Shown here one piece after another: positions 1 to 64,000 of a stretch of DNA of 64,000 nucleotides. Numbering within the stretch: the first letter of the stretch is position 1; every line of letters begins with the position of its first letter. The notes under the pieces were generated by a model. That model worked only from the letters and a program-made list of their open reading frames with translations, was not told where the DNA came from and made no database searches. This DNA is from Pedobacter sp. MC2016-05 (lineage in GTDB: Bacteria; Bacteroidota; Bacteroidia; Sphingobacteriales; Sphingobacteriaceae). Both the position numbers and the translations under genes were made by a program. Location: assembly GCF_026239735.1 (NCBI RefSeq), contig NZ_JAPIVT010000004.1, positions 1 through 64,000 on the forward strand, in the 5' to 3' direction.

Positions 1-87
1 CGCTTTTGCCCGTTTTAACAAAATAATGGTTAAATAAACATTTCTAGCCAGCAATAAACGAACAACACATAGGATTTATTTAAATAC

Positions 88-122
88 AAAAAAAAAGCTG
101 CCTCATGTATTTTGAGACAGCC
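88..122 (-). terminator. Rho-independent terminator after sucB
   Basis: On the minus strand a stem GCTGTCTCA / TGAGGCAGC with a seven-base loop is followed by a run of nine or more U. It lies about 30 bases past the sucB stop codon and fits the end of the sucAB transcript. Confidence 0.8.
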
Positions 123-150
123 TCTTTATATTTAAGGATAATATTATCGA

Positions 151-1380
151 TTAAACGCCTAACAACAATCTCGCTGGATCTTCTAATAATTGTTTAACAC
201 GAACTAAGAACCCAACAGACTCACGTCCGTCGATAATTCTGTGATCGTATGATAAAGCAACGTACATCATCGGACGAATAACCACTTCACCTTTTTCGGC
301 AATAGGGCGCTCAATAATGTTGTGCATACCTAAAATTGCAGATTGTGGTGCGTTGATGATTGGTGTAGACATCATTGAACCAAATACGCCACCATTAGTG
401 ATGGTGAAAGTTCCACCTGTCATTTCTTCGATCGTTAATTTACCATCGCGGGCCTTTAGTGCTAAAGCTAAAACAGATTTTTCAATTTCTGCTAAGCTCA
501 TACTTTCAGCATTACGAATTACAGGAACAACTAAACCTTTCGGCGCTGAAACCGCTATAGAAACATCAGCGAAGTTATTGTAAACAATTTCTTCACCATC
601 AATGCGAGCATTAACTGCTGGGAAATCTTTCAGTGCTTCTGTAACAGCTTTGGTAAAAAAGCTCATGAAACCTAAACCTACACCATATTTTTCTTTAAAG
701 GAATCTTTATATTTTCCGCGTAGATCCATAATCGGCTTCATATTAACCTCGTTAAAAGTGGTTAACATTGCAGTTTCATTTTTAACCGAAACCAAACGCT
801 TAGCTACTGTTTTACGCAGTGGCGACATTTTCTCACGACGCTCATCACGAGCACCTGCCGGAACTGCAGCCGCAACAGGGGCACTAGCCTTAGGAGCCTC
901 TGGTTTTTTACCAGCTTCTGCTTTTACAGCATCATCTTTGGTAATGCGACCATCAACACCTGTACCTTTAACAGCACCAGCGTCAATACCTTTTTCAGCA
1001 AGAATTTTTCCAGCTGCAGGAGATGGAGTTCCCGTAGCATAGCTCTCTCCAGATGCTTTCTCAGCAACAGGAGCTGTTGTTTTATCCTCAGCTACAACGG
1101 CTTTTTCTTCTGCTTTTGGAGCCTCTGCTTTCGCAGGAGCTGCGCCACCATATTCAATTTTACAAACTACTGCGCCAATAGCCAAAGTATCGCCTTCAGC
1201 AGCTATGGTTTTTAAAGTTCCGGCTTGTTCTGCGGTTAATTCGAAAGTAGCCTTGTCTGATTCTAATTCAGCAATAACTTCATCCATTTCAACAACATCG
1301 CCATCGTTTTTTATCCAACGTGATAAAACAACTTCGGTTATCGACTCACCAACTGGTGGAACTTTTATCTCTAAACTCAT
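151..1380 (-). CDS. sucB: 2-oxoglutarate dehydrogenase E2 (dihydrolipoyl succinyltransferase)
   Basis: E2 core of the 2-oxoglutarate dehydrogenase complex of the TCA cycle; it passes the succinyl group from E1 to CoA in the cytoplasm. Residues 1-80 are a lipoyl domain with the lipoylated lysine in ESDKA (K43). An Ala/Lys/Pro-rich linker follows, then a peripheral subunit-binding domain at about 117-155, a second linker, and the catalytic acyltransferase domain from about 185, ending with SYDHRIIDG (H380 and D384 are the expected active-site residues). A length of 409 residues with one lipoyl domain is normal for SucB. The gene follows sucA by 106 bases on the same strand, so cotranscription is likely. 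Succinyl specificity is inferred mainly from that neighbour. No E3 gene is in the window. Confidence 0.95.
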
Positions 1381-1486
1381 ATTTTTAAAATTGTAATTTT
1401 TTGTTGTTATATGTTTAAGATTGCAAAGTTGAAATGCTTTGGATACTAAACCCTCTACGTTAAATCCTGCAATCCTTTACATCAAA

Positions 1487-4285
1487 TTAATCTGCTTCTG
1501 CCATCTTTTTGCTCGCTTTTTTTGCCGCTTCTTTAACTTCTTCTTTCTTAATCGGAAGTTCTAAAGCTTTAGCTAAAATATAAGCTTGCTGGTTGGCATG
1601 TTGTTTAGCAAAACCTGTTGCAGTACTACTACTTTCTTTTCTAGAAATTACATCAATACCTTTCAATTCAGTTTTATATAATCTGCGGAATAAATATGGC
1701 CATGCACCCATGTTCTCTGGTTCTTCCTGAACCCAGAAAATTTCAATGGCATTTTTATATTTTTTCTTAATGGCTTCCATTTGGTCAATAGGTGTAGGAT
1801 ATAATTGTTCTACACGAACCAATGCCACATGTTTAACTTGATCAGCCTGTTGTTTTTCCAATAATTCGTAATAGATTTTTCCACTACAGAAAACGATTCT
1901 GGTTACCTCCGCAACTTTAACATTTACATCATCTATTACTTCTTTAAAACCGCCCTCTGTAAATTCTTCAAGTTTCGATACACAAGCAGGGTGACGTAAT
2001 AAACTCTTAGGTGTAAATACAACCAGCGGTTTACGGAAATCGCGTTTAAACTGGCGGCGTAAAACGTGAAAGAAGTTTGCAGGTGTTGTACAATTTGCCA
2101 CTTGCATATTATAATCTGCACAAAGCTCCATAAAACGCTCAATACGTGCTGAAGAGTGTTCTGGTCCCTGACCTTCATACCCGTGAGGCAATAACATTAC
2201 CAAACCGTTTTCGCGTTGCCATTTTGTTTCCGCACTGGCGATGTATTGATCGACAACAATTTGTGCTCCGTTAAAGAAATCTCCAAATTGCGCTTCCCAA
2301 ATGGTTAATGCATTCGGATTAGCCATTGCATAACCATATTCAAATCCTAATACACCATATTCTGATAAGTGAGAATTGTAAATATCAAATGTTGCCTGCT
2401 GATCTGAAATATTAGCTAATGGTACATATTCTTCCTCGCTATCTTCCAATGTTAAAACCGCATGACGGTGTGAGAAAGTACCACGCTCAACATCCTGACC
2501 ACTTAGACGAACCCGTTTACCTTCTGATAACAAAGTACCATAAGCCAACTGCTCCCCCATTGCCCAATCGAAAATATTAGTTTCGTTAACCATCTTGGTC
2601 CGTTCCAAAAATAATTTTTCAATTTTTTTGAAGAACTTTTTATTTGATGGTAAAGTGGTAATGCGCTTTCCAATCTCTAACAACGTAGATTTTTTAACTG
2701 CCGTAACCGGCGATGTTAAGAAATCTTTAGGAGTAGCCATACGTAAATCGGCCCAGGCACCACCAAATTTGATCTCAGCGTTTCCGGCAACATATTCTTT
2801 CGCTTCGATTAAGCGTTCCTGCAAAATACTTCGGAAATCTTTTTCCAATTCTTTCGCTAAACCCGCTTCTAACTTGCCTTCTTTAGTAAGTTGCTCGATA
2901 TAAATTTCCCTTGGATTAGGGTGTTTCTCAATTGTTTTGTACAGTAACGGCTGGGTGAATTTCGGCTCATCAGCTTCATTGTGACCGAAACGACGATAAC
3001 ATAAAATATCGATAAAAACATCGTTTTTATATTTCTGACGATATTCCATTGCCAGGTTAATGGCATAAACCAAAGCTTCAGGATCATCACCATTTACGTG
3101 GAAAACGGGCGATAAAGTGACTTTTGCAATGTCGGTACAATAAGTACTTGTTCGGGCATCTTTATAATTGGTAGTAAAACCGATTTGGTTATTAATCACC
3201 AGGTGAATGGTTCCACCGGTTTTATAACCCTCAAGGCCTGCCATTTGAATTACTTCATAAACAATGCCTTGGCCGGCAACTGAAGCATCTCCGTGAATCA
3301 AGATCGGAGCTAAACGAGAATTATCGCCACCATATTTGAAATCAATTTTCGAACGGCTCATGCCTTCAACCACACCATCTACAGTTTCTAAGTGAGATGG
3401 ATTCGGGCAAAGACTTAAGTGAACACTTTTGCCTGCAACCGTAGTTACATCAGTAGAATAGCCTAAGTGATATTTTACATCACCACCAAAAGGAGTTTCT
3501 GGATTGTAGCTTTTACCTTCAAATTCAGCAAAAATATCTTTATAAGTTTTTTGCATGATATTCGCCAACACATTCAAACGACCGCGGTGCGCCATCCCGA
3601 TTACAAACTCCTCAATTCCTAACTCAGCACCTTTTTCGATTACCGAATCTAATGCTGGAATCAAAGCCTCTGCACCTTCTAAAGAGAAACGTTTCTGACC
3701 TAAAAATTTTGTACCTAAGAAATTCTCGAAACTTACTGCTTCGTTTAATTTTCTAAGAATGCGTTTTTTTTCGTCGATTGAAAAATTAGGCGTATTACGT
3801 GCACTTTCCATTTTCTGTTGAATCCAGTTCAACACTTCAGGCGTACGTAAAAATTTATATTCTGCTCCGATTGAGCTTGTATAAGTCTGTTTTAAGAAAG
3901 CAACAATATCTTTCAGTTTGGCAGCACCAATACCAATTTCAACACCTGAGTTAAAAACCGTTTCTAAATCTGCATCAGATAAACCGAAATTTGCAAGGTC
4001 TAATGTAGGTTGGTGTTTGCGTCTTTCGCGAACAGGATTGGTATGTGTAAACAAATGACCGCGGGTTCTGTAACCATCAATCAAATTTAAAACACTCACC
4101 TCTTTTAAAAATTGTTCCGGAGTTTCGGCTTTAACCGTTGGGGCTTCAGAACCTCTTCCGAAATCAAAACCCTCAAAAAACTTTTGCCAACCAAACTCAA
4201 CTGATTCAGGATCTTGCTGATACGACTGATATAAAGAATCTATATATTCGGCGTTTTCGCCACTAAGATATGATAAACTACCCAT
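1487..4285 (-). CDS. sucA: 2-oxoglutarate dehydrogenase E1 component
   Basis: Thiamine-diphosphate-dependent E1 that decarboxylates 2-oxoglutarate and succinylates the E2 lipoyl arm. At 932 residues it has the full length of the SucA family. The N terminus carries the short E1 leader helix region (YLSGENAEYIDSLY, then SVEFGWQKFFEGF), followed by the dehydrogenase domain with GMAHRGRLNVL and the ThDP/Mg site GDASVAGQG ... INNQIGFTT, then the transketolase-like C-terminal part with LLPHGYEGQGPEHSSAR. It is the first gene of a two-gene operon with sucB. A TAATTTTG box at 4311-4318 and a perfect inverted repeat at 4322-4345 lie upstream and may be its promoter and an operator. Confidence 0.96.
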   Translation of the reverse strand: MGSLSYLSGENAEYIDSLYQSYQQDPESVEFGWQKFFEGFDFGRGSEAPTVKAETPEQFLKEVSVLNLIDGYRTRGHLFTHTNPVRERRKHQPTLDLANFGLSDADLETVFNSGVEIGIGAAKLKDIVAFLKQTYTSSIGAEYKFLRTPEVLNWIQQKMESARNTPNFSIDEKKRILRKLNEAVSFENFLGTKFLGQKRFSLEGAEALIPALDSVIEKGAELGIEEFVIGMAHRGRLNVLANIMQKTYKDIFAEFEGKSYNPETPFGGDVKYHLGYSTDVTTVAGKSVHLSLCPNPSHLETVDGVVEGMSRSKIDFKYGGDNSRLAPILIHGDASVAGQGIVYEVIQMAGLEGYKTGGTIHLVINNQIGFTTNYKDARTSTYCTDIAKVTLSPVFHVNGDDPEALVYAINLAMEYRQKYKNDVFIDILCYRRFGHNEADEPKFTQPLLYKTIEKHPNPREIYIEQLTKEGKLEAGLAKELEKDFRSILQERLIEAKEYVAGNAEIKFGGAWADLRMATPKDFLTSPVTAVKKSTLLEIGKRITTLPSNKKFFKKIEKLFLERTKMVNETNIFDWAMGEQLAYGTLLSEGKRVRLSGQDVERGTFSHRHAVLTLEDSEEEYVPLANISDQQATFDIYNSHLSEYGVLGFEYGYAMANPNALTIWEAQFGDFFNGAQIVVDQYIASAETKWQRENGLVMLLPHGYEGQGPEHSSARIERFMELCADYNMQVANCTTPANFFHVLRRQFKRDFRKPLVVFTPKSLLRHPACVSKLEEFTEGGFKEVIDDVNVKVAEVTRIVFCSGKIYYELLEKQQADQVKHVALVRVEQLYPTPIDQMEAIKKKYKNAIEIFWVQEEPENMGAWPYLFRRLYKTELKGIDVISRKESSSTATGFAKQHANQQAYILAKALELPIKKEEVKEAAKKASKKMAEAD

Positions 4286-4310
4286 TATTTACTGTTTACT
4301 ATAAGCATTA

Positions 4311-4318
4311 CAAAATTA
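4311..4318 (-). promoter_or_regulatory. Putative -7 box of the sucA promoter
   Basis: Reads TAATTTTG on the minus strand, matching the Bacteroidota -7 consensus TAnnTTTG, 25 bases before the sucA start codon. No convincing TTTG box is seen at the usual distance; instead the upstream region is occupied by the inverted repeat at 4322-4345. Confidence 0.45.
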
Positions 4319-4321
4319 GAA

Positions 4322-4345
4322 TTTTACCTTATATAAATGGTAAAA
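4322..4345. promoter_or_regulatory. Inverted repeat upstream of sucA, possible operator
   Basis: Perfect 7-base arms TTTTACC and GGTAAAA separated by 10 bases, giving arm centres 17 bases apart. It starts three bases upstream of the -7 box and covers where a -33 box would sit. The geometry suits a dimeric repressor or activator, but no regulator can be assigned from the sequence. Confidence 0.4.
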
Positions 4346-4547
4346 AACTGGATTAATTGCACAAAAAAATATATTTAGAAACATTCTGACTTTCAGGCGA
4401 ATTTATATCGCAAGGAATTAAAATAATTACTTCTCATGGTTAAGCAAAAGGCAAGCCAATAATTAATTAGTGAATGAGAGAATTAGCGAAATGAAGGAAT
4501 GATAAAATAATTCAATTGGAAAACAATGCTTCAAACTGCATAATTAG

Positions 4548-5822
4548 CTACGAGGCCCAGGTTAAAGCGTAATTCCCTTTCGGATCAAGATTTTTGATGT
4601 TTTTATCGAGATCAAAAACGCTTTTCGATTTTTGATCGTTTCCAACGCCGGCAACATTTGCCCAATTACCCCAATTACTCGCCGGGTTGTAATCAATTAG
4701 TTTTTCCTCAAAATATGCAGCGCCAAAAACCCAGCTCACTTCCAAGTTATTTATTAGATAAAGTGCGGCTGTTTGTCGTGCAATATTTGAAATAAATCCA
4801 GTCTGGTTAAGCTCTGTCATCACTGCATCAACGACGGCAAAGCCAGTTTGTCCGTTTTTCCATTTCGTAAAATTCTCTTGTTCATATTCAACATCAACTA
4901 AACCCTGGCTACCAAAACCATTGGGGTTAAAGAAGGTATTGCCGTATTTTTTGAACATAAAACGGAAATAATCTCGCCAAAGCAATCCTAACAAAACATG
5001 ATTAAACATAGCTTTTGTATTGGGCATTCCTTCCATTTTTTTGATTTCCCAGTATACCTTTCTAGGCGATAAACAGCCCATGGCCAGCCATGCGGAAAGC
5101 TTCGAAGCAAGAATTAAGTTTTTAGAAGTAGCAGCTTGTTGCATGGCCACAGTCACTTTTTGAAGATGCGCCAGCCCTTCAGCTTCGCCACCGGTAAATT
5201 CAAAATCAGCACGTTGATCTTTCTCCTGCGGAAGCAGATTCAGTTCTTCTAATGATGAAAGTGTTCCCCAATCGATAACTTCGGCAACATTGATACGATC
5301 TGGCGCTGGTATACACGGCTTGATAATCGAGTCACGTTCAATTTTCTTTTTGAATTGATTGAAAGCATCAGGAATATCTTTAATTGGAAAAGGAAGATCT
5401 TCTTTATTATACAGGGTATGCCCGATGAAATGTTTCAGGTTGACACGTAATTTCCACAGGGCATTTTCTACTAAAGTAGAAACATGGGTTTCTTCTCTCG
5501 CTACTTCGCGATGATGATAAACTTCGGTGATTTCATATTCCTGAACCAATTGAGGAATGATGTCCTCTGGGTTTCCTTCAGCAATTAAAAGGTTGCCACC
5601 AATTTGTTTTAGTGAATAGCGAAGTCCTAAAACACTTTCTAAAATGAATTGAGCCCGGATGTTACCAGTTTTAAGTGTGTCATATTTTGTTTGACCAAAT
5701 TGACGGGGATCCAAAATATAAACTGGCAAAATAGAATCAGACTTAGCAATAGCCTCCACCAGCATTTCATTATCATGCAAACGGAGATCATTTCTAAACC
5801 AGACTAAAATTTTTTTTGACAT
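4548..5822 (-). CDS. Cryptochrome/photolyase family protein, Cry-DASH-like
   Basis: FAD-binding blue-light protein of the photolyase/cryptochrome family. The N-terminal Rossmann-type antenna domain starts with LVWFRNDLRLHDN and has the Cry-DASH-style stretch DPRQFGQTKYDTLKTG (about residues 38-53). The C-terminal helical FAD domain contains LAMGCLSPRKVYWEI, LLGLLWRDYFRFMF and DYNPASNWGNWANVAGVGND. At 424 residues it is at the short end for Cry-DASH, and its tail ends soon after the FAD domain. These features favour Cry-DASH (single-strand DNA repair or light sensing) over a classical CPD photolyase, but activity cannot be read from sequence. It has its own consensus promoter at 5859-5889. A second photolyase lies 3 kb away at 8699-9997. 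Confidence 0.88.
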   Translation of the reverse strand: MSKKILVWFRNDLRLHDNEMLVEAIAKSDSILPVYILDPRQFGQTKYDTLKTGNIRAQFILESVLGLRYSLKQIGGNLLIAEGNPEDIIPQLVQEYEITEVYHHREVAREETHVSTLVENALWKLRVNLKHFIGHTLYNKEDLPFPIKDIPDAFNQFKKKIERDSIIKPCIPAPDRINVAEVIDWGTLSSLEELNLLPQEKDQRADFEFTGGEAEGLAHLQKVTVAMQQAATSKNLILASKLSAWLAMGCLSPRKVYWEIKKMEGMPNTKAMFNHVLLGLLWRDYFRFMFKKYGNTFFNPNGFGSQGLVDVEYEQENFTKWKNGQTGFAVVDAVMTELNQTGFISNIARQTAALYLINNLEVSWVFGAAYFEEKLIDYNPASNWGNWANVAGVGNDQKSKSVFDLDKNIKNLDPKGNYALTWAS

Positions 5823-5858
5823 CTTAATATTTCGAAAAGGGTGATAAGAACGTAATCA

Positions 5859-5889
5859 CAAATTTATCTTATTTTTTGTCGGCATCAAA
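5859..5889 (-). promoter_or_regulatory. Bacteroidota-type promoter of the Cry-DASH-like gene
   Basis: On the minus strand TTTG (5886-5889), then exactly 19 bases, then TAAATTTG (5859-5866). Both boxes match the Bacteroidota primary sigma factor consensus TTTG-N19..21-TAnnTTTG with no mismatch. The box ends 36 bases before the start codon. Confidence 0.65.
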
Positions 5890-5998
5890 AACCACGAATT
5901 TTCTTTACAAATACTCAACAAAAATTACCGTTATGGAAAAATAGAAAATCGCACATCCTGTATTCAGCTATCCATTTCTAATACATAATAAGAAGAAA

Positions 5999-7636
5999 AT
6001 GAAACGAATCCTAATTGCACTATTATTTCCTTTTGCCACTTTTGCTCAACAACAAATTAAAACAAAAGCCAATTTACAAAGCGTAACGGTATACAATAAC
6101 GGTGCGCAACTCACGCATTCAGGTAAAGTGCATCTTCCAGCAGGAACATCGGAAATTGTAATCAACAATATATCTGGTCGGGTGAATGAAAATTCTATTC
6201 AGGTTGGGGTAACTGCAGGCGTAATGATTTTGGCGGTGCAATTCAACAAAGATTTTTTGAATACTGATGCAGCTAACCCAGAGATTAAAAAATTGAATGA
6301 TAGTGTAAAAATCGTTTCCAGAGAGTTGACTAAAATTAAAAATGCAAAAACTATAGAAGAACAAACTTTAGTTTTATTGGATGAAAACCGAAAATCGGGC
6401 GGTACAAATAACGGCACGAACGTAGCAGAGCTGATTAAATTAGCCGAATATTACCGTACTAAAAGTGCTGAAGTTAGAGCTGCTATTTCGGCGTTAGCAT
6501 TGACGGAAGAAAAACAAAATCAAAAACTTACTGCTTTGCAACAACAAATTGCAGAATTAAGAAACAGCCCAAATCAACAATTGGGACAACTTGTTTTACA
6601 GTTAATGTCTAAAGATAGTGCCGAAGCCGACTATAATGTATCATATGTATGCCCGGCTGCGAACTGGTTAGCCAGTTATGATATTAAGTCGACGAGTACA
6701 GCAAAACCACTTAGCATAGCCTATAAGGCTGCGATTACACAAAGTACAGGTTTGGACTGGAAGAAAGTAAAGCTTTCCTTATCAACAGGAAATCCTAATT
6801 ACAATATCACTGCACCAAACTTAAGTCCGTGGTTTGTGAAAACATATAATCCTATAGGATCAGCCTTGGCTGGAAAAGCTGCAGGAATACGCATTAGAGG
6901 CATGGCATCCCCAATTATAAGAGAGGAAAAAAGTCTGGATGAAGTGGTGGTAACTGGATATTTGAATGCAAAAAAGTCAGAAGCAGCTGTATCAACTATC
7001 AACAACTACACATCCGTTAATGAAACTCAACTTGGTGTTACCTTTGACATTGATATTCCATATGATGTAAACAGCGACAATAAGCCGCATACGGTTTCAT
7101 TTAAAGAATATGAGGTGCCTGCTAAATATAAATATTACGCAGCACCAAAATTAAGTACCGATGCTTTTTTACTGGCTGATGTTATTGATTGGGAGAAGTT
7201 GAATCTTCAAGCGGGAAGTGCCAATATTATTTTTGAAGGCACCTACACCGGAAAATCATTTATAAACCCTGCCAATATTCTAGATACGCTAAGTTTAAGT
7301 ATGGGGAAGGACAAAAAGATTATCATCACTAAAGAAAAACAAGAAGATTTTAGCAGCACTAAATTCATTGGATCGAATAGGAAACAACTTTTCACGTATT
7401 TAATCAAGATTAGAAATACTAAGAAGGAGGCGATTGATCTAACATTGAAAGACCAATATCCGTTGTCTTCTGAGAGTGATATCGAAATTGAATTATTGGA
7501 AAGCAACGGCGCCGAAGTGAATAAAGAAACAGGAATGCTTTCATGGCAATTGAAAATTGCGCCGAATGAAGCCAAAACCATTAAGCTAAGCTATTCGGTT
7601 AAGGCACCAAAAAATAGGATAATTGCAGGGTTGTAG
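5999..7636 (+). CDS. DUF4140/DUF4139 (MuiA-like) secreted protein with a SusC-like insert
   Basis: Begins with a signal peptide ending near TFAQQQ (residue about 19), then a DUF4140-type N-terminal domain, a helical coiled-coil region at about 95-190, and a DUF4139 domain to the end (GLDWKKVKLSLSTGNP at about 251-266; VKAPKN close to the C terminus). It resembles the mucoidy-inhibitor A family, whose biochemical role is unknown. Odd feature: residues 292-321 carry GKAAGIRIRG and then LDEVVVTGY, both hallmark strings of SusC-type TonB-linked receptors, but in reversed order and inside the DUF4139 domain. No operon partner is evident. The likely location is the periplasm or cell surface. Family assignment is good; function is unknown. 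Confidence 0.8.
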   Translation: MKRILIALLFPFATFAQQQIKTKANLQSVTVYNNGAQLTHSGKVHLPAGTSEIVINNISGRVNENSIQVGVTAGVMILAVQFNKDFLNTDAANPEIKKLNDSVKIVSRELTKIKNAKTIEEQTLVLLDENRKSGGTNNGTNVAELIKLAEYYRTKSAEVRAAISALALTEEKQNQKLTALQQQIAELRNSPNQQLGQLVLQLMSKDSAEADYNVSYVCPAANWLASYDIKSTSTAKPLSIAYKAAITQSTGLDWKKVKLSLSTGNPNYNITAPNLSPWFVKTYNPIGSALAGKAAGIRIRGMASPIIREEKSLDEVVVTGYLNAKKSEAAVSTINNYTSVNETQLGVTFDIDIPYDVNSDNKPHTVSFKEYEVPAKYKYYAAPKLSTDAFLLADVIDWEKLNLQAGSANIIFEGTYTGKSFINPANILDTLSLSMGKDKKIIITKEKQEDFSSTKFIGSNRKQLFTYLIKIRNTKKEAIDLTLKDQYPLSSESDIEIELLESNGAEVNKETGMLSWQLKIAPNEAKTIKLSYSVKAPKNRIIAGL

Positions 7637-7690
7637 ATTTATTTTCGGTATGAAGATCCCGCATATGAGAGGATGACGGACTTACAGATG

Positions 7691-7722
7691 GACTTCAAAC
7701 TCCCGACTCCGGACTTCCGACT
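7691..7722. repeat. Short degenerate GACTTCC/GACTCC tandem
   Basis: Four imperfect copies of a GACT(T)CC-like unit (gacttcaaa, ctcccgact, ccggactt, ccgact) lie in the gap between two genes. Such strings recur between genes in many Bacteroidota genomes; no function is known. Low information content. Confidence 0.35.
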
Positions 7723-7739
7723 AAAAACAAACCCTTTTG

Positions 7740-7747
7740 TATCTTTG
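7740..7747 (+). promoter_or_regulatory. Putative -7 box of the epimerase gene
   Basis: TATCTTTG matches TAnnTTTG and ends 13 bases before the ATG at 7761. The -33 element is poor (a TTCC 21 bases upstream). The box overlaps the alternative TTG start at 7737, which argues for the ATG at 7761. Confidence 0.4.
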
Positions 7748-7760
7748 GTGTTTTACACAC

Positions 7761-8666
7761 ATGGCAAAAAAGATTCTAATTACCGGAGCGACTGGACTTG
7801 TGGGCAAAGAGCTCAAAACCCAGCTTGTGAATAAAGGATACGAGGTAAATACGCTATCCCGAAAAGAGGTTAACGATCCGAATAATTTCGTCTGGGACGT
7901 TTACAAAGGAACAATCGATTCCAGGTGTTTAGAAGGTGTAGAGTCAATTATTCATTTAGCCGGCGAACCCGTAGCAGAAAAAAAATGGACTAATGAGCGC
8001 AAAAAACAGATTATTGATAGCCGGGTAAAATCAACGGAACTACTTTACCAAACTATTCAAAACAATCCCGATCATCAAATAAAATCCTTTATTTCAGCAT
8101 CGGCAGTGGGCTTTTATGGCGATTGTGGCGATGAAATATTAACCGAAAACAGCGCCAATGGTTATGGCTTTTTAGCTGAATGTTGCAAACTTTGGGAAGA
8201 TGCTGTTAATAAGGGCAAGAAATTAAGCTTACGCATTGTTAAACTTAGAACTGGAATCGTTTTTAGCAAGGAGGGCGGTGCACTGCCACAATTGGATAAA
8301 CCCATCAAGCTTTTTGTAGGTTCGGCATTGGGCACGGGAAAGCAATGGACACCCTGGTTACATATTGATGACATGGTTGCCATGTATATTTACGCCGTCG
8401 AAAATGTTAAAATGGAAGATTCATACAATGCCTGTGCCCCAGTTCCCGTAACCAACATTGGTTTAACCAAAGCCATTGCAAAACATTTGAAGCGCCCCTT
8501 TTGGCCAATAAAAGTTCCGAAAAAAGTAATAGAATTGTTGTTGGGCGAACGAGCAGAAGCGGTTTTGATGAGCAATAACACATCAGCTCAAAAAATTCTG
8601 GATGCGGGCTTCAAGTTTACATTTACAGATTTAGATGAAGCACTTACTAGTCTCTATCATAAATAA
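7761..8666 (+). CDS. TIGR01777-family NAD(P)-dependent epimerase
   Basis: 301-residue extended short-chain dehydrogenase of the YfcH/SulA-like TIGR01777 family. The N terminus MAKKILITGATGLVGKEL is the nucleotide-binding Rossmann motif; IIHLAGEPVAEKKW and SASAVGFYGD follow as in the family, and a DUF1731-type C-terminal domain covers roughly the last 45 residues (GERAEAVLMSN). Substrate and pathway are unknown for the family; a cytoplasmic oxidoreductase or epimerase is the safest call. The ATG at 7761 is chosen over an upstream in-frame TTG at 7737 because the Rossmann motif starts right after it and the promoter-like box at 7740 would otherwise be inside the gene. The photolyase gene begins 32 bases downstream and is probably cotranscribed. 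Confidence 0.88.
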   Translation: MAKKILITGATGLVGKELKTQLVNKGYEVNTLSRKEVNDPNNFVWDVYKGTIDSRCLEGVESIIHLAGEPVAEKKWTNERKKQIIDSRVKSTELLYQTIQNNPDHQIKSFISASAVGFYGDCGDEILTENSANGYGFLAECCKLWEDAVNKGKKLSLRIVKLRTGIVFSKEGGALPQLDKPIKLFVGSALGTGKQWTPWLHIDDMVAMYIYAVENVKMEDSYNACAPVPVTNIGLTKAIAKHLKRPFWPIKVPKKVIELLLGERAEAVLMSNNTSAQKILDAGFKFTFTDLDEALTSLYHK

Positions 8667-8698
8667 TCTTATTCTAAGTCCTCAAAGCATATTCTTAA

Positions 8699-9997
8699 AT
8701 GAAGACACCCATCACCATTTTTTGGTTCCGCCGCGATTTGAGATTAGAGGATAACGCAGGTCTCTATCATGCATTAAATAATGTCACACCTGTACTTGCG
8801 CTCTTTATATTCGATAAAAACATTTTAGATAAATTATCTGAAGATGATGCCCGGGTTACTTTCATTTTTCAAACTATTGAAAGTTTAAAAAAAGAACTGC
8901 AACAATATGGATCAGACTTATTAGTAAAGTACGGAACTCCAGAAAAAATCTGGCCTCAAATTTTAAAAGATTATAAGGTTGAAGAGGTTTATACCAACCA
9001 TGATTATGAACCTTATGCCCGTGAACGCGATGATAATTTGGCAGAATTTTTAACCAGTGAAGAAATCGCTTTTAGAACTTTTAAAGATCAGGTGATATTT
9101 GAGAAAGATGAAATTTTAAAAGGTGATAAAACTCCATATACCGTATTTACGCCTTATTACAAACAGTGGCAGGCAAAGCTCGATGATTTTTATTTTAAAG
9201 CTTACCCTACAAAAAAATACTTCAAAAACCTTTTTCAAACCGAACATTTAGTTTTGCCTTCACTAAAGGAAATGGGATTCAAAGCGAGTAGCCAGGAATT
9301 CCCAAAAATTAATTACAAAAATAAACTGGATGACTACGCAGAGCAACGAGATTTCCCTGCTATGGAAAGTACAACCAGAATTGGTTTGCACCTCAGATTT
9401 GGTACTGTAAGTATTCGTAAGGCCGTAAAAGATGCTGTAGAGGCAAAATCAAATGTTTGGTTATCTGAATTGGCCTGGAGAGAGTTCTACATGATGATCC
9501 TCTGGCATTTCCCTTATGCTGCCTATGATTCTTTTAAAAAGCAGTACGATAAAATAAAATGGCGCAATAACGAAACAGAATTTAAAGCCTGGTGCGAAGG
9601 AAACACGGGTTATCCGATAGTGGATGCCGGAATGCGACAGCTCAATGAAACCGGGTTTATGCACAACCGTGTGAGGATGGTTGTTGCAAGTTTTTTATCG
9701 AAACATTTACTAATCGATTGGCGCTGGGGTGAAAATTATTTCGCCGAAAAGCTTCTCGATTATGAAATGGCCAGCAATGTAGGTGGCTGGCAATGGGCTG
9801 CAGGCTCAGGAAATGATGCTGCGCCATATTTCCGCGTTTTTAATCCTGAATTGCAGACCAAAAGATTTGATCCAAAATTTGAGTACATTAAAAAATGGGT
9901 GCCAGAATATGGGACAAAAAAATATGCCCAACCAATAGTTGAGCATACATTTGCACGAGAAAGAGTGCTTAAAGTATTTAAAGAAGCGTTATCTTAA
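8699..9997 (+). CDS. phrB: Deoxyribodipyrimidine photolyase
   Basis: Light-driven DNA repair enzyme that splits pyrimidine dimers using FAD. The N-terminal antenna domain begins IFWFRRDLRLEDN; the C-terminal FAD-binding domain has TRIGLHLRFGTVSIR, WREFYMMILWHFP, TGYPIVDAGMRQLNETGFMHNRVRM and NVGGWQWAAGSGNDAAPYFRVFNP, all typical of class I CPD photolyases. Its 432 residues are close to the usual length. It follows the TIGR01777 epimerase by 32 bases, an association seen in other Bacteroidota. Its stop codon overlaps the stop codon of the convergent FKBP gene by 4 bases. The symbol is given by family; CPD rather than (6-4) specificity is inferred. Confidence 0.92.
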   Translation: MKTPITIFWFRRDLRLEDNAGLYHALNNVTPVLALFIFDKNILDKLSEDDARVTFIFQTIESLKKELQQYGSDLLVKYGTPEKIWPQILKDYKVEEVYTNHDYEPYARERDDNLAEFLTSEEIAFRTFKDQVIFEKDEILKGDKTPYTVFTPYYKQWQAKLDDFYFKAYPTKKYFKNLFQTEHLVLPSLKEMGFKASSQEFPKINYKNKLDDYAEQRDFPAMESTTRIGLHLRFGTVSIRKAVKDAVEAKSNVWLSELAWREFYMMILWHFPYAAYDSFKKQYDKIKWRNNETEFKAWCEGNTGYPIVDAGMRQLNETGFMHNRVRMVVASFLSKHLLIDWRWGENYFAEKLLDYEMASNVGGWQWAAGSGNDAAPYFRVFNPELQTKRFDPKFEYIKKWVPEYGTKKYAQPIVEHTFARERVLKVFKEALS

Positions 9998-10917
9998 TTG
10001 GTAACGCTAACGATTTCAATATCAAAATCTAAAGACATATTTGGAGAAATGGCATTATTTCCAGAACGACCGTAGCCGTAGGCAGATGGCAAAATCATTC
10101 TGAACTTGGTTCCAACTTTAAATTTTGGAATCATAACTTGCCAACCCGATACCAGACCCGACAAAGGCAGTGAAATACCATCTGCAGATGAATCAAATAC
10201 AGCGCCATCTAATGTTCTTCCTGTATATTTAACGTTTACTGTACTTCCAATACCATTAACAGCCTCTCCTGTTCCTAAAGTATTTACGATGTAATAAATC
10301 CCACTAGGATCTTTCGTTGCAGTAAGCCCTTTAGAAGTTAAAAAAGTTGTAATGCGATTGTCATCTAATAATGCCTGCTTTTGGTAAGGATAGGTTGTCA
10401 CTATTAAATCCACAATTTCATTTGATGGAATATTTCCGGCTCCGTTTCTTCCAAAAGCCAAATAAGAAGGCAAAAGTATTCTTGCCACTCCACCAGGCTT
10501 TAGCGCCAATAAAGCGGTTCTTATCGCAGGAATAGAATAGAAACCCTGTGGATTTGAAGTTGTAACTAATGATGAATTATAAAACTGGTCGGTATAACCT
10601 ACAAACGTGCCTAAGTTCGATGATAGTGGAGACTGCAGGTATGTGGCACCAGTAGATAAAGACTTAACCGTTAAGTTATAAAGAACTGAATCTGGATTTT
10701 TAAAATTATTGCCTGTTCCAGGTGAAGTTACCTGATAAAAGAATCCTGATTTATCCGGATCGGGCAACATTACAGCACTTAAGTTATTTTTTGATATGTA
10801 TGAAGCTATTGTTGCACTCTCTGTAGCCTGAATAGTTTCATACTCTTTCTTGCATGCAGAAAGGAAAACAACAGTCAGTAAACAAGTTAAGAAACTTAAT
10901 TTGGTAAATTTATTCAT
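9994..10917 (-). CDS. FKBP-type peptidyl-prolyl isomerase lipoprotein with two domains
   Basis: Lipoprotein signal peptide with lipobox LSAC at residues 19-22 and CKKE after it, so probably anchored in an envelope membrane facing the periplasm. Two FKBP-like units: a diverged one at about 45-175 (ending GNIPSNEIVDLIV) and a better preserved one at about 190-307 (VNVKYTGRTLDGAVFDSS, GWQVMIPKFKVGTKFRMILPSAYGYG). The first lacks the YxGxxxdGxxFDss entry motif and may be structural only. Its start codon directly abuts the stop codon of the upstream single-domain FKBP gene, so the two are cotranscribed and probably arose by duplication. The proposed role is folding of envelope proteins. Confidence 0.88.
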   Translation of the reverse strand: MNKFTKLSFLTCLLTVVFLSACKKEYETIQATESATIASYISKNNLSAVMLPDPDKSGFFYQVTSPGTGNNFKNPDSVLYNLTVKSLSTGATYLQSPLSSNLGTFVGYTDQFYNSSLVTTSNPQGFYSIPAIRTALLALKPGGVARILLPSYLAFGRNGAGNIPSNEIVDLIVTTYPYQKQALLDDNRITTFLTSKGLTATKDPSGIYYIVNTLGTGEAVNGIGSTVNVKYTGRTLDGAVFDSSADGISLPLSGLVSGWQVMIPKFKVGTKFRMILPSAYGYGRSGNNAISPNMSLDFDIEIVSVTN

Positions 10918-11409
10918 TTAGTTTGTAACGTCTGTAAGTGTTATATTGAAATCGAGGATAGAATTAGCTGGAACTAAAGATGATGGAGATCTTGTTCCAT
11001 ATGCATAATAGGATGGGATAATCAATCTGATTTTACCACCTTTTTGTATTTTCGGAATACCAAACTGCCAGCCTGTAATTACGCCACCTAACGAAAATTT
11101 TATTGGAGTACCTTTTGAACTGTCGAAAAGTGTGCCGTTGAGCAGTTTTCCTTCATAATCTGCAGTAATCTGCGTTGAAGTAGTGTAAGTAATACTGCCC
11201 GAACCAGGTGCAATAATTTGGTAAAATATACCTGAAGGATCTTTTATCCCTGATATGTTATTTGCCTTTACGAAAGCGCCAATTGCAGCAGTATCGGCTT
11301 TAAACTGAGGTAGTGGATCGTAATCCTCTACCGCCTCATCTTTCTTACATGCAGCGAAGAACCCAACAACGCAAAGCAATAATAATATATACTTGAATTT
11401 TAGCATCAT
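10918..11409 (-). CDS. FKBP-type peptidyl-prolyl isomerase lipoprotein
   Basis: 163 residues from the ATG at 11409. The reading frame is open to 11463, but the lipoprotein signal KYILLLLCVVGFFAACKK begins just after MMLKF, so one of the two adjacent ATGs (11409 or 11406) is the likely start. The mature part holds one FKBP domain: TADYEGKLLNGTLFDSSKG, GWQFGIPKIQKGGKIRLIIPSYYAYGTR and a final LDFNITLTDV strand. Probable envelope-anchored folding catalyst. It is the first gene of a two-gene operon with the larger FKBP protein downstream. Confidence 0.87.
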   Translation of the reverse strand: MMLKFKYILLLLCVVGFFAACKKDEAVEDYDPLPQFKADTAAIGAFVKANNISGIKDPSGIFYQIIAPGSGSITYTTSTQITADYEGKLLNGTLFDSSKGTPIKFSLGGVITGWQFGIPKIQKGGKIRLIIPSYYAYGTRSPSSLVPANSILDFNITLTDVTN

Positions 11410-11477
11410 CCGCAAAAATAAGCTTTTAATACGGATGCTACAATTTTTAACCAAATTTAACATTCAAGTTAAAAGCT

Positions 11478-11569
11478 GTAAGTTATAGGTCGAATTTATC
11501 AACAAGCAAAACTAAATCTATTACCACTCGACTTATCGACATCCAAACTTATAACTTACAACCTATAAC
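11478..11569. repeat. Imperfect long inverted repeat between FKBP and fad operons
   Basis: GTAAGTTAT at 11478-11486 can pair with ATAACTTAC at 11551-11559, and the overlapping GTTATAGGT with ACCTATAAC at 11561-11569. The two pairings are alternatives. It lies past the acyl-CoA dehydrogenase stop codon and before the FKBP operon; it may end the fad transcript, although no U run follows. Confidence 0.3.
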
Positions 11570-11576
11570 ATACCCT

Positions 11577-13394
11577 TTAAAAAATATACTTATTCGCCTC
11601 AATCAATTGCTGTGCAACTCTTTGGCGGGCATCTTTAACATTAAAAGGCTCAACTTTTGTGAAACGACGTAAACCAACCAGCATTATGCGTTGTTCATCG
11701 CCTTCTGCGAAAGCCCAAAGTGCTTCTTTACCCGCTTTGGCAATACCATCAACAGCTTCAACCATATATATTCTTAATAAATCTAGCTGACCATTAATCG
11801 CTGCTTCACCTTTTGTAGCAGCCAGTTTTTCGGTCCTTAATAAAGCAGACTCGAAAACATAAACATAGCTGGCCATATCTGCAATATTCATTAAAATTTC
11901 CTGCTCCTTGCTCAAAGTCATCATTAATTTTTGAACCGCAGCACCGGCAACCATCAAGGTAGCTTTTTTCAGGTTGGCAAGAACTTTTTTCTCAGCGGCA
12001 AATAATGTGGTGTCTTCTTCCCCAAAATCTGGAATGCTCATTAACTCTGCAGCAACCGCAGTGGCCGGTGTCATCAGATCAAGCTCCCCTTTCATGGCTC
12101 TTTTCAGCATCATATCAACCGTTAACAAACGGTTAATCTCGTTCGTACCTTCAAAAATTCTGTTAATGCGGGCATCACGATAGGCTCTATCCATTGGTGC
12201 ATCAGCACTAAAACCCATTCCTCCATAAATTTGAACCCCTTCATCTACCGTATAATCCAATGCTTCGGAACCCCAAACTTTTAAAATGGCACACTCAACT
12301 GCAAATTGTTCTACAGATTTTAACCGGGCCTTTCCAGATTCCATTCCGCCAGCAACCAATTGCTCATAGGTGTCATCAATGTTTTGTCCGGCACGATAAT
12401 TAGCAGCATCAACTGCATAAAGTTTCGAAGCAATTTCTGCAATCTTAAAGCGAATGGCACCGTATTTCGAAATTGGGCGGCCAAATTGACTACGCTCGTT
12501 TGAGTAGTTAATCGCTGTATTTAAAGTTGCTTTTGATGCACCAATTGCTGCCGCTGATAATTTTATGCGACCGATATTTAAAATGTTAACCGCGATTTTG
12601 AAACCATTCTCCCGCTCACTTAACATATTTTCAACCGGAACAGGGCAATCGTTAAAGAAAACCTGACGCGTAGAAGAACCCTTGATACCCATTTTATGCT
12701 CCTCTGGATTCATGGTGATGCCACCAAAATCTTTCTCCACAATAAAAGCAGTCAGGTTTTTATCATCATCAATTTTTGCAAAAACGATAAAGATATCTGC
12801 GAACCCCCCATTGGTAATCCACATCTTTTGACCATTGATGATATAATGTTTGCCATCATCGCTCAGCTTGGCTTTTGTTTTTCCGGAATTTGCATCCGAG
12901 CCTGAATTTGGTTCTGTTAAGCAGTAAGCCGCTGTCCATTCGCCAGAGCCTAATTTTGGAATATACTTCGCTTTCTGTTCCTGGTTTCCATAATAAAGAA
13001 TAGGCAATGTACCAATTCCGGTGTGTGCTGACAGTGCTACTGCAAAAGAGTGACCAGCGCCAACCACATCAGCAACTAACATAGAAGTATTGAAGTTTTT
13101 GCCAAAACCACCATATTCTTCCGGGACAGAAACCCCAAGAATACCCAATTCGCCAGCTTTTGTTAAAAGTGTTGGCATTAATCCAGGGTCTTCCTGTTTA
13201 TCTATTTTATCTAAGTTTGGATAAACCTCAGCGTCCAAAAAATCGCGACAAGTTTGCGCAATCATTTGTTGCTCTTCATCAAATTCTTCAGGAATAAATA
13301 CATCCTGGTAAGCCGTTTCTTTAATTAAGAATTCGCCGCCTTTAATTGTTTTCTTTTCAGTTGTTTCCATCTTTGTAGTATCTAGTAGCGACAC
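11577..13394 (-). CDS. Acyl-CoA dehydrogenase (FadE-type, long form)
   Basis: FAD-dependent dehydrogenase for the first step of beta-oxidation, about 600 residues like B. subtilis FadE and mitochondrial VLCAD-type enzymes. The N- and middle-domain motifs are present (AYCLTEPNSGSDANSGKT at about 156-173, KMWITNGGFADIFIVFAK at about 190-207). The expected catalytic glutamate is E415 in NRIFEGTNEINR. A helical C-terminal extension covers about 450-605. Last gene of the MarR-fadN-fadA-acyl-CoA dehydrogenase operon, 49 bases after fadA. An internal ATG at 13370 (METTEKK) is a plausible alternative start, since the first eight residues look non-conserved. Confidence 0.93.
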   Translation of the reverse strand: MSLLDTTKMETTEKKTIKGGEFLIKETAYQDVFIPEEFDEEQQMIAQTCRDFLDAEVYPNLDKIDKQEDPGLMPTLLTKAGELGILGVSVPEEYGGFGKNFNTSMLVADVVGAGHSFAVALSAHTGIGTLPILYYGNQEQKAKYIPKLGSGEWTAAYCLTEPNSGSDANSGKTKAKLSDDGKHYIINGQKMWITNGGFADIFIVFAKIDDDKNLTAFIVEKDFGGITMNPEEHKMGIKGSSTRQVFFNDCPVPVENMLSERENGFKIAVNILNIGRIKLSAAAIGASKATLNTAINYSNERSQFGRPISKYGAIRFKIAEIASKLYAVDAANYRAGQNIDDTYEQLVAGGMESGKARLKSVEQFAVECAILKVWGSEALDYTVDEGVQIYGGMGFSADAPMDRAYRDARINRIFEGTNEINRLLTVDMMLKRAMKGELDLMTPATAVAAELMSIPDFGEEDTTLFAAEKKVLANLKKATLMVAGAAVQKLMMTLSKEQEILMNIADMASYVYVFESALLRTEKLAATKGEAAINGQLDLLRIYMVEAVDGIAKAGKEALWAFAEGDEQRIMLVGLRRFTKVEPFNVKDARQRVAQQLIEANKYIF

Positions 13395-13443
13395 ATTGAA
13401 AATCGCTTAATTTTTATTTTTTTATTTTGCCTAAGTCAATCTC

Positions 13444-14619
13444 TTACAGCATCTCAAAAATTCCTGCTGCTCCTTGTCCTGTACCTACGCACATGGTAAC
13501 CATACCATATTTCTTGTCCTGTCTTTTCAGCTCATTCATCATTTGCACCGAAAGTTTTGCACCTGTACAACCCAGAGGGTGACCCAATGCAATGGCTCCA
13601 CCGTTTACGTTAATGATATCCGGATTTAAATCGAGCGTTCTAATGATCGCTAGAGACTGCGATGCAAAAGCTTCGTTAAGTTCGATTAAATCAATATCAT
13701 TCTGTTTTAAGCCTGCTTGTTTTAATGCTTTTGGGATTGCCTCAACTGGTCCGATTCCCATAATTCTTGGTGGAACGCCGGCGATGCCATAACTTACTAA
13801 TCTTGCGATTGGTTCAACATTAAGTTCCTTCATTTTCTTTTCAGAAACTACTAAAACAAAAGCTGCGCCATCAGATGTTTGCGAGGAGTTACCAGCGGTT
13901 ACACTTCCTATAGTATCAAAAACAGGCTTTAATTTTGCCAGTTTCTCTAACGTGGTATCCGCTCGAGGACCTTCATCAGTATCCACTACATAAGAACGCG
14001 TTTTCTTTTTCAGGTTTTCATCCAAATAATTTTCGTTAACCGTAATTGGCAAAACGCCATCTTTTAAATGACCGTTTTTTATAGCATGAATAGCTTTCTC
14101 ATGAGATTTTAACGAAAATGCATCCTGGTCTTCGCGACTCACATTGTATTCTTTCGCAACGGCTTCGGCAGTTAGTCCCATCCCCCAATACCAATCGGGA
14201 TTGTTTTTTGCAACCTCTGGATTTGGAACGAGTTTCCAACCTCCAAACGGCATTCCACTCATTACTTCTACCCCACCAGCGATAATACAATCGGCCATTC
14301 CAGCTTTGATTTTCGCTACAGCAGTAGCAATTGTTTCCAAGCCAGATGCGCAATATCGGTTTACAGTAACACCCGGAACTTTATCCGTATTCAAACCCAT
14401 TAGTGAGATCATCCGGCCAATATTTAAGCCCTGTTCCGCTTCGGGCGTGGCGTTACCCACAATTACATCGTCAATTTGTTCTTTATCTAAATTTGAAACC
14501 GATGCCACTAAAGCGCTTATCACTTCAGCAGCTAAATCATCAGCTCTGGTAAAACGGAATACGCCTCGGGGTGCTTTACCCACTGCTGTGCGATATCCGG
14601 CTATAATATATGCTTCCAT
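13444..14619 (-). CDS. fadA: Acetyl-CoA C-acyltransferase (3-ketoacyl-CoA thiolase)
   Basis: Thiolase for the last step of beta-oxidation, releasing acetyl-CoA. The nucleophile is C90 in NRYCASGLE, the second catalytic cysteine is C377 in MCVGTGQGAAG, and the base is H347 in GHPLGCTGAK. At 391 residues it has the family's normal length. It lies in the fad operon between the fadN-like gene and the acyl-CoA dehydrogenase. The 178-base gap before it holds the inverted repeat at 14689-14767. A degradative role is supported by the operon; an isolated thiolase could also be biosynthetic. Confidence 0.95.
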   Translation of the reverse strand: MEAYIIAGYRTAVGKAPRGVFRFTRADDLAAEVISALVASVSNLDKEQIDDVIVGNATPEAEQGLNIGRMISLMGLNTDKVPGVTVNRYCASGLETIATAVAKIKAGMADCIIAGGVEVMSGMPFGGWKLVPNPEVAKNNPDWYWGMGLTAEAVAKEYNVSREDQDAFSLKSHEKAIHAIKNGHLKDGVLPITVNENYLDENLKKKTRSYVVDTDEGPRADTTLEKLAKLKPVFDTIGSVTAGNSSQTSDGAAFVLVVSEKKMKELNVEPIARLVSYGIAGVPPRIMGIGPVEAIPKALKQAGLKQNDIDLIELNEAFASQSLAIIRTLDLNPDIINVNGGAIALGHPLGCTGAKLSVQMMNELKRQDKKYGMVTMCVGTGQGAAGIFEML

Positions 14620-14688
14620 TTTATTTAGTATTTTGATGGCTATCAGCCAATATTATCTTTTTATTATACGCACTTCCCTTACTATTGC

Positions 14689-14767
14689 CGTCATTGCGAG
14701 GCACGAAGCAATCTTAATGCAATAGAAAACCCTCAGTTGTAAGATTGCTTCGTACCTCGCAATGACG
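14689..14767. repeat. Inverted pair of a dispersed 28-base repeat in the fad operon
   Basis: Two arms of 28 bases (14689-14716 and 14740-14767) are reverse complements with one mismatch, separated by 23 bases; in RNA they would form a very stable hairpin. The left arm begins CGTCATTGCGAGGCACG. A 25-base segment of it (14690-14714) recurs exactly at 32937-32961, showing that this is a dispersed element. It sits between fadN and fadA in the sense direction of the operon. Confidence 0.8.
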
Positions 14768-14797
14768 AAGTGGATAAGCAAATCTCATCACTACTTT

Positions 14798-17203
14798 CTA
14801 ATTCCTCAACGGTTTCCCTTTTGTTATAATCGACTGAATTCTTTCCAATGATTTTCTTTCTCCTGCAAGAGATAAAAATGCTTCTCTTTCCAAATCCAAC
14901 AAATATTGTTCGCTTACTTCTGTTGGGGAGGATAAATCGCCACCGCACATGACGTAACCTAATTTTTCGGAGATTTTTTTATCATGTTCGGAGATAAAAT
15001 GACCGGCGTACATGCTATTTGCTCCGGCATAAACTATTCCTAAACCTTGTTTCCCTAAAACTTTAATATCTGTCCGCTGAACGGGTTTGGTATAACCCGC
15101 ATCAGCAAGCTCAATCGCTTTAGCTTTAGCATCGGCCAGTAAGCGATTACGGTTCATCGATATAGAAAATTTATCCTTTTGCAAATAGCCCAATTGGTAG
15201 GCTTCGTAACCAGAAGTAGAAACTTTCGCCATTCCGATGGTTAAAAAGCGATCTTTCAATGCATTTTGAACAATCTGGTCGTCTTTATATTCATCAGACG
15301 CCCGCAGCGCAAACTCTTTTGTTCCGCCGCCACCTGGGATAACGCCAACACCAAATTCTACCAAACCCATGTACGTTTCTGCTGACAGTTGAACATGGTC
15401 GGCATGTAAGCTAAACTCGCAGCCGCCACCTAATGTTAGATTGTGTGGTGCAACCACAACAGGAATAGAAGAATAACGAATGCGCATCGAAGTATTCTGG
15501 AACATTCGGATAGCCATATTTAATTCGTCCCACTCCTGCTCTACCGCCATCATGAAAATCATACCCACATTGGCACCAGCAGAGAAATTTGCACCATCAT
15601 TACCGATTACTAAACCACGGTAATCTTTCTCTGCCATATCAATGGCTTTGTTAATGCCCGAAATTACATCACCACCGATGGTATTCATTTTGGTATGGAA
15701 TTCTACATTTAAGATGCCATCGCCTAAATCAATGATAGAAACGCCAGAATTTTTCCAAAGTGTTTTATTCTCGCGGATGTTATCTAAAATGATAAACTCA
15801 TTCGTTCCTGGTAAGGCTTTGTAAGATTTTGTTGGAAGATCATAGTACTTTTTAACGCTACCTTCCACTTTGTAAAATGAATCATTTCCTGCATCAAGCA
15901 TTTCATGAACCCAAGCCGCAACCTTATTTCCATATTGCTCCATTCCCTCAATCCCTTCTTTCACACCTACCGCATCCCAAAGCTCAAAAGGACCAAGCTC
16001 CCAACCAAAACCTGCACGCATCGCATCATCAATGCGGTACAATTCATCAGAAATTTCCGGAATCCTATCGGATACATACTCAAATAATCCAAATGAAGAA
16101 TGGCGGAATAACTCTCCTGCCTTATCCTTTCCTTTGGCAAAAATCTTCATGCGTTCGCGAAGATTTTCAACTGGCTTGGTCATTTCTAATGTAGCCGATT
16201 TAACTTTTTGCTGAGGTTTGTATTCTAAAGTTTTTAAATCCAATGCAAGGATTTCGGTTTTGCCGTCGGCAGCTTTAGTTTTTTTATAGAAACCCTGTTT
16301 GGTTTTATCGCCAAGCCATTTGTTCTCCTCCATCTTTTTCACATACTCAGGAAGCTTAAATAACTCATGTGCTTTATCCTCAGGACAATTATCGTAAAGT
16401 CCTTTGGCCACTTTAATCATGGTATCCAAACCAACCACATCAGAAGTACGGAAGGTAGCTGATTTTGGTCTACCCAAAGCAGGACCGGTAAATTTATCTA
16501 CCTCTTCAACTGTTAAATCCAATTTTTCGACCAAATGCAATAAGGCCATAATTGAATATACACCAACTCGATTGGCAATAAAGGCTGGCGTATCTTTACA
16601 CAAAACTGTGGTTTTACCCAAAAATTTATCGCCATAATGCATTAAGAAATCAACTATTTCCGGTTTAGTGTGCGGCGTAGGAATGATTTCCAATAGCTTT
16701 AAATAACGCGGCGGATTGAAAAAGTGTGTTCCGCAGAAATGTGCTTTAAAATCATCGCTTCTACCATCAGCCATTAAATGAATCGGAATACCAGAAGTGT
16801 TCGAGGTAATTAATGTACCCGGTTTACGAAATTGCTCTACCTGTTCGAAAACTTTTTTCTTGATATCAAGATTTTCAACAACTACTTCAATTACCCAGTC
16901 AAAGCCAGCAATTTTCGACATATCGTCTTCGAAATTTCCGGTTTTAATTTTATTCAATACTTTTTTGGAATAAACCGGTGATGGATTTGTTTTGACAGCC
17001 GTTTGCAAAGCCATATTGACAATCCGGTTTTTTACCACTGGTTTGTCTAACGTCAGTCCTTTTGCTTGTTCTTCTGGAGTAAGTTCTTTGGAGGCAATAT
17101 CTAATAGTAAAACCTCAACCCCAATATTGGCGAAGTGGCATGCAATACGCGAACCCATAATCCCCGAACCTAAAACAGCAACTTTATTAATGCTTCGTTT
17201 CAT
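14798..17203 (-). CDS. fadN: 3-hydroxyacyl-CoA dehydrogenase / enoyl-CoA hydratase fusion (FadN-type)
   Basis: Bifunctional beta-oxidation enzyme of 801 residues. The NAD-binding hydroxyacyl-CoA dehydrogenase comes first (VAVLGSGIMGSRIACHFA at about 9-26, CGTHFFNPPRYLKLLE, NRVGVYS) and the enoyl-CoA hydratase domain last (GANFSAGANVGMIF at about residue 542; LGGGCEFSLHAD). This order is that of B. subtilis FadN and the reverse of E. coli FadB. It is followed by fadA and an acyl-CoA dehydrogenase on the same strand, and preceded by a MarR regulator gene with a 99-base gap. Together they form a complete beta-oxidation set. The dehydrogenase part should act on 3-hydroxyacyl-CoA with NAD in the cytoplasm. 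Confidence 0.94.
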   Translation of the reverse strand: MKRSINKVAVLGSGIMGSRIACHFANIGVEVLLLDIASKELTPEEQAKGLTLDKPVVKNRIVNMALQTAVKTNPSPVYSKKVLNKIKTGNFEDDMSKIAGFDWVIEVVVENLDIKKKVFEQVEQFRKPGTLITSNTSGIPIHLMADGRSDDFKAHFCGTHFFNPPRYLKLLEIIPTPHTKPEIVDFLMHYGDKFLGKTTVLCKDTPAFIANRVGVYSIMALLHLVEKLDLTVEEVDKFTGPALGRPKSATFRTSDVVGLDTMIKVAKGLYDNCPEDKAHELFKLPEYVKKMEENKWLGDKTKQGFYKKTKAADGKTEILALDLKTLEYKPQQKVKSATLEMTKPVENLRERMKIFAKGKDKAGELFRHSSFGLFEYVSDRIPEISDELYRIDDAMRAGFGWELGPFELWDAVGVKEGIEGMEQYGNKVAAWVHEMLDAGNDSFYKVEGSVKKYYDLPTKSYKALPGTNEFIILDNIRENKTLWKNSGVSIIDLGDGILNVEFHTKMNTIGGDVISGINKAIDMAEKDYRGLVIGNDGANFSAGANVGMIFMMAVEQEWDELNMAIRMFQNTSMRIRYSSIPVVVAPHNLTLGGGCEFSLHADHVQLSAETYMGLVEFGVGVIPGGGGTKEFALRASDEYKDDQIVQNALKDRFLTIGMAKVSTSGYEAYQLGYLQKDKFSISMNRNRLLADAKAKAIELADAGYTKPVQRTDIKVLGKQGLGIVYAGANSMYAGHFISEHDKKISEKLGYVMCGGDLSSPTEVSEQYLLDLEREAFLSLAGERKSLERIQSIITKGKPLRN

Positions 17204-17302
17204 CAGTCTTTATTTATTTTTCTTTTAGTCTGTTGGAACCTGCTTCAAAACCCGAGCCCGTTGGTAAGCTCATGCAAAGCAGGCTTCATTAAAAAAATAT
17301 AT

Positions 17303-17737
17303 TTAATCAACAGTATATGCTACTGTAATATCATTAAGTTTTATTAACAGATTAATGAATGTTTCTTTCTCTTTTTTAGAAAAGTGTTCATCTAAATATT
17401 CATTAAATTTTCGCACAACCCCTTTTGCCAGGTGCTTCTTTTCTTTTCCGAAATCGGTTAAAAAAACTTTCACCGAACGTTTATCACCTATTGAGGTTTC
17501 GCGATAAATAAGCTTAGCTTCTTCCATATTATTCAACATTCTGGAAAGGCTGGTCGCTTTTACACCAAGCAAAGCAGCTAAATTGGAAACGGCTGTACCC
17601 TCTTCATCGTTTATGTTTATCAGCATATAACCAATAGCCTGTGTTATACCAAAAGTAGAGGCCATTTGATTATACTTGTTAAACATGTTTTGCCATGCAA
17701 ACTTCACGTGATAATCTATTGTTTGCTGTTGTTTCAT
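17303..17737 (-). CDS. MarR-family transcriptional regulator
   Basis: 144-residue winged-helix protein with the MarR layout: N-terminal dimer helix, helix-turn-helix at about 57-80 (AVSNLAALLGVKATSLSRMLNNMEEA in part), a wing with YRETSIGDKRSVKVFLT, and C-terminal dimerisation helices. It is the first gene of the fad operon, so it probably regulates beta-oxidation in response to acyl-CoA or free fatty acid; the ligand is an inference. A consensus promoter (17764-17795) and a perfect palindrome next to it (17750-17763) suggest autoregulation. DNA binding should occur as a dimer. Confidence 0.9.
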   Translation of the reverse strand: MKQQQTIDYHVKFAWQNMFNKYNQMASTFGITQAIGYMLININDEEGTAVSNLAALLGVKATSLSRMLNNMEEAKLIYRETSIGDKRSVKVFLTDFGKEKKHLAKGVVRKFNEYLDEHFSKKEKETFINLLIKLNDITVAYTVD

Positions 17738-17749
17738 TTTAATAATTTA

Positions 17750-17763
17750 TTATGCTTGCATAA
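17750..17763. promoter_or_regulatory. Palindromic candidate operator of the MarR-led fad operon
   Basis: TTATGC-TT-GCATAA, a perfect inverted repeat, directly adjoins the -7 box on its downstream side, so it would cover the transcription start. Position and symmetry fit repression by the MarR protein encoded 13 bases downstream. Confidence 0.5.
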
Positions 17764-17795
17764 CAAAGCTAATGAATGTATTTTATTATTCCAAT
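17764..17795 (-). promoter_or_regulatory. Promoter of the MarR-fad operon
   Basis: On the minus strand ATTG (17792-17795), a 20-base spacer, then TAGCTTTG (17764-17771). The -7 box matches TAnnTTTG exactly and the -33 box differs by one base. It is the only good promoter seen upstream of the operon. Confidence 0.55.
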
Positions 17796-17818
17796 AGAGA
17801 AATTGAAAATTTTTTGTC

Positions 17819-17854
17819 ATAAAAAAAGCCCCCGAGTTTCATCGGAGGCTCTCA
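17819..17854 (-). terminator. Rho-independent terminator after the ompA-like gene
   Basis: Minus-strand stem AGCCTCCGA / TCGGGGGCT with a six-base loop and a U7 tail, 17 bases past the stop codon of the OmpA-family gene at 17870. Confidence 0.85.
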
Positions 17855-17869
17855 AAAATTATTTATCTA

Positions 17870-19186
17870 CTAGTATAAAGTAAACTCTACACGACGGTTT
17901 TGTTGACGACCAGCTGCAGTTTTATTAGTTGCAATTGGTTGACCCATTCCGTAGCCAGTAGCTTCGATACGAGATGCATTTGCACCTTGAGAAACTAAAT
18001 AAGCTTTTACAGATTCTGCTCTTTCTTTAGATAAACGTAAGTTTAATTCTTTAGATCCAGTGTTATCAGTATGACCTGCTAATTTTAAGCTGAAGTTTTT
18101 CTCTACTAATAAGGCTGCTACTCTGTTTAACGAAGCATAAGATTTAGAGCGGATAGTTGCTTTACCTAAATCGAATTCTAAGTTTTTAATCGCTTCGTTA
18201 ACTACTTTACGGTCTTCTTCAGTAACTATTGTTACTTGTGGTTTCGGAGCCACTAATGGACAACCAGAACCATCAACCACAGTACCAGCAGGTGTACCTG
18301 GGCATTTATCTAATTTATCAGCAACACCATCACCATCTGTATCTTTTAACAGATCATTCATTTCTGAACGTAATTTTGCGTTTTCAGCTTTTTGAGCATC
18401 TAAATCAGATTTCAAAGCATTTGCTGTATTTTTTGCAGCCAATGCCTCATCATAAGTTGCAGCTACAGGGTTGTGGAAAGCCAATTGTTTTCCAGTACCC
18501 AATGCAAATTCTAAACCAGCGTAACCATAGTTATATTTATCATTAGCCGGGCCTCTGTGTAATCCATCAAGATTATCTCCATCAACAAAGTTGATAGTCC
18601 AGCCTAAGTCGATATTAATTCCATCAGATACTTTGAATTTTGCACCAACACCTACAGGGATAATTAGTTCCTTGATTGTTTTACCACCAGCAAATTCAGT
18701 TGTTCCTGCTGTAGTGGTAATAGTTGGTTTGTAACCTGCTAAACCAGCACCAACCGAAGTATATAATTGTAATGCGTTTTCTTTTTTGAACATATCAATA
18801 TTGAACATATTCACAACCGCATTTAAACTTCCTGAATACTCTAATTGAGTTTCAAAGGCTGTTACTGGGGAGCTATTCACCAATCCACCTTCAAAAGGCT
18901 CTGAATTATCAGCCTTTAATTTACCTCTCACTCCATCTAAACGCAATGAGAAATACGGTGTAAATTGCTTTTTGATGTAAAGACCATAACCAAAGCTGGT
19001 TTTGTTGTTACTAAAATCATTTTTTCCACCCAATGGCGACAGCGGAGTCAATGCACCAGCATTGACACCAATAGACCAGGTTCTGAACTGAGACGTGGAT
19101 GTTGCTGGTTCCTGAGCCATTGCTACAGTACCTGCAAATAATCCGGCTAATATAACCGGTAGGGACTTGATTAGATTTGATTTCAT
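17870..19186 (-). CDS. OmpA-family outer membrane protein with TSP3-like repeat
   Basis: Signal peptide (cleavage near AMAQEP, residue about 24), an N-terminal eight-stranded-type beta-barrel region at about 30-235, a short coiled coil with AENAKLRSEMNDLL, a calcium-binding thrombospondin-3-like segment DTDGDGVADKLDKCPGTP at about 283-300, and a C-terminal OmpA peptidoglycan-binding domain (LAGHTDNTGSKELNLRLSKE, then QQNRRVEFTLY). 438 residues. It should link the outer membrane to the cell wall. Single-gene unit with its own terminator. Confidence 0.9.
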   Translation of the reverse strand: MKSNLIKSLPVILAGLFAGTVAMAQEPATSTSQFRTWSIGVNAGALTPLSPLGGKNDFSNNKTSFGYGLYIKKQFTPYFSLRLDGVRGKLKADNSEPFEGGLVNSSPVTAFETQLEYSGSLNAVVNMFNIDMFKKENALQLYTSVGAGLAGYKPTITTTAGTTEFAGGKTIKELIIPVGVGAKFKVSDGINIDLGWTINFVDGDNLDGLHRGPANDKYNYGYAGLEFALGTGKQLAFHNPVAATYDEALAAKNTANALKSDLDAQKAENAKLRSEMNDLLKDTDGDGVADKLDKCPGTPAGTVVDGSGCPLVAPKPQVTIVTEEDRKVVNEAIKNLEFDLGKATIRSKSYASLNRVAALLVEKNFSLKLAGHTDNTGSKELNLRLSKERAESVKAYLVSQGANASRIEATGYGMGQPIATNKTAAGRQQNRRVEFTLY

Positions 19187-19279
19187 ATTTTCTAATATAA
19201 CGTTGATATGCGTTGCCCAGCATATACAATTGCTATACCAAAAAGAGGAAATTTAAAAAATACTTATCCACCTTAACAG

Positions 19280-21001
19280 TTAGTAACCCAGAGCGGTATC
19301 ATCTCCCCGTGGATCTGCACCTGCTTGATAAGTACCCCATTTGGTTTTCAAAATGGCATCTACCCTTCCAATTGCGCCACGGTTGATGATTTTATAACCT
19401 TTAGCTTCCAACTTTTGTGTTGATGAACTATCTATTGCATCCTTTTCTACATAAACTTCATCTGGCAGCCATTGGTGGTGAAATTTTTTAGCAGCAACAG
19501 CAGCTTGCATATTCATGTCAAAATCGACTACATTAATGATGGTTTGGAAAACAGAAGTAATAATTGTAGATCCACCTGGGGTACCCACAACCATGAAAAG
19601 TTTTCCCTCTTTTTCTACAATAGTTGGAGTCATAGAGCTTAACATCCGTTTATTTGGTGCAATAGCATTGGCTTCGCCACCAACCAAACCATACATATTT
19701 GGCGCTCCTGGCTTTACCGAAAAATCATCCATTTCATTATTCAGTAAAAAGCCACCACCTTTAACCACAACCAAGGATCCATAAGAGCCGTTTAAGGTTG
19801 TCGTTATCGAAACTGCATTTCCTTCATGATCCACAATAGAAAAATGCGTGGTTTCTTCACTTTCTTTACCTTTGATTACCCCGGCTAAAATTTGATCGCT
19901 AGGTGTTGCGGTAGCCCAGTTAAAGTTGGCCATTCGCTGTTTATTGTAAAAAGGATTTAATAATTCTTTTTGAGGAACACTATAAAAATCCGGATCACCA
20001 AGATGAGTGGCCCTGTCAGCATACACTCTCCTTTCTGCTTCAACAAAAACCTGTACTGTTGAATCTGAGTTATGTCCCCATTTTTTCAATGGATATGGCT
20101 CAACCGATTGTAGCAATTGAATGAGCGCTATGCCACCGCTAGAAGTTGGCGGCATGGTAATAATTTTATGGCCCCGATAACTCCCTGTTACAGGTTTGCG
20201 CCAAACCGCCTGGTAGTTTTTTAAATCTTCTTTGGTAATTAAGCCCTTTCCACGCTGCATTTCTGCCACGATAGAATCAGCCACGGCACCTTCATAAAAG
20301 CCTGCCTTACCTTTTTGTTGAATAAGCTTTAAAGTATTCGCTAATTCGGTTTGTACTAATAAACTGTTCTCTTGCCAAGTGCTTTCTAGGTTAACCAAAG
20401 CAGTTCCGTTTATATTAATATCCATCAATTTTCGGTGCAAGCCGTTCAGTTCGGCGGATTGGCGCTTGGTAATTTTAAAACCATTTTCTGCCAAATCAAT
20501 TGCTGGCTGAACAACCTCTTTCCAAGAAAGTTTACCATATTTTTGATGAGCCTCAACCATACCGGCAACTGAACCCGGAACCCCTGCAGCTAAATGCCCA
20601 AATAAGCTTTTATCAACAATTGGATTCCCTGCAGAATCTAAGTACATGTCTCTGCTTGCTGATGCAGCGGCTTTCTCGCGAAAATCCAGTGCATTCACTT
20701 CGCCTTTTGCGGAGCGATAAACCATAAAGCCACCACCACCAATGTTTCCAGCATTTGGATACACTACAGCTAACGCAAATTGAACAGCAACAGCCGCATC
20801 AACAGCGTTGCCGCCTTTTTTTAAAATATCAATACCAACTTTTGATGCTTCAGGATGTGCTGTAACAACCATCCCATTTTTAAATTCCCCGCTATTGTTT
20901 TTCCCGAGCTGACCGCTTACACAGCTGGCAAAAACAATGACTAATACGATGAGCGTTGAGCTAATTTTAAGTTTAGTTAGGCGCTTTATAGTTTTCTGCA
21001 T
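19280..21001 (-). CDS. ggt: Gamma-glutamyltransferase lipoprotein
   Basis: Ntn-hydrolase that cleaves or transfers the gamma-glutamyl group of glutathione and related peptides. From the ATG at 21001 it has 573 residues and begins with a signal peptide and lipobox FASC, so it is probably an envelope lipoprotein. Conserved parts include GGNAVDAAVAVQFALAVV, GNIGGGGFMVYR and the autoprocessing site SEETTHFSIVD, where the first Thr of TTHFS should become the nucleophile of the small subunit. The C terminus has the substrate-binding motif SSMTPTIV. The frame is open to 21031, but those extra ten residues are not signal-like. The start overlaps the end of the upstream acyl-CoA ligase gene by 29 bases. 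Confidence 0.93.
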   Translation of the reverse strand: MQKTIKRLTKLKISSTLIVLVIVFASCVSGQLGKNNSGEFKNGMVVTAHPEASKVGIDILKKGGNAVDAAVAVQFALAVVYPNAGNIGGGGFMVYRSAKGEVNALDFREKAAASASRDMYLDSAGNPIVDKSLFGHLAAGVPGSVAGMVEAHQKYGKLSWKEVVQPAIDLAENGFKITKRQSAELNGLHRKLMDININGTALVNLESTWQENSLLVQTELANTLKLIQQKGKAGFYEGAVADSIVAEMQRGKGLITKEDLKNYQAVWRKPVTGSYRGHKIITMPPTSSGGIALIQLLQSVEPYPLKKWGHNSDSTVQVFVEAERRVYADRATHLGDPDFYSVPQKELLNPFYNKQRMANFNWATATPSDQILAGVIKGKESEETTHFSIVDHEGNAVSITTTLNGSYGSLVVVKGGGFLLNNEMDDFSVKPGAPNMYGLVGGEANAIAPNKRMLSSMTPTIVEKEGKLFMVVGTPGGSTIITSVFQTIINVVDFDMNMQAAVAAKKFHHQWLPDEVYVEKDAIDSSSTQKLEAKGYKIINRGAIGRVDAILKTKWGTYQAGADPRGDDTALGY

Positions 21002-22748
21002 CTTTATATATTTTTTCGATGATGTCGGCATTTTTCTCGGTAATCACTTTTCGTTTCAAGCTTAGTTTTGGTGTTAACTCGCCGCCATCAATACTCCATT
21101 CTTTTGGAAGTAAAGCAAATCTTTTCACTTGTTCCCACTTCCCAAAATCTACACTGGCTGCCTCAACTACCTCATTGTATTTTGCTAAAACCTGATCATT
21201 TTTTATAATCTCTTCATTCGTAGTAAAAGTGATTCCTTTTTTGCCTGCCCAGGTTTTTAATACTTCGAAGTTAGGAACAATTAATGCAGATGGAAATTTT
21301 TTATTCTCACCCAAAACCATAATCTGCTCAATGAAAATTGACTCTTTATATTTATTTTCCAACATTTGAGGCGCAATATATTTTCCACCAGCGGTTTTAA
21401 ACATTTCCTTTTTACGATCGGTAATTTTGAGAAAACGACCATCCACTAATTCACCAATGTCGCCGGTATGGAACCATCCGTCCTGATCGATGGCTTCTTC
21501 CGTTAAATCGGGGCGATTGTAATAACCTTTCATCACTTGGTGGCCACGGGTTAACACCTCTCCATCCGAAGCGATTTTCACCTCAACACCTTTAATCACT
21601 TCCCCAACAGTACCGAACATGGTACCGCCAAAATGATTTACCGTAATTACAGGCGAAGTTTCCGTTAAACCATACCCTTCGAAAACAGGCATACCTGCAG
21701 CCCAGAAGATCCGTGCCAAACGCGGATTTAAAGCGGCGCCACCAGAAACAATTACCACGATCTCTCCACCAAGCGCCTCCTGCCATTTTTTAAAAACCAA
21801 TTTCCTGGCAATGCCCAATTTGAAATTATACCATGCACCGGCATTCGTGGTATATTTTTCGGCCAACGCTACCGACCAAAAGAAAATTCCCTTCTTAATA
21901 CCAGTAAGCGATTTCCCTTTCTCCATTATTTTATCATAAACTTTCTCAAGCAAACGGGGTACGGTAGAGAATGCGTTTGGTTTTACATGTTGAATATCGG
22001 CAACTATGGTATCCATGCTTTCGGCATAATAAATACTTGTTCTATTATATAAGTACAGGTAAATAATCATGCGTTCGAATATGTGCGAAAGCGGCAAAAA
22101 GCTTAAACTTTTATTTACACCCTCTGGCATCACTACAGATGAATTTACGAAATTGGCCACCAGATTATGGTGCGTTAACATTACGCCCTTCGGGGTGCCC
22201 GTAGTTCCTGATGTGTAAATGAGTGTTAATATGTCTTCGGGTTCTACTTTTGATCTATATTCGTCGAGGTTAATTGCCTGGCTGTTTTCCCCATCAGCGA
22301 TAAGCGTTTTCCAGGATCTTACACCTTCAACATCACTAAAACTGAAAATTTTTATATCTGGATTAATCGCATCTGCACATGGCTTTATTTTTTTATATAA
22401 ATCGCCATCGGATACAAAGACAATCGAAATTTCTGCATCCTTTAATATAAACTGAATATCGTGTTCTGCTAAAGTGGGATAAAGTGGTATCTGGTAGGCT
22501 CCAATTTGATTAGCTGCAAAATCGGCAATATTCCATTCTGGTCTATTATGAGACATCACTGCAACCCTTCCACCCTTTGCAATACCAAGATTAATTAATC
22601 CACGACTTAACTTGTCTACAGTTGCAGAAAAATCTGCAGTACTGTAATTAACCCATTTGCCATTAATTTTTCCATTGATAAACTCTTGCTTCGGATCTTC
22701 CAGGTTATATCGTAGGAGGTCGAATACCCTTGTAATTTCTGCAGCCAT
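20973..22748 (-). CDS. fadD: Long-chain fatty acid-CoA ligase (AMP-forming)
   Basis: Activates fatty acids to acyl-CoA with ATP via an acyl-AMP intermediate. ANL superfamily fold of 591 residues: the P-loop TLIYTSGTTGTPKGVMLTHHN at about 173-193, VFEGYGLTETSPVI in the middle, the hinge TGDIGELVDGRFLKITDRKKEMFKTAGGKYI, and a small C-terminal domain (no conserved GK-lysine judged here). It resembles the FadD15/FAA1-like long-chain ligases. It would feed the beta-oxidation operon at 11.6-17.7 kb, but forms its own unit with ggt, which it overlaps. A putative -7 box is at 22784-22791. Confidence 0.92.
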   Translation of the reverse strand: MAAEITRVFDLLRYNLEDPKQEFINGKINGKWVNYSTADFSATVDKLSRGLINLGIAKGGRVAVMSHNRPEWNIADFAANQIGAYQIPLYPTLAEHDIQFILKDAEISIVFVSDGDLYKKIKPCADAINPDIKIFSFSDVEGVRSWKTLIADGENSQAINLDEYRSKVEPEDILTLIYTSGTTGTPKGVMLTHHNLVANFVNSSVVMPEGVNKSLSFLPLSHIFERMIIYLYLYNRTSIYYAESMDTIVADIQHVKPNAFSTVPRLLEKVYDKIMEKGKSLTGIKKGIFFWSVALAEKYTTNAGAWYNFKLGIARKLVFKKWQEALGGEIVVIVSGGAALNPRLARIFWAAGMPVFEGYGLTETSPVITVNHFGGTMFGTVGEVIKGVEVKIASDGEVLTRGHQVMKGYYNRPDLTEEAIDQDGWFHTGDIGELVDGRFLKITDRKKEMFKTAGGKYIAPQMLENKYKESIFIEQIMVLGENKKFPSALIVPNFEVLKTWAGKKGITFTTNEEIIKNDQVLAKYNEVVEAASVDFGKWEQVKRFALLPKEWSIDGGELTPKLSLKRKVITEKNADIIEKIYKDAENYKAPN

Positions 22749-22783
22749 ATCTTTTTATTATTATTTGGTTAAGTTAAAAAAAT

Positions 22784-22791
22784 CAAACATA
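22784..22791 (-). promoter_or_regulatory. Putative -7 box of the fadD promoter
   Basis: TATGTTTG on the minus strand, 35 bases before the start codon; matches TAnnTTTG. No -33 TTTG at the expected spacing. The MarR palindrome of the fad operon is not repeated here. Confidence 0.35.
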
Positions 22792-23016
22792 AAGATGTGC
22801 CAGCCTTATGTTTTTGATCGACAAAATTTTGCAGCTATAAGTTAATCTTAAAGCAACTTCTATAACGAAAAATTTAAATAAACTTAAGAAATCAAAAATT
22901 ACTATGCAAGCATTGTTTTTTATAGCTATAAATTTTTACCGTAAAAACATAAACGGCATTAAAGTTGTTAAGCTGATTAAATATTTGAAAAACGTTATTT
23001 ACTTTAAAATTTGATT

Positions 23017-23481
23017 ATGAAAAAGCTATTTACAATTTTAGGATGCATTGCATTATTCGCATTGACGACAACGAGTGTTAAAGCACAGAATTACAAAACA
23101 GGTTTAGGATTAGGAATAGACTTTGGCGACGGCGCAACATTGGTTGGCCCATCTGTTAGACACCATTTCAGTAGGAGTGCAGCTTTACAAGGTGAAGTTT
23201 TATTTGGTGGTAACTCTACAACCTTACAGGCATTTTTACAATATAATGCTTCAATTCCTGGCGCAAAAGGTCTAGATTGGTATTTAGGTGGTGGTCCATC
23301 AGTACAATTATATGATGGTGGTTCTAACTTTTATTTAGTACCAATGGTTGGTTTAGATTACAAAATAAGCGGTGCACCATTAGCAATTGCTTTAGACTGG
23401 AGACCAAGATTATATCTAGGTGATGGCGATAGCGATTTTAACGCTGGAAGATTTGGTTTAGGCTTCAGATATACCTTTTAA
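23017..23481 (+). CDS. Small outer membrane beta-barrel protein
   Basis: 154 residues from the ATG at 23017 (the frame also has an upstream TTG at 23011). A signal peptide ends at VKAQN (about residue 23). The rest alternates polar and hydrophobic residues with many Gly, and ends with the C-terminal aromatic LGFRYTF expected for barrel insertion by the BAM machinery, so an eight-stranded-type porin-like or structural barrel is likely. Function unknown. Divergent from fadD and convergent with the M61 peptidase gene, with a shared terminator between them. Confidence 0.82.
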   Translation: MKKLFTILGCIALFALTTTSVKAQNYKTGLGLGIDFGDGATLVGPSVRHHFSRSAALQGEVLFGGNSTTLQAFLQYNASIPGAKGLDWYLGGGPSVQLYDGGSNFYLVPMVGLDYKISGAPLAIALDWRPRLYLGDGDSDFNAGRFGLGFRYTF

Positions 23482-23519
23482 GCAAACAGCTTAAATAATA
23501 AAGCGATAAGCTTGATATA

Positions 23520-23553
23520 AAAAAGCCGCTGGAGAATTTCCAGCGGCTTTTTT
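23520..23553. terminator. Bidirectional terminator
   Basis: Perfect stem AAAAGCCGCTGG / CCAGCGGCTTTT with loop AGAATTT... flanked by A and T runs, so it can stop transcripts from both the barrel gene (+) and the M61 peptidase gene (-). Confidence 0.88.
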
Positions 23554-23597
23554 ATTGACTAATTTTGAACTCGAGACTAACCCCTCAAGACCCAAAC

Positions 23598-25430
23598 TTA
23601 CTTACCTACCCATTTTTTGAACACCGCTTTTTGTGCCGGCGTTGCATTCTGATTTATGGTAGCTTTTAAACGTACGCTAGGGTTTGCTTTCAAAGTAAGT
23701 GAAATCTCTTTCTCCAAACCATCACGTTTAATTTTAAGTTTCAACACATCGCCGATATTCTTCCCTGAAACAACAGGTAAGGTTTCTAATGATAACATCG
23801 GGCTTTTTAGTCTGACATTAGCCAAAGCATCGTTAACCGAAATGTTGTCTAACGAAATGATTTCATCATTAACATTCAAACCAGCAACCCAAGCAGCAGA
23901 ATTTCTAGTAATTGAAGAAACCGAAATCGTACCATTATTGGTTAACTGACCTGCGGCACCGCTTACCGGTTTATTAGGCGTTGCATTTTCTGTAGTCACA
24001 TCCACACCAGCGTATCCTAAATATTTCATATATTCTGCATCATCTACGCCATTAACATATTTAGCCCAAAAATTGGTGAAACTAATACCCGAAATTTTTT
24101 CGACCATTGCTTTAAATTCAGCATCGGTATAACCACGTTTTAAAGTTTTGCACTGTAAATACATGGCTTTCATCACGTCATCTAAACTTTTGGCACCTCT
24201 TGTTACATTGATAATTTCCAAATCCATCAATATTCCAATTACTTCACCTTTACTGTAATAAGAAATAGAATTATTTTTAGAGTTTTCGTTCGGACGGTAA
24301 CCAATAATCCAGGCATCATAACTAGAAGAAGCAGCTGATTGATATTTTGCTCCAGGCGTGTTAATCACCGTACCGATCGCGCCAGCAAGATCTTTCACAA
24401 AAGTAGCGTCATCGTTAAAACCCGCTCTGTGCATGTATTTATTTTCATAGTATGAAGTAAATCCTTCAGCCACCCAAAGGTTGGTGGTATAGTTTTCGTT
24501 GTCGTAATCAAACGGACCTAAAGCAACCGGGCGTAAACGCTTAACGTTCCATAAATGGTGATACTCATGGGCAACCAAAGCTAAAAAGCCTTTGTAACCT
24601 GCTTCGGTGTTGTAAGCATTTCGCGTAGCACCCAAAGTAGTAGAATTTAAATGCTCTAAACCACCGCCACCTCTTAAGAAGTTGTGAACGATGAAAGTGT
24701 AATGTTTGTTAGGATTTTCTCCATAAACCGCAGTAATTTCTTCTACAATTTTAGCCATATCCACTTTCAACTTCTCTTTATCATAATTACCGCCGCCATA
24801 CATGGCAACCTCATGACGAACACCAGCTGCATTAAATTCGAAAATATCCTGGTTACCTACCTCTATCGGGCTATCGTATAAAATATCGAAATCGCTTGCA
24901 CGGTAAGTAAACTGTTGACCAGCAACCGGCTCTAAACCTGTTGAAACTTTACTCCAGGTGTTGAATGGAATAATTTTAACTGTACTTGGTGATTTAATCA
25001 TTCCATCAGGATGCATAAAAATTCCTGTTGATGATAGAAAGGCATGAGATTCATCAATGAAAGGCGTACGTACCGAAATTTCGAAAGCGTAAACCCGGTA
25101 GTTAATTTTTATCTCAGCAGCTTTAGCAGAAAATATTCTCCAGGTATTTTTTCTCACTTTTTCAACACGGGCCTGCTTACCGCCAGCCGTTGCCTTAAAA
25201 TCTTCTACACTTTTCTCAAACTCGCGAACAAGATAAGAACCTGGAGTCCACACTGGCATTTTTACATCAACATAATCGTTTGCCAAACCAGAAATATTCA
25301 TCTGAACTTCAGCATAATGTGCTTGAGGCTCTTTAAAAGAAACCTCAAAAGCAATTTTTACTTGTGCATTTGCTGCCATAAAACATGTTAGTATTAAAAC
25401 TAAACTTAAAATTGATTTTTTGATTAACAT
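23598..25430 (-). CDS. M61-family peptidase with PDZ domain
   Basis: Secreted zinc metallopeptidase of the glycyl-aminopeptidase (M61) family. The chosen start at 25430 (MLIKKSIL) begins a clean signal peptide ending MAANAQ; the frame extends seven codons further to 25451. The peptidase domain has the zinc motif HEYHHLWNVKR (His-Glu-x-x-His at about residues 288-292 from the chosen start) with GGGGLEHLNS upstream, and a PDZ domain follows in the last 120 residues (AAWVAGLNVNDEIISLDNISV). About 610 residues is standard for the family. Probably periplasmic, trimming peptides. Single gene with a shared downstream terminator. Confidence 0.9.
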   Translation of the reverse strand: MLIKKSILSLVLILTCFMAANAQVKIAFEVSFKEPQAHYAEVQMNISGLANDYVDVKMPVWTPGSYLVREFEKSVEDFKATAGGKQARVEKVRKNTWRIFSAKAAEIKINYRVYAFEISVRTPFIDESHAFLSSTGIFMHPDGMIKSPSTVKIIPFNTWSKVSTGLEPVAGQQFTYRASDFDILYDSPIEVGNQDIFEFNAAGVRHEVAMYGGGNYDKEKLKVDMAKIVEEITAVYGENPNKHYTFIVHNFLRGGGGLEHLNSTTLGATRNAYNTEAGYKGFLALVAHEYHHLWNVKRLRPVALGPFDYDNENYTTNLWVAEGFTSYYENKYMHRAGFNDDATFVKDLAGAIGTVINTPGAKYQSAASSSYDAWIIGYRPNENSKNNSISYYSKGEVIGILMDLEIINVTRGAKSLDDVMKAMYLQCKTLKRGYTDAEFKAMVEKISGISFTNFWAKYVNGVDDAEYMKYLGYAGVDVTTENATPNKPVSGAAGQLTNNGTISVSSITRNSAAWVAGLNVNDEIISLDNISVNDALANVRLKSPMLSLETLPVVSGKNIGDVLKLKIKRDGLEKEISLTLKANPSVRLKATINQNATPAQKAVFKKWVGK

Positions 25431-25789
25431 ATTGGGGTATTTTGTCAGCAAAAATATGCTAATTGATGAAGTTTTTGAATTTTAAACGAAAATTAGATCG
25501 AGCCTGGGCATATAAAACTCTGAAGTCAGCTGTCATAAGTCTTAAGATATTATCGATAAACCATAGCCTTTGTGATAAAAGTTGATTTAAAAAGCATGGC
25601 AACTTATTCAAAAGGCATTTTATTAAATTAACAATCCATACTTTGGCCTACACGCTAAAGCCTTCAAATTAACTTGGTAACATCCTTAATACAACAAATT
25701 TAGGACTAAACTATTTGAATATTTTTACACTCTTATTCTTACGTTAATTCAATTTTAAACGTTCAGATAAGTACGACACAAATATAAAC
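25431..25789. other. Intergenic region upstream of the efflux operon
   Basis: About 360 A+T-rich bases between divergent genes. It must hold promoters for both, but no TAnnTTTG box with correct spacing was found, nor any repeat, hairpin or short gene. Confidence 0.5.
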
Positions 25790-26887
25790 ATGAAGAAAAG
25801 GTATATTTTTTATGCTGTTTTTGCTATTGGCTTGGCCTATTTAGTATACTACAGAATTAACGCAAACAAAAAATTAGAAGGTAAAGGCGGGGCTGCTGGC
25901 GCTTCTGCTAAAGGTGGGGCTGGCAAAGGTGGAGCTGCAGGCGCACCCATGGTTGTTGATGGTATTGTGGTAAAACCAACATCATTTAATAACGACCTCG
26001 AAGTAACCGGAGCCATTGAAGCCAATGAATCTGTAGTGCTAAAAAGTGAGGTTGCGGGTTTGGTAACTGGAATTTATTTTAAAGAAGGAACCAATGTAGC
26101 TAAAGGATCAGTATTGGTTAAAATTAACGACAGAGATATTCAGGCACAATTACAGGAAGCCTTAACCAAACAAAAACTATCTGGCACTACCGAAAACAGG
26201 TCGAAACAATTGCTGGAAAAAGGCGCAATCAGTCAGGAGGAGTACGATATCTCACTTGCCGATTTGAGATCGCTACAATCGCAAACGCAATTAATTAGGG
26301 CACAATTGGCTAAAACAACTATCCGAGCTCCATTTTCGGGCAGAATTGGTTTAAGAAGTATTTCTGCAGGAACATATTTAACACCTTCTACTGTCATCGC
26401 AAACCTGGTAAACACCAATCCGGTTAAAGTTACATTTTCGGTGCCTGAAAAATATGCAGGGCAGATTAACCTGGGCTCATCAATCGCATTTAAAACCGAT
26501 GGGTCTTCAAAACAAAATACAGGGAAAGTATATGCCATAGAACCTGGAATAAATACAGCCACTAGAACACTGCAAATTAGGGCATTAGCGCCTAATGCAG
26601 ATAACAGCTTGTTACCAGGCTCATTTGCCAAGATAAAGCTTGCACTAAACACCCTTCAAAATGCTATTCTTATTCCTAACCAGGCCATTATTCCGGTTTT
26701 GAAAGGTAAAATTGTTTACATCAAGAAAAACGGAAAAGCCCAGGAAGTGAAGGTAGAAGCCGGAACGCGGACAGATGAAAACATTGTAATAACTTCTGGT
26801 CTTAAAGCTGGCGATACGGTTTTAACCACTGGCTCAATGGCCTTAAAAAAAGATGCTCCTGTGAAAGTAAATCTGGTTAAAGAATAA
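25790..26887 (+). CDS. RND efflux periplasmic adaptor (HlyD/MdtA family)
   Basis: Membrane fusion protein linking the inner membrane RND pump to the outer membrane channel. An N-terminal membrane anchor (about 3-22) is followed by an unusual Gly/Ala/Lys low-complexity linker (about 34-54, units like GGAAGA and KGGAGK). Then come the lipoyl halves (VVLKSEVAGLVTGIYFKEG and TTIRAPFSGRIGLRSISAG), a short helical hairpin at about 115-165, and beta-barrel and membrane-proximal domains to residue 365. There is no lipobox. It starts an operon with the RND permease two bases downstream and TolC after that. The hairpin is short, as in MdtA-like adaptors. Substrate unknown. Confidence 0.92.
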   Translation: MKKRYIFYAVFAIGLAYLVYYRINANKKLEGKGGAAGASAKGGAGKGGAAGAPMVVDGIVVKPTSFNNDLEVTGAIEANESVVLKSEVAGLVTGIYFKEGTNVAKGSVLVKINDRDIQAQLQEALTKQKLSGTTENRSKQLLEKGAISQEEYDISLADLRSLQSQTQLIRAQLAKTTIRAPFSGRIGLRSISAGTYLTPSTVIANLVNTNPVKVTFSVPEKYAGQINLGSSIAFKTDGSSKQNTGKVYAIEPGINTATRTLQIRALAPNADNSLLPGSFAKIKLALNTLQNAILIPNQAIIPVLKGKIVYIKKNGKAQEVKVEAGTRTDENIVITSGLKAGDTVLTTGSMALKKDAPVKVNLVKE

Positions 26888-26889
26888 TT

Positions 26890-29800
26890 ATGAGTATCTC
26901 TACAACGAGCATAAAAAGGCCTGTTCTTGCCATTGTAATGAACCTGCTGATTGTCCTTTTCGGGATAATTGGTTATACATTTCTGGGCGTAAGGGAATTT
27001 CCTTCTATCGATCCGACAGTGGTTTCGGTGCGAACCTCCTACCCTGGAGCAAACTCTGATATCATTGAATCGCAGATTACGGAGCCTCTGGAAAAATCAA
27101 TCAACTCAATTGATGGGATTCGGAATATTTCTTCTTCAAGCAACCAGGGAACAAGTAACATTACAGTAGAGTTTAACCTCGATAAAAACATTGAGGAAGC
27201 AACAAATGATGTTCGCGATAAAGTTTCGCAGGCAGCAAGAAATTTACCCCGCGATATTGATGGTTTGCCAATTGTAAGCAAAGCTGATGCAAACTCTGAT
27301 CCTATCCTTTCCATGACGATACAGAGTGATAAGCGTAATACCTTGCAGCTTAGTGATTTTGCCGAAAATGTGATTGCCGATCGGATCCAAACCATTCCTG
27401 GTGTGAGTAGTGTACAAATTCAGGGACAACGGAAATATTCCATGCGAATCTGGATGGATCCAAATAAGTTAAGTGCCTACGGACTCACCTCTCAAGACAT
27501 TGTAACCGCACTAGATAATGAAAACGTAGAGCTGCCTTCGGGAAAAATTACAGGCGAAACGACCGAACTTACCGTGAAAACTTTGGGTAAACTGGTTAAT
27601 GAAGAACAGTTCAATAATCTGATTCTTAAATCAGATAGCAACCAGGTTGTTAAGCTTAAGGATGTTGGTTATGCAACTTTAGGCTCGGAAAATGAAGAAA
27701 CTGTGTTACGTGAATCTGGTAAACCAATGGTTGCCGTAGCCATCATTCCTCAACCTGGAGCTAATTACCTCGATATCAGTAAAGAATTTTATAATCGTTT
27801 TGATAAACTAAAGGCAGATATGCCTGATGACATTAAGCTGAATGTTTCGCTGGATAATACGTTATTTATTAAAAGATCGGTAACAGAGGTGGCTGAAACC
27901 ATCGGCCTATCCTTAGTTTTGGTAATCTTAATTATTTATCTTTTCTTCAGAGACTGGGGAATTGCTTTCAGACCGCTCATTGATATACCGGTATCCTTAA
28001 TTTTCACTTTTTTTGTGATGTACGCCTTCGGGTTTTCGATTAATGTTTTGAGTTTACTGGCAATTGTTTTAGCCACCGGTTTAGTGGTTGATGATGGGAT
28101 TGTAGTTACTGAAAACATTTTCAAAAAGGTTGAGGAAGGGATGTCGCCATTTGAAGCAGCAATTAAGGGCTCAAATGAAATTTTCTTTGCGGTAATATCC
28201 ATCTCTATCACACTTGCAGCTGTTTTCTTACCTGTAATTTTTTTACAGGGATTTGTTGGGAGATTATTTAGAGAGTTTGGAGTGGTAATTGGTGCCGCGG
28301 TATTAATTTCTGCCTTTGTATCGTTAACGTTAACTCCAATGTTAAATGCCTATCTGATGAAAAAGGGGGGGCATAAACCTTCTAAATTTTATAATTGGAC
28401 AGAGCCTTATTTCATTAAACTTAACGATGCTTATGCATCCAATCTGAATAAATTTTTAGATAAACGATGGCTTTCTATTCCCATTATTGTGGTATGTATG
28501 GGTTTGATTTTCTTATTCTGGAAGTTGTTGCCTAAAGAAACGGCCCCCTATGATGATCGAAGTGCTATCAATATGACGGCAACTTTGCCCGAGGGTGCGT
28601 CATTTACCTCGACAGATAAATTCATCATGAAATTAAATCAAATGGTGATCGATTCCGTTTCGGAGAAGAATGTAAATATTACCATTACAGCACCTGGTTT
28701 TGGTGGTGCGGGTTCAACAAATATGGGTTTCGTGAGGATGGGTTTGGTTGACCCTGAAAAACGTGAACGTTCGCAGAAAGAAATTGCTGACATGCTCACG
28801 AAAATCACGAAAAAATATACCGAAGGTAAAGTGATTGTTAATCAGCAGCCGACTATTTCTGTGGGTAGAAGAGGTGGTTTACCCATCAGTTATATCATTC
28901 AGGCACAAAATTTCGAAAAGTTAAGAGAGAAAGTACCTTTATTTATGGAAGCTGTTGCCAAAGATCCAACTTTTACTGTATCTGATGTTAACTTAAAATT
29001 CAATAAGCCAGAAATCAACCTGACTATAGATCGGGATAAAGCTAAAAACCTTGGTGTATCAATTTCTGCCATTGCACAAACGCTAAACCTCGGTTTAAGC
29101 GGTCAAAGGTTCTCTTACTTCTTTATGAATGGCAAACAATATCAGGTAATTGGTCAGTTTGACCGTGGCGATAGGAAAGATCCTTTGGATTTAAGTTCAG
29201 TTTACGTTCGTAGTGATAAAGGCGAATTAATCCAGCTTGATAATTTGGTTACGGCAAAAGAAGAAAGCAGTCCACCGCAATTATATAGAAATAATCGCTT
29301 CATTTCTGCAACCGTTTCTGCAGGTTTGGCACCAGGCAAAAGCATTGGCGAAGGAATAGATGCCATGGATAAAATTGCCGCCAGCGTTTTAGATGAGACT
29401 TTCTCTACCGATTTAAGCGGCGAATCAAGAGATTTTAAAGAAAGTTCTTCAAATACATTTTTCGCTTTTGGCTTAGCATTGTTGTTGGTTTATTTAATTT
29501 TATCAGCACAATTTGAAAGTTTTAAAGATCCTATCATTATCATTTTGACTGTTCCAATGGCGGTTGCAGGGGCATTTTTATCGCTTTGGTTGTGCGGTCA
29601 AAGCTGGAACATCTTCAGTCAGATTGGAACCATTATGCTAATTGGCTTGGTTACCAAAAATGGTATCTTAATCGTTGAGTTTGCCAATCAGCTAAAAGAA
29701 AAAGGTATGGCCATACCGGAGGCCATCCGCGAAGCATCGGTTTCTCGTTTACGTCCAATCTTAATGACTAGTTTGGCCATTGCCATAGGTGCACTGCCTA

Positions 29801-30000
29801 TCGCCCTGGCTTTGGGCGCGGCAGCAAAAAGCAGAATGAGTATGGGGACCGTAATTGTAGGCGGAACTTTATTTTCGCTGGTATTAACCCTTTTTGTAAT
29901 CCCAGCAATTTACTCGTACTGGGCAAAACCATACAAACCAAATAAACAACTAAAAGATGCTGACCGTTTTGAGCAAGAGGCAACACATATAGCAGAATAA
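26890..30000 (+). CDS. RND efflux pump permease (AcrB/MdtB type)
   Basis: Proton-driven inner membrane transporter, 1036 residues, with the typical plan of one membrane helix, a large periplasmic loop, six helices, a second large loop and five helices. The proton-relay aspartate pair is present in ATGLVVDDGIVVTENIF (about residues 397-413), and the HAE-1-like signatures FREFGVVIGAAVLISAFVSLTLTP (split across helices) and TKNGILIVEFANQ are clear. It sits two bases after the adaptor and one base before the tolC-like gene. The set would export drugs or toxic compounds; the substrate cannot be predicted. Confidence 0.95.
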   Translation: MSISTTSIKRPVLAIVMNLLIVLFGIIGYTFLGVREFPSIDPTVVSVRTSYPGANSDIIESQITEPLEKSINSIDGIRNISSSSNQGTSNITVEFNLDKNIEEATNDVRDKVSQAARNLPRDIDGLPIVSKADANSDPILSMTIQSDKRNTLQLSDFAENVIADRIQTIPGVSSVQIQGQRKYSMRIWMDPNKLSAYGLTSQDIVTALDNENVELPSGKITGETTELTVKTLGKLVNEEQFNNLILKSDSNQVVKLKDVGYATLGSENEETVLRESGKPMVAVAIIPQPGANYLDISKEFYNRFDKLKADMPDDIKLNVSLDNTLFIKRSVTEVAETIGLSLVLVILIIYLFFRDWGIAFRPLIDIPVSLIFTFFVMYAFGFSINVLSLLAIVLATGLVVDDGIVVTENIFKKVEEGMSPFEAAIKGSNEIFFAVISISITLAAVFLPVIFLQGFVGRLFREFGVVIGAAVLISAFVSLTLTPMLNAYLMKKGGHKPSKFYNWTEPYFIKLNDAYASNLNKFLDKRWLSIPIIVVCMGLIFLFWKLLPKETAPYDDRSAINMTATLPEGASFTSTDKFIMKLNQMVIDSVSEKNVNITITAPGFGGAGSTNMGFVRMGLVDPEKRERSQKEIADMLTKITKKYTEGKVIVNQQPTISVGRRGGLPISYIIQAQNFEKLREKVPLFMEAVAKDPTFTVSDVNLKFNKPEINLTIDRDKAKNLGVSISAIAQTLNLGLSGQRFSYFFMNGKQYQVIGQFDRGDRKDPLDLSSVYVRSDKGELIQLDNLVTAKEESSPPQLYRNNRFISATVSAGLAPGKSIGEGIDAMDKIAASVLDETFSTDLSGESRDFKESSSNTFFAFGLALLLVYLILSAQFESFKDPIIIILTVPMAVAGAFLSLWLCGQSWNIFSQIGTIMLIGLVTKNGILIVEFANQLKEKGMAIPEAIREASVSRLRPILMTSLAIAIGALPIALALGAAAKSRMSMGTVIVGGTLFSLVLTLFVIPAIYSYWAKPYKPNKQLKDADRFEQEATHIAE

Positions 30001-30001
30001 G

Positions 30002-31312
30002 ATGAGTAAGCAACTAACCATATCCATACTTTTTTGGTGCCTATCCATTTCCGGCTTTGCACAGGAAAAACTCAGCTTGCGGGAAGCCATCACCATTGCG
30101 CTTCAAAATAACTACGACATAAAAATCAGCAAGAACGAAATCAAGATTGCGCAAAACAACGCTAACGTTGGCAACGCAGGGATGCTGCCCACCATTGATG
30201 GGGTTTACAGTAACGGTGGAAGCATTCAAAATACCAGGCAAACACCCGTAACCGGAGAAGACAGAGTGATTCGCGGAGCGAGAAGTACCAATAATAGTTA
30301 TGGCGCCGATTTAAACTGGACAATCTTTGATGGCTTTACAATGTTTGCCAACTACGATCGTTTAAAAGAATTACAGAAACAAGGAGAAATAAATGCCCGG
30401 CTTACCATTCTAACTACCGTAGCTGATGTAATTACAGCTTATTATGATATCGTAAGGCAACAACAATTACTGGTAGCCGCCGATAGTGCCATTGACGTTT
30501 CGCTATGGCGCGGCAATATCGCTAAAACTAAATTACAACTGGGACGAGGGTCAAAATTAGACGTATTAACTGCCCAGGTAGATTATAATACCGATACTTC
30601 GAACTTCATTCAAATTAAGAATTTTCTTCAGGTGGCTAAGGTTCGTTTAAATCAGTTATTGGTTAGAGATATTAGCACTGACTTTACTGTTGCAGACAGT
30701 ATAGATGTTGATAAGGGAATTCTATTTAGCAAACAGGCAGAACTTGCGGAGCTACAAAATCCAAACGTACAAAATGCGTTTATCAATCAAAAAATTGCTT
30801 CATTAAACCTCAAAGCCATTAAAGGGGCAAGATATCCGGCAATTAGTTTGAACTCGGGTTACAGTAGGGCCAAAAGCACAAGTCCGACAGGGTTTAACCA
30901 GCGTTTTGCAGCAAATGGTTTTACCTACGGGGTAACGGCCAGTTTAAATTTATTTAATGGTTTTTTGCAGCGTCAACAAGAGCGCAATGCCAAAATCGAC
31001 ATTGAAAATTCATCGCTGAATTTGAGCAAAACTAAACTTGATGTAAAGTCACAATTGTTAACCGCGTACCAAAACTACGCAACCTATCTTGATTTGATTA
31101 AACTGGAACAACGTAACGTAGATATTGCGAAAGAGAATTTAGATATTACCATGGCCAAATATAAATTAGGAAGTATTGCCCCGTTGGAGCTTAGAGAGGC
31201 ACAACGCAATGCCATTGACGCAAAAAATCGTTTTATCGAGATGCAATATCAGGCTAAAATTGCAGAAACCACCTTGAAAGAGATTAGTGGCAACGTAGAT
31301 TTATCCAATTAA
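30002..31312 (+). CDS. TolC-family outer membrane efflux protein
   Basis: 436-residue outer membrane channel component. Signal peptide ending SGFAQEK (about residue 20), then two outer membrane efflux protein repeats (about 25-215 and 235-430) rich in long helices, for example LSLREAITIALQNNYDIKISKNEIKIA in the first and LDITMAKYKLGSIAPLELREAQ in the second. No lipobox cysteine. Begins one base after the RND permease stop codon, so it is translationally linked and completes the tripartite pump. Confidence 0.93.
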   Translation: MSKQLTISILFWCLSISGFAQEKLSLREAITIALQNNYDIKISKNEIKIAQNNANVGNAGMLPTIDGVYSNGGSIQNTRQTPVTGEDRVIRGARSTNNSYGADLNWTIFDGFTMFANYDRLKELQKQGEINARLTILTTVADVITAYYDIVRQQQLLVAADSAIDVSLWRGNIAKTKLQLGRGSKLDVLTAQVDYNTDTSNFIQIKNFLQVAKVRLNQLLVRDISTDFTVADSIDVDKGILFSKQAELAELQNPNVQNAFINQKIASLNLKAIKGARYPAISLNSGYSRAKSTSPTGFNQRFAANGFTYGVTASLNLFNGFLQRQQERNAKIDIENSSLNLSKTKLDVKSQLLTAYQNYATYLDLIKLEQRNVDIAKENLDITMAKYKLGSIAPLELREAQRNAIDAKNRFIEMQYQAKIAETTLKEISGNVDLSN

Positions 31313-31329
31313 TTTTTATATTTATTCCT

Positions 31330-32223
31330 ATGATACTTGTTGCAGATAGTGGCTCTTCGAAAACAGATTGGATGGGCTATCTTAATGGCGAAACCATAAA
31401 ATTTAACACTCCCGGTATAAATCCTTACTTTTTAAGCGAGCAGGATATTAGCAAGCTAATTTCGAAAAACGAAACGGTGATGCAATATGCAGAACAAGTA
31501 AAAGAGATATACTTTTTCGGTGCAGGTTGTTCGTCGCCTGATAAGCACGAGGTGGTATCGAATGGCTTATCGGAGATATTTAAAAACGCTTTTATTTCAG
31601 TAGATCATGATCTTTTAGGATCCGTTTATGCTACTTGTGGCAATGCAGAAGGATTGAATTGTATTTTAGGCACTGGCTCAAACATTTGTTATTTCGATGG
31701 TAAAAAAATCCACGATGGCCATCATGGTTTAGGTTATGTTCTAGGTGATGAAGGCTCTGGAACATTTTTCGGTAAAAAAGTATTGCTTGCTTATTTATAC
31801 AACAAAATGCCCTCCGGTTTAGCCGCAACGTTTAAAAAAGCTTTCCCGACAGAAAAAGACCAGATTATTACTAATGTATATCAGAAACCTTTTCCAAACA
31901 TTTATTTGGCCAGCTTTAGCCGTTTTATGGCCAGTAACAGAGAACATCCTTTTATTCAGGATATTTTAAGAACAGGCTTTCAAGAATTTGTTGATACCAA
32001 TATAAAAGATTATCCAAAGCATAAAGATGTTCCTTGTCATTTTGTAGGTTCGATAGCTTTTTACTATCAAGATGAGTTGGTGGAAGTTTTGCAAGCTAAT
32101 GGAATTGAGCCAGGCAAAATTTTACAAAAGCCAATAGAAGACTTGTTTAACTTCATTCTTCAAAAGGAAGGAATTGTACAACAAGCTGGCGAAACCGATA
32201 GCATTATTTCTAAGATAAACTAA
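31330..32223 (+). CDS. N-acetylglucosamine kinase-like protein (BadF/BadG/BcrA/BcrD ATPase family)
   Basis: ASKHA-fold sugar kinase of 297 residues. The phosphate-1 loop is VADSGSSKTDW (residues about 4-14), a phosphate-2-like loop is LGTGSNICYFDG, and the adenosine region includes GLGYVLGDEGSGTFFGKK. The family phosphorylates N-acetylglucosamine or glucosamine from cell-wall recycling or chitin. It lies 17 bases after the tolC-like gene and may ride on the efflux transcript, though a functional link is not obvious. Cytoplasmic. Substrate specificity is inferred from family only. Confidence 0.85.
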   Translation: MILVADSGSSKTDWMGYLNGETIKFNTPGINPYFLSEQDISKLISKNETVMQYAEQVKEIYFFGAGCSSPDKHEVVSNGLSEIFKNAFISVDHDLLGSVYATCGNAEGLNCILGTGSNICYFDGKKIHDGHHGLGYVLGDEGSGTFFGKKVLLAYLYNKMPSGLAATFKKAFPTEKDQIITNVYQKPFPNIYLASFSRFMASNREHPFIQDILRTGFQEFVDTNIKDYPKHKDVPCHFVGSIAFYYQDELVEVLQANGIEPGKILQKPIEDLFNFILQKEGIVQQAGETDSIISKIN

Positions 32224-32235
32224 ACGTTAAATTTT

Positions 32236-32269
32236 TTTGAAGATTTTAAACATAACAATATACATTTTG
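32236..32269 (+). promoter_or_regulatory. Putative promoter of the CheY-like regulator
   Basis: TTTG at 32236-32239, 21 bases, then TACATTTTG at 32261-32269, one base longer than TAnnTTTG. The box ends 36 bases before the start codon. Confidence 0.45.
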
Positions 32270-32305
32270 TTATAATTTTAAGGGCGCATAAATTGCTTTA
32301 AATAT

Positions 32306-32698
32306 ATGAAGAGAATATTGGTAGTTGACGACGACATTGAGGTTTTAGAAACCATACAGTTAATACTCGAAATTGGTGGCTTTAAAGTTTCGGCACTAAA
32401 TGATGGCGAAGAAGTTTTTAACAGAATTGAGAGTTTCAATCCAGATTTAATTTTACTTGATATTTCTTTGGGCCATATTGATGGCAGGATATTGTGCGAG
32501 CAATTGAAATCAATAGAAAGTACTTCTAAAATTCCCATCTTATTGATATCTGGCTTATATGATCAGAAAGATTTTACAACCCTTAATTATGGTCAGGATG
32601 ACTTCTTATCGAAACCTTTCCAAATGGATGTTTTACTGAAGAAGATTACCAAAATATTAAGCCTAGAAGAAAACGAACCAAGCTTTTTGTTGAACTAA
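32306..32698 (+). CDS. Single-domain response regulator (CheY-like)
   Basis: 130 residues consisting only of a receiver domain: acidic pocket VVDDD (residues 6-10), phospho-acceptor D52 in LILLDISLG, conserved Ser in LLISGL and K103 in LSKPF. There is no output domain, so it must act by protein contact or in a phosphorelay. No kinase is adjacent. It has its own promoter-like sequence and a strong terminator after it, so it is a single-gene unit. Confidence 0.9.
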   Translation: MKRILVVDDDIEVLETIQLILEIGGFKVSALNDGEEVFNRIESFNPDLILLDISLGHIDGRILCEQLKSIESTSKIPILLISGLYDQKDFTTLNYGQDDFLSKPFQMDVLLKKITKILSLEENEPSFLLN

Positions 32699-32720
32699 AA
32701 AGAGACTTGAAAAAAATACA

Positions 32721-32750
32721 GCCAAGGAGACAAAACTTCTTGGCTTTTTT
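32721..32750 (+). terminator. Rho-independent terminator after the CheY-like gene
   Basis: Stem GCCAAGGAG / CTTCTTGGC with a six-base loop and a U6 tail, 22 bases past the stop codon. Confidence 0.85.
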
Positions 32751-32753
32751 ATT

Positions 32754-33101
32754 TCAGCTGATGACTAAAATCCCTCTTGAAGCTAAAGATGACGACTTTT
32801 TCAAGAATAGTTTAATGTATCGATCAGTGAGGATACCGACCGATAGGATAAAATATTGAGGCATGTTTAATGCGGTCGTCATTGCGACGGTTAATTTATT
32901 TCATGAAAATCAATATAAATGTCGTTAAGAACGGTCGTCATTGCGAGGCACGAAGCAATCTCATTTCATAAAATAATGCTTAACCGTTCGCTTCAGATAG
33001 ATGATGCTACTTATTGCAAAATTCACCTGTCAATTTGGCAAACAAAAAGCTTTGGAACAAGCCTTGATATGCAGGATGTAGATTAAACAATTTATTTACA
33101 T
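32754..33101. other. Intergenic region upstream of htpG
   Basis: About 350 bases with no recognisable gene. It holds two copies of the dispersed repeat (see 32873-32961). No heat-shock operator (CIRCE-like) and no clear TAnnTTTG promoter were found before htpG. Confidence 0.5.
32873..32961. repeat. Two direct copies of the dispersed GTCATTGCGAGG repeat
   Basis: A 15-base direct repeat, CGGTCGTCATTGCGA, occurs at 32873-32887 and 32932-32946. The second copy runs on and is identical over 25 bases (32937-32961) to 14690-14714 in the fad operon. Here the copies are direct and the first is cut short, unlike the inverted pair in the fad operon. Confidence 0.75.
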
Positions 33102-34988
33102 ATGAGCATACAAGAAAAAGGAAATATCTCGATACATACCGAGAATATTTTCCCGATAATTAAGAAGTTTTTATACTCTGACAACGAAATTTTTCTTCGT
33201 GAGTTGGTTTCTAACGCAGTAGATGCGGTTCAGAAAATTAAAAGACTTGGTTCATTAGGTCAGTTTAACGGCGAAGTGGGCCAACCTTTGGTACAGGTTG
33301 CGGTTGATAAAGACGCTAAAACCATTACCATAAGCGACAATGGTTTGGGGATGACTGCCGAAGAAATTAAAAAGTACATCAATCAAGTTGCATTTTCTGG
33401 CGCAAGTGAATTTGTAGAAAAATTTAAAGATGCTAAAGATGCCAACGAAATCATCGGTAAATTCGGTTTGGGTTTTTACTCGGCTTTCATGGTTGCTGAT
33501 TTAGTTGAAATTCAAACCTTATCTTACCAGGACGGGGCAGAACCAGCTCGTTGGGTGTGCGATGGAAGTACTGAATTCGAAATTACTGAAGGAACTAAAA
33601 CTACCCGTGGTACCGATATTATTCTTCATGTAAATAAAGATTCGGAAGAGTTTTTAGCGGAATCGAAACTGCAGGAAATCCTTGATAAATACGCTAAATT
33701 TTTACCTGTTCCTATCAAATTCGGCACCAAAAATGAATCTGTTGAGGACGGTGAAGATGAAGAAGGCAAGAAAAAATATAAAGACGTAGAAGTTGATAAT
33801 ATCATCAATACGACTAATCCAATCTGGACAAAAGCACCTGCAGATTTGTCAGACGAAGATTATCTAAACTTCTATCGCGAGTTGTATCCATTTAGTGAAG
33901 AGCCATTGTTCTGGATTCACTTAAACGTAGATTATCCATTTAATTTAACTGGTGTATTGTATTTCCCTAAGTTGAAGAACGACTTCGAAATGCAACGCAA
34001 CAAAATCAAATTATATTCTCGCCAGGTATTTATTACCGATGAGGTGAAAGATATCGTTCCTGAGTTTTTGATGTTGTTACACGGCGTAATCGATTCTCCC
34101 GATATCCCACTAAACGTATCGCGTAGTTTCTTACAAGCAGATAGCAATGTTAAAAAAATCAACAACTATATCACCAAGAAAGTTGCTGACAAATTATCGG
34201 AACTGTTTAACAAAGACCGTAAATCTTTCGAAGATAAATGGAAAGATATCGGCTTGTTCGTTAAATATGGCATGATTAGCGAAGAGAAATTCTACGATAA
34301 AGCCAAAGATTTCGCCTTGGTTGGAAACACTAAAAACGAACTATTTACTTTAAACGAATACAAAGAGAAGGTTTCGCCACTGCAAACTGATAAAAACGGA
34401 ACAGTGGTTTATCTATATTCCAACGATGCTTCTAAACAAGATGCTTTCATTCAATCGGCCAATAAAAAAGATTATGATGTATTGGTTTTAGATTCACCAA
34501 TTGATAATCATTTTATTCAGCAACTAGAGCAAAAGCTAGAAAAAACTTCTATTAAACGTGTTGATTCGAGCGTTGCTGATAAGTTAATTGAGAAAGACGA
34601 AGTTAACGAACATGTGTTAAGTGAAGATCAGGTAAAGGAAGTGACCACAATTTTTGAGAAAGCAATTACCAAACCAGGTATGCAGGTAGAAGTGGTGGCG
34701 CTAAACCCTGATGAATTACCGGTAACCATAACCATGGATGAATTTATGCGTCGCATGAAAGATATGGCTGCAATGGGAGGTGGAATGGGCTTTTACGGCC
34801 AAATGCCTGATAGCTATAAAGTGGCTATTAATGGCAACCACAAGTTGGTAAGCAAAATTCTAAAAGCAGAAGGCGAAGAGCAAAGTAATTTGGCTAAGCA
34901 AGCTGTAGATTTAGCTTTATTAGCGCAAGGCATGTTAACGGGTGCAGAACTAACAGCATTTGTGAGCAGAAGCGTTGAACTGATTTAA
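33102..34988 (+). CDS. htpG: Molecular chaperone HtpG (Hsp90)
   Basis: ATP-dependent cytosolic chaperone, 628 residues as usual for bacterial Hsp90. The N-terminal GHKL ATPase domain has NEIFLRELVSNAVDAV (the Glu and Asn that bind ATP-Mg), DNGLGMT and GKFGLGFYSAFMVAD. The middle domain carries the catalytic-loop region LNVSRSFLQADSN (about 344-356), and the C-terminal dimerisation domain follows. A Met/Gly-rich stretch MAAMGGGMGFYGQMP lies near residue 555-570 in the C-terminal domain. Monocistronic, with a terminator 20 bases past the stop codon. Confidence 0.96.
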   Translation: MSIQEKGNISIHTENIFPIIKKFLYSDNEIFLRELVSNAVDAVQKIKRLGSLGQFNGEVGQPLVQVAVDKDAKTITISDNGLGMTAEEIKKYINQVAFSGASEFVEKFKDAKDANEIIGKFGLGFYSAFMVADLVEIQTLSYQDGAEPARWVCDGSTEFEITEGTKTTRGTDIILHVNKDSEEFLAESKLQEILDKYAKFLPVPIKFGTKNESVEDGEDEEGKKKYKDVEVDNIINTTNPIWTKAPADLSDEDYLNFYRELYPFSEEPLFWIHLNVDYPFNLTGVLYFPKLKNDFEMQRNKIKLYSRQVFITDEVKDIVPEFLMLLHGVIDSPDIPLNVSRSFLQADSNVKKINNYITKKVADKLSELFNKDRKSFEDKWKDIGLFVKYGMISEEKFYDKAKDFALVGNTKNELFTLNEYKEKVSPLQTDKNGTVVYLYSNDASKQDAFIQSANKKDYDVLVLDSPIDNHFIQQLEQKLEKTSIKRVDSSVADKLIEKDEVNEHVLSEDQVKEVTTIFEKAITKPGMQVEVVALNPDELPVTITMDEFMRRMKDMAAMGGGMGFYGQMPDSYKVAINGNHKLVSKILKAEGEEQSNLAKQAVDLALLAQGMLTGAELTAFVSRSVELI

Positions 34989-35007
34989 TTCACAATAACG
35001 ATTATTT

Positions 35008-35042
35008 AAAAAGGGAGAAGCCGAAAGACTCCTCCCTTTTTT
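35008..35042 (+). terminator. Rho-independent terminator after htpG
   Basis: Stem AAAAAGGGAG / CTCCCTTTTT around a GCCGAAAGACTC-type loop, then T run. Confidence 0.8.
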
Positions 35043-35046
35043 GGGC

Positions 35047-35094
35047 ACAAAAAAACCCCGCAAAGGGACTTTAGTTCCTCTAGAATTTCGGGGC
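35047..35094 (-). terminator. Terminator after the HsdR-N-like gene
   Basis: On the minus strand AGCCCCG ... CGGGG with an internal AACTAAAGT / partial second stem, followed by U7. It stands back to back with the htpG terminator. Confidence 0.75.
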
Positions 35095-35114
35095 TCTTAG
35101 ATCAAATAAATATA

Positions 35115-35603
35115 TTAACTGGCTACAGACTTTTGCTCAACGTTAAAGTAATCTTTATGTTCTTCAATCAATTTTGCAATTGTCGCAGCTTTAGTATCAG
35201 TAATTTTAAACTCAAATAATGGCTGCTGATTTTTTTTCGATTTAACCATTTTCTCGGTATAGAAGCGATAAACCAAACCATTTGTGAGCAAACCGTATTT
35301 TGCCTTAGTTTTACGAAAATACTTTGATAAACGAGAATCGTGGATATCAAGACTATCCTCATGGTGCTTACATTCCACCAAAATAGTTGGCTCACCATCT
35401 TTCATAATGGTGTAGTCTACTTTCTTACTTTTTTTAACACCAAAATCCAAAACCGCTTCAGATTGAACTTCTGAAGGATCAAATCCTAAAATTTGAATAA
35501 ATGGCATTACCAATGCATTCCTGGTTAAGTCTTCATTTTGAACTTGAGGAAGCATCTTCTTAATTCTTACTGCAAACTGACCGATTTCGTCTTTAAGTTC
35601 CAT
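35115..35603 (-). CDS. Orphan type I restriction HsdR N-terminal-like nuclease domain protein
   Basis: 162-residue protein made of the HsdR-N (HSDR_N_2) domain alone. The PD-(D/E)xK layout is visible: D63 in KKVDYTIM and E77/K79 in ILVECKHH, followed by the helix with DSRLSKYFRKT and the strand YGLLTNGLVYRFY. There is no helicase part and no hsdM or hsdS nearby, so this is not a restriction system as such. Single-domain proteins like this are widespread in Bacteroidota with no known role. It has its own terminator and stands alone. Confidence 0.82.
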   Translation of the reverse strand: MELKDEIGQFAVRIKKMLPQVQNEDLTRNALVMPFIQILGFDPSEVQSEAVLDFGVKKSKKVDYTIMKDGEPTILVECKHHEDSLDIHDSRLSKYFRKTKAKYGLLTNGLVYRFYTEKMVKSKKNQQPLFEFKITDTKAATIAKLIEEHKDYFNVEQKSVAS

Positions 35604-35999
35604 GTTGAGTATTTGTAATTTGTATGTTTTTCATTTGTGTTGTACCAACTTCACTTACACTTCCAACTATTAGCTGATCCCAGTATTGTATGGCCTGTTT
35701 TTAATTTTCTTATCCACAGGCTACACAAGCTTGGGTAGGCAGATGTAAAGGGTTAATTAATCTATTTACTTTTTAGAGGTAAATCCATTAATTATCTGTT
35801 TTTGGCAAACAGTCTAAAGATTATTAAAAAGAAATGAGTAAGTTATTTTTTTACATCAACCATGTGGATTATTACACGAAACCAAGATTTTCTTGTAGTA
35901 AGAAAACGGCAACCAGGCTTTTTTTTAGGCAAGAAGTAATTTGATTATATTTTTCTTTAACTTGCATTAAAATCATTCCAAACTCATATTTATCATATC
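35604..35999. other. Divergent intergenic region before the LytTR regulator
   Basis: About 400 very A+T-rich bases between divergently transcribed genes. It contains one perfect DnaA-box-like TTATCCACA (35710-35718) and a one-mismatch copy in reverse near 35863-35871. No gene, terminator or TAnnTTTG promoter with good spacing was found. Confidence 0.5.
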
Positions 36000-36743
36000 A
36001 TGAATCTAAAATGCGTTGTCATCGATGACGAACAACATGCGATTGAGGTACTTACAGACCATATAGCAGAAATGCCTGGACTAACAGTATTCAAGACTTT
36101 TACAAGTCCAGTTCAAGCCTTAACCGAAATTAGCATTGACGACGAGATAGATCTCCTCTTCATGGATATTGATATGCCTGGAATTAATGGCTTAGAACTT
36201 GCCAAAAATATCCGAGAGAAAGCTAAGTATTTAGTTTTCACTACCGCACATCCTGACTATGCTTTACAAGCTTTTGATGTTCAATCAGATCAATATCTAT
36301 TAAAGCCAATTTCATTTGCCAAATTTGCTTTAGGTATTGATAGAATTTTGAAGAAGGAGGCAAATAATGCCAAAGCTACTTCAAAAGATGCCGAACAGGT
36401 GGCGGCGCTTTATATCAAAGGCGACCACAAATATGCTTTTTCCAATATTGCTATTGATGAAATACTTTACATAAAAGCACTTCAGAATTATATTCAAATC
36501 ATTACCAAGGGTGAAACGCACACCACTTACCTTACACTAAAGGAGATTGAAAAAGCTTTAGAGAACCACGCATTTATTAGAGTTAATAAATCGAATATAG
36601 TTGCTAAAGCAGCAATCAAAAAGGTAGATGGAAATATAATCCGTCTTGTAAATAATGAAATGATTCAGATTGGCGAAGGCTACAAAGAAGCTTTCTTCGC
36701 CTACGTACAAAGTAGCTTATTGAAATCAAATAGAAGTCAATAA
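36000..36743 (+). CDS. LytTR-family response regulator
   Basis: 247 residues: a receiver domain (1-120) with acidic residues in VVIDDE, phospho-acceptor D56 in LLFMDIDMPG and K102 in LLKPIS, then a LytTR DNA-binding domain at about 140-240 (IDEILYIKALQNYIQI, LKEIEKALENHAFIRVNKSNIV). LytTR regulators bind direct repeats upstream of targets and usually pair with LytS/AgrC-type kinases; the matching kinase is at 37017-38138. Its stop codon directly abuts the 3' end of the small opposite-strand gene at 36744-36884. Confidence 0.93.
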   Translation: MNLKCVVIDDEQHAIEVLTDHIAEMPGLTVFKTFTSPVQALTEISIDDEIDLLFMDIDMPGINGLELAKNIREKAKYLVFTTAHPDYALQAFDVQSDQYLLKPISFAKFALGIDRILKKEANNAKATSKDAEQVAALYIKGDHKYAFSNIAIDEILYIKALQNYIQIITKGETHTTYLTLKEIEKALENHAFIRVNKSNIVAKAAIKKVDGNIIRLVNNEMIQIGEGYKEAFFAYVQSSLLKSNRSQ

Positions 36744-36884
36744 TTATACTTCAAAAATAAAACTTGTAACAACTGAATGGCTCATATCTCCGGTTGGATT
36801 AGTAGCGTAGTTATTTTTAGCTTTAATGTTTTTATAAACGAACACAGCTTTTTTTGTGATTTTTGAAGTGTTTTGAGTTTTCAT
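36744..36884 (-). CDS. Candidate RiPP or signal-peptide precursor (46 residues)
   Basis: Short ORF read from the sequence. It starts MKTQNTSKITKK, has a basic and aromatic middle (AVFVYKNIKAK), and a C-terminal part with NPTGDMSHSVVTS rich in Thr and Ser, ending FIFEV. It contains no cysteine, no double-glycine leader and no signal peptide. The N-terminal half is Lys-rich (leader-like); the C-terminal half has six Ser/Thr that a LanB enzyme could modify. It lies between a LytTR regulator and its kinase and 1.2 kb from a full-length LanB dehydratase. Codon use and composition differ from random ORFs only subjectively, so a chance ORF is possible. No known precursor family is recognised. Confidence 0.55.
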   Translation of the reverse strand: MKTQNTSKITKKAVFVYKNIKAKNNYATNPTGDMSHSVVTSFIFEV

Positions 36885-37016
36885 AATCTGATAAATTTAA
36901 TTGTTATTATTAATTTCTGTAAAGGTGCAACGTAAATTCATGTTCAACTATTTTTTTACACAAACACATGTTTTTAACAGATAAAAACCCATTTTAAGTA
37001 GATATAACGCTAAAAA

Positions 37017-38138
37017 ATGAACTTAAGAGCATTAAAAAACTTCTATAACATATATCAAATTCACCTTATAATTTGGAGTATTTATATCGTATATGAAGTG
37101 TTTGTGTTAGGACTTATCACTAACAAATTCAGAGAGCCTGGCGCTTATGTCTTAGTATATATAATTAATATAATCACTTTCTACTCCTATGCATATTTAT
37201 TAAAAAACATCTTAAACCGGGATAGTAAGGCGTATCGTTTCATCAAAATATTGGTGCTAATATCAATCATAATTTGTGGATACATTTTCTTAACCTATGC
37301 CTTCATAATATTATTTGAAAAACTCCAGCTACTCGAAGCTAATCCCAGCAGAAGCTTAGATAAGGAGTTCATACTGTCTTGTCTTTATAGATCTCTTTTG
37401 TATATCGGTTTTTCTACTGGTTATGTTTACATTTTAAAATCTTTTGAAGATAGAAAAAAGGTGGAGGCTTTGGAACGTCAAAGTCTCGTTACACAAATAG
37501 AAAAACAGGCTTTAGAGAATGATTTGGTTCAATCGCAAAATAACTTTCTTCGGAGCCAGATCAACCCTCACTTTCTGTTTAATACCTTAAATTTTATATA
37601 CAACGACGCCCGTAAAAAAGCACCAATGGCTGCTGATGCGATCATGAACCTAGCCGAAATGATGCGCTATGCTTTAAAGAGGCCAGAAGCATCGGAAATG
37701 GTTCCATTGAGTGAGGAAGTAGAACAAATTGAACACTTAATCAACCTTCATCAGCTCAGAACAGCAAATGCTATTAATTTAAATTTAGAGGTTAATGGTG
37801 ATTTGTTTGGCTTAAGGTTTCCGCCACTTATCTTATTAACCCTTGTAGAAAATATATTCAAGCATGGCAATGTGACTCACTCCACGCAACCGGCTATCAT
37901 TAAAATTGATTATGAGAACAATAATTTAAACATCAGCACCATTAATATGGTGAATGATAATAAAGGAAAAGAACATGAAAGTCACCACGTTGGTATCGAC
38001 AACATCAATAAAAGGCTAGCCAATTTTTACAAGGATGATTATATTTTCAGATACTACAAAGACCCGTTGAATAGATATATAACGGAAATAGATGTGCAGG
38101 TAATTAATCCGATGTCTAAATTAAACCTCAACCAATAG
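37017..38138 (+). CDS. LytS/YehU-type sensor histidine kinase
   Basis: 373 residues. Four membrane-spanning segments at about 15-35, 43-63, 76-100 and 122-141, then a linker coiled coil and a His_kinase domain with the phospho-acceptor H185 in SQINPHFLFNTLNFI, followed by an HATPase_c region with LVENIFKHG and HHVGIDNINKRL. It is the likely partner of the LytTR regulator at 36000. It reads toward the LanB gene and overlaps its 3' end by 11 bases. There is no large extracellular sensor domain; the signal would be read within or close to the membrane, as for AgrC- or YehU-type kinases. Confidence 0.93.
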   Translation: MNLRALKNFYNIYQIHLIIWSIYIVYEVFVLGLITNKFREPGAYVLVYIINIITFYSYAYLLKNILNRDSKAYRFIKILVLISIIICGYIFLTYAFIILFEKLQLLEANPSRSLDKEFILSCLYRSLLYIGFSTGYVYILKSFEDRKKVEALERQSLVTQIEKQALENDLVQSQNNFLRSQINPHFLFNTLNFIYNDARKKAPMAADAIMNLAEMMRYALKRPEASEMVPLSEEVEQIEHLINLHQLRTANAINLNLEVNGDLFGLRFPPLILLTLVENIFKHGNVTHSTQPAIIKIDYENNNLNISTINMVNDNKGKEHESHHVGIDNINKRLANFYKDDYIFRYYKDPLNRYITEIDVQVINPMSKLNLNQ

Positions 38139-40911
38139 CTCTTCTACGTTGAAGGTCCTTAAGTAAGAAATAATACATTACCATTTCATTCGTCCGTTGA
38201 TCTTTGTTGAACAATCGGTTAACATGCATGTGCATTAGATCAGTAAAGAGTTTTACTTTTCTGTTCCCGTCAGTTAATTTAAGTACGCCGATAAATGATT
38301 GCCTAAAACGGTCGAAATTTTCGTTTTGTTTTGGATCAAAATTTGGCGCAGTTTTATATTGTTGATATTGCTGGTTGAGTTTTTTGAAATCTGTCGCATC
38401 CAAATGATGCTCTTTATTGAATGAATCGGAAATCATTCTTGTTACTTTCAGCATCACTTCAGAATCGAAAACGCCAGCTTTTAACAGTTCATCTACCAAA
38501 TAAGAACACCATTTATACTTGGTAAAAGCATCTGTTTGCTGCTGCAACTGCGATAGAACAAAATCACTATCAATAGAGAAATGATTTTCAACATCCGAAA
38601 TGATTTCTGCTCCATATCTTTCCAACTCTCGCCGGTAGGTTTTTAATTGAAAATCTGAAACCAAACCACTCGCCATATAATCCTTCAGAAGATCGCCTAG
38701 CGCAGAAACCAATGCTTGTCCGTCTTCGTTGTTGTGCAGTAAAATCCTCAAACGCAAATGGTTTCCATTTTCATTGTACCTGATAAAAAACCACGATCTT
38801 ATCTGCGCTGAAAATTGATTTAAGAAAGATGGGATCACCCCAATTAACAATTCATCGGAACGCTGTTGATGGCAATAAATTTCGAAATATAGCCACTCCT
38901 TTCCCGGAAGAAATACCTTTTGAACAGGAATTGCATTATTACTGCTAATTTCTGTTTTTTTGTAAATGCTATTGTTATGATACAGGTTTAAAATAAATTG
39001 ACTTACATAAGGACTTTGCGCCTGATTTACAATAACATCATTTTTGGGCAAGATGACTTCCTCTAAATATAATTTATTCTGCTTTTGGATAAATTGAAGA
39101 AAAGCATTCAAATCCTCATCACTATCTAAACCAAAGCATAAAGTTTGATCTGACAAACCCGCTTTAAAGTACTTGCTTACTCCGATTTGCGTAAGATAAG
39201 AACGACAATCTTCCATAGAGACGGCTGTTTTATTGGGGTAGAAATGTGTTTTGCTTACTCGCCATTTTGCACCGCTTAATACAATATTATGAAACTGAAA
39301 GCGAGGATAAAAGTCCAGATCGGGAAAGATACTATCAAGGGATAGTGATAGGGAAGTTTGCAGACCCTGATGTTGCAAATCGCACAAGAGCCTAAACACC
39401 GACAAATCTGACCGGGTGTAATTATAAGCCGAAGCCATGCGGGGAATAAGCCTTTTATTTAAGCTCTTTGATCTAAGAATGACTTCGTTATTACTCACCG
39501 AAATTTGAATATCACCTAGTGAAAGAGGTGCTGATGATATATCGAAATTCAGTATGGATAACTGGTGCCCGTAAATCTGCTTTCTACGATTGATATTATC
39601 CACATTGGTTTCAACGAGGTAGGCAACATCAAAAAAAAGCACCTCCGGGTTTGCATTTTGCTCAATGGCCGAAGTTTCTACGCAAAACCGTTCTACAGCT
39701 TTATCGGCGATAGAAAAGCGCCCGGTTAAAGCATTTGCCGTTACACCACCAATTTGATCAACACAAATTAAATCATCCGCTAACGACATCAAAAAGCTAA
39801 ATGAGTTTGGCAGAATGCTTTCACTTTCATTTGTTTCAAACGCAAGCTTATTCAAATAAATAGGCTCCTTGTTTTCAAAACCAGCTACAGAAAGTTTGGT
39901 TTTTAATGTTGATTTCAGATCTTGTTTGTCTTCAGCATTCTTTTTCTTCGAATTAAACTGCGCTACAAAATCATCTTCGCTTACCTGCTCCAATTCATCG
40001 TAGCCCACACCCATTTCAGGGTCGAGTGCGATGGAAAGCGGAACTTCCTGCTGATCGAATTTATTCTTGAATCTCGAAATAAAGCTTTTTAGCGCTTCAC
40101 GTTCATCAGATTGCAAGATTTTCGATAAAAGATCGATCAGTGTCGGTATCGGCTTCAATAAACGCTCATCTAAACCGCCAACAATTACTTTTCTTTCTGC
40201 AATTAAATATTTTGGGAGATTGCTGTCATCGATTCCAATTCTTTCGAAATAATCTTCCCCTATCACATTAGGATCGAACTCCGTAAAAAGAAGTTGGATG
40301 GAGTGCATATCCTGAAGCAATTCTAAAAATTCTACCTTACCCGCTTCATCTACACCCAGCGTGTTAATCAAATCATTTACCGCAATCGGTTTGGCACATG
40401 ATTCGAGAATTTGCATTACAGATTCATTTTGATCAATCTCTGCCAGTTCAAAAACCCCTTCCGTGCAGGCAATATACCTGATGCTGTTGATTGTTGAATA
40501 ATAGCTAGTGTTGCTGAACAGCTGAACGTTATCAGCCATCAATTTCTCGAAATCAAAATGAAGTTCATTCCGATATGGCCAATCAATAAACTGATGTACA
40601 ATCTGCTCATTGTTTACAATGATTTTGCTTTCGCTTTCATTAAAGGCATTTGCCAAAAAGCTGAAACTTGCAAATGTGCCATAGGGTGTTGAGCGATATT
40701 TCGCCCGGTTAAAATATTTCCAAACTGTGAAAAAAATCTTTGGCGGCAGGTTTTTCAGTTCATGAGCTTCTACGTCTTTTATGGTTTCGTAAAAGGTAGA
40801 TGATGAAATGGAAATGGCTTTTTTAAGTTCATCCCAACTACTTTCAAGATCAGCTTGATATGAAAATTTCGGCGTTCTGAAAATAATGGAGGGATGAATC
40901 AGGGGTTTCAT
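38128..40911 (-). CDS. LanB-type lantibiotic dehydratase, full length and apparently orphan
   Basis: 927 residues, the size of class I lanthipeptide dehydratases. The N-terminal glutamylation domain has RSTPYGTFASF at 73-83, the family's R-x-T-P-[FY]-G site. The C-terminal elimination domain runs from about 672: WLYFEIYC, the WFFIRYNENGNHLRLR string at about 707-722, YRRELERYG at 759-767 and HMHVNRLF at 894-901. Established family chemistry: Ser/Thr are glutamylated from glutamyl-tRNA and then eliminated to dehydroamino acids. No lanC, peptidase or exporter gene is adjacent. Upstream is a 115-base gap without a clear promoter; an AATCTTTG string on the minus strand lies near 40943. Candidate substrate: the 46-residue ORF at 36744. 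Confidence 0.88.
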   Translation of the reverse strand: MKPLIHPSIIFRTPKFSYQADLESSWDELKKAISISSSTFYETIKDVEAHELKNLPPKIFFTVWKYFNRAKYRSTPYGTFASFSFLANAFNESESKIIVNNEQIVHQFIDWPYRNELHFDFEKLMADNVQLFSNTSYYSTINSIRYIACTEGVFELAEIDQNESVMQILESCAKPIAVNDLINTLGVDEAGKVEFLELLQDMHSIQLLFTEFDPNVIGEDYFERIGIDDSNLPKYLIAERKVIVGGLDERLLKPIPTLIDLLSKILQSDEREALKSFISRFKNKFDQQEVPLSIALDPEMGVGYDELEQVSEDDFVAQFNSKKKNAEDKQDLKSTLKTKLSVAGFENKEPIYLNKLAFETNESESILPNSFSFLMSLADDLICVDQIGGVTANALTGRFSIADKAVERFCVETSAIEQNANPEVLFFDVAYLVETNVDNINRRKQIYGHQLSILNFDISSAPLSLGDIQISVSNNEVILRSKSLNKRLIPRMASAYNYTRSDLSVFRLLCDLQHQGLQTSLSLSLDSIFPDLDFYPRFQFHNIVLSGAKWRVSKTHFYPNKTAVSMEDCRSYLTQIGVSKYFKAGLSDQTLCFGLDSDEDLNAFLQFIQKQNKLYLEEVILPKNDVIVNQAQSPYVSQFILNLYHNNSIYKKTEISSNNAIPVQKVFLPGKEWLYFEIYCHQQRSDELLIGVIPSFLNQFSAQIRSWFFIRYNENGNHLRLRILLHNNEDGQALVSALGDLLKDYMASGLVSDFQLKTYRRELERYGAEIISDVENHFSIDSDFVLSQLQQQTDAFTKYKWCSYLVDELLKAGVFDSEVMLKVTRMISDSFNKEHHLDATDFKKLNQQYQQYKTAPNFDPKQNENFDRFRQSFIGVLKLTDGNRKVKLFTDLMHMHVNRLFNKDQRTNEMVMYYFLLKDLQRRRAIG

Positions 40912-40974
40912 AGAGATATTTTATTGGGCGAAAATTACAAAGATTAATATTAAAACCCACATGGTATATAAAGT

Positions 40975-41006
40975 AAAAAGCCATCCTCATAACTGAAGAC
41001 GGCTTT
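40975..41006 (-). terminator. Terminator after the OmpA-family gene at 41027
   Basis: Minus-strand stem AAAGCCGTC / GATGGCTTT (one mismatch) with a 12-base loop and a U tail, 20 bases past the stop codon. Confidence 0.75.
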
Positions 41007-41026
41007 AATAAGAGACATAATTAATT

Positions 41027-42379
41027 CTATTTCTTTGTAACTTTAAACTCTGTACGCCTGTTTTTGGCTCTTCCATCTGGATTATCTTTTTTCTTCTTAC
41101 CCTTTCCAATCTCGTTTGGTGCAATAGGCATCGATTCTCCATAACCTTTAGATGTTAACCGAGATTCGGAAATTCCTTTGCTAACCAGGTAATCGACACA
41201 AGATTTCGCCCTTTCGTTTGATAAATTTAAATTGTATTCATCGGCACCAATATTATCGGTATGCGAACCCAGCTCAATCTTCATCTCAGGATTATCTTCC
41301 ATAATTGGGATAAGAAAATCCAGCACTTTTTTAGATGGCTCCGTAAGTTCTGCGCTGTTAAATTCATAATAAATATTATCTAAGGCAATTGGGATTCCTA
41401 GTTTAAAAGGACTCAGACAATAGTCTTTATAAATCATAGTATCGGCTTTCGCAAGCTCCTCGAAAGAATAATTTTTGGTGATGGAGAAATAATTATCTTT
41501 CGCAAAAAGCAACTTTAAAGGCCGTTTTGAATCTGTCCTGAATATATATTTACCATTGGTACCAGTGGTTTGTTTTTGATTGTTTTCTATATTCGAGAAA
41601 CTCACCGTTGCACCTGCCAATGGCAATTTTGTTTTGCAATCGGTAAGAATGCCGCTGATATTGAAAAACTCCTTTTTAACTTCGAAAACTTCTAAACAGC
41701 ACGATGATTCCCTGTCAGAGCTAATGTATCCTTTGGTACCTTGATCATCAATAGCGGTAAAATAGATATCATCTAAAAGACCAGTGGTTTTGTCAACAAC
41801 ATAAACCTGATCGTAAATTTCATTTGGGGTAATGGCAATAAAAGTGTAGCCATTCTTATCCTTAACAATTTTAATATTTGAGTTATTATCGAAACCTGAA
41901 GCACTCGACCGATTTAAAATAGTGGATCCATTGGGGCGTAAAGCTCCAACTTCAAATTGATGGTTTCCAATAACCAGGGTTCCGACAATGTCTGCTACGA
42001 GCCCTCCTAATGTTCCTCCCAGCAAGCCGTTTAGTGCCGATTGATCGAAATCAATTCTGATATAGGTGGTTTTATTTGCCGCAATGCTGCTTGGAAATTT
42101 TAAATTAATTCCGCCAGAATAGGAACCTGCACCCAACGCTACTCCCCCAAACGAATTAAGTGTAGCAAAATTAGCATCACTGGTACTTATCGCATTGTTG
42201 ATATTATCCACACGAGATGGACTAAATGAAAAAGGCTTAATTTCAGTAACTGAATTTGCATAATTTTTTGTTTGCGCATACGAAACAGAACCGAAGAACG
42301 TTAATAAAGTGATGATTGCGAATGCAAGCGCACAGCGAATTGTTCCTTTATGGAAATGAGAGGTAAAGATTTTCATCAT
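41027..42379 (-). CDS. OmpA-family protein with carboxypeptidase-like regulatory domain
   Basis: 450 residues from the ATG at 42379. The frame is open to 42463, but a TAGATTTG promoter-like box lies at 42440-42447, inside that extension, and a clean signal peptide (ALAFAIITLLTFFGSVSYAQ) follows the internal ATG. The N-terminal half (about 35-235) has no recognised family. A CarboxypepD_reg-like beta-sandwich (GILTDCKTKLPLAGATVSFSN) lies in the middle, and a C-terminal OmpA domain (LGSHTDNIGADEYNLNLSNE ... KNRRTEFKV) binds peptidoglycan. Divergent from the NTPase gene. Confidence 0.85.
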   Translation of the reverse strand: MMKIFTSHFHKGTIRCALAFAIITLLTFFGSVSYAQTKNYANSVTEIKPFSFSPSRVDNINNAISTSDANFATLNSFGGVALGAGSYSGGINLKFPSSIAANKTTYIRIDFDQSALNGLLGGTLGGLVADIVGTLVIGNHQFEVGALRPNGSTILNRSSASGFDNNSNIKIVKDKNGYTFIAITPNEIYDQVYVVDKTTGLLDDIYFTAIDDQGTKGYISSDRESSCCLEVFEVKKEFFNISGILTDCKTKLPLAGATVSFSNIENNQKQTTGTNGKYIFRTDSKRPLKLLFAKDNYFSITKNYSFEELAKADTMIYKDYCLSPFKLGIPIALDNIYYEFNSAELTEPSKKVLDFLIPIMEDNPEMKIELGSHTDNIGADEYNLNLSNERAKSCVDYLVSKGISESRLTSKGYGESMPIAPNEIGKGKKKKDNPDGRAKNRRTEFKVTKK

Positions 42380-42439
42380 GTCAGGCGTAGTTGGGGATGA
42401 TTGATTGTGTTCAGTACTTGTACATAAACATTTCAATGA

Positions 42440-42447
42440 CAAATCTA
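42440..42447 (-). promoter_or_regulatory. Putative -7 box of the OmpA-family gene
   Basis: TAGATTTG on the minus strand, 60 bases upstream of the chosen start codon at 42379; matches TAnnTTTG without a clear -33 element. Confidence 0.35.
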
Positions 42448-42563
42448 CATTTCGCATGAACATGCTTTCTATCCATTCTTGTTCATTATATTTTCGAAAT
42501 TTTCATTCATTTTGTTCATCCGTTCAATTAACATTTATTTAATTTCCTGCATTGTGAAATTAT

Positions 42564-42584
42564 GATGACATTAGTGAAGTCATC
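42564..42584. promoter_or_regulatory. Inverted repeat just upstream of the NTPase gene
   Basis: GATGAC and GTCATC, 9 bases apart, ending 11 bases before the ATG at 42596. It could be an operator or a hairpin that hides the start site. Confidence 0.3.
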
Positions 42585-42595
42585 CCTGTAAATTA

Positions 42596-43255
42596 ATGAA
42601 CACTAACGAACTCCTCTCTGAACTCAGGAAGTTTGTACTTATAAAGTCGGGATTAAAAAATATAGATCCTTCTCACTGTAAGCTAATTTCTGAGTATATA
42701 TTTCAAGAAACTAAAAACTATGTTAGTGAAACCACTATCAAAAGGTTTTTTGGCTTCGCAAACACCCAACACAAATTTTCTTTGTTTACTTTGAGCAGCT
42801 TATCACAATACATAGGCTATTCAGACTGGAATACATTCTGTAAGGAAAAAGAAACTCAAGTTTCAGCTGAACAAAGCACCTGGGAAACACTCAAATTAAA
42901 AGCGAAGTATATCAGTGAGATTGCACTGGTTTCAAAGAAAAATAATTCAGGCATTCCATTCGTATACACAGCCAATAGAAGTTTCTATTATCCTGATTTT
43001 GATTATTTTTTAAATAACGATTATCAGTTTACAACTTTGAGTGCTTTGCCCGGCCAAGGTAAATCCATCCTACTGGCACATTTGGTTCACCGCTTTTTTT
43101 ATTCGGAACAAGCATTGTATAAAAATGATATTGTTTTACTGATGAACGTGAATAGTATCAATACGATTCTCCGAGATGGAATAACGCTAAAAGAATGGTT
43201 TTTAAAGGAATTTAAATTTGAAAGCGTTAACGATTTAATCAGTTTTCAAAGTTAA
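42596..43255 (+). CDS. N-terminal fragment ORF of the split NTPase
   Basis: 219-residue ORF as the sequence stands: the helical N-terminal domain, a linker and the Walker A loop GQGKS, ending at the premature stop after NDLISFQS. It lacks Walker B, so by itself it should not hydrolyse ATP. Confidence 0.6.
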   Translation: MNTNELLSELRKFVLIKSGLKNIDPSHCKLISEYIFQETKNYVSETTIKRFFGFANTQHKFSLFTLSSLSQYIGYSDWNTFCKEKETQVSAEQSTWETLKLKAKYISEIALVSKKNNSGIPFVYTANRSFYYPDFDYFLNNDYQFTTLSALPGQGKSILLAHLVHRFFYSEQALYKNDIVLLMNVNSINTILRDGITLKEWFLKEFKFESVNDLISFQS

Positions 43256-43591
43256 TCCAGAAAAAAAAGAGGGCCGGTTTATATTAATCGTTGATGGAAT
43301 TGACGAATTTCTCACCAAGACAGAATATTTACAAACATTTATAGATTTTTTATACAGCATAGAAGAAAACAACTTCCTAAAAATGGTATTTGGTTTACGA
43401 ACCAATAGTTGGATTAATCTGCAACCTGTTATAACAGGCTCGGCTTTTTTAACAAAGAGTTGGTATAATGGCTTGTTTACGATCTTGATGTACTTAGCAA
43501 TGTTCCGCCGCTAAATACCGAAGAGATATTAAATGTATTAAGCCAGCTTGAAGATAAAACGGTTATTCAGGATGAGGTAAGCCCCGCCCTC

Positions 43592-45169
43592 TTGACGCAA
43601 TTTAAAACGCCGTTTTGGCTGCAAGTATATTATCAATTAAAAAAAGATAATCTTGCCCTCGAATTGAATAATACGCTTCTCTGTTATGAGATTATTAACT
43701 TTTTCTTAGAAAAGAAAATCTTTTTAGCGAAAAAAAGTACCGAGAAAATATATCTGTTAAAAAAAATAAGCGGAAGTATATCTAAAGGAAATAAAGGTCT
43801 TCGTGTGGCTAAAGAAGCTATTCTTGACATTGTAAATCAATATCCTGATGCTTATCAAGAACTGTTGTACGATGGTATTCTAATTGAAGAAAAGCGGCTT
43901 AGCACTGCAATACCCACAGAAATTGTTCGCTTTTTGGACGATGATATCTATACCTATTTCATTTTTATTCAAATTACCGAACGCTTTAATTACAAACCAG
44001 GCAAGGATTTTTTTGAATACATCTTAGCAACCTTTCTGCAAGGAACAGTATTAAGATATCACATTTTAAACTGGGCTATTCGCTTCTGTATCAATAGAAA
44101 TGAAATTTCTGAGTTAAAAAACATCCTAAAACTGTCATTTACGAATGAAGAAAAAAACATGTCGTTTGATTTCATTTGCAATGTTTCGAAATATGAGCTT
44201 AGCAAGCCCAACTCAAACTTCAATAAACAAAGTATCGACTTAAATTTTATTGATATTTTGGCTGCAGGCCGAACGATGAGTAAACTTTACAAGGAAACTA
44301 TTAAAACTATTTCGGATAATGTATTAAATGAAGATGTCCAGATCATGCTATTGGTTATCGAATGTAATATCGCCTTAATTGATATCGACAAATCTTCTTT
44401 GATCAGTACAATGCATACACTTAAACGCCATTACAAGAGATTGAGTGAACTATTCCCCATAAATCCGTACGACATCATTTTATATTTCCACAACAACCTG
44501 TTAGGCAAACCACATGAAAGTAAAACACTCGAAGATAAAATTATCAGGCTATGCCAAAAAATTGATGAGAGTGAACCTCTGAGCAACAAATTAATTACTA
44601 CCCCCGAAATTCTGGCCTATCGATTAGTTTTATTGGCTTTATTCGCACAGAAAAATTATGCTGAGTGCCACCGCTTTATTATGGCTATTCTAACTAAATA
44701 TCCTAATATCTTTACTGTACGCCATTCGGTCTTTTCTCCGTTCCTACTATTGCATTTGGGCCATACCTATCTTAAACTTAACTATTATAAGAAGGCTAAA
44801 AGAGTTTTAGAATTTATGGAGAAAGTGATAGAATGCGACTATACTTACTACACCAATTTTATTAGCGTAGGTTTTAGTTTATTCAAGGCGAGCTTTTACA
44901 ACTACACAGACAATTATGAACAAGCAGTTACCGAAATAGAAACAGGGTTGAAAATGGCCTTTAAAAATGATTTTATAATTTACGAAGTTTCATTGCTTCT
45001 GCTAAAAATAGATGTGTTGAAGCATTGCGATAAACCCGAAGAGGTATCAAATGCAATAAAAGAATTATTTAAATTTATATCGATAAACAAAATTTCGATG
45101 CCAGAGTATGCCAACTTGAATAACTTCGAATTCGAACAATCATTTAAGATTTTAAAGTCTTATAAATAA
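43592..45169 (+). CDS. C-terminal fragment ORF of the split NTPase
   Basis: 525-residue ORF as the sequence stands; the frame is actually open from 43469. All-helical, with several TPR-like pairs near the end (HLGHTYLKLNYYKKAKRVLEFME, in part, at about 390-415). There is no start signal before the ATG at 43592, so it is probably not translated alone if the gene is broken. Confidence 0.6.
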   Translation: MTQFKTPFWLQVYYQLKKDNLALELNNTLLCYEIINFFLEKKIFLAKKSTEKIYLLKKISGSISKGNKGLRVAKEAILDIVNQYPDAYQELLYDGILIEEKRLSTAIPTEIVRFLDDDIYTYFIFIQITERFNYKPGKDFFEYILATFLQGTVLRYHILNWAIRFCINRNEISELKNILKLSFTNEEKNMSFDFICNVSKYELSKPNSNFNKQSIDLNFIDILAAGRTMSKLYKETIKTISDNVLNEDVQIMLLVIECNIALIDIDKSSLISTMHTLKRHYKRLSELFPINPYDIILYFHNNLLGKPHESKTLEDKIIRLCQKIDESEPLSNKLITTPEILAYRLVLLALFAQKNYAECHRFIMAILTKYPNIFTVRHSVFSPFLLLHLGHTYLKLNYYKKAKRVLEFMEKVIECDYTYYTNFISVGFSLFKASFYNYTDNYEQAVTEIETGLKMAFKNDFIIYEVSLLLLKIDVLKHCDKPEEVSNAIKELFKFISINKISMPEYANLNNFEFEQSFKILKSYK

Positions 45170-45201
45170 AAAATTGCCCTAATGATTAAATCAAAAGGGC
45201 A
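45168..45201. terminator. Bidirectional terminator
   Basis: Stem TGCCCT / AGGGCA with a 15-base loop, with A and T runs. Serves the minus-strand OmpA lipoprotein gene (U6 tail on that strand) and possibly the convergent NTPase gene. Confidence 0.65.
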
Positions 45202-45226
45202 TTCTTACTCATTTAATGCGATTAAA

Positions 45227-46066
45227 TTATTTGATCAGGTTGTAAAGTTCATCCAATTTTGGAGAAAGCACAATTTCGATTCTTCTATTTTTGCTTCTTC
45301 CATCTGCATTTGCATTTGAACCGAGGGGCTGAAATTCTCCTTTACCTGTGGCAGTCATTCTTACGCTTTCTACCTTCTCATTATCTGTTAAATAACGTAC
45401 CACCGAAGTTGCCCTTAATACACTTAAATCCCAATTATCTTTAATCTGACCTAAGTTGTTTATTTTTTGATTATCGGTATGGCCTTCTACAGCAATGTTA
45501 ATTTCTGGCTGTTGCTTTAAAACATTAGCCAACTGTGTTAGTGCCTGCTTCCCTTTTTCATCTATGATAATACTACCTGATGGAAATAACAATTTATCTG
45601 TTAGCGAAACATAAACCTTTCCGTTTTTAATTTCTACAGTTAAGCCACTTTTGGTGAAGCCGAGCAGTGCTTGCTGCAACTTCTCTTTTAATGAATTGGT
45701 TGCTTCATCGCGTTTACGCAAAACTTCTTCTACCTCTTTTAAACGCTTTTCGCGGGCAGCCAGATCGCCAGATAGCTTTGTAATTTCAGTGGTCGAATTA
45801 TTCTTTAGCTTTTTATAGTTTGCATCTACTTCATTGTAACTGCTTTGCAAATCTCTTAACTCTTCAGCCATCAAAGTGGTGTCTTTCTTAAGTTTCGCAA
45901 CCTCTTTCTCTAAGTTCTCGATTTTTACCAAGCCCTCATTAAAGGCAGTATACAAAGAATCTTTGCTGCCCAATAAAGCTTTATATTTTTTTGGCGATAA
46001 AACCACACATGAGGTAAAGGATGAAATGAATAAAAGAATGACAAAAGCTAAGAAGGTATTTTTCAT
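45227..46066 (-). CDS. OmpA-family lipoprotein with coiled coil
   Basis: 279 residues. Lipoprotein signal with lipobox FTSC at about 17-20, a long heptad coiled coil at about 35-130 (VKIENLEKEVAKLKKD, then LKEVEEVLRKRDEATNSL), and a C-terminal OmpA peptidoglycan-binding domain (IAVEGHTDNQKINN ... RSKNRRIEIVLSP). The architecture resembles MotB/Pal-like spacers between outer membrane and cell wall. Monocistronic. Confidence 0.88.
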   Translation of the reverse strand: MKNTFLAFVILLFISSFTSCVVLSPKKYKALLGSKDSLYTAFNEGLVKIENLEKEVAKLKKDTTLMAEELRDLQSSYNEVDANYKKLKNNSTTEITKLSGDLAAREKRLKEVEEVLRKRDEATNSLKEKLQQALLGFTKSGLTVEIKNGKVYVSLTDKLLFPSGSIIIDEKGKQALTQLANVLKQQPEINIAVEGHTDNQKINNLGQIKDNWDLSVLRATSVVRYLTDNEKVESVRMTATGKGEFQPLGSNANADGRSKNRRIEIVLSPKLDELYNLIK

Positions 46067-46098
46067 CGTATAATAATTTGTTTTAAATGGTGATTAAG

Positions 46099-46119
46099 CC
46101 CCGCCTACCGCAGGCAGGT
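46099..46119. repeat. GCCTACCGCAGGCAGG hairpin element
   Basis: Short imperfect palindrome CCTACC-GCA-GGCAGG of a type scattered in Bacteroidota intergenic DNA. Only one copy is in this window. Confidence 0.35.
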
Positions 46120-46260
46120 ATCAGATTTATTCATCCACTAGGTGTTTGAAAAATCATGATGGTTTCATATTTTGTTTTCAAGATTTTAGCATCAAGTACA
46201 AAACCTGCGAAGGGTTGAACATTGATTATCGGTTATTTTGAGTATTAAATTAACAGTTGG

Positions 46261-46923
46261 TTATTGCTCGATGGCATTTCGTAAAAATGCAACTAAAGGT
46301 TGTATTGTTGCAAAAGAACTTATCAACTTATTAACGAGATCAGCTTTAAAAAAGTCTTCATCTTTTAGTGGCATGGTAGCCTCAAAGCTTTTTAACTTTA
46401 AAAACTCAATGTTTGGATCTGCAGGATCATAGCCCTTCGGCGCATTTTTCAGGGCATTTGTTGTGCCCAATGTGAAATTTGCTTTGAATGCTTTAGCTTC
46501 AATAATGCTTTTGAACTCGTCAATATTGTAATCTATTTCCTGGCGGATAAGTTTAACATGTGGTGCTTCGGGCATCCAATAGCCTCCTGCAATAAAGCTT
46601 TTACCCGGTTGGATGTGTAAATAGTAACCAGGTTCATTACCGCCTTTGCTCTTGGCAGAAAACCAAATGCCGAAGTTATTTTTATAGGGATCTTTATTTT
46701 TGCTAAACCGCACATCGCGATAAATACGCATTAAGCTTTTCTTTGGATCAATTTCTGAAGAAATTAAGGGATCTACCTTGGCCAGCTCCGGCATAAGCGC
46801 TGCTACAAGTTTCAAAGTATCTTCTTTCGCTTCCTCGTATCTTGGTTTATTTTCCGTAAACCATTCGCGGTTGTTATTTTCCGCTACATCTTTGATAAAT
46901 TTTAAGGTTTCTTTTTTTAGCAT
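46261..46923 (-). CDS. DUF2461 (TIGR02453) family protein
   Basis: 220 residues from the ATG at 46923; the frame is open 14 codons further but those residues (containing two adjacent Cys) are not family-like. The family signature is clear: FIKDVAENNNREWFTENKPRYEEAK at the start in part, then IYRDVRFSKNKDPYKNNFGIWFSAK and GYYLHIQPGKSFIAGGYWMPEAP. Function unknown; cytoplasmic. Single gene. Confidence 0.88.
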   Translation of the reverse strand: MLKKETLKFIKDVAENNNREWFTENKPRYEEAKEDTLKLVAALMPELAKVDPLISSEIDPKKSLMRIYRDVRFSKNKDPYKNNFGIWFSAKSKGGNEPGYYLHIQPGKSFIAGGYWMPEAPHVKLIRQEIDYNIDEFKSIIEAKAFKANFTLGTTNALKNAPKGYDPADPNIEFLKLKSFEATMPLKDEDFFKADLVNKLISSFATIQPLVAFLRNAIEQ

Positions 46924-47025
46924 ATAGATATGATTAATCGGATAAACCGTACAACAGCTATCCAATTTAGAATCTTGAGTAATTAATATATCGTGTTAAA
47001 CACTCAAACTTAAAACTCCTGACTT

Positions 47026-47421
47026 TTATTGATCGTAATAAGCTTTATACTTAATATTCGGCGACAATACATGAAGCAAAATAATACGTGAGTAGCGGTA
47101 ATTAAAAGGATAAAGAATAAAACAACCAGCAAAAATCGCAATCAAATAATGCCAAAAAGTTGCATCAGTTAGTGGACCAAAAAACAGGTAAGTAATAAAA
47201 CTTACGAGGAGCATTTCGATTACATTCATAGCGTAACTAACGTACATGGCCGCATAGAAATATCCAGGTTCAATTTCTATCCGCTGTGAACAATAACTGC
47301 AAATTTCTTTAGTATGCTGAATATTCCAGCCATACATACTGCCCGTAAATATATCTCCCCTACGACAGTGTGGGCATTTGCAGTTTACGATTGCAGAAAG
47401 CTTGGAAGTTTTACCAGACAT
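47026..47421 (-). CDS. DUF983 membrane protein with zinc-ribbon
   Basis: 131 residues. CPHCRRGDIF and, 27 residues on, CSYC form a likely zinc ribbon (residues about 16-45), followed by EPGYFYAAMYVSYA and two membrane helices (about 55-80 and 86-108). Matches the DUF983 plan; function unknown. It follows the small CAMC protein by two bases and is probably cotranscribed. Confidence 0.85.
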   Translation of the reverse strand: MSGKTSKLSAIVNCKCPHCRRGDIFTGSMYGWNIQHTKEICSYCSQRIEIEPGYFYAAMYVSYAMNVIEMLLVSFITYLFFGPLTDATFWHYLIAIFAGCFILYPFNYRYSRIILLHVLSPNIKYKAYYDQ

Positions 47422-47423
47422 GT

Positions 47424-47699
47424 TTAGTTTAAATGAAAAGGTTCTTTTTTCATATTTAACGCCACATTTTTCTTTCGGTATTTCTTGTACCAGATCACCC
47501 CAATTACTATTGCCATAATGTAAGGAATGGCCAGTAAATATAGAACACCTGTATTTAAACCAGCCGAAACGGTATTGCCATTTTTTACGCCTTGCTCTGC
47601 ATTGATGCTACACATGGCGCATTGTGCTTGTGCATTAGCAGTGAAAAGTAAAATGCAGGCAATTGAAAATAAGATAAAAGTGAATGTCTTTTTCATCAT
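47424..47699 (-). CDS. Small membrane protein with signal peptide and CAMC motif
   Basis: 91 residues. Signal peptide ending NAQAQ (about residue 25), then CAMCSINAEQG, a loop, one membrane helix (about 50-72, VLYLLAIPYIMAIVIGVIW in part) and a Lys-rich cytoplasmic tail. The Cys pair faces the periplasm and could bind a metal or form a disulfide. No known family recognised. Two ATGs in a row (47699 and 47696) are possible starts. The promoter box ends two bases before the first ATG, so the mRNA may have almost no leader. Operon with DUF983 downstream. Confidence 0.75.
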   Translation of the reverse strand: MMKKTFTFILFSIACILLFTANAQAQCAMCSINAEQGVKNGNTVSAGLNTGVLYLLAIPYIMAIVIGVIWYKKYRKKNVALNMKKEPFHLN

Positions 47700-47701
47700 T
47701 G

Positions 47702-47734
47702 CAAATATAAGATTTAACGTGTGAGGGGTAGAAA
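47702..47734 (-). promoter_or_regulatory. Promoter of the CAMC protein-DUF983 operon
   Basis: Minus strand TTTC (47731-47734), 21 bases, TATATTTG (47702-47709). The -7 box is perfect, the -33 box has one mismatch. It ends only two bases before the first ATG. Confidence 0.5.
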
Positions 47735-47746
47735 AAATTATGTCAT

Positions 47747-47775
47747 AAAAAAACCCCGCTGATGAGGCGGTGTTT
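47747..47775 (-). terminator. Terminator after the 109-residue membrane protein gene
   Basis: Minus-strand stem AAACACCGC / GCGGGGTTT with loop CTCATCA (one mismatch) and U7. Nearly the same hairpin recurs at 48221-48247. Confidence 0.8.
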
Positions 47776-47793
47776 GTGGGAGAGAGATTATTT

Positions 47794-48123
47794 TTAAACT
47801 ATTAAGTGATTACTTAATTGCCTTTTCCAAAAAATAAAGACTATTAATAAAACCAAATTAATTGCGATAAACAAATACGAACCTTCAAAAACCCAAGAAA
47901 CAAGGTTTAACACAATAAGCATGGCACAGCTTATTTTAAACTGTCCTATTTTTTTATAATGAATCTTATAGTCATATAGACCTGAGAAGGCAAAAAGTAT
48001 AGCCAGAATTAATCCCAGCATTTTCACCTCAAAAGAAAAAACTTTTTCGTTAATTAATATAAAACATACATGGTTCGACAAAAAAATCAAATAGCCTAGT
48101 ATTTGCCTTACAATGATTTGCAT
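47794..48123 (-). CDS. Small integral membrane protein, unknown function
   Basis: 109 residues with four hydrophobic segments (about 5-24, 34-50, 63-80 and 84-100) and short loops. No cysteine pair or catalytic motif is seen and no family is recognised. Followed by a good terminator, so it is probably expressed from its own transcript. A real gene is supported by its membrane-helix pattern, but it could be lineage-specific. Confidence 0.6.
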   Translation of the reverse strand: MQIIVRQILGYLIFLSNHVCFILINEKVFSFEVKMLGLILAILFAFSGLYDYKIHYKKIGQFKISCAMLIVLNLVSWVFEGSYLFIAINLVLLIVFIFWKRQLSNHLIV

Positions 48124-48220
48124 TGGAGATTTTATAAATGATTTATAATAAAGATATGCACAGTCAAATTCGACTTATATTTTAGAATTAAGATCGATTT
48201 TTAAACCAAAAAATTCACAG

Positions 48221-48247
48221 AAAACCCCGCTGATGAGGCGGGGTTTA
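48221..48247 (-). terminator. Terminator of the SusC/SusD operon
   Basis: Perfect stem AAACCCCGC / GCGGGGTTT with loop TGATGAG-like, 24 bases past the DUF4302 stop codon. The U run is short (four). Confidence 0.75.
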
Positions 48248-48270
48248 AAAGAGAGTCTCTTAGATAAAGT

Positions 48271-49074
48271 TTAAAATATCGGAACTAATTTTAACGTTCC
48301 AGCGGAATTATCATAATATCCATTAGGATACCCTACTGCTGCCGGCTTTCTCGTCAATTCCTTAACTGTGATGCCATTAACGGTTACAGGTTCTAAAAAC
48401 TCAATACCAGTAGGTGTAACCCTAAAAGAGTACACGTCTGTAAGCGACTCTAATTCCATAAACCAACCAAAAGTAAGCGGAATATTACCAGTAGAAGTTT
48501 CAAATCTGTAAGAGTTTGGTGCGTAGTAGGCTTGCCATGCAGCTTTGTAACTGGCGATTACTGTAGCTGGATTTGATGGCATAGGTACCATAACAATAAG
48601 AGTGCCTCTTTTTCTACCTTTTAAAATTACAGAATCAGCGTCGGCTTTGGTTACTAAAAACTCTAGATCGCCACCCAAGCCACCATCGTTACTTACTAAC
48701 CCCGTAATCGCTCCAGGCGCAGCAAAATAAGCTAAAATTGAGTTGTAGGTATCGAAAGTTAATATTGGACCAGCACCCGGATAAACCTTATAAGAACTGG
48801 TTACATTACTTGCCGTATAATCTCCCTGTACATTCACATCCGTAGCGGATGTGAAATTAACAAATAAATTAACCCCACCATAAGGCGCATTTGTACCTGG
48901 ATAATATTGCATAATCCAGCCATTTGGCTTACTCCTCAAAACGGTTTGTGCATTAGCAACCGCTGCATTTAAGCGAACTGTTGGACTATCTTCAAATATT
49001 CTGTCTTTCTTTTTATCACAAGCAGCAAAAAAAAGAAGACTAGCCATTAGTAATAAATAATAATTTCTTTTCAT
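48271..49074 (-). CDS. DUF4302-type lipoprotein
   Basis: 267 residues. Lipobox FAAC at about 17-20 followed by DKKK, as in surface lipoproteins of Bacteroidota. The SPTVRLNAAVANAQTVL and SKPNGWIMQYYPG strings near residues 30-60 are typical of DUF4302. It is the last gene of the SusC-SusD-metallohydrolase operon. It is shorter than I would expect for the family (commonly over 400 residues), so it may represent only the N-terminal half. Probably a surface-exposed partner in binding the SusCD substrate. Confidence 0.78.
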   Translation of the reverse strand: MKRNYYLLLMASLLFFAACDKKKDRIFEDSPTVRLNAAVANAQTVLRSKPNGWIMQYYPGTNAPYGGVNLFVNFTSATDVNVQGDYTASNVTSSYKVYPGAGPILTFDTYNSILAYFAAPGAITGLVSNDGGLGGDLEFLVTKADADSVILKGRKRGTLIVMVPMPSNPATVIASYKAAWQAYYAPNSYRFETSTGNIPLTFGWFMELESLTDVYSFRVTPTGIEFLEPVTVNGITVKELTRKPAAVGYPNGYYDNSAGTLKLVPIF

Positions 49075-49086
49075 AATATAATAAGC

Positions 49087-49992
49087 TTATAATGATGTTT
49101 GATCAAAAGTGGCCAAGTTGGCTTTTCTATTTACAATGTTAGCTCTTAACACATCCATATCTATATTCCAAACCGTTAACATATAGTTTTTTACTGCTAT
49201 AAGTTTGTTATTGATAATTGTTCTTCCAGCAGCTGTACTTCCAGTTACGTTTAACATCGCGTTGAATTGAGCTGCAGATAATGTAATATAAAATGAATAG
49301 AGTTCAGCAAAATCTTCTTTAGCAGAACTGCTCGCATAAGGGGAAATGAAACCAGCAGCAAGTGCTGCACCATTACCAGCCGCTCCTGTGCCCCATACAG
49401 TACTCCAAATGTCATCAACATAGGTATTTCCAGATATCGCTTGGAAACTAGATGGAAAATCGGTTGTTTGATTTAATATATGTTGAAATTCATGATGAAT
49501 GGTATGAAAATAACTATCAGTCAAGAAATCAGGATTAACACCTGTTGTTGCATTTAGTGAATTCACCTCATATAAGGTTATTTTCTTAGCACCTTCGGCA
49601 GTACCTAAAATTCTGGTTCCATTGTTATTATAGGCCGCTGAACCAATAAAATTAATCAATTTAGGAAAATATTGTTTAATGAATATTTTACTTCCAGTAA
49701 CCTCATCATAAGGCTCAAAGCCTAAATATTTAAACAACTTGGTTAATCGAATAGAGCTAGTATAACTTGCCGGAAGCAAATTATAGTTCAAACTTGACTC
49801 TTTATCAACATATTTATATAAAATATCTACATTATAATTTAATACATAGTTATTATAGATATAATTATCTAGCGGGTTTTTTTCAATGGTTGAATCGACA
49901 AACACACTGTTCGCATCCAACTTTTCTTTTTTACAGGCGCTCACTACTAGTGTGCTTGCAAAAAGAATTAAATAAATATTTTTAAATTTCAT
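49087..49992 (-). CDS. SusCD-associated zinc metallohydrolase lipoprotein
   Basis: 301 residues. Lipobox VSAC with the lipid-modified Cys at residue 20. The zinc-binding motif HEFQH lies at 167-171 within FHTIHHEFQHILNQ; a later Glu/Asp-rich region (KEDFAELYSFYI, about 244-255) probably gives the third ligand. Matches the substrate import-associated HExxH lipoprotein family found with SusC/SusD. Proposed to cut a peptide or ester substrate at the cell surface before import. Encoded two bases before the SusD-like gene stop in the same operon. Confidence 0.85.
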   Translation of the reverse strand: MKFKNIYLILFASTLVVSACKKEKLDANSVFVDSTIEKNPLDNYIYNNYVLNYNVDILYKYVDKESSLNYNLLPASYTSSIRLTKLFKYLGFEPYDEVTGSKIFIKQYFPKLINFIGSAAYNNNGTRILGTAEGAKKITLYEVNSLNATTGVNPDFLTDSYFHTIHHEFQHILNQTTDFPSSFQAISGNTYVDDIWSTVWGTGAAGNGAALAAGFISPYASSSAKEDFAELYSFYITLSAAQFNAMLNVTGSTAAGRTIINNKLIAVKNYMLTVWNIDMDVLRANIVNRKANLATFDQTSL

Positions 49993-49994
49993 GT

Positions 49995-51584
49995 CTATCT
50001 TGGATTAGGGGTTAAACCAGAACTGATTACATCTTGAGGCAATTGTAATGCTCTTCTATTATCTCTAACTACTAAAGTATTTGAACTAATTGGGCCAACT
50101 GCTCCTGCAACAATTGTACGCCTTGTAATTTCAATACCATAACGTTTTACATCAAACCAACGCAATCCTGTTAGCAATGTTTCTGCTCTTCTGTAAAACA
50201 ATAGTGCATGTAACATATTTTCCTGTGTACCAGCTTCAATCACAAACTCTGCATTAAATTTCTTTTTTGGAGTCGAAACTGCTGGCGTAGAATAGGCGAA
50301 TCCGTTGGCCCAAGCGTTAATAGAAGCCTCGGTTAACTCAGGTGTTGCTACCGTATAAGTATTGTTCACAAAAAGTTGCATATCAGCGATGGCAGGAGCA
50401 TAGTTTTTTAATTGGATATTTGCTTCAGCTCTGGTTAGCAACGCTTCTTCTGCAGTAAATGGAGTAAAAACACTGTGTGTATAGCCAATACCGGCTACAG
50501 GATCTGTGTACTCAAACTGGTAAGAAACATGTGGTAGCAATACTTTATCCAAATTTGCACCTGAATAAGTATATGTCCTAACTCTATAGGCCGGAAGAGC
50601 TGTTCCATAATTGAAATGCGGAGTTCTGGTTGTTAAGATAGATTCTTGTCTAGCGATATAATTTCCATGGGAGTATCTACTTCCAGTGTAATAATTACCA
50701 AATGCTAATGCAGCAGAAGATGCTGGCGTACTAATTAAAAAGTTAGCTTTGATCGTACTGGCATTGTATTCTCTGGTTGTATTTGCAAAATTTGCAGAAT
50801 AGGTAGAGATATATGACCAGTCACGAAGATATGCCCCAGGAGAATTGTTGAATGATGCTGTTGCATAACTTACAGCTTTTGTCCAATCACCTTTATACAA
50901 AAATAACCTTGCTGCAAAAGCATTTGCTGCAGACTTATTAAAGTGATATTTGGCCACATTGGCATTAGAATAAGAAGCATCATTAATTAATGGCACCCCA
51001 GCTTCTATATCTTTGATCATTAAATCGTATACCTCTGCAACTGTGTTTCGCTCATACTTTGGATTAAGAGTAGTTTCCGATTTCGTCATATAAGTGATAC
51101 CCAAATCAGTTGTTGATTTTGTTGGAGAATAATGCTGAGCAAATACATTTACCAATATAAAGTGGCCGTAAGCTCGTGCTACCAAAGCTTCTCCTTTAGC
51201 AGCAGTTAATGATGCAGGATTACCTTGTTCTTCTATCGCAGCAAGGGCAGCGTTTGCACTAGCTATCGCACTATAACAGCCGCTCCACAATCTATCGATA
51301 CCATCATTATTGGTTTCAGTTATATCCTGCCAATTAAATGCCTGAGTCGAAAACCTATCGCTGTAAGGATTTGTATCACCGTAATCGTCAACATTATCCG
51401 AAGACAATTCTGTAGGCAATACATATGAATTTTGAGGGTATGCAGATACCAGCATCTTCGATATCTTTTCCGTATTGTTTAGTTCCGCTCTATTGTCAGG
51501 CAATTCATCCAAATATTTCTTACAAGAAGAAATGTTTAAGATAGCTACTGCACAAATGGCTATGAATAAAAATTTATTTTTCAT
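49995..51584 (-). CDS. SusD/RagB-family nutrient-binding lipoprotein
   Basis: 529 residues. Lipobox ISSC at about 17-20, then KKYLDELPDNR typical of SusD proteins, TPR-like helical repeats (KGEALVARAYGHFILVNVFA, in part, at about 130-150; KSAANAFAARLFLYKGDW) and the C-terminal region with LTGLRWFDVKRYG. It forms the lid over the SusC channel and binds the nutrient outside the cell. Immediately downstream of the SusC gene (14 bases). The substrate is unknown; the metallohydrolase neighbour points to peptides rather than glycans. Confidence 0.93.
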   Translation of the reverse strand: MKNKFLFIAICAVAILNISSCKKYLDELPDNRAELNNTEKISKMLVSAYPQNSYVLPTELSSDNVDDYGDTNPYSDRFSTQAFNWQDITETNNDGIDRLWSGCYSAIASANAALAAIEEQGNPASLTAAKGEALVARAYGHFILVNVFAQHYSPTKSTTDLGITYMTKSETTLNPKYERNTVAEVYDLMIKDIEAGVPLINDASYSNANVAKYHFNKSAANAFAARLFLYKGDWTKAVSYATASFNNSPGAYLRDWSYISTYSANFANTTREYNASTIKANFLISTPASSAALAFGNYYTGSRYSHGNYIARQESILTTRTPHFNYGTALPAYRVRTYTYSGANLDKVLLPHVSYQFEYTDPVAGIGYTHSVFTPFTAEEALLTRAEANIQLKNYAPAIADMQLFVNNTYTVATPELTEASINAWANGFAYSTPAVSTPKKKFNAEFVIEAGTQENMLHALLFYRRAETLLTGLRWFDVKRYGIEITRRTIVAGAVGPISSNTLVVRDNRRALQLPQDVISSGLTPNPR

Positions 51585-51598
51585 CTTAATTTCTTTAA

Positions 51599-54500
51599 TT
51601 AAAATCCAACTCTTAAAGTTAAAGTATATTGTTTTGGTATTGGCAATGCCACACCACCAGCATTTACAAACTCCGGATCTTGTCCGTTCAGCTTCTTATC
51701 TGCATAAAGCAACCATAAATTAGTAGCATTTAAACGTAAGCCTAAGTTTGCTAATCCTAATTTAGCCAGTTTTGCTTTAGGAAAATCGTATCCCAAAGAG
51801 ATATCTTTTAATCTAATAAAATCACCTTTAGCAACATTTGCGGAAGAATAATTGTAAGAATTATAAGCAATACTGTAATCACTGTCATTCCTTAGATATC
51901 TTGTATCTAGAATTACTGGTACGTTAGTTCTTAATTCATCACCAGGAACGGTCCACGCATCAAAGAATTCTCTTGTATTAGCATCCAAATCGGTGTAACC
52001 CGTTCTAAATGCTGGATCTAAACGCACTACGTTCCCGTAAGAATAAGTTACAAAAACATTCAGTTTGAAGTTTTTGTAAGCGAAAATATTTCCAAAACTA
52101 CCTAAATGTGTAGGCTCTAACGTTCCTTCATATTTTAGGAAATCCACTTTATCTCTATTTTGAAGGTAAACTCCTGATACCGTTTCTGTTCCATCATCAT
52201 TGATAAATACCGGAAGACCATCATTTTGTATTCTTACAAAAGGAATTGAAAATAATGAACGAGCTGGGTAACCTTTCAAACCATAACCTGTTCCCGTAAT
52301 ATAATCAATTACCCTAGCGTTATTTTCTGATTCTGTTACCTTATTGGTTGCATGAGTGTATATAAAATTAGCTGTCCACGAAAAATCTCCCTTTTTCAAA
52401 ACTGTACCAGCAATACTTACCTCAATACCGCTAGACTTCATTGCTGCCACATTACCATATTTAGTAATTTCACCACCTAAGCCTTGAGTATTTACAATAC
52501 CTATTAGATCAAAGTTGTTTCTTTTGTACCAATCTACATCTATGGCCAACCTATTTTTAAACAAACCTAAGCTTGCACCTAAGTTTAACTCATGTTTCTT
52601 TTCAAAGGTTAAATCAGAGTTCTCTAAATTATCAATTTGTAAACCTGTTTCTCTATCGCCTGCAGTTGGTCTCCATGGATTATAACTGCTGTATATTGCT
52701 TGTGAATTGGTTACATAGCTTGGCCCTCTGTTAGCTGATAAGCCGTAAGATCCTTTCAAAGACAAATTAGAAAATGGTGTATTTAATTCCTGAAAGAACT
52801 TTTCTTCCATTACATTCCAAAGCCCTGACACACTCCAGGTAGGTAACCACCTGGCTGAAGTTGATCTACCCAAACGGTTTGAGCCTTCATATCTTCCTGT
52901 TGCTTTTATGGTATATCTATTATCGTAAGTATATGCTCCTTCACCAAAAAATGCCACTTCTTTACTTCGGGTATTTCCTACCCTGAAATATTCTGTATTT
53001 TCTTCAGCACCTCTCTTAAACACACGGTAATCAGTAAAGGGAATTTCCCCTAATCCATACTGCAAGCCCCAACCTCTATTCCAATTATTATTTCTCGATA
53101 TCTCACTTAATGTAGATCCACCAACAAAATCAACTGTATGCTTGTCTGCAAATGTCTCATTGTATTGTGCTGTAAGGCGAAAATCATTACTAGTCATTTT
53201 ATAATCAGTACGATTGTAGATACCGCCTGAAGGTAAAATAGATACAGGAACCGCATATAATATACTTGGATCAGTATATAAATATGGATTTGCATCTCTT
53301 ATGATTGTTGTACCCATCGCACGGTATGCCATCGCCTGATTGGATTCATCTTTTATATAATGTTGTTGAGATGTTTGTTGATATCTGGTAGATGCGAGAA
53401 AGCCAAAGTCTAACGTTTTTAAAGCTTTCCATCTTAACTCACCTTGAAATTTAACATCCGCGACATTTACATCCATGTAATTGTTCTCCATCTCTTTTAA
53501 TATATTAAATGGAGCGTAGTTTCTGGTATAGGTTTCGTTCGGATCTAACGTCCTTGATGAGTTTAATGCATAAGAAAAAGGATTGATATCAAAATCACGA
53601 CCAACTGTTCCAAACACCACATCAGTAGATTGCCCCAAAGTACCAGGTGCTCTTTGATCTCTATAAGATCCATTAGAGAGTATGGTTAATTTCAAATTAT
53701 CACGTAAATTATAAGTAGCGTTAAAATTTGCAGTATATCTTTTAAACTTACTTTGCTTAGACCATCCTGGATCAGTGATAGCACTTAAAGAAGAGAAATA
53801 TTGTGCTTTTTCTGTTCCAGAACTCATGCTGATCGAATGATTTTGAGCAATGTTCGTACTGAACAATTCATCAAACCAATCGGTATTTCGGTATTCAGCT
53901 TCTCTTAAATAAGCATTTTTTGCCTCTTGCGTATTTAGTAATTGACCCGAATTAATCAATTGATACATTTTTCCGTAAACTCCGCTATTCGGCGCATTAG
54001 ATACGCTTGAGTTATTCAACCAACCTCTTTGCTCCAACATTTGGTAAACGCCCATTTGTTCTTGAGAGTTCATGATGTTAAAGTTGTTATATGAAGGTAT
54101 TGCACGTGTAGTAAATTCAGAAACATAATTCAATGAATTAACACCCACTCTACCTCTCTTTGTGGTAATTACAATAACCCCGCCCATGCCTTTTGCTCCG
54201 TAAATTGAAGTCGCGGCACCGTCTTTTAAAATCTGAAAAGACTCAATATCATTTGAGTTTAATCCACCTACTGCAGAACTAATTAAAGTCAGTGCGTCAC
54301 CTGACGACAAGGCATCAGAACTTATGTCGGCCACGTCCTCTAAAATAACACCATCAACAACCCAAAGAGGCTTTGAACTACCGTAAATAGAAGTTGCCCC
54401 ACGCACTCTAATTTTAGGCGCTGTACCGAAGGTTCCTGTAGTATTTTGAACAACAACTCCAGCAACTTTTCCATCTAACATCCTACTAGGATCTGGCAAA

Positions 54501-54973
54501 CCACCAATTTCTGCATCCGATACTTTTAATCTTGATGTAGCACCAGTAAATGTTCTTTTATCTACCTGAGTACCCATACCTGTAACTACTACATCATCCA
54601 GCTGACCTGCATCTTCCTGCAAAGAAATATCAATAGTATTTCTTCCGTTAACTATAACATCTACCGTCTTATAACCAATTGATGCAAAAGATAACGTTGC
54701 GCCATCCTGAACAGTTATTTGGTATTGTCCTTGACTATTTGTTGATATTGCGTTGGAAGCCCCTTTCTCTTTCACACTTACACCTGGCAAGGGCGATCCG
54801 TCTTTTTTGTCTCGAACAGTACCTTTTACTGTGATAACTCTTTCTGATTTGATAAGCTTAGTGCCGTCTTTCATCATGGACCTTGCTTCTAATGAGGGAA
54901 GAAAGGTACAGCAAAAGAGCCCCAAAAGGCAATAGCTGATTCTCCCTACATGTTTTTTGTAGATTTTCTTCAT
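51599..54973 (-). CDS. SusC/RagA-family TonB-linked outer membrane receptor
   Basis: 1124 residues. Signal peptide to about residue 30, a CarboxypepD_reg-like domain at about 47-125 (VKGTVRDKKDGSPLPGVSV), the signature LDDVVVTGMGTQ at about 129-140, plug domain (GKVAGVVVQNT, IRVRGATS) and a 22-stranded-type beta-barrel ending TLTLRVGF. It imports a bound nutrient using TonB energy. First gene of a four-gene operon. There is no extra N-terminal signalling domain and no ECF sigma/anti-sigma pair in the window, so regulation is not obvious. The substrate is unknown. Confidence 0.95.
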   Translation of the reverse strand: MKKIYKKHVGRISYCLLGLFCCTFLPSLEARSMMKDGTKLIKSERVITVKGTVRDKKDGSPLPGVSVKEKGASNAISTNSQGQYQITVQDGATLSFASIGYKTVDVIVNGRNTIDISLQEDAGQLDDVVVTGMGTQVDKRTFTGATSRLKVSDAEIGGLPDPSRMLDGKVAGVVVQNTTGTFGTAPKIRVRGATSIYGSSKPLWVVDGVILEDVADISSDALSSGDALTLISSAVGGLNSNDIESFQILKDGAATSIYGAKGMGGVIVITTKRGRVGVNSLNYVSEFTTRAIPSYNNFNIMNSQEQMGVYQMLEQRGWLNNSSVSNAPNSGVYGKMYQLINSGQLLNTQEAKNAYLREAEYRNTDWFDELFSTNIAQNHSISMSSGTEKAQYFSSLSAITDPGWSKQSKFKRYTANFNATYNLRDNLKLTILSNGSYRDQRAPGTLGQSTDVVFGTVGRDFDINPFSYALNSSRTLDPNETYTRNYAPFNILKEMENNYMDVNVADVKFQGELRWKALKTLDFGFLASTRYQQTSQQHYIKDESNQAMAYRAMGTTIIRDANPYLYTDPSILYAVPVSILPSGGIYNRTDYKMTSNDFRLTAQYNETFADKHTVDFVGGSTLSEISRNNNWNRGWGLQYGLGEIPFTDYRVFKRGAEENTEYFRVGNTRSKEVAFFGEGAYTYDNRYTIKATGRYEGSNRLGRSTSARWLPTWSVSGLWNVMEEKFFQELNTPFSNLSLKGSYGLSANRGPSYVTNSQAIYSSYNPWRPTAGDRETGLQIDNLENSDLTFEKKHELNLGASLGLFKNRLAIDVDWYKRNNFDLIGIVNTQGLGGEITKYGNVAAMKSSGIEVSIAGTVLKKGDFSWTANFIYTHATNKVTESENNARVIDYITGTGYGLKGYPARSLFSIPFVRIQNDGLPVFINDDGTETVSGVYLQNRDKVDFLKYEGTLEPTHLGSFGNIFAYKNFKLNVFVTYSYGNVVRLDPAFRTGYTDLDANTREFFDAWTVPGDELRTNVPVILDTRYLRNDSDYSIAYNSYNYSSANVAKGDFIRLKDISLGYDFPKAKLAKLGLANLGLRLNATNLWLLYADKKLNGQDPEFVNAGGVALPIPKQYTLTLRVGF

Positions 54974-55225
54974 AGAAATTAATTGATTAGTTTATTTAAG
55001 TTTTTAATGCGAAACACCTTCAGTCTTCACAAAAAGCGAAAACAAGGAATTTATAATTAATAGTTTGTTTGTTTGTAAAAATTATTTGGGGATAATTTTT
55101 ACTAATATAAAAATTATTTAACAAAAAAGTACTTTTTATAATAAATACAGAATTTCTAAATAGTATCGAAATGCAACGGAAGTTAAGAATGAAGGTGCAG
55201 GATTAATTGGGCAAAATATATAAAA

Positions 55226-55762
55226 CTAGCTGTAATAAGGTGATATCATCAAATAAACGATTACCCCGGTTACAGCAACATACAGCCACATTGGAAAAGT
55301 AATCCTTGCAATTTTTCTATGCTTGTCAAAATGTTCGGCCAGTGCCCTAACGAAAGTAACTAATACAAAAGGAATGATAATTACCGACAGGCAAATATGA
55401 GTGATGAGAATAAAATAATAGATGTATTTAATAGCGCCCTCACCTCCAAATTTTGTCGAATCAGCTGTCATGTGATAAGCCACATACATCCCTAAGAAAC
55501 CTACAGATAAGCCAATGGCTACTTTCATCAGGTTTTCATGAAGCTTTTGTTTGCCGTTTTTTATTGCCCAAACCGCAATTACCAATACAATGGCCGTTAT
55601 CCCGTTTATGGTGGCGTAAATTGGCGGCAAAAAAGATAATGGCTTTACATCGTAACCAAGTTTCCTTAAGTTAACTCCAAATAACAATGCAACTACCAAA
55701 GGTATGGCGATTGACAATACAACAATCCACTTATTATATTTCGTTTCAACTGATGACTTCAT
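55226..55762 (-). CDS. DUF420 membrane protein
   Basis: 178 residues with five predicted membrane helices and conserved-looking histidines (LHENLM, VAYHMT, LITHIC, FDKHRKIAR), the pattern of DUF420 proteins found beside cytochrome oxidase genes; they are thought to help assembly, but the mechanism is not known. Last gene of the oxidase operon. Confidence 0.85.
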   Translation of the reverse strand: MKSSVETKYNKWIVVLSIAIPLVVALLFGVNLRKLGYDVKPLSFLPPIYATINGITAIVLVIAVWAIKNGKQKLHENLMKVAIGLSVGFLGMYVAYHMTADSTKFGGEGAIKYIYYFILITHICLSVIIIPFVLVTFVRALAEHFDKHRKIARITFPMWLYVAVTGVIVYLMISPYYS

Positions 55763-55820
55763 TTCTACTTGTGCCCTTAAATACTTTTTACTTTAAACTT
55801 TTCACTTTCAACTTTTCAAC

Positions 55821-56516
55821 CTACCTGCCATCCTTTAAATTGCGTAGATATTCTGCTATAAGCACTTTTATTTCGTCCTCTAACCTACTTTTAGCTTCGG
55901 GATTATCAATTTCATACATGCCTCTAATTCGATGTTGAACATCTATCAATAATATTTTGTTACCAAATATGAAATTGGGTATCTCCTTTGATTCATCTTT
56001 AATTACATCAAGTAAAAGCCCTTTTCGGATTAAAGGATAGGTTGTTGCTGTATCTCCGGTAAGCAAATCCCACTTACCAGGCTTGGCCTGAAATTGATTG
56101 GCGTAATCAAAAACTTTGTTTTTATCATTTGGATTTACAGAGATACTTAAAAAGCGGACAAGTGGCTTTTTGGTGTAACCAGCTGACAACTGACTGATGT
56201 ATTTAGCCACATCTTTACTCATCGCATCAGCAAAGAAAAGATTGAGAACAATTATTTTATCCTTTACAGAACCTAGATCAATAATTGCACCTTGTTGATT
56301 GACGAGGCTAAAATCAGGAATTTGGTGATAAATGGTATCTGGAATTTTCTTCCCTTTCACGGAATGAAACGTAGATGCTACTACCTTTTCCCCGAAGATG
56401 GGCAAGCTCTTATACCTGTTTTTAGCAAACTGTGGCAATAAGTAAAAAAACAAAAATCCTGGTATAGCCAATATGCTTACCAGGATTAATACCTTTTTAA
56501 TTGGGCTTCTTTTCAT
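55821..56516 (-). CDS. Sco1/SenC-like protein lacking the CxxxC copper motif
   Basis: 231 residues: one N-terminal membrane anchor (about 8-28), then a thioredoxin-like domain. The start IPDFSLVNQQGAIIDLGSVKDK and the end IDVQHRIRGMYE align in style with Sco proteins that deliver copper to subunit II. But where the family has FFxxCPxxCP there is LFFADAMSKDVAK, so both copper-binding Cys (expected near positions 97 and 101) are Asp and Lys. Its ATG overlaps the subunit IV stop codon by one base (TAATG). It may be a structural or regulatory paralogue; a normal Sco could lie elsewhere. Confidence 0.82.
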   Translation of the reverse strand: MKRSPIKKVLILVSILAIPGFLFFYLLPQFAKNRYKSLPIFGEKVVASTFHSVKGKKIPDTIYHQIPDFSLVNQQGAIIDLGSVKDKIIVLNLFFADAMSKDVAKYISQLSAGYTKKPLVRFLSISVNPNDKNKVFDYANQFQAKPGKWDLLTGDTATTYPLIRKGLLLDVIKDESKEIPNFIFGNKILLIDVQHRIRGMYEIDNPEAKSRLEDEIKVLIAEYLRNLKDGR

Positions 56517-56872
56517 TAATGGTTCATCATGTGGATGTTAAGAAATCCACCTTCAATTAACATTAAAACGATGAAGTAAATAATGAAAATGAACGAAACG
56601 GTAAGCGAAAGCTGAAGTCCTAATTTTTCATACTTTAAGTGCATAAAGTAAGCCACTATATAAAATGCTTTTAATAAAGTTAATGCAATATATACAAAGT
56701 TACCTACCCCATGAGAGATATAGCCTTTAGGCAAAATCACCAACGCGATAATAAATTCAATTACCGTAATCAGTAATAAGATACCAAATACCTGCCAAAT
56801 TTTTCTTTTGCTTAGGCCTGCATGTTCTTCGTGTTCGTGTCCTTCTGTTGTATGTGAATGATGCTCTGACAT
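56516..56872 (-). CDS. ctaF: Cytochrome c oxidase subunit IV-like protein
   Basis: 118 residues. A His-rich N-terminal tail (HHSHTTEGHEHEEH), then three membrane helices (about 28-48, 56-78 and 88-108), as in bacterial subunit IV (CyoD/CtaF) proteins. In order between subunit III and the Sco-like gene. Probably helps assembly of the CuB centre. The His-rich tail may bind metal but this is unproven. Confidence 0.85.
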   Translation of the reverse strand: MSEHHSHTTEGHEHEEHAGLSKRKIWQVFGILLLITVIEFIIALVILPKGYISHGVGNFVYIALTLLKAFYIVAYFMHLKYEKLGLQLSLTVSFIFIIYFIVLMLIEGGFLNIHMMNH

Positions 56873-56896
56873 GATAATATTTTTAGATATGATAAA

Positions 56897-57604
56897 TTAA
56901 ACCAAATAGAAGAATGTAAATACAAACACCCAAACTAAATCTACAAAGTGCCAGTACAAACCAACCTTTTCAACCATTAAATAGTGACCTCTTTTTTCGA
57001 AAGTTCCGTTAATAGTCATGATTAAGATAATGATATTGATTAACACACCACTAAATACATGGAAACCGTGGAAACCTGTAATAGTAAAGAAAAGGTTTGA
57101 AAACTGTTGTGCTGCTACCAAAGAAACATCACCAGAAAACAAATGTTTTAATTCTTCTGCTGATGGTATTTTTCCCCATCCAAATCCTTCATGGAATAAG
57201 TGAGTCCATTCTAATGCCTGACAGCCTAGGAACATAAAACCACCAATAATAGTAGCCACCATCCACCAGATCACTTCTTTTTTAGAACGTCTGTGTCCTG
57301 CTTCTACGGCTAATACCATCGTTACAGAACTCATGATTAAAATGAAGGTCATGATACCCACAAATACTAATGGATAACCACTATCTGCAAGACCAGGTAC
57401 GGATTGGAAAACCAAATCAGGATCTGGCCATGTTAATTTTGAAAAACGCTGAGCGCCATAATAGATCAATAGCGATGAAAAAGTAAAAGCATCTGACAAA
57501 AGGAAAAACCACATCATGATTTTACCATATTCTACCGACCACGGAGAACGACCACCATTCCATGGTCCGGTTTTAACTTGATCTAATTGTGATACTGAAT
57601 TCAT
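56897..57604 (-). CDS. ctaE: Cytochrome c oxidase subunit III
   Basis: 235 residues with about six to seven membrane helices and the subunit III signature FFTITGFHGFHVFSGV and LVEKVGLYWHFVDLVWVFVF in part. Part of the terminal oxidase operon. A second subunit III-like protein (57636-58214) precedes it. Confidence 0.93.
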   Translation of the reverse strand: MNSVSQLDQVKTGPWNGGRSPWSVEYGKIMMWFFLLSDAFTFSSLLIYYGAQRFSKLTWPDPDLVFQSVPGLADSGYPLVFVGIMTFILIMSSVTMVLAVEAGHRRSKKEVIWWMVATIIGGFMFLGCQALEWTHLFHEGFGWGKIPSAEELKHLFSGDVSLVAAQQFSNLFFTITGFHGFHVFSGVLINIIILIMTINGTFEKRGHYLMVEKVGLYWHFVDLVWVFVFTFFYLV

Positions 57605-57635
57605 TTGGAAATAGTATAATAGTTTGTTAACAAAT

Positions 57636-58214
57636 TTAACGGTTCAAAAGTAAAAAAACATACAGATATATCCATAATATATCTATAAAATGCCAAAAAA
57701 TAGATGCGATTTCCATGCGATATTGGCTTTTCGCTAATGGAATATTTCTGTAGCTCCCCACTAAAGCACTAATTATTAAAAAAGCGCCAGCTATAATGTG
57801 TAGCAGGTGAATAAAACTCACCACATAAATAAACGAAATTGCTGCATTATTACCTACGAGGGTTGCACCTGTTTTGATCATACTGCCCCATGCATTAAAC
57901 TGCATTACACCGAAAGCAATAGCCAATAGCACAGTTACCAAAAGCAAATTTCTTTGTAACTTGAAATTTAATTTACGCAACGCCCTAGATGCTAAGAAAA
58001 GCGTAATACTACTGGCGATAATCACCAGACTAGAATAGATAAAGGCATCGGGCAAAACCAAACCATGCCCTTTTCCTTTTGATGCAGAAAACACAAGATA
58101 ATAACTTGTGAAACCACCAAACATAATTGTTGATGATACTACAAATAACCATACTATAAATTTTCTTGGCTTTGGATCAAATGTATCTTGGATATTTTCC
58201 ATTGTTAGAACCAT
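57636..58214 (-). CDS. Second heme-copper oxidase subunit III-like protein
   Basis: 192 residues with five membrane helices and the same family core (FIYVVSFIHLLHIIAGAFL; IFWHFIDILWIYLYVFL) as the neighbour but shorter at the N terminus. Two tandem subunit III-like genes are usual in Bacteroidota oxidase operons. The division of labour is unknown. Four bases separate it from the heme O synthase gene. Confidence 0.9.
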   Translation of the reverse strand: MVLTMENIQDTFDPKPRKFIVWLFVVSSTIMFGGFTSYYLVFSASKGKGHGLVLPDAFIYSSLVIIASSITLFLASRALRKLNFKLQRNLLLVTVLLAIAFGVMQFNAWGSMIKTGATLVGNNAAISFIYVVSFIHLLHIIAGAFLIISALVGSYRNIPLAKSQYRMEIASIFWHFIDILWIYLYVFLLLNR

Positions 58215-58217
58215 AAA

Positions 58218-59126
58218 TTATTTTGCTATAAAATTTAATAATAAACCCAACTGTACGGCAGGGATGTAAAAAAACGAACAGAACATTACTTTTTTTGCAT
58301 CAACTAATTCTCTGTTTAATAAAAGTTTTAAAGCCAACCAGCTAAAAATAAGCCCGGCTATTAGCGATAAACCAGCAATGTAACAACCACCGAAACCGTA
58401 AAAGGTCGGCAATAAACTTACCGGAATCAAAATTAACGTACTTACAAAAGTTAATAAAGCTGTAGCCTTATCGCGTTTTTTAGTGGGTAAAAGTCTGAAA
58501 CCAGCTTTTTTGTAATCATCATCCAACACCCATGCAATTGCCCAAAAATGTGGAAACTGCCAAACGAACTGGATTAAAAATAATATTCCTGCGATGTAAT
58601 AATCAATTTCATGAAACATTTCTGCTTTCAAACTTCCGAATGCTGCCAGGTAACCGATAAGTGGTGGCAATGCACCAGGTATAGCTCCAACAAAAACCGC
58701 AATCGGTGATTTACGTTTCAAAGGTGTATAAGCAAAAGCATAAAGCAAAATCGAAAATACTGACAATAGCCCGGTCTCGAGGTTAAGTCTTCCAAGTAGC
58801 CACGTTCCTACGAAAGCCATAAACACGCCCAAAATTAAGCCCTGTCCGGTTGTCATTCTCCCTGCAGGCATTGGTCTATCTTTGGTACGAGACATCAGCT
58901 TATCTAAGTCTTTCTCAATAATTTCATTGAAACAGTTTGCGGCTGCTGTTACCAAAAACCCACCAGCAATCAAAATGCCCCAATTTCCCCAATCAATAGA
59001 TGGAATATGGCCTCTGCCTACTTGCATTTTCTGACCGATCAAAAATGATATCGATGCAGAAAATACTACCGTAAACGATAGCCTGAACTTGATAAGTTTA
59101 GAAAAATCAGAAATAACTTGTTTCAA
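58218..59126 (-). CDS. ctaB: Protoheme IX farnesyltransferase (heme O synthase)
   Basis: 302-residue UbiA-family membrane enzyme that adds a farnesyl group to heme B. The prenyl-diphosphate site is NCFNEIIEKDLDKLMSRTKDRP (first part; about residues 63-84), with a second Asp-rich loop near WVLDDDYKKAGFRLLP. Nine membrane helices expected. Sits before the heme A synthase gene, which uses its product. Confidence 0.95.
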   Translation of the reverse strand: MKQVISDFSKLIKFRLSFTVVFSASISFLIGQKMQVGRGHIPSIDWGNWGILIAGGFLVTAAANCFNEIIEKDLDKLMSRTKDRPMPAGRMTTGQGLILGVFMAFVGTWLLGRLNLETGLLSVFSILLYAFAYTPLKRKSPIAVFVGAIPGALPPLIGYLAAFGSLKAEMFHEIDYYIAGILFLIQFVWQFPHFWAIAWVLDDDYKKAGFRLLPTKKRDKATALLTFVSTLILIPVSLLPTFYGFGGCYIAGLSLIAGLIFSWLALKLLLNRELVDAKKVMFCSFFYIPAVQLGLLLNFIAK

Positions 59127-59137
59127 TTCTCTTTTTA

Positions 59138-60196
59138 TTATTGCTTATAAGTACTTGTACGGTAAACCAGCAAGTACAAATAAAATTGTAAACTAAATAG
59201 CAGCGTAGAAAACAAAATGTGTATGGCTTGCGCTGCCGGTGGAAATGCGATATAAGCTAAAGCAAAACCACTTAAAATTTGTATGAGAAGCGTGATTAAA
59301 ATAAAACGGGCAGTTAATAATGGGGCTGCTTTTCCGCTAAAGCGATCAATAACCATTTTATAAACGATCGCATTTGCAACCACTACTAATATGGCCAAGT
59401 CACGATGATATGAAAAAACAGAACCCACTCTTGCTATCCAACTTCCTCTGAAATTGTATGAGAGTGATTTAGCAATTACATCCACCGACTCTCTTACCTC
59501 AGTACCTAATATGATTTGAACAACACTAACAATCAAGGTGAAAAGCAAAAATCCTTTTAGCCATAATATGCGGTACATAATTACGGATTGTGGTTTGTTC
59601 AGCTGTTTCGCATAGTTATAAGTATATATGGAAATGGCTAAAATTACAATGGCCAATAACATGTGTACGGTAACTACCCACTGTGCCAGGTTAGTCGAAA
59701 CCACAATAGAACCCAGCCAGGCTTGATATCCCACCACTAAAATATTCAGGATACTTAAAAAAATGATCCTCTTTGCTGATTTCCTATAGGTAAAAGAATA
59801 CACCGCTGTTAAAAGCAAAAATATTCCTGCAACAACTCCCGTTAAACGGTTAATATATTCTACCCAAGTTTTTGCCGGATTAAATTCTTCAGGCAGTGTA
59901 ATACTTTTATCATTCCTGATGCTATCTGCCAATTCAACTTTGCCCATACTTTCTAGGTATTTAGCAAATTTTTCATTCTTTTTTAACCTTCCGGCAACAT
60001 ACTTCTCTTTATAATCTGCAGGAAGCTGAGATACATCAGTAGGTGGAACATAACGGTCAAAACATTTTGGCCAATCAGGACAACCCATACCCGAGCCAGT
60101 ACTGCGAACAATACCGCCGGCAAGTATAACCAATAGTGTAACTATGATGGTTATGAAATTGATCCTAATAAAACGTTGTTCTGATCTGCTGACCAT
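59138..60196 (-). CDS. ctaA: Heme A synthase (CtaA/COX15)
   Basis: 352 residues, about eight membrane helices, converting heme O to heme A. The N-terminal extracytoplasmic loop has GSGMGCPDWPKCF with the Cys pair C39/C45, and conserved His-containing helices include WVEYINRLTGVVAG, VVTVHMLLA, HRDLAILV and AIHILFSTLLF. It lies between subunit I and heme O synthase genes. Confidence 0.93.
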   Translation of the reverse strand: MVSRSEQRFIRINFITIIVTLLVILAGGIVRSTGSGMGCPDWPKCFDRYVPPTDVSQLPADYKEKYVAGRLKKNEKFAKYLESMGKVELADSIRNDKSITLPEEFNPAKTWVEYINRLTGVVAGIFLLLTAVYSFTYRKSAKRIIFLSILNILVVGYQAWLGSIVVSTNLAQWVVTVHMLLAIVILAISIYTYNYAKQLNKPQSVIMYRILWLKGFLLFTLIVSVVQIILGTEVRESVDVIAKSLSYNFRGSWIARVGSVFSYHRDLAILVVVANAIVYKMVIDRFSGKAAPLLTARFILITLLIQILSGFALAYIAFPPAAQAIHILFSTLLFSLQFYLYLLVYRTSTYKQ

Positions 60197-60210
60197 ATAT
60201 CTTTTAAGAT

Positions 60211-60258
60211 GAAAAGGGTATCCGGATAAGCAGAAACTTAATCAGATACCCCTTTTAA
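60211..60258 (-). terminator. Hairpin after the subunit I gene
   Basis: Minus-strand stem AAAAGGGGTATC / GATACCCTTTT with a long loop lies between subunit I and ctaA. It may be a partial terminator or RNA-processing site that lowers expression of the assembly genes relative to the catalytic subunits. Confidence 0.6.
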
Positions 60259-60278
60259 AATTGTATTAAAGCTAAAAG

Positions 60279-62156
60279 CTAGTTATTCTCTTCTACAGGA
60301 TTAGCCAATTCCCAATCTTGTTGAATTTTCTCTGCTTCAGCATTTCCTTCAAAATCATGAGGCAGGTTTGAACTCATGGTTTGAGAGAAAGGAACCGTTT
60401 GTGGAATAAAATCTACATCATGTCCTGGTTTGCTATAGTCATAAGGCCATCTGTAAACTGTTGGAATTTCTCCTGGCCAGTTACCGTGGATATGTTCAAC
60501 TGGTGCAGTCCATTCTAAAGTATTTGATTCCCAAGGATTTTGAGGTGCCTTTTTCCCTTTGAATATCGAATAGAAGAAATTGAACAAGAATGCTACTTGA
60601 GCCAATGCTGCCATAATAGCCGCCCAAGTTACAAAAACGTTCACCGTTAACCATTTTTTCATGAATTCGAATTCAGTGAAAGCATAGTAACGACGAGGTA
60701 CACCATCTAAACCTAAGAAGTGAAGTGGGAAGAATACCAGGTAAGCCGCGATGAAAGTTAACCAGAAGTGTAAGTAACCTAATTTAGCATTCATCATTCT
60801 ACCAAACATTCTTGGAAACCAGTGATAAACACCTGCAAGCATACCAAAAATTGCTGCAGAACCCATTACCAAATGGAAGTGGGCAACTACAAAATAAGTG
60901 TCGTGTAGGTTAATATCCAGTGAAGCGTTACCTAAGAAGATACCGGTTAAACCACCAGAGATAAAGAATGAAACTAAACCAATAGCGAACAACATGGCTG
61001 GAGTGAAACGTATGTTACCTCTCCATAGCGTAGCTAAATAGTTAAATGTTTTTACCGCTGAAGGTACGGCAATAATCAACGTGGTTATCATAAATACACC
61101 ACCCAATAGCGGGTTCATACCGGTAACAAACATGTGGTGACCCCAAACGATGAATGAAAGTACGGTAATACCAATCAATGAATAAACCATCGCATGATAA
61201 CCGAAAATTGGTTTACGTGAGTTTACAGAGATTACTTCAGATGAGATACCCAAAGCTGGCATAATTACGATGTATACCTCAGGGTGACCTAAGAACCAGA
61301 ATAGGTGTTGCCATAAAATTGGAGAACCACCTTCGTTTGGTAAAATATCAGTACCTAAAACTATATCAGATAAATAGAAACTTGTTCCAAAACTACGATC
61401 GAACACCATCAATACCACCCCAGCTACAAGAACAGGGAAAGATAAGATACCTAAGATAGCCGTTAAAAAGAAAGCCCAAATTGTTAATGGCATTTTCCAA
61501 AGGTCCATACCTTTAGTACGCATGTTTAAGATTGTACTCACATAGTTGATACCCCCCATTAATGATGATGCCACGAAAAGTACCATACTAATTAACCATA
61601 ATGTCATCCCCATACCAGAACCTGGCATTGCTTTCGCAACTACAGATAAAGGCGGATAAACCGTCCAACCACCAGAGGCAGGTCCTGTTTGGATGAAGAA
61701 CGAAGACATCATGATCACACAAGCCATAAAGAAGAACCAGTATGAAAGCATGTTCAAGAATGGCGATGCCATATCTCTTGCACCAATTTGCAATGGAATA
61801 AGTAAGTTACTAAAAGTACCACTAAGCCCTGCAGTTAACACGAAGAATACCATAATGGTACCGTGAATGGTAACTAATGCTAAATAAAAGTCAGGTTTGA
61901 TACGACCGCCCTCAGCCCATTTTCCTAAAAAAGTTTCTAAGAATGGAAAGTTTTGATCTGGCCAAGCCAATTGAATCCGGAATAAAATTGATAAGCCCAT
62001 TGCTATTACGGCCATAATGACACCCGTAATTAGGAATTGCTTAGCAATCATTTTGTGATCCATGCTGAAGATATACTTCGAAATCAACGTCTCCTTGTGG
62101 TGTCCGTGATCAGCGTGGTCGTGATTGTGTTCGTCGTGTAATGCTATTGTTGACAT
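60279..62156 (-). CDS. ctaD: Cytochrome c oxidase subunit I
   Basis: Catalytic subunit holding heme a and the heme a3-CuB centre, 625 residues. The CuB His and cross-linked His-Tyr site are seen in HLFWFLGHPEVYIVIMPALG in part (about 265-283), further ligands in VWGHHMFVTG and LHDTYFVVAHFHLVMG. An extra His-rich N terminus (HDEHNHDHADHGHH) precedes the first helix. Typical A-family aa3-type proton-pump subunit. Followed by heme A synthase and preceded by subunit II. Confidence 0.96.
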   Translation of the reverse strand: MSTIALHDEHNHDHADHGHHKETLISKYIFSMDHKMIAKQFLITGVIMAVIAMGLSILFRIQLAWPDQNFPFLETFLGKWAEGGRIKPDFYLALVTIHGTIMVFFVLTAGLSGTFSNLLIPLQIGARDMASPFLNMLSYWFFFMACVIMMSSFFIQTGPASGGWTVYPPLSVVAKAMPGSGMGMTLWLISMVLFVASSLMGGINYVSTILNMRTKGMDLWKMPLTIWAFFLTAILGILSFPVLVAGVVLMVFDRSFGTSFYLSDIVLGTDILPNEGGSPILWQHLFWFLGHPEVYIVIMPALGISSEVISVNSRKPIFGYHAMVYSLIGITVLSFIVWGHHMFVTGMNPLLGGVFMITTLIIAVPSAVKTFNYLATLWRGNIRFTPAMLFAIGLVSFFISGGLTGIFLGNASLDINLHDTYFVVAHFHLVMGSAAIFGMLAGVYHWFPRMFGRMMNAKLGYLHFWLTFIAAYLVFFPLHFLGLDGVPRRYYAFTEFEFMKKWLTVNVFVTWAAIMAALAQVAFLFNFFYSIFKGKKAPQNPWESNTLEWTAPVEHIHGNWPGEIPTVYRWPYDYSKPGHDVDFIPQTVPFSQTMSSNLPHDFEGNAEAEKIQQDWELANPVEENN

Positions 62157-62179
62157 ATTCTTTTCGCTCCTGCTTAATA

Positions 62180-63418
62180 TTATTTATTTAAAGCCATTTG
62201 GTTTCCTTTCACAGCTGCCGAATCGGTTGCTGATGAATCTCCCTCTGCTGCTGGTTTAGCAGGTGCAGGCGCCACTGGCAAATTAAATTGTTTTCTTAAA
62301 TCGTCGTTTAAGTATGTTTTTTGTTCTGCAATCCATGTTTTGTATTCAGCTTCTGATACTACACGTACATCTTTTTGCATGTTATAGTGACCAGATCCGC
62401 AGATTTTAGCACAGTAGAAAAGGAACTTAAAATTAGGATCATTGGTTTCCTCCTGCATCTGACGGGTAGTCTTTGTTGGGGTAAATTCGAAAATAGTTTG
62501 CATACCTGGTACAGTATTCAACTGAACTCTGAAGTGAGGCATGTAAAAACTATGGATTACATCTTTACTGTTTAAGATTAATTTAACAGGCTTACCAACA
62601 GGAATAACCATCTCGTCAGCCATTTCGTCATCACGAGAATTTAAATCTTTAAAATCAATACCTAAAGTATTTGATGCAGTTGTCAATTTATAGTTTTTCT
62701 TTCCTACAATACCATCAGCTCCTGGGTAACGGATAGACCATTTAAACTGCTCCGAAGTTACTTCGATTTGAAGTGGTTTGTTATTAGGATCTTCAACTTT
62801 GAAGAAGATTGATCTCCACGTTAAGAAACCCATCAACACTAAAACTGTTAATACTAAGGCTGGAACTATTGTCCAGATTTTCTCAATCGTATTATTGTGT
62901 GGATAGTAGTAAGCTTTTCTTTTTGCAGAATACTTGTAGATATAAGCAAAACCAAATAATAAAATGTGCGTAGCAATGAATACAATGGTCGTGATAATTA
63001 ATGTTAAGTTAAACATTTCATCAATCTTCTTTCCATGTTCTGATGCAGCATCAGGCAATAACATAGAACCATGAACGGTATATTCCCAATACACACCGTA
63101 CAAACCTAAAACCAAGAACAATGCAAATAAGCTTGCATGTACCCCGTTCCAGTTGATACCAATTGGCTTACCTTGCGCTTCGCGGCTTAATTCATATACT
63201 TTTATTGCTTTACCAATAATAGCGATGAATACACATACGGCAAGGAATATCAGCGTATAAAAAATTACTGATTTGTAAACCTCTCCCATATCAACTTTCG
63301 GTGCCGCTGCAGCACCTGCTGCTGCCTCTTGCGCAAAAGCGCTGGTGTTTGCAAAAACAGTAAGTAATACTGCCAAAGCCGCGGTCGTTTTATTCGTGAT
63401 AAACTTTCTTAAACTCAT
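62180..63418 (-). CDS. ctaC: Cytochrome c oxidase subunit II (CuA)
   Basis: 412 residues: signal peptide ending SAFAQEA, an extra hydrophobic helix region at about 50-68 and 88-110, two further membrane helices (about 133-160 and 182-202), then a cupredoxin CuA domain. CuA ligands: a His in VIHSFYMPHFRVQ, and C336, C340, H344 and M347 in CAKICGSGHYNM. The residue between the Cys is Lys, where proteobacterial subunits have Glu. No cytochrome c domain is fused; the C-terminal tail (about 380-412) is Ala/Pro-rich. Longer than classical subunit II because of the N-terminal extension. Confidence 0.95.
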   Translation of the reverse strand: MSLRKFITNKTTAALAVLLTVFANTSAFAQEAAAGAAAAPKVDMGEVYKSVIFYTLIFLAVCVFIAIIGKAIKVYELSREAQGKPIGINWNGVHASLFALFLVLGLYGVYWEYTVHGSMLLPDAASEHGKKIDEMFNLTLIITTIVFIATHILLFGFAYIYKYSAKRKAYYYPHNNTIEKIWTIVPALVLTVLVLMGFLTWRSIFFKVEDPNNKPLQIEVTSEQFKWSIRYPGADGIVGKKNYKLTTASNTLGIDFKDLNSRDDEMADEMVIPVGKPVKLILNSKDVIHSFYMPHFRVQLNTVPGMQTIFEFTPTKTTRQMQEETNDPNFKFLFYCAKICGSGHYNMQKDVRVVSEAEYKTWIAEQKTYLNDDLRKQFNLPVAPAPAKPAAEGDSSATDSAAVKGNQMALNK

Positions 63419-63484
63419 TTCCTTAAAAGTAGTACGCTGTACTTCTATAATAATAATTAAATATTTGCTCTATACTATCACCTA

Positions 63485-64000
63485 TTAAAGCTGGTGATGC
63501 AAACTTTCTTGTAATAACGGATGATTCTTTGCAATTAAAGGTTTCTTGCTTAAGTTGCTTAGAACTGTAAAGGTAAACAATCCTACAAAACCTAAGGCAG
63601 TACCGATTTCGACAATACCGAAACCATTGTGTCCATCTTCTACAGCACCTGGCATAATCATTTGGTAGTAATCTACCCAGTGACCTAACAATACTACGAT
63701 AGAAACAAATAACAACTTCGCATCTGTTCTCTTGTTGTCTCTGTCCATTAATAATAAAACCGGAGCTAAGAAGTTCATCGCCAGGTTTAAGAAAAACCAG
63801 AACTTGTAATATTCAAAGCGTTTGTAGAAATAAACAGTTTCCTCTGGCATGTTTGCATAGTAAATTAATAAGAACTGTGCGAACCATACGTAAGTCCAGA
63901 AGATAGAGAAACCGAAAATAAATTGACCTAAGTTATGTAAGTGGCTATTGTTAACCCATTGCATATAACCAGCTCTCCTTAATAAGATGATGATGATTGC
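63485..64000 (-). CDS. actF: Alternative complex III subunit ActF, C-terminal part, cut by window edge
   Basis: The frame stays open to the end of the window, so the gene starts beyond 64000. Visible are about 171 residues with four to five membrane helices and NNSHLHNLGQFIFGFSIFWTYVWFAQF in part, typical of ActF, a quinol:cytochrome c oxidoreductase membrane subunit related to NrfD. It takes part in passing electrons from quinol toward the oxidase encoded downstream. The apparent Met at 63964 is internal. Confidence 0.88.
   Translation of the reverse strand, partial: AIIIILLRRAGYMQWVNNSHLHNLGQFIFGFSIFWTYVWFAQFLLIYYANMPEETVYFYKRFEYYKFWFFLNLAMNFLAPVLLLMDRDNKRTDAKLLFVSIVVLLGHWVDYYQMIMPGAVEDGHNGFGIVEIGTALGFVGLFTFTVLSNLSKKPLIAKNHPLLQESLHHQL

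Follow-up and report, generated by a model that had tools for sequence, protein, structure and literature searches.

In the Agr system of staphylococci (AgrBDCA), a peptide precursor, a modifying enzyme, a membrane kinase and a LytTR regulator of the AgrA type form one circuit; the regulator is constant, the sensor and the peptide are variable and are exchanged as coupled allele groups, and LytTR-like direct repeats lie upstream of the peptide gene. We find these features again in a locus of Pedobacter sp. MC2016-05, situated in a stretch of 64,000 nucleotides, which as a whole is called the window below. The two systems also differ. In Pedobacter the modifier is a LanB dehydratase, neither a protease nor an exporter, which does not co-vary with the peptide type; the peptide, unlike AgrD, has no Cys that could form a thiolactone; the kinase is a PF06580 protein with four transmembrane (TM) helices; the peptide gene lies antiparallel between the genes of the response regulator (RR) and the histidine kinase (HK); and several parallel cassettes occur per genome in a Gram-negative host. 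A scan of flanking genes in the window turned up no AgrB-like gene, nor does the conserved neighbourhood contain one. As neither AgrB nor the cysteine of AgrD is present, the sequences indicate that the Pedobacter circuit works like Agr, yet is not a member of it.

The other obvious comparison is with the class I lantibiotics, for which NisRK-type autoinduction is established. The Pedobacter locus shares with class I lanthipeptides a precursor made up of leader and core, encoded next to a full-length LanB that keeps the catalytic residues of NisB, and, as we infer, two-component autoregulation. It has, unlike them, no LanC, Cys, LanT, LanP or immunity genes, and its regulator is of the LytTR type, whereas that of NisRK is of the OmpR type. 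With both LanC and a core Cys missing, the system does not, by its gene content, qualify as a lanthipeptide system proper. A product carrying dehydrobutyrine or dehydroalanine (Dhb/Dha) without thioether would rather be expected, as with linaridins and thiopeptide-type dehydratases. Linaridins are made by other enzymes, and thiopeptides by a LanB in split form together with azole and pyridine enzymes; to our knowledge neither is known as a two-component signal. Within the genus, Pedobacter lusitanus NL19 makes class I lanthipeptides, the PedA peptides, which, as cited in PMC12328550, are lanthionine-ringed; on that description they share with the present peptides a LanB-dependent precursor and differ in their rings, the present family being nearly always Cys-free.

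A sequence-only reading of this DNA had proposed that the four roles of peptide signalling in Firmicutes are filled here by a LytTR regulator, a membrane kinase, a small peptide and LanB. The unit as such is supported by synteny, promoter repeats, co-occurrence and coupled swaps; LanB, however, is unlike AgrB, and the predicted product is no lanthionine peptide. We think it likely that the locus is an Agr-like, autoinducing (quorum-sensing-type) peptide two-component circuit of Pedobacter and related Bacteroidota, with a LanB-dehydrated, non-lanthionine signal. The features are as follows.

36000..36743, plus strand: LytTR response regulator, 247 aa, with receiver and LytTR DNA-binding domain (Pfam; 93% mean identity, 18 orthologues)
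36744..36884, minus strand: peptide precursor, 46 aa, Cys-free, leader MKTQNTSKITKKAVFVYK followed by a Thr/Ser-bearing core ending in ...ATNPTGDMSHSVVTSFIFEV
36919..36929, minus strand: conserved element TGCACCTTTAC of the peptide promoter, probable -7 region of Bacteroidota type
36955..37010, minus strand: three imperfect direct repeats in steps of 21 and 22 bp, candidate LytTR site; the copies are GCGTTATATC (37010-37001), GGTTTTTATC (36989-36980) and GTGTTTGTGT (36967-36958)
37017..38138, plus strand: histidine kinase, whole gene (PF06580 His_kinase, E 2e-21)
37017..37436, plus strand: sensor domain of the kinase, four TM, residues 1-140, swapped among allele types
37437..38138, plus strand: cytoplasmic part of the kinase (DHp + CA), conserved (Pfam PF06580, fold match)
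38128..40911, minus strand: LanB dehydratase, 927 aa, with glutamylation and elimination domains, convergent with the kinase
40929..40947, minus strand: conserved LanB promoter TTAATCTTTGTAATTTTCG, constitutive-looking, no conserved LytTR repeat upstream

As read earlier, regulator and kinase are on one strand, and the gap between them, of exactly 273 bases, contains the opposite-strand ORF of 46 codons (36744-36884). The regulator matches Response_reg (PF00072, E 6e-17) and LytTR (PF04397, E 8e-17). The label LytS given to the kinase was right about a membrane His_kinase and otherwise loose, this being a 4-TM PF06580 protein and not the 5TM LytS of Firmicutes; its cytoplasmic domain has a fold match to those of GanS and AgrC. 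On the upstream side of the regulator the window carries HtpG and then an HSDR_N-like protein, and the order HtpG / HSDR_N / RR / peptide(s) / HK / LanB is preserved at 17 same-genus loci, the LanB proteins of which are 52-60% identical. Regulator and kinase were not found conserved without the small ORF or LanB: all genomes with close orthologues of the two (87%/60% or more) carry both LanB and peptide. The HSDR_N-like protein (35115-35603) is a stand-alone PD-D/E-XK protein, kept between HtpG and the regulator in close relatives.

The small ORF does not look like a chance one, since antiparallel homologues, in 1 to about 7 tandem copies, fill the RR-HK gap in 17 of 17 close orthologues, pN/pS in close pairs is low (leader 0.19, core 0.13), and the family is missing where LanB is missing (0 of 11 same-genus genomes without LanB, profile search; Fisher p = 2e-7). 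By these comparisons the ORF is a genuine gene, kept by purifying selection. A peptide occupies the RR-HK gap at 66 of 80 LanB loci in named genomes of Pedobacter, Mucilaginibacter, Sphingobacterium, Olivibacter, Taibaiella and others. The peptides share a leader of the pattern K(L/I)xKKTxF(V/I)(Y/F)(K/R) and a Thr-rich core, often with (S/T)DPTxTxT, and Cys is absent from 118 of the 121 distinct peptides located between RR and HK. For the peptides searched, Pfam, NCBIfam and PHROGs gave no family match, and the ORF, judged by sequence, founds an undescribed, nearly always Cys-free family of RiPP precursors, new to these three collections. The family may have been passed over because large-scale lanthipeptide mining (Walker 2020, PMC7268733) searched by way of LanC and set aside precursors lacking Cys.

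Some loci depart from this pattern. In a distant variant clade of Mucilaginibacter, Pedobacter and Taibaiella (L198-L204, L214) the genes run LanB-RR-HK and the peptide gene diverges from that of the kinase; several of the clade's peptides have a single terminal Cys (e.g. ...TLPTVSKTC, ...TTSINCTV), which makes a one-ring product possible; no LanC was found among the neighbouring genes scanned at L200, L203 and L204. The RR-HK pair stands in the same genomic context in L064, which has the peptide (G007), and in L072 and L073, which have none and a gap of 88-92 bp (G026 and G009); this difference is a gain or loss of the peptide.

LanB aligns with NisB over most of its length and matches both dehydratase domains in Pfam (Lant_dehydr_N, E 5e-57; Lant_dehydr_C, E 2e-56). 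In the alignment its R69, R73, R720, R722, E762, R765 and H896 correspond to R83, R87, R784, R786, E823, R826 and H961 of NisB; these seven active-site residues are invariant in a divergent set of 21 sequences, and T75 (NisB T89) is nearly so. The AlphaFold model (pLDDT 84) matches the folds of MadB, NisB and MibB (E 2e-41 to 2e-34). Because the enzyme keeps the catalytic residues of NisB and a fold like those of NisB, MadB and MibB, dehydration of Thr/Ser is expected, as far as sequence and model can tell. LanC (PF05147) had no match in the genome of Pedobacter sp. MC2016-05, nor in the locus-bearing genomes G003, G005, G007, G008, G010, G011 and G020, and a LanC acting in trans was rejected on this account. 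With a precursor devoid of Cys and a genome devoid of LanC, the predicted product is not a lanthionine peptide. As a side observation, a longer LanB subfamily (about 1000 aa) also stands beside an RR-HK pair at L074-L082, in HK-RR order, with a related peptide at L077.

The locus holds no exporter or protease gene. Peptidase_C39 (PF03412) had no match in the source genome, G003 or G008, and a C39 peptidase transporter (PCAT, double-glycine export) was rejected as the exporter, being absent from the genome. A rival reading makes the peptide first and foremost a bacteriocin with nisin-like autoinduction, i.e. a dehydrated antimicrobial which induces its own synthesis via its kinase, the signalling being incidental. 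The full-length LanB with its conserved active site and the tandem copies of the precursor would fit this, and so would the NisRK-type autoinduction known in general from class I lantibiotics. We hold it to be unlikely, given that the locus has no immunity gene, exporter or LanC and the precursor no Cys, that kinase and regulator (PF06580, LytTR) are not of the NisK/NisR type, and that one LanB is common to several cassettes per genome.

Two-turn (21-22 bp) spacing of direct repeats is the geometry of LytTR regulator sites. That repeats of this type would be found upstream of 36884, as had been anticipated, was confirmed: over 46 peptide promoters 21 bp is the strongest of all direct-repeat periods upstream of the peptides (z 8.7), with z 5.7 in orphan cassettes and z 7.0 in LanB-linked ones, the window's own copy being degenerate. 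Examples from other cassettes are TTGCGTAA-N13-TTGCGTAA (C22) and CCACGG-N15-CCACGG (C21), and orphan cassettes have TAnTTTnC at the place equivalent to TGCACCTTTAC. The corresponding expectation for LanB failed, as upstream of 40911 no repeats are conserved and the gene has a constitutive-looking promoter of its own; LanB was therefore rejected as a member of the regulon, its promoter being conserved yet without conserved repeats. The window's promoter pattern, TGTGTAAA-N22..45-GCAYCTTTA, occurs once in the genome, thus no wider regulon was found genome-wide with it. Copies of the TTGCGTAA repeat that are perfect or nearly so stand at the peptide promoters of C22 and C17, and an equally good match exists at C12:319176; weaker matches in the genome were not above the reversed control.

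The peptide profile finds four family peptides in the source genome: that of the window and those on C21, C22 and C17. The C21 and C22 copies have the arrangement RR> peptide< HK> without an adjoining LanB, and C17 has RR and peptide plus the N-terminal part of the matching kinase, which runs off the contig edge. More than 30 such orphan RR-peptide-HK cassettes were read across the genus. The proposal that LanB is the peptide's modifier agrees with its position next to the peptide and with their co-occurrence; the assignment is not exclusive, as the three other RR-peptide-HK cassettes lack a neighbouring LanB. Four cassettes, a single LanB in the genome and no peptide in the 11 LanB-less genomes suggest that LanB probably serves several precursors in trans. 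A bolder version, to which we would give slightly less than an even chance, is multi-channel RiPP quorum sensing in Bacteroidota: one constitutive LanB would dehydrate the Cys-free precursors of independent cassettes, every cassette having a promoter repeat and a sensor allele to itself, so that parallel languages would arise from the one enzyme, with recombination-driven pherotype switching. Arrays of another kind were seen at L070 (G006:C1, about 4759000-4770500) and L071 (G023:C2, about 25200-31800), where 6-8 related kinases stand in tandem behind one LytTR regulator; neither array has a recognisable peptide or LanB.

The most telling observation is that peptide and sensor are exchanged jointly. 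Across 18 orthologues, identity is 93% for the regulator, about 91% for the kinase core (residues 161-280) and about 43% (30-56%) for the sensor (1-120). Compared with Pedobacter sp. Leaf41, the LanB of which is 95% identical to the window's, DNA identity stays high for HtpG (95%), RR (98%), the kinase domain (96%), HSDR_N (within 95-98%) and LanB (94.5%), and drops for the sensor (57%), the promoter (73%) and the peptide gene (81%). In 24 close pairs, sensors at least 79% identical go with cores 76-100% alike, and sensors at most 64% identical with cores 38-68% alike (Spearman 0.57, p 0.004, the pairs not being independent); core versus kinase and core versus RR correlations were not significant in these pairs, and the sensor/core split is not mirrored in regulator, kinase domain or LanB. 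The partial Mantel statistic for core and sensor is 0.63-0.66, that for core and kinase -0.04 to 0.25 and not significant. In every swapped pair the breakpoint between sensor and kinase domain falls at residue 121-141, near 140, and this boundary is the end of TM4, the fourth TM helix in the structure model. At 75% DNA identity 41 genomes contain 26 sensor types versus 4 kinase types. L197 has the kinase type of L194 (90%), yet the sensor type and core pattern of a nine-member group. Such a joint swap of peptide and sensing half among relatives is what is expected of a bacterial cell-to-cell signal.

Sensor variability is also seen (59% vs 96%), with one sensor replacement, in a control kinase that has no such peptide, so sensor divergence alone was rejected as proof and only the coupled swap is used as an argument here. 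The sensor of this control gave a partial Mantel value of 0.31 (p 0.016) against the peptide core, which is a sign of residual background in the test; a second control kinase had no orthologues. In the orphan cassettes, which are distantly related, covariation specific to the sensor did not reach significance. A single recombination tract can replace neighbouring loci together whether or not they are functionally coupled, and peptide, regulator and kinase could merely be linked in a fast-evolving spot, the joint swap being hitch-hiking and the kinase sensing something else. The variable sensor of the control would suit this explanation, which we nevertheless find very improbable: the same arrangement with homologous peptides recurs at more than 30 unlinked orphan positions, one promoter-repeat period runs across all groups, every swapped pair breaks at the same sensor/kinase junction, and the RR and LanB flanks are not swapped.

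Co-variation of peptide and sensor would also be seen if the peptide were an internal, non-exported microprotein that binds the TM sensor of its own kinase as co-factor or inhibitor, LanB being a neighbour for another reason or an internal modifier; that export machinery was not identified, either among the genes of the locus or in the C39 search of the genome, is in line with this. The peptide family is, however, missing wherever LanB is missing, which argues that LanB is part of the circuit, and both the fast diversification into allele types typical of extracellular signals and the tandem amplification up to about 7 copies speak against a microprotein. We regard it as improbable.

The circuit that we favour, an Agr-like one with a dehydrated linear signal, draws its support from anatomy, conservation, repeat periodicity, LanB active-site residues, coupled peptide/sensor swaps and co-occurrence, all read from sequence; for modification, export, ligand binding, the sign of regulation and the output we infer the following course. 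The precursor would be recognised through its conserved basic/aromatic leader KKxxFVYK, and LanB would glutamylate Thr/Ser of the core, elimination then yielding dehydro-residues. Without Cys and LanC the product would remain a linear dehydropeptide, trimmed and exported by factors encoded outside the locus. The four-TM sensor would detect the mature core, the kinase would then phosphorylate the LytTR regulator, and the phosphorylated regulator would bind the repeats 5' of the peptide gene, raising peptide production in a positive feedback. LanB, which has a separate promoter, would be common to the paralogous RR-peptide-HK cassettes of the same genome.

In the open-access full-text literature we found no description of a peptide-pheromone two-component circuit in Bacteroidota. 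If our reading is true, this is a kind of cell-to-cell signal not earlier recognised in this bacterial group, in a circuit which spans Sphingobacteriaceae and related taxa; it would bring allele switching of the agr/com type to soil Gram-negatives, and we propose a non-antibiotic role for stand-alone LanB enzymes. Another LytTR-paired kinase, at G000:C34:167484 (L124; orthologues L144-L159), stands by a divergent gene that encodes a membrane peptide of 60 aa (MKKLANTSPFLLLL...) and by a gene for an ABC transporter, and in one genome its sensor domain has been replaced (58% vs 94%); this kinase and the membrane peptide are possibly a second kind of peptide-sensing pair.

Follow-up and report, generated by a model that had tools for sequence, protein, structure and literature searches.

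A small gene between a regulator and its kinase

What is encoded by a reading frame of 46 codons that lies between a LytTR-type regulator and a histidine kinase, next to a lanthipeptide-type dehydratase? The question arises in a window of 64,000 nucleotides of Pedobacter sp. MC2016-05, which is the whole stretch of DNA analysed here. The original prediction posed two alternatives for the frame (36744..36884, minus strand): a substrate of the dehydratase LanB, or a signal read by the adjoining kinase. Comparative evidence supports both together, and the frame is likely to encode the precursor of a cysteine-free RiPP pheromone that would be dehydrated by LanB and sensed by the flanking kinase.

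The neighbours are as had been claimed. Pfam models recognise a LytTR-type response regulator of 247 aa (36000..36743, plus strand; Response_reg and LytTR), which is an invariant neighbour in orthologous loci, a histidine kinase of 373 aa (37017..38138, plus strand; His_kinase PF06580), and LanB, a full-length glutamyl-tRNA-dependent Ser/Thr dehydratase of 927 aa (38128..40911, minus strand; Lant_dehydr_N/C), whose gene and that of the kinase share 11 bp at their 3' ends. The frame does lie between regulator and kinase on the opposite strand, but it does not fill the 273-bp gap as described; it takes up 141 bp and leaves a divergent upstream region of 132 bp. Nor does it begin one base past the regulator stop, since it is the frame's own stop codon that abuts that stop. 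It consists of ATG plus 46 codons and a stop, and its product, MKTQNTSKITKKAVFVYKNIKAKNNYATNPTGDMSHSVVTSFIFEV, contains no Cys. This absence holds for the window precursor and not as a rule of the family, because 10 of 144 homologues do contain Cys.

The reality of the gene had been made to turn on homologues and on codon-position bias, and both are present. At E<=0.001, a single-sequence search was positive in 40 of the 99 Pedobacter genomes, with homologues of 78% identity (E about 1e-19) in other genomes, and alignments gave a median dN/dS of 0.087 over 232 homologue pairs, with dN below dS in every one. Given this ratio and these homologues, the 46-codon frame is, on comparative grounds, a real gene under purifying selection at the protein level. 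The collected loci hold 112 homologous ORFs, and tandem precursor arrays are frequent, with up to seven or eight copies. In two loci (L031:8344-9596 and L051:8450-9705) the tandem copies are nearly identical and spaced by about 150 bp, which suggests recent expansion and contraction; one L031 copy runs into unresolved bases.

The family alignment divides the precursor into a leader (residues 1-23; 36816-36884, minus strand) and a variable, Ser/Thr-rich core (residues 24-46; 36747-36815, minus strand). The leader of the family is K-rich with the motif [KR]-T-[VL]-F-[VI]-[YF]-K, represented here by K-x-x-K-K-x-V-F-V-Y-K, and the core of the family carries a T-[ND]-P-T motif. In loci with LanB, Ser and Thr together account for 31% of core residues and 16% of those in the leader. 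The ORF matched no Pfam or NCBIfam model; the NCBIfam L1a leader model NF038153 gave no match to it up to E 1 and none in the genome, and L1a ancestry of the leader was rejected at a non-significant hhalign probability of 1.8%. Neither a GG site nor a signal peptide was recognised in the precursor.

Conservation and distribution of the locus

The window and 40 further loci (L022-L061, the last on a short contig) form a set of 41 orthologous loci. In all 41 the gene order is regulator, one or more peptide genes on the opposite strand, kinase and LanB, so that these homologues keep their LytTR/kinase and LanB neighbours, and the same order recurs in most of the more divergent loci, mostly with LanB. 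Within the genus, LanB is found in 40 of 40 peptide-positive genomes, and the peptide in none of 19 LanB-negative genomes (Fisher p 1.5e-5, uncorrected for phylogeny).

Among paralogues, loci with regulator, peptide and kinase and no adjacent LanB are common. The source genome has three of them, on contigs C17, C21 and C22, and one LanB in all. The locus on C17 is cut at its kinase by the contig end and that on C22 lies near one. The part missing from the C17 locus may be the kinase fragment at C58:23-763, both lying at contig starts.

Searching the whole phylum with the profile contributed a single genome from beyond the family (G431), in which the match has three internal stops. Ten loci that had no profile-detected peptide were then inspected by position, one of which (L213) belongs to another family, with shuffled regions as control. 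A divergent, K-rich ORF with a Ser/Thr tail lies by the kinase start in 9 of the 10, versus 20% of the shuffled regions; because these Thr-rich ORFs were recovered by position, the short profile probably misses distant members.

Two observations concern other RiPP clusters. At L199:13547-15629 a LytTR-peptide-kinase locus adjoins a LanB/LanC cluster whose GG-leader precursors contain Cys; it looks as though the signalling module can be joined to RiPP clusters of other kinds. Upstream of kinases that belong to LanC-type lanthipeptide clusters in L200 and L201 (at 13952 and 3059, respectively) lie near-identical divergent ORFs, MKNQ(V/I)KVSLPQIEVKQIQILNRSMSAKTMVFNQRG...PTETV(V/I)TSTLTGI, which may belong to this peptide class as a distant member. 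Elsewhere in the window, an ORF of 219 aa, weakly similar to STAND NTPases, is followed by a 525-aa TPR-like ORF (43592-45169), the pair spanning 42596-45169 on the plus strand; they could be a single gene interrupted as a pseudogene or by a sequencing error.

LanB and the chemistry of the product

NisB aligns across most of LanB. Its residues of glutamylation and elimination R14, Y80, R83, R87 and T89 correspond to LanB R12, Y66, R69, R73 and T75, and R784, R786, E823, R826 and H961 correspond to R720, R722, E762, R765 and H894; for NisB R786, E823 and R826 we assume functional roles. The ten equivalents are conserved in 67 homologues and invariant except for T75 (66 of 67). For Y80, R83, R87, H961 and others of NisB there are mutational data (PMC4341554). 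As judged by alignment, the residues on which glutamylation and elimination depend are retained in LanB. Together with the presence of LanB in 41 of 41 loci and a leader whose divergence tracks LanB (see below), this supports the claim, made from sequence comparison, that the peptide is a LanB substrate.

The source genome (99.97% complete) has no match to LanC (PF05147) and none to a C39 peptidase, and at the locus no exporter, leader protease or immunity gene was identified; no dedicated processing or export protein of the AgrB or peptidase-ABC kind occurs among the locus neighbours examined. Since neither LanC nor a C39 peptidase is detectable and the precursor has no Cys, the product is expected to be a linear peptide with dehydroamino acids (Dha/Dhb). 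The suggestion that a precursor without Cys would give a linear rather than a lanthionine-bridged product fits a genome without detectable LanC, and an ordinary lanthipeptide was rejected on the same two grounds. Other clusters in the genus combine LanC and C39 transporters with a LanB of about 1050 aa and with GG-leader precursors that contain Cys.

Core and sensor, leader and LanB

AlphaFold (mean pLDDT 82.5) predicts helices in the kinase at residues 3-35, 41-67, 74-102 and from 116 onward, followed by the kinase core. Residues 1-145 (37017-37451, plus strand) are taken as a hypervariable four-helix membrane sensor, the kinase half being conserved. The best Foldseek matches in the PDB are kinase domains, headed by GanS and with AgrC among those that follow, and from a predicted model these would support the kinase assignment only.

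The nearest relative, Pedobacter sp. Leaf41, carries the closest LanB (95% identical). HtpG is 99% identical between the two strains, and LytTR and the kinase half are each 100% identical, while kinase residues 1-145 are only 42% and the peptide 72% identical. On the DNA, the core, the intergenic region and the sensor form a hypervariable island (36741..37440, no strand assigned) of 45-75% identity between flanks of about 95%, within which a leader stretch is better conserved (90%). In the sensor, silent sites have reached saturation (pS 0.815, compared with 0.08-0.20 for the flanks), which makes it probable from the sequence comparison that the core-sensor segment was exchanged by recombination; the contrast of leader and core in silent sites rests on few sites.

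Rank partial Mantel tests over 39 loci, with other proteins (HtpG, LytTR, the kinase half and LanB) as controls and with shared ancestry corrected in part, separate the two halves of the precursor. Core divergence follows that of the sensor (partial r 0.42, p 0.0005) and LanB weakly (0.15, p 0.03); leader divergence follows that of LanB (0.32, p 0.001) but not that of the sensor (0.13, p 0.07). Both parts are weakly associated with LytTR (0.19 and 0.26). Across the loci compared, then, the leader half varies with LanB and the Ser/Thr-rich core with the membrane sensor of the kinase. Joint exchange is conceivable, as core and sensor lie close to each other; the leader, which sits between them on the DNA, behaves differently, and simple linkage does not for that reason explain the pattern.

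Individual loci point the same way. The closest counterparts of the window's sensor belong to loci that share its '..TSFI' core type, despite a LanB identity to these of only 56-59%. Among pairs with LanB identity >0.78, mean core identity is 0.91 for the 15 with similar sensors and 0.64 for the 75 with dissimilar ones. Core identity nevertheless exceeds 0.7 in several pairs of loci whose sensors are unlike. In nine fresh loci the core is on average 0.83 identical to that of the sensor-nearest locus and 0.64 to that of the LanB-nearest one; in these nine sequences the nearest sensor is the better predictor of the core. That the core tracks the sensor and shares one hypervariable island with it supports the claim that the peptide is a ligand of the kinase.

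Elements upstream of the peptide gene

A conserved element (36952..36985, minus strand) in the divergent region contains candidate LytTR binding repeats with a period of about 21 bp: 38 of 41 upstream regions contain GTGTAAAAA, and 21 bp is the best repeat period. A tandem G[TC]GTAA pattern was found in 0 of 41 regions of the LanB group, the 21-bp repeat being differently spelled. A second conserved element, GCACCTTTACA (36918..36928, minus strand), is probably the promoter core and lies upstream of most orthologous loci. With up to 3 mismatches the full upstream element has only one match in the genome (control, 0), and a wider regulon was rejected on account of this single match. Because the element is conserved, repeats at 21 bp and is matched once in the genome, we infer that it may be a dedicated LytTR target with positive autoregulation, which the observations fit.

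Competing explanations

A nisin-like antimicrobial RiPP, for which the two-component system would be the autoinduction arm only, is rather improbable. Autoinduction of the nisin type is established and was counted in its favour, as were the presence of LanB, the common tandem precursor arrays, and the LytTR-peptide-kinase locus beside the LanC lanthipeptide cluster in L199. Yet the genome has no LanC and no C39 transporter, no immunity gene was noted by the locus, the LanB-less copies retain kinase and regulator, and the core varies with the kinase sensor.

The peptide might also be read by the kinase without modification, LanB having another substrate or being a passenger. The common LanB-less loci, three of them in the source genome, would suit such a signal, which is nevertheless unlikely in view of a LanB with conserved active-site residues in 41 of 41 orthologous loci and of leader divergence that tracks LanB. 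Moreover, each peptide-positive genome of the genus has a LanB, and modification in trans is therefore possible.

Very unlikely is an intracellular small protein, never exported, that binds and inhibits its own kinase. It would agree with the lack of a recognised exporter or signal peptide and with a gene divergent from and adjoining that of the kinase, but the peptide varies with the membrane sensor rather than with the cytoplasmic half of the kinase (partial r -0.16), and the RiPP-like division into leader and core, as well as LanB, would be left unexplained. A chance ORF in a divergent promoter region, to which the missing Pfam or NCBIfam match might point, is hardly credible and was rejected, given homologues at E about 1e-19, dN/dS of 0.087 and tandem duplications.

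The LanB-modified pheromone remains the preferred reading, against which count the LanB-less paralogues, including the three in the source genome, and the few homologues with Cys. Given the many paralogous loci without an adjacent LanB, modification by this enzyme need not be essential. In the proposed pathway LanB would bind the leader and dehydrate Ser/Thr of the core to Dha/Dhb using glutamyl-tRNA, and the product, with no Cys and no LanC, would stay linear. A protease and an exporter would release the core, which would bind the four-helix sensor of the kinase of its own cell; the LytTR regulator might then activate the divergent precursor promoter through the repeats of ~21 bp, resulting in autoinduction. 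Between strains, core and sensor would change as a pair, in the manner of agr specificity groups.

Relation to known systems

The arrangement resembles agr (AgrD-AgrC-AgrA) and ComC-ComD-ComE in that a small peptide gene adjoins a membrane histidine kinase and a LytTR regulator, and in that peptide core and sensor are hypervariable and co-vary, in contrast to a conserved kinase half and regulator. Unlike these Gram-positive systems, it resides in Gram-negative Bacteroidota, has a PF06580-type kinase with four predicted sensor helices, and has no dedicated processing or export protein among the Pedobacter locus neighbours examined. In comparison with agr specifically, LanB stands in place of AgrB, there is no thiolactone (no Cys), and the peptide gene is divergent from that of the kinase.

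With class I lanthipeptides (nisin, the Bacteroidota clusters with L1a leaders, and pinensins) it shares the NisB-type residues of LanB and a precursor of leader and core; it differs in a genome without LanC or C39 transporter, a core without Cys, a leader without GG, and a LanB of about 930 rather than about 1050 aa. In the pinensin type LanB is split into separate glutamylation and elimination proteins, whereas the Pedobacter enzyme is a single protein of 927 aa with both domains. As in NisK/NisR autoinduction, a LanB-modified peptide may serve a two-component system as its ligand, with the differences that the regulator is of the LytTR type, sensor and core covary, and the Pedobacter system has no cyclase.

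The open-access literature, represented mostly by titles and abstracts, yielded no account of a peptide pheromone with LytTR regulator and kinase from Bacteroidota or of a LanB product without Cys that serves as a signal. Lanthipeptide mining either drops ORFs without Cys in the core (PMC7268733) or begins from LanC (PMC3091789), and would for this reason miss such a peptide family by design. HK-LytTR(-LanB) modules with Thr-rich divergent ORFs are also present in other genera and in another family, and these, together with the LanB-less paralogues, suggest a large receptor-ligand superfamily. Somewhat favoured, on balance, is a class of peptide signalling in Bacteroidota in which cysteine-free, LanB-dehydrated pheromones are encoded divergently from a LytS-type kinase and exchange of core and sensor creates strain-level specificity groups. 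The pairing of core and sensor would represent natural specificity groups, and makes recognition of ligand by receptor directly testable by swaps.

Follow-up and report, generated by a model that had tools for sequence, protein, structure and literature searches.

A full-length LanB dehydratase without a cyclase in Pedobacter, and its likely role in agr-like peptide signalling

Our analysis of a LanB locus in Pedobacter sp. MC2016-05 points to a cyclase-free RiPP pheromone system, in which a full-length dehydratase would make linear dehydro-amino-acid peptides that follow an agr-like logic; we regard this reading as likely. It is founded on what can be read from the genomes: the parts and their conservation, the co-variation of peptide and sensor, the satellite modules and a genus-wide dependence on LanB. 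A wider proposal, to which we lean with less assurance, is that Pedobacter and its relatives operate a multi-channel pheromone network. A single LanB would install Dha/Dhb in several Cys-free peptides of scattered modules, every module having a receptor to itself, and peptide and sensor would be swapped jointly by recombination, as in agr. The DNA examined, here called the window, comprises positions 1 to 64,000 (64,000 nucleotides, forward strand) of contig NZ_JAPIVT010000004.1 in assembly GCF_026239735.1.

The LanB gene occupies 38128-40911 on the minus strand. The ORF listing gives it an ATG start, no internal stops and a 927-aa product in which both the glutamylation and the elimination domain were found (PF04738 and PF14028), with Pfam matches of 5.4e-57 to Lant_dehydr_N and 2.4e-56 to Lant_dehydr_C; phmmer matched it to NisB (4wd9, 6m7y) at 7e-19. 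The four motifs picked out in a previous sequence-only reading, RSTPYGTF (residues 73-80), WFFIRY (707-712), ERYG (764-767) and HMHVNRL (894-900), are all present. Its description of a full-length enzyme with both halves intact was borne out by the Pfam domains, the NisB alignment and an AlphaFold model (pLDDT 86.3), whose best PDB matches, MadB, NisB and MibB, run across the full length. In the phmmer alignment, R69 and R73 fall on NisB chain positions 83 and 87, and R720, R722, E762, R765 and H894 on positions 784, 786, 823, 826 and 961, all of which we take to be catalytic in NisB. Loss of catalytic residues was looked for and none was seen, as these seven residues showed no variation across 32 aligned LanBs. 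Judged from its sequence, LanB keeps its active-site residues and is an intact class I dehydratase retained without a cyclase. Its predicted function is dehydration of Ser/Thr with glutamyl-tRNA.

Profile searches of the genome (assembly 99.97% complete, 58 contigs) returned zero matches to LANC_like or to Peptidase_C39. They turned up neither another LanB nor an elimination domain on its own, leaving this LanB as the sole copy. Neither an exporter nor a leader protease was found in the LanB locus. The lack of LanC, protease and exporter noted earlier from the window is thus confirmed, for LanC and the C39 peptidase across the whole genome, and a search of the genome for a standard lan cluster that could supply LanC in trans found none.

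The neighbours had been described as comprising just envelope proteins and a two-component system. This overlooked a precursor peptide gene between the two regulatory genes (36744-36884, minus strand; 46 aa, Cys-free). The gene sits between the response regulator and histidine kinase genes; it is divergent from the kinase gene, and its stop codon abuts that of the regulator gene. No Pfam or NCBIfam model matched the peptide. Homologues were present in 56/56 orthologous LanB loci, all of which keep the same kinase and LytTR regulator alongside. The peptide leader is conserved and the tail is variable and Ser/Thr-rich. These loci hold 139 peptide copies, up to 7 at a single locus, of which 135 are Cys-free and 4 contain Cys. 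All four precursors of Pedobacter sp. MC2016-05, one in the window and three in satellite modules, have a Cys count of zero. As for membership of the class I lanthipeptides, LanC is absent from the genome and Cys from the precursor. Because the precursors lack Cys and the genome lacks LanC, the product likely stops at the dehydro-amino-acid stage, an outcome that the sequence-only reading had offered as one of two. The other, trans-acting partners, survives in part: partners exist elsewhere as precursors and peptide-kinase-regulator modules, and a cyclase in trans does not, there being no LanC.

The locus comparison was built up in steps, and its counts cover fetched loci only. To a first set, 64 LanB loci were added (24 orthologs and 36 others, then mostly LanBs of ~1000 aa), and 20 more loci were taken from a further match list. 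A LanB fragment (L064) was excluded from the 56-locus statistics, and a Mucilaginibacter locus (L060, 37%) was grouped with other genera. A peptide profile (E <= 0.05) matched 31/36 loci in L090-L125, 15/21 in L060 and L131-L150, and 2/20 in L151-L170. Beyond these profile matches, we noted more peptide candidates next to the kinase, judged by eye only.

The LytS-type histidine kinase (PF06580; 373 aa) is encoded at 37017-38138 on the plus strand, and the end of its gene overlaps that of LanB by 11 bp. Residues 1-145 form a hypervariable membrane sensor of four long helices, and the remainder is conserved kinase. The response regulator (36000-36743, plus strand; 247 aa) carries a LytTR DNA-binding domain. 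This two-component system is a part of the LanB-peptide system and not a bystander. Upstream of the peptide gene lies a direct repeat with a 21-bp period (36972-37003, minus strand), which has one genomic match at <=3 mismatches. The 21-bp repeat occurred in 40/56 loci, against 0.9 expected from shuffles that preserve base composition only. From the repeat itself, we regard it as a putative operator.

Comparison with Leaf41 revealed a hypervariable island of ~0.7 kb (36726-37440, right edge approximate) that takes in the peptide gene with its promoter as well as the sensor half of the kinase. DNA identity to Leaf41 is 48-77% within the island and mostly 92-99% in the flanks. Inside it, the peptide tail (50% identity) and the sensor (42%) differ together, whereas the kinase half and regulator are 100% identical and LanB 95%. 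Across loci, tail and sensor distances were correlated (r 0.82), and the partial correlation given kinase half, regulator and LanB was 0.73, a value reached in 0/2000 permutations; the contrasting correlations were 0.18 for leader and sensor and 0.02 for tail and kinase. The tail-sensor correlation persisted after thinning to 43, 29 and 17 loci (0.74, 0.75 and 0.69). On thinning, tail and LanB also showed a partial correlation (0.30 with 29 loci and 0.25 with 17), which may mean that LanB, too, tracks the tail. Among 180 locus pairs with LanBs at least 80% identical, mean tail identity was 0.47 for the 137 pairs with sensors below 70% identity and 0.89 for the other 43. Part of this co-variation may be linkage, because peptide and sensor adjoin; probably not all of it is, given the conserved leader between tail and sensor. 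As in agr, peptide and sensor vary jointly, and the kinase half and regulator do not.

Three further regulator-peptide-kinase modules, each without LanB, lie elsewhere in the Pedobacter sp. MC2016-05 genome, and their precursors are all Cys-free (3/3). The leader is common to these unlinked modules. With three LanB-free modules in the same genome, a single dehydratase probably serves four precursors. In other genomes, nine satellite loci picked for lying away from LanB all had the regulator-peptide-kinase arrangement without it (9/9). We then surveyed 145 Pedobacter genomes: the peptide was present in 94/115 LanB genomes versus 1/30 LanB-free genomes (Fisher 6e-16), leaving 21 LanB genomes without a peptide match. 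Of the 95 peptide-bearing genomes, 94 have LanB and 54 have no LanC; the sole exception to LanB carriage is a genome that is 80% complete.

These parts suggest the following scheme. LanB would bind the precursor through its conserved leader and use glutamyl-tRNA to dehydrate Ser/Thr of the tail to Dha/Dhb; with neither Cys nor LanC, the product would remain linear. Trimming and export would depend on functions encoded elsewhere. The cognate kinase would sense the mature peptide through its membrane part and then activate the LytTR regulator; this would act at the direct repeat that precedes the peptide gene, giving autoinduction. The three satellite modules would use the same LanB. The peptides are thus probably signals sensed by the bacterium's own receptors.

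Lantibiotics are the best-known LanB products, and the peptides might instead be bacteriocins in the main, with signalling secondary: they would use the kinase to induce their own synthesis, much as nisin uses NisRK. Fast-varying tails and up to 7 copies per locus would suit this, but the LanB loci compared have no immunity gene, exporter or protease in common, and each of the four modules has its own kinase and regulator. Moreover, tail identity is 0.88 between tandem copies within one locus versus 0.34 between loci, and one tail per locus fits a single receptor better than an arsenal. We consider the bacteriocin reading unlikely. Less likely still is that LanB acts without elimination, the active form being glutamyl esters or a product of PEARL-like amino-acid ligation. 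Short LanBs do have LanC-less, Cys-less pathways (PMC11002830); here, however, the elimination domain is present, and its residues at NisB positions 784, 786, 823, 826 and 961 are invariant in the 32 LanBs.

The occurrence of peptide-kinase-regulator modules with no adjoining LanB could mean that the peptide works with the kinase as a small partner inside the cell or in the membrane, and not as a LanB substrate, with LanB linked for some other reason. The near-confinement of the peptide to LanB genomes (one of 30 LanB-free genomes has it), the Ser/Thr-rich tails and the leader shared by unlinked modules make this improbable. A class I lanthipeptide with LanC or another cyclase in trans seems to us the most improbable of all. 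A LANC_like protein does occur in 28/56 ortholog genomes, and one locus (L172, genome G067) has a LanB-LanC pair ~6 kb off, which on inspection is a separate pair and not a standard lan cluster of the ortholog. Yet the other 28/56 genomes have no LANC_like protein, LanC lies <=6 kb from LanB in only 1/133 loci, and nearly all precursors (135/139) are Cys-free; for Pedobacter sp. MC2016-05, whose genome lacks LanC, we reject LanC in trans.

The pheromone reading brings the staphylococcal agr system (AgrBDCA) closest. In both, a LytTR regulator and a kinase that crosses the membrane several times adjoin the peptide, and a hypervariable island spans peptide and sensor half beside a conserved kinase half and regulator (for the hypervariable region of agr, PMC10482373). 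AgrC was the PDB entry ranked third for the predicted kinase model. Unlike agr, LanB would take the place of thiolactone formation by AgrB, the peptide has no Cys, the kinase is PF06580 with the peptide gene divergent from it, satellites appear to share one enzyme, and the host is Gram-negative. No AgrB membrane peptidase was seen among the neighbour genes of the cassette.

Lantibiotics are known to autoinduce through two-component systems, and the nisin kinase and regulator belong to families other than those at the LanB locus. With the nisin system (NisABTCIPRKFEG; for NisK, PMC5266694) the present one shares a full-length, tRNA-dependent type of LanB with the same predicted fold and invariant active-site residues, but it has no LanC, Cys, dedicated exporter, protease or immunity gene. 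It resembles the pearlins/PEARLs (PMC11002830) in a LanB relative, the lack of a cyclase and a Cys-free precursor; PEARLs are short LanBs that have no elimination domain, whereas here that domain is present and intact, and kinase and regulator adjoin. Class I lanthipeptides of Bacteroidetes such as the pinensins share the phylum and LanB, and our Lys-rich leader resembles, by eye only, the LxLxKx5L motif given in PMC7268733. The clusters described there were found via LanC, carry Cys and often have GG leaders and a C39 peptidase, in contrast to the LanB system here, which has neither LanC/Cys nor GG leader/C39 peptidase.

Among open-licence PMC papers (titles and starts of abstracts), we found none describing LanB together with kinase, regulator and a Cys-free peptide. 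A 2020 study of Pedobacter lusitanus by Caetano and others is the likeliest place for an overlap. Genome mining that is seeded with LanC and requires Cys would by design overlook such loci. If correct, our reading would reveal a form of bacterial communication new for this group, provide ribosomal-peptide communication for a large Gram-negative family, account for intact LanB genes without LanC, and give dehydro-amino acids a use beyond ring precursors. The multi-channel network, if real, would establish a new class of RiPP, in which a full-length LanB makes linear dehydro-amino-acid pheromones. Its design would be hub-and-satellite, with the maturation enzyme as the gatekeeper that all modules share. 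The natural peptide-receptor swaps would be ready-made cognate and non-cognate pairs.

Upstream of LanB is a promoter-like element, TAATCTTTG (40938-40946, minus strand), which we take to be of the Bacteroidetes -7 type from an unscored likeness to the consensus. It differs from the peptide promoter. Small ORFs were also seen in the gap between an OmpA-like gene and LanB.

A small open reading frame sits between the regulator and kinase genes of the window, where the sequence-only reading had listed a two-component system and envelope proteins as the only neighbours of LanB. This ORF (36744-36884, minus strand) encodes a precursor peptide of 46 aa, MKTQNTSKITKKAVFVYKNIKAKNNYATNPTGDMSHSVVTSFIFEV, and its stop abuts that of the regulator. 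Inspection of the regulator-kinase gap found a small ORF at every locus, frequently in tandem copies. Among 56 orthologous loci (LanB at least 52% identical, the window counted and the fragment L064 omitted), all 56 carried the peptide, totaling 139 copies; only four of these, confined to two loci, contained Cys, and the 29-residue core averaged 7.6 Ser/Thr. Leader diversity at the three codon positions was 0.185, 0.102 and 0.288, the pattern expected for a coding gene. No Pfam or NCBIfam model matched the peptide.

The adjacent enzyme is a member of the LanB family and, as previously proposed, is intact: its ORF (38128-40911, minus strand) encodes 927 aa with both Pfam domains, and MadB, NisB and MibB match its AlphaFold model (pLDDT 86.3) from end to end. 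Its relatives from named genomes assign the window to Pedobacter. Residues aligned with NisB chain positions 83, 87, 784, 786, 823, 826 and 961, which we take to be the NisB catalytic residues, were invariant in 32 LanBs that are 27 to 95% identical to that of the window. The reported lack of LanC also held genome-wide: neither LANC_like, Peptidase_C39 nor a second LanB was found in the 5.57-Mb assembly (58 contigs, 99.97% complete).

Across 145 Pedobacter genomes, the peptide was matched in 95 and LanB in 115; 94 had both, 21 LanB alone, 29 neither, and one, the 80%-complete G101, the peptide alone (Fisher 6e-16, relatedness ignored). LANC_like was absent from 54 of the 95 peptide genomes. 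In the LanB-alone genomes, precursors may have diverged beyond the reach of the profile, as further candidate peptides picked out by eye beside kinases suggest.

The kinase (PF06580) and regulator (Response_reg plus LytTR) belong to the LanB-peptide system. In a synteny comparison of 34 loci both genes were kept beside LanB, and the genes across its other side varied. Both lay within 3.5 kb of LanB in 56/56 ortholog loci, in 34/36 other loci of Pedobacter with LanBs of ~930 aa, in 20/21 loci of other genera and in 18/20 loci with LanBs of ~1000 aa; LanC was found within 6 kb in one of these 133 loci. In the kinase model (pLDDT 80.5, pTM 0.45), four long helices begin within residues 3-140, ahead of the kinase part. 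GanS was the top PDB match and AgrC the third; as these entries are kinase-domain structures, they leave the sensor fold itself unmatched. The regulator (36000-36743) is mostly 93-100% conserved across ortholog loci, compared with 52-95% for LanB; so high a level is not usual for a regulator of narrow, local scope and hints at a wider role. In all but one of the 34 loci compared, a conserved 162-aa protein with no domain other than an HsdR N-terminal one (35115-35603 in the window) sits next to the cassette. Consecutive ORFs of 219 and 525 aa at 42596-45169 are possibly a broken gene; the Pedobacter chinensis counterpart is a single 859-aa ORF.

Comparison with Pedobacter sp. Leaf41 exposed a local divergence. 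The regulator and kinase half are 100% identical between the two strains and LanB 95%; identity drops to 42% in the sensor half and to 50% in the peptide tail. At the DNA level this is one island (~36726-37440) of 48-77% identity, with flanks mostly at 92-99%. Over the 56 loci, tail distance correlated with sensor distance (r 0.82), and the partial correlation given kinase half, regulator and LanB was 0.73, a value reached by 0 of 2000 permutations; partial values for leader-sensor, tail-kinase and tail-LanB were 0.18, 0.02 and 0.016. Thinning to 43, 29 and 17 loci left tail-sensor at 0.74, 0.75 and 0.69. Tail-LanB climbed to 0.30 (29 loci) and 0.25 (17 loci); adaptation to the tail may therefore extend to LanB. 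Among 180 non-independent locus pairs with LanB at least 80% identical, mean tail identity was 0.47 where sensors were <70% identical (137 pairs) and 0.89 where they were similar (43 pairs). Tandem copies inside one locus (31 loci) shared 0.88 tail identity, versus 0.34 across loci. This co-variation reads as a ligand-receptor signature; the same peptide-sensor co-swap is described as defining the agr groups (PMC10482373).

The peptide profile recovered three further precursors in the same genome, at C21:47849-47998 (minus strand), C22:6456-6623 (plus strand) and C17:387-554 (plus strand). All three are Cys-free and lie in modules without LanB, between the genes for a regulator of the LytTR type and a kinase of the LytS type; at C17 the contig end truncates the kinase gene. 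Nine modules from other Pedobacter genomes have the same LanB-free regulator-peptide-kinase layout. Since the genome has one LanB and the leaders are similar, this LanB probably serves four precursors in trans via the common leader.

LytTR regulators bind direct repeats spaced with a period of about 21 bp. Such a repeat, ATC[TA]-N17-ATC[TA] (21-bp period), lies upstream of the peptide gene in 40/56 loci, against 0.9 expected from base shuffles. The extended element occurs once in the genome and so looks like a candidate switch of the peptide gene rather than of a broad regulon; the element upstream of LanB is different.

The model best supported by the observed parts, their conservation, the co-variation and the satellites is one whose chemistry, export and sensing we infer from sequence: LanB, guided by the leader, would dehydrate the precursor to a linear Dha/Dhb peptide, which would be released by unlinked machinery and sensed by its cognate membrane sensor, activating the regulator and, through it, the peptide promoter. 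A class I lanthipeptide was ruled out because LanC and Cys were looked for and were absent. The Pedobacter system would work like staphylococcal agr but is no member of it, lacking a Cys for the thiolactone and an AgrB-like neighbour. LanC-less, Cys-less pathways are described for short LanBs without the elimination domain (PMC11002830); among open-licence PMC papers, going by titles and the openings of abstracts, we found none with a full-length LanB. A large lanthipeptide survey with many Bacteroidetes clusters is described as LanC-seeded (PMC7268733), and would thus be unable to list cyclase-free LanB loci.

At the LanB loci L090-L092, L101, L103, L105, L131-L133, L141, L144 and L150, the regulator adjoins LanB and the kinase lies beyond it. 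The candidate peptides of these loci carry one or two Cys close to their C-terminal end, which makes a ring or another modification of Cys possible, including in genomes that lack LANC_like, such as G029, G012 and G138. G067 has a LanB of 1032 aa paired with LanC (L172, 11493-15883) next to htpG, ~6 kb from the cyclase-free system; standard and cyclase-free LanBs thus coexist in one genome. LanBs of ~1000 aa at L151-L168 also have a kinase and a regulator as neighbours. Short Thr-rich ORFs run divergently from the kinase gene at these loci; most lack Cys, and many end in TSTHIF or similar. The loci seem to represent a second branch within this type of system.
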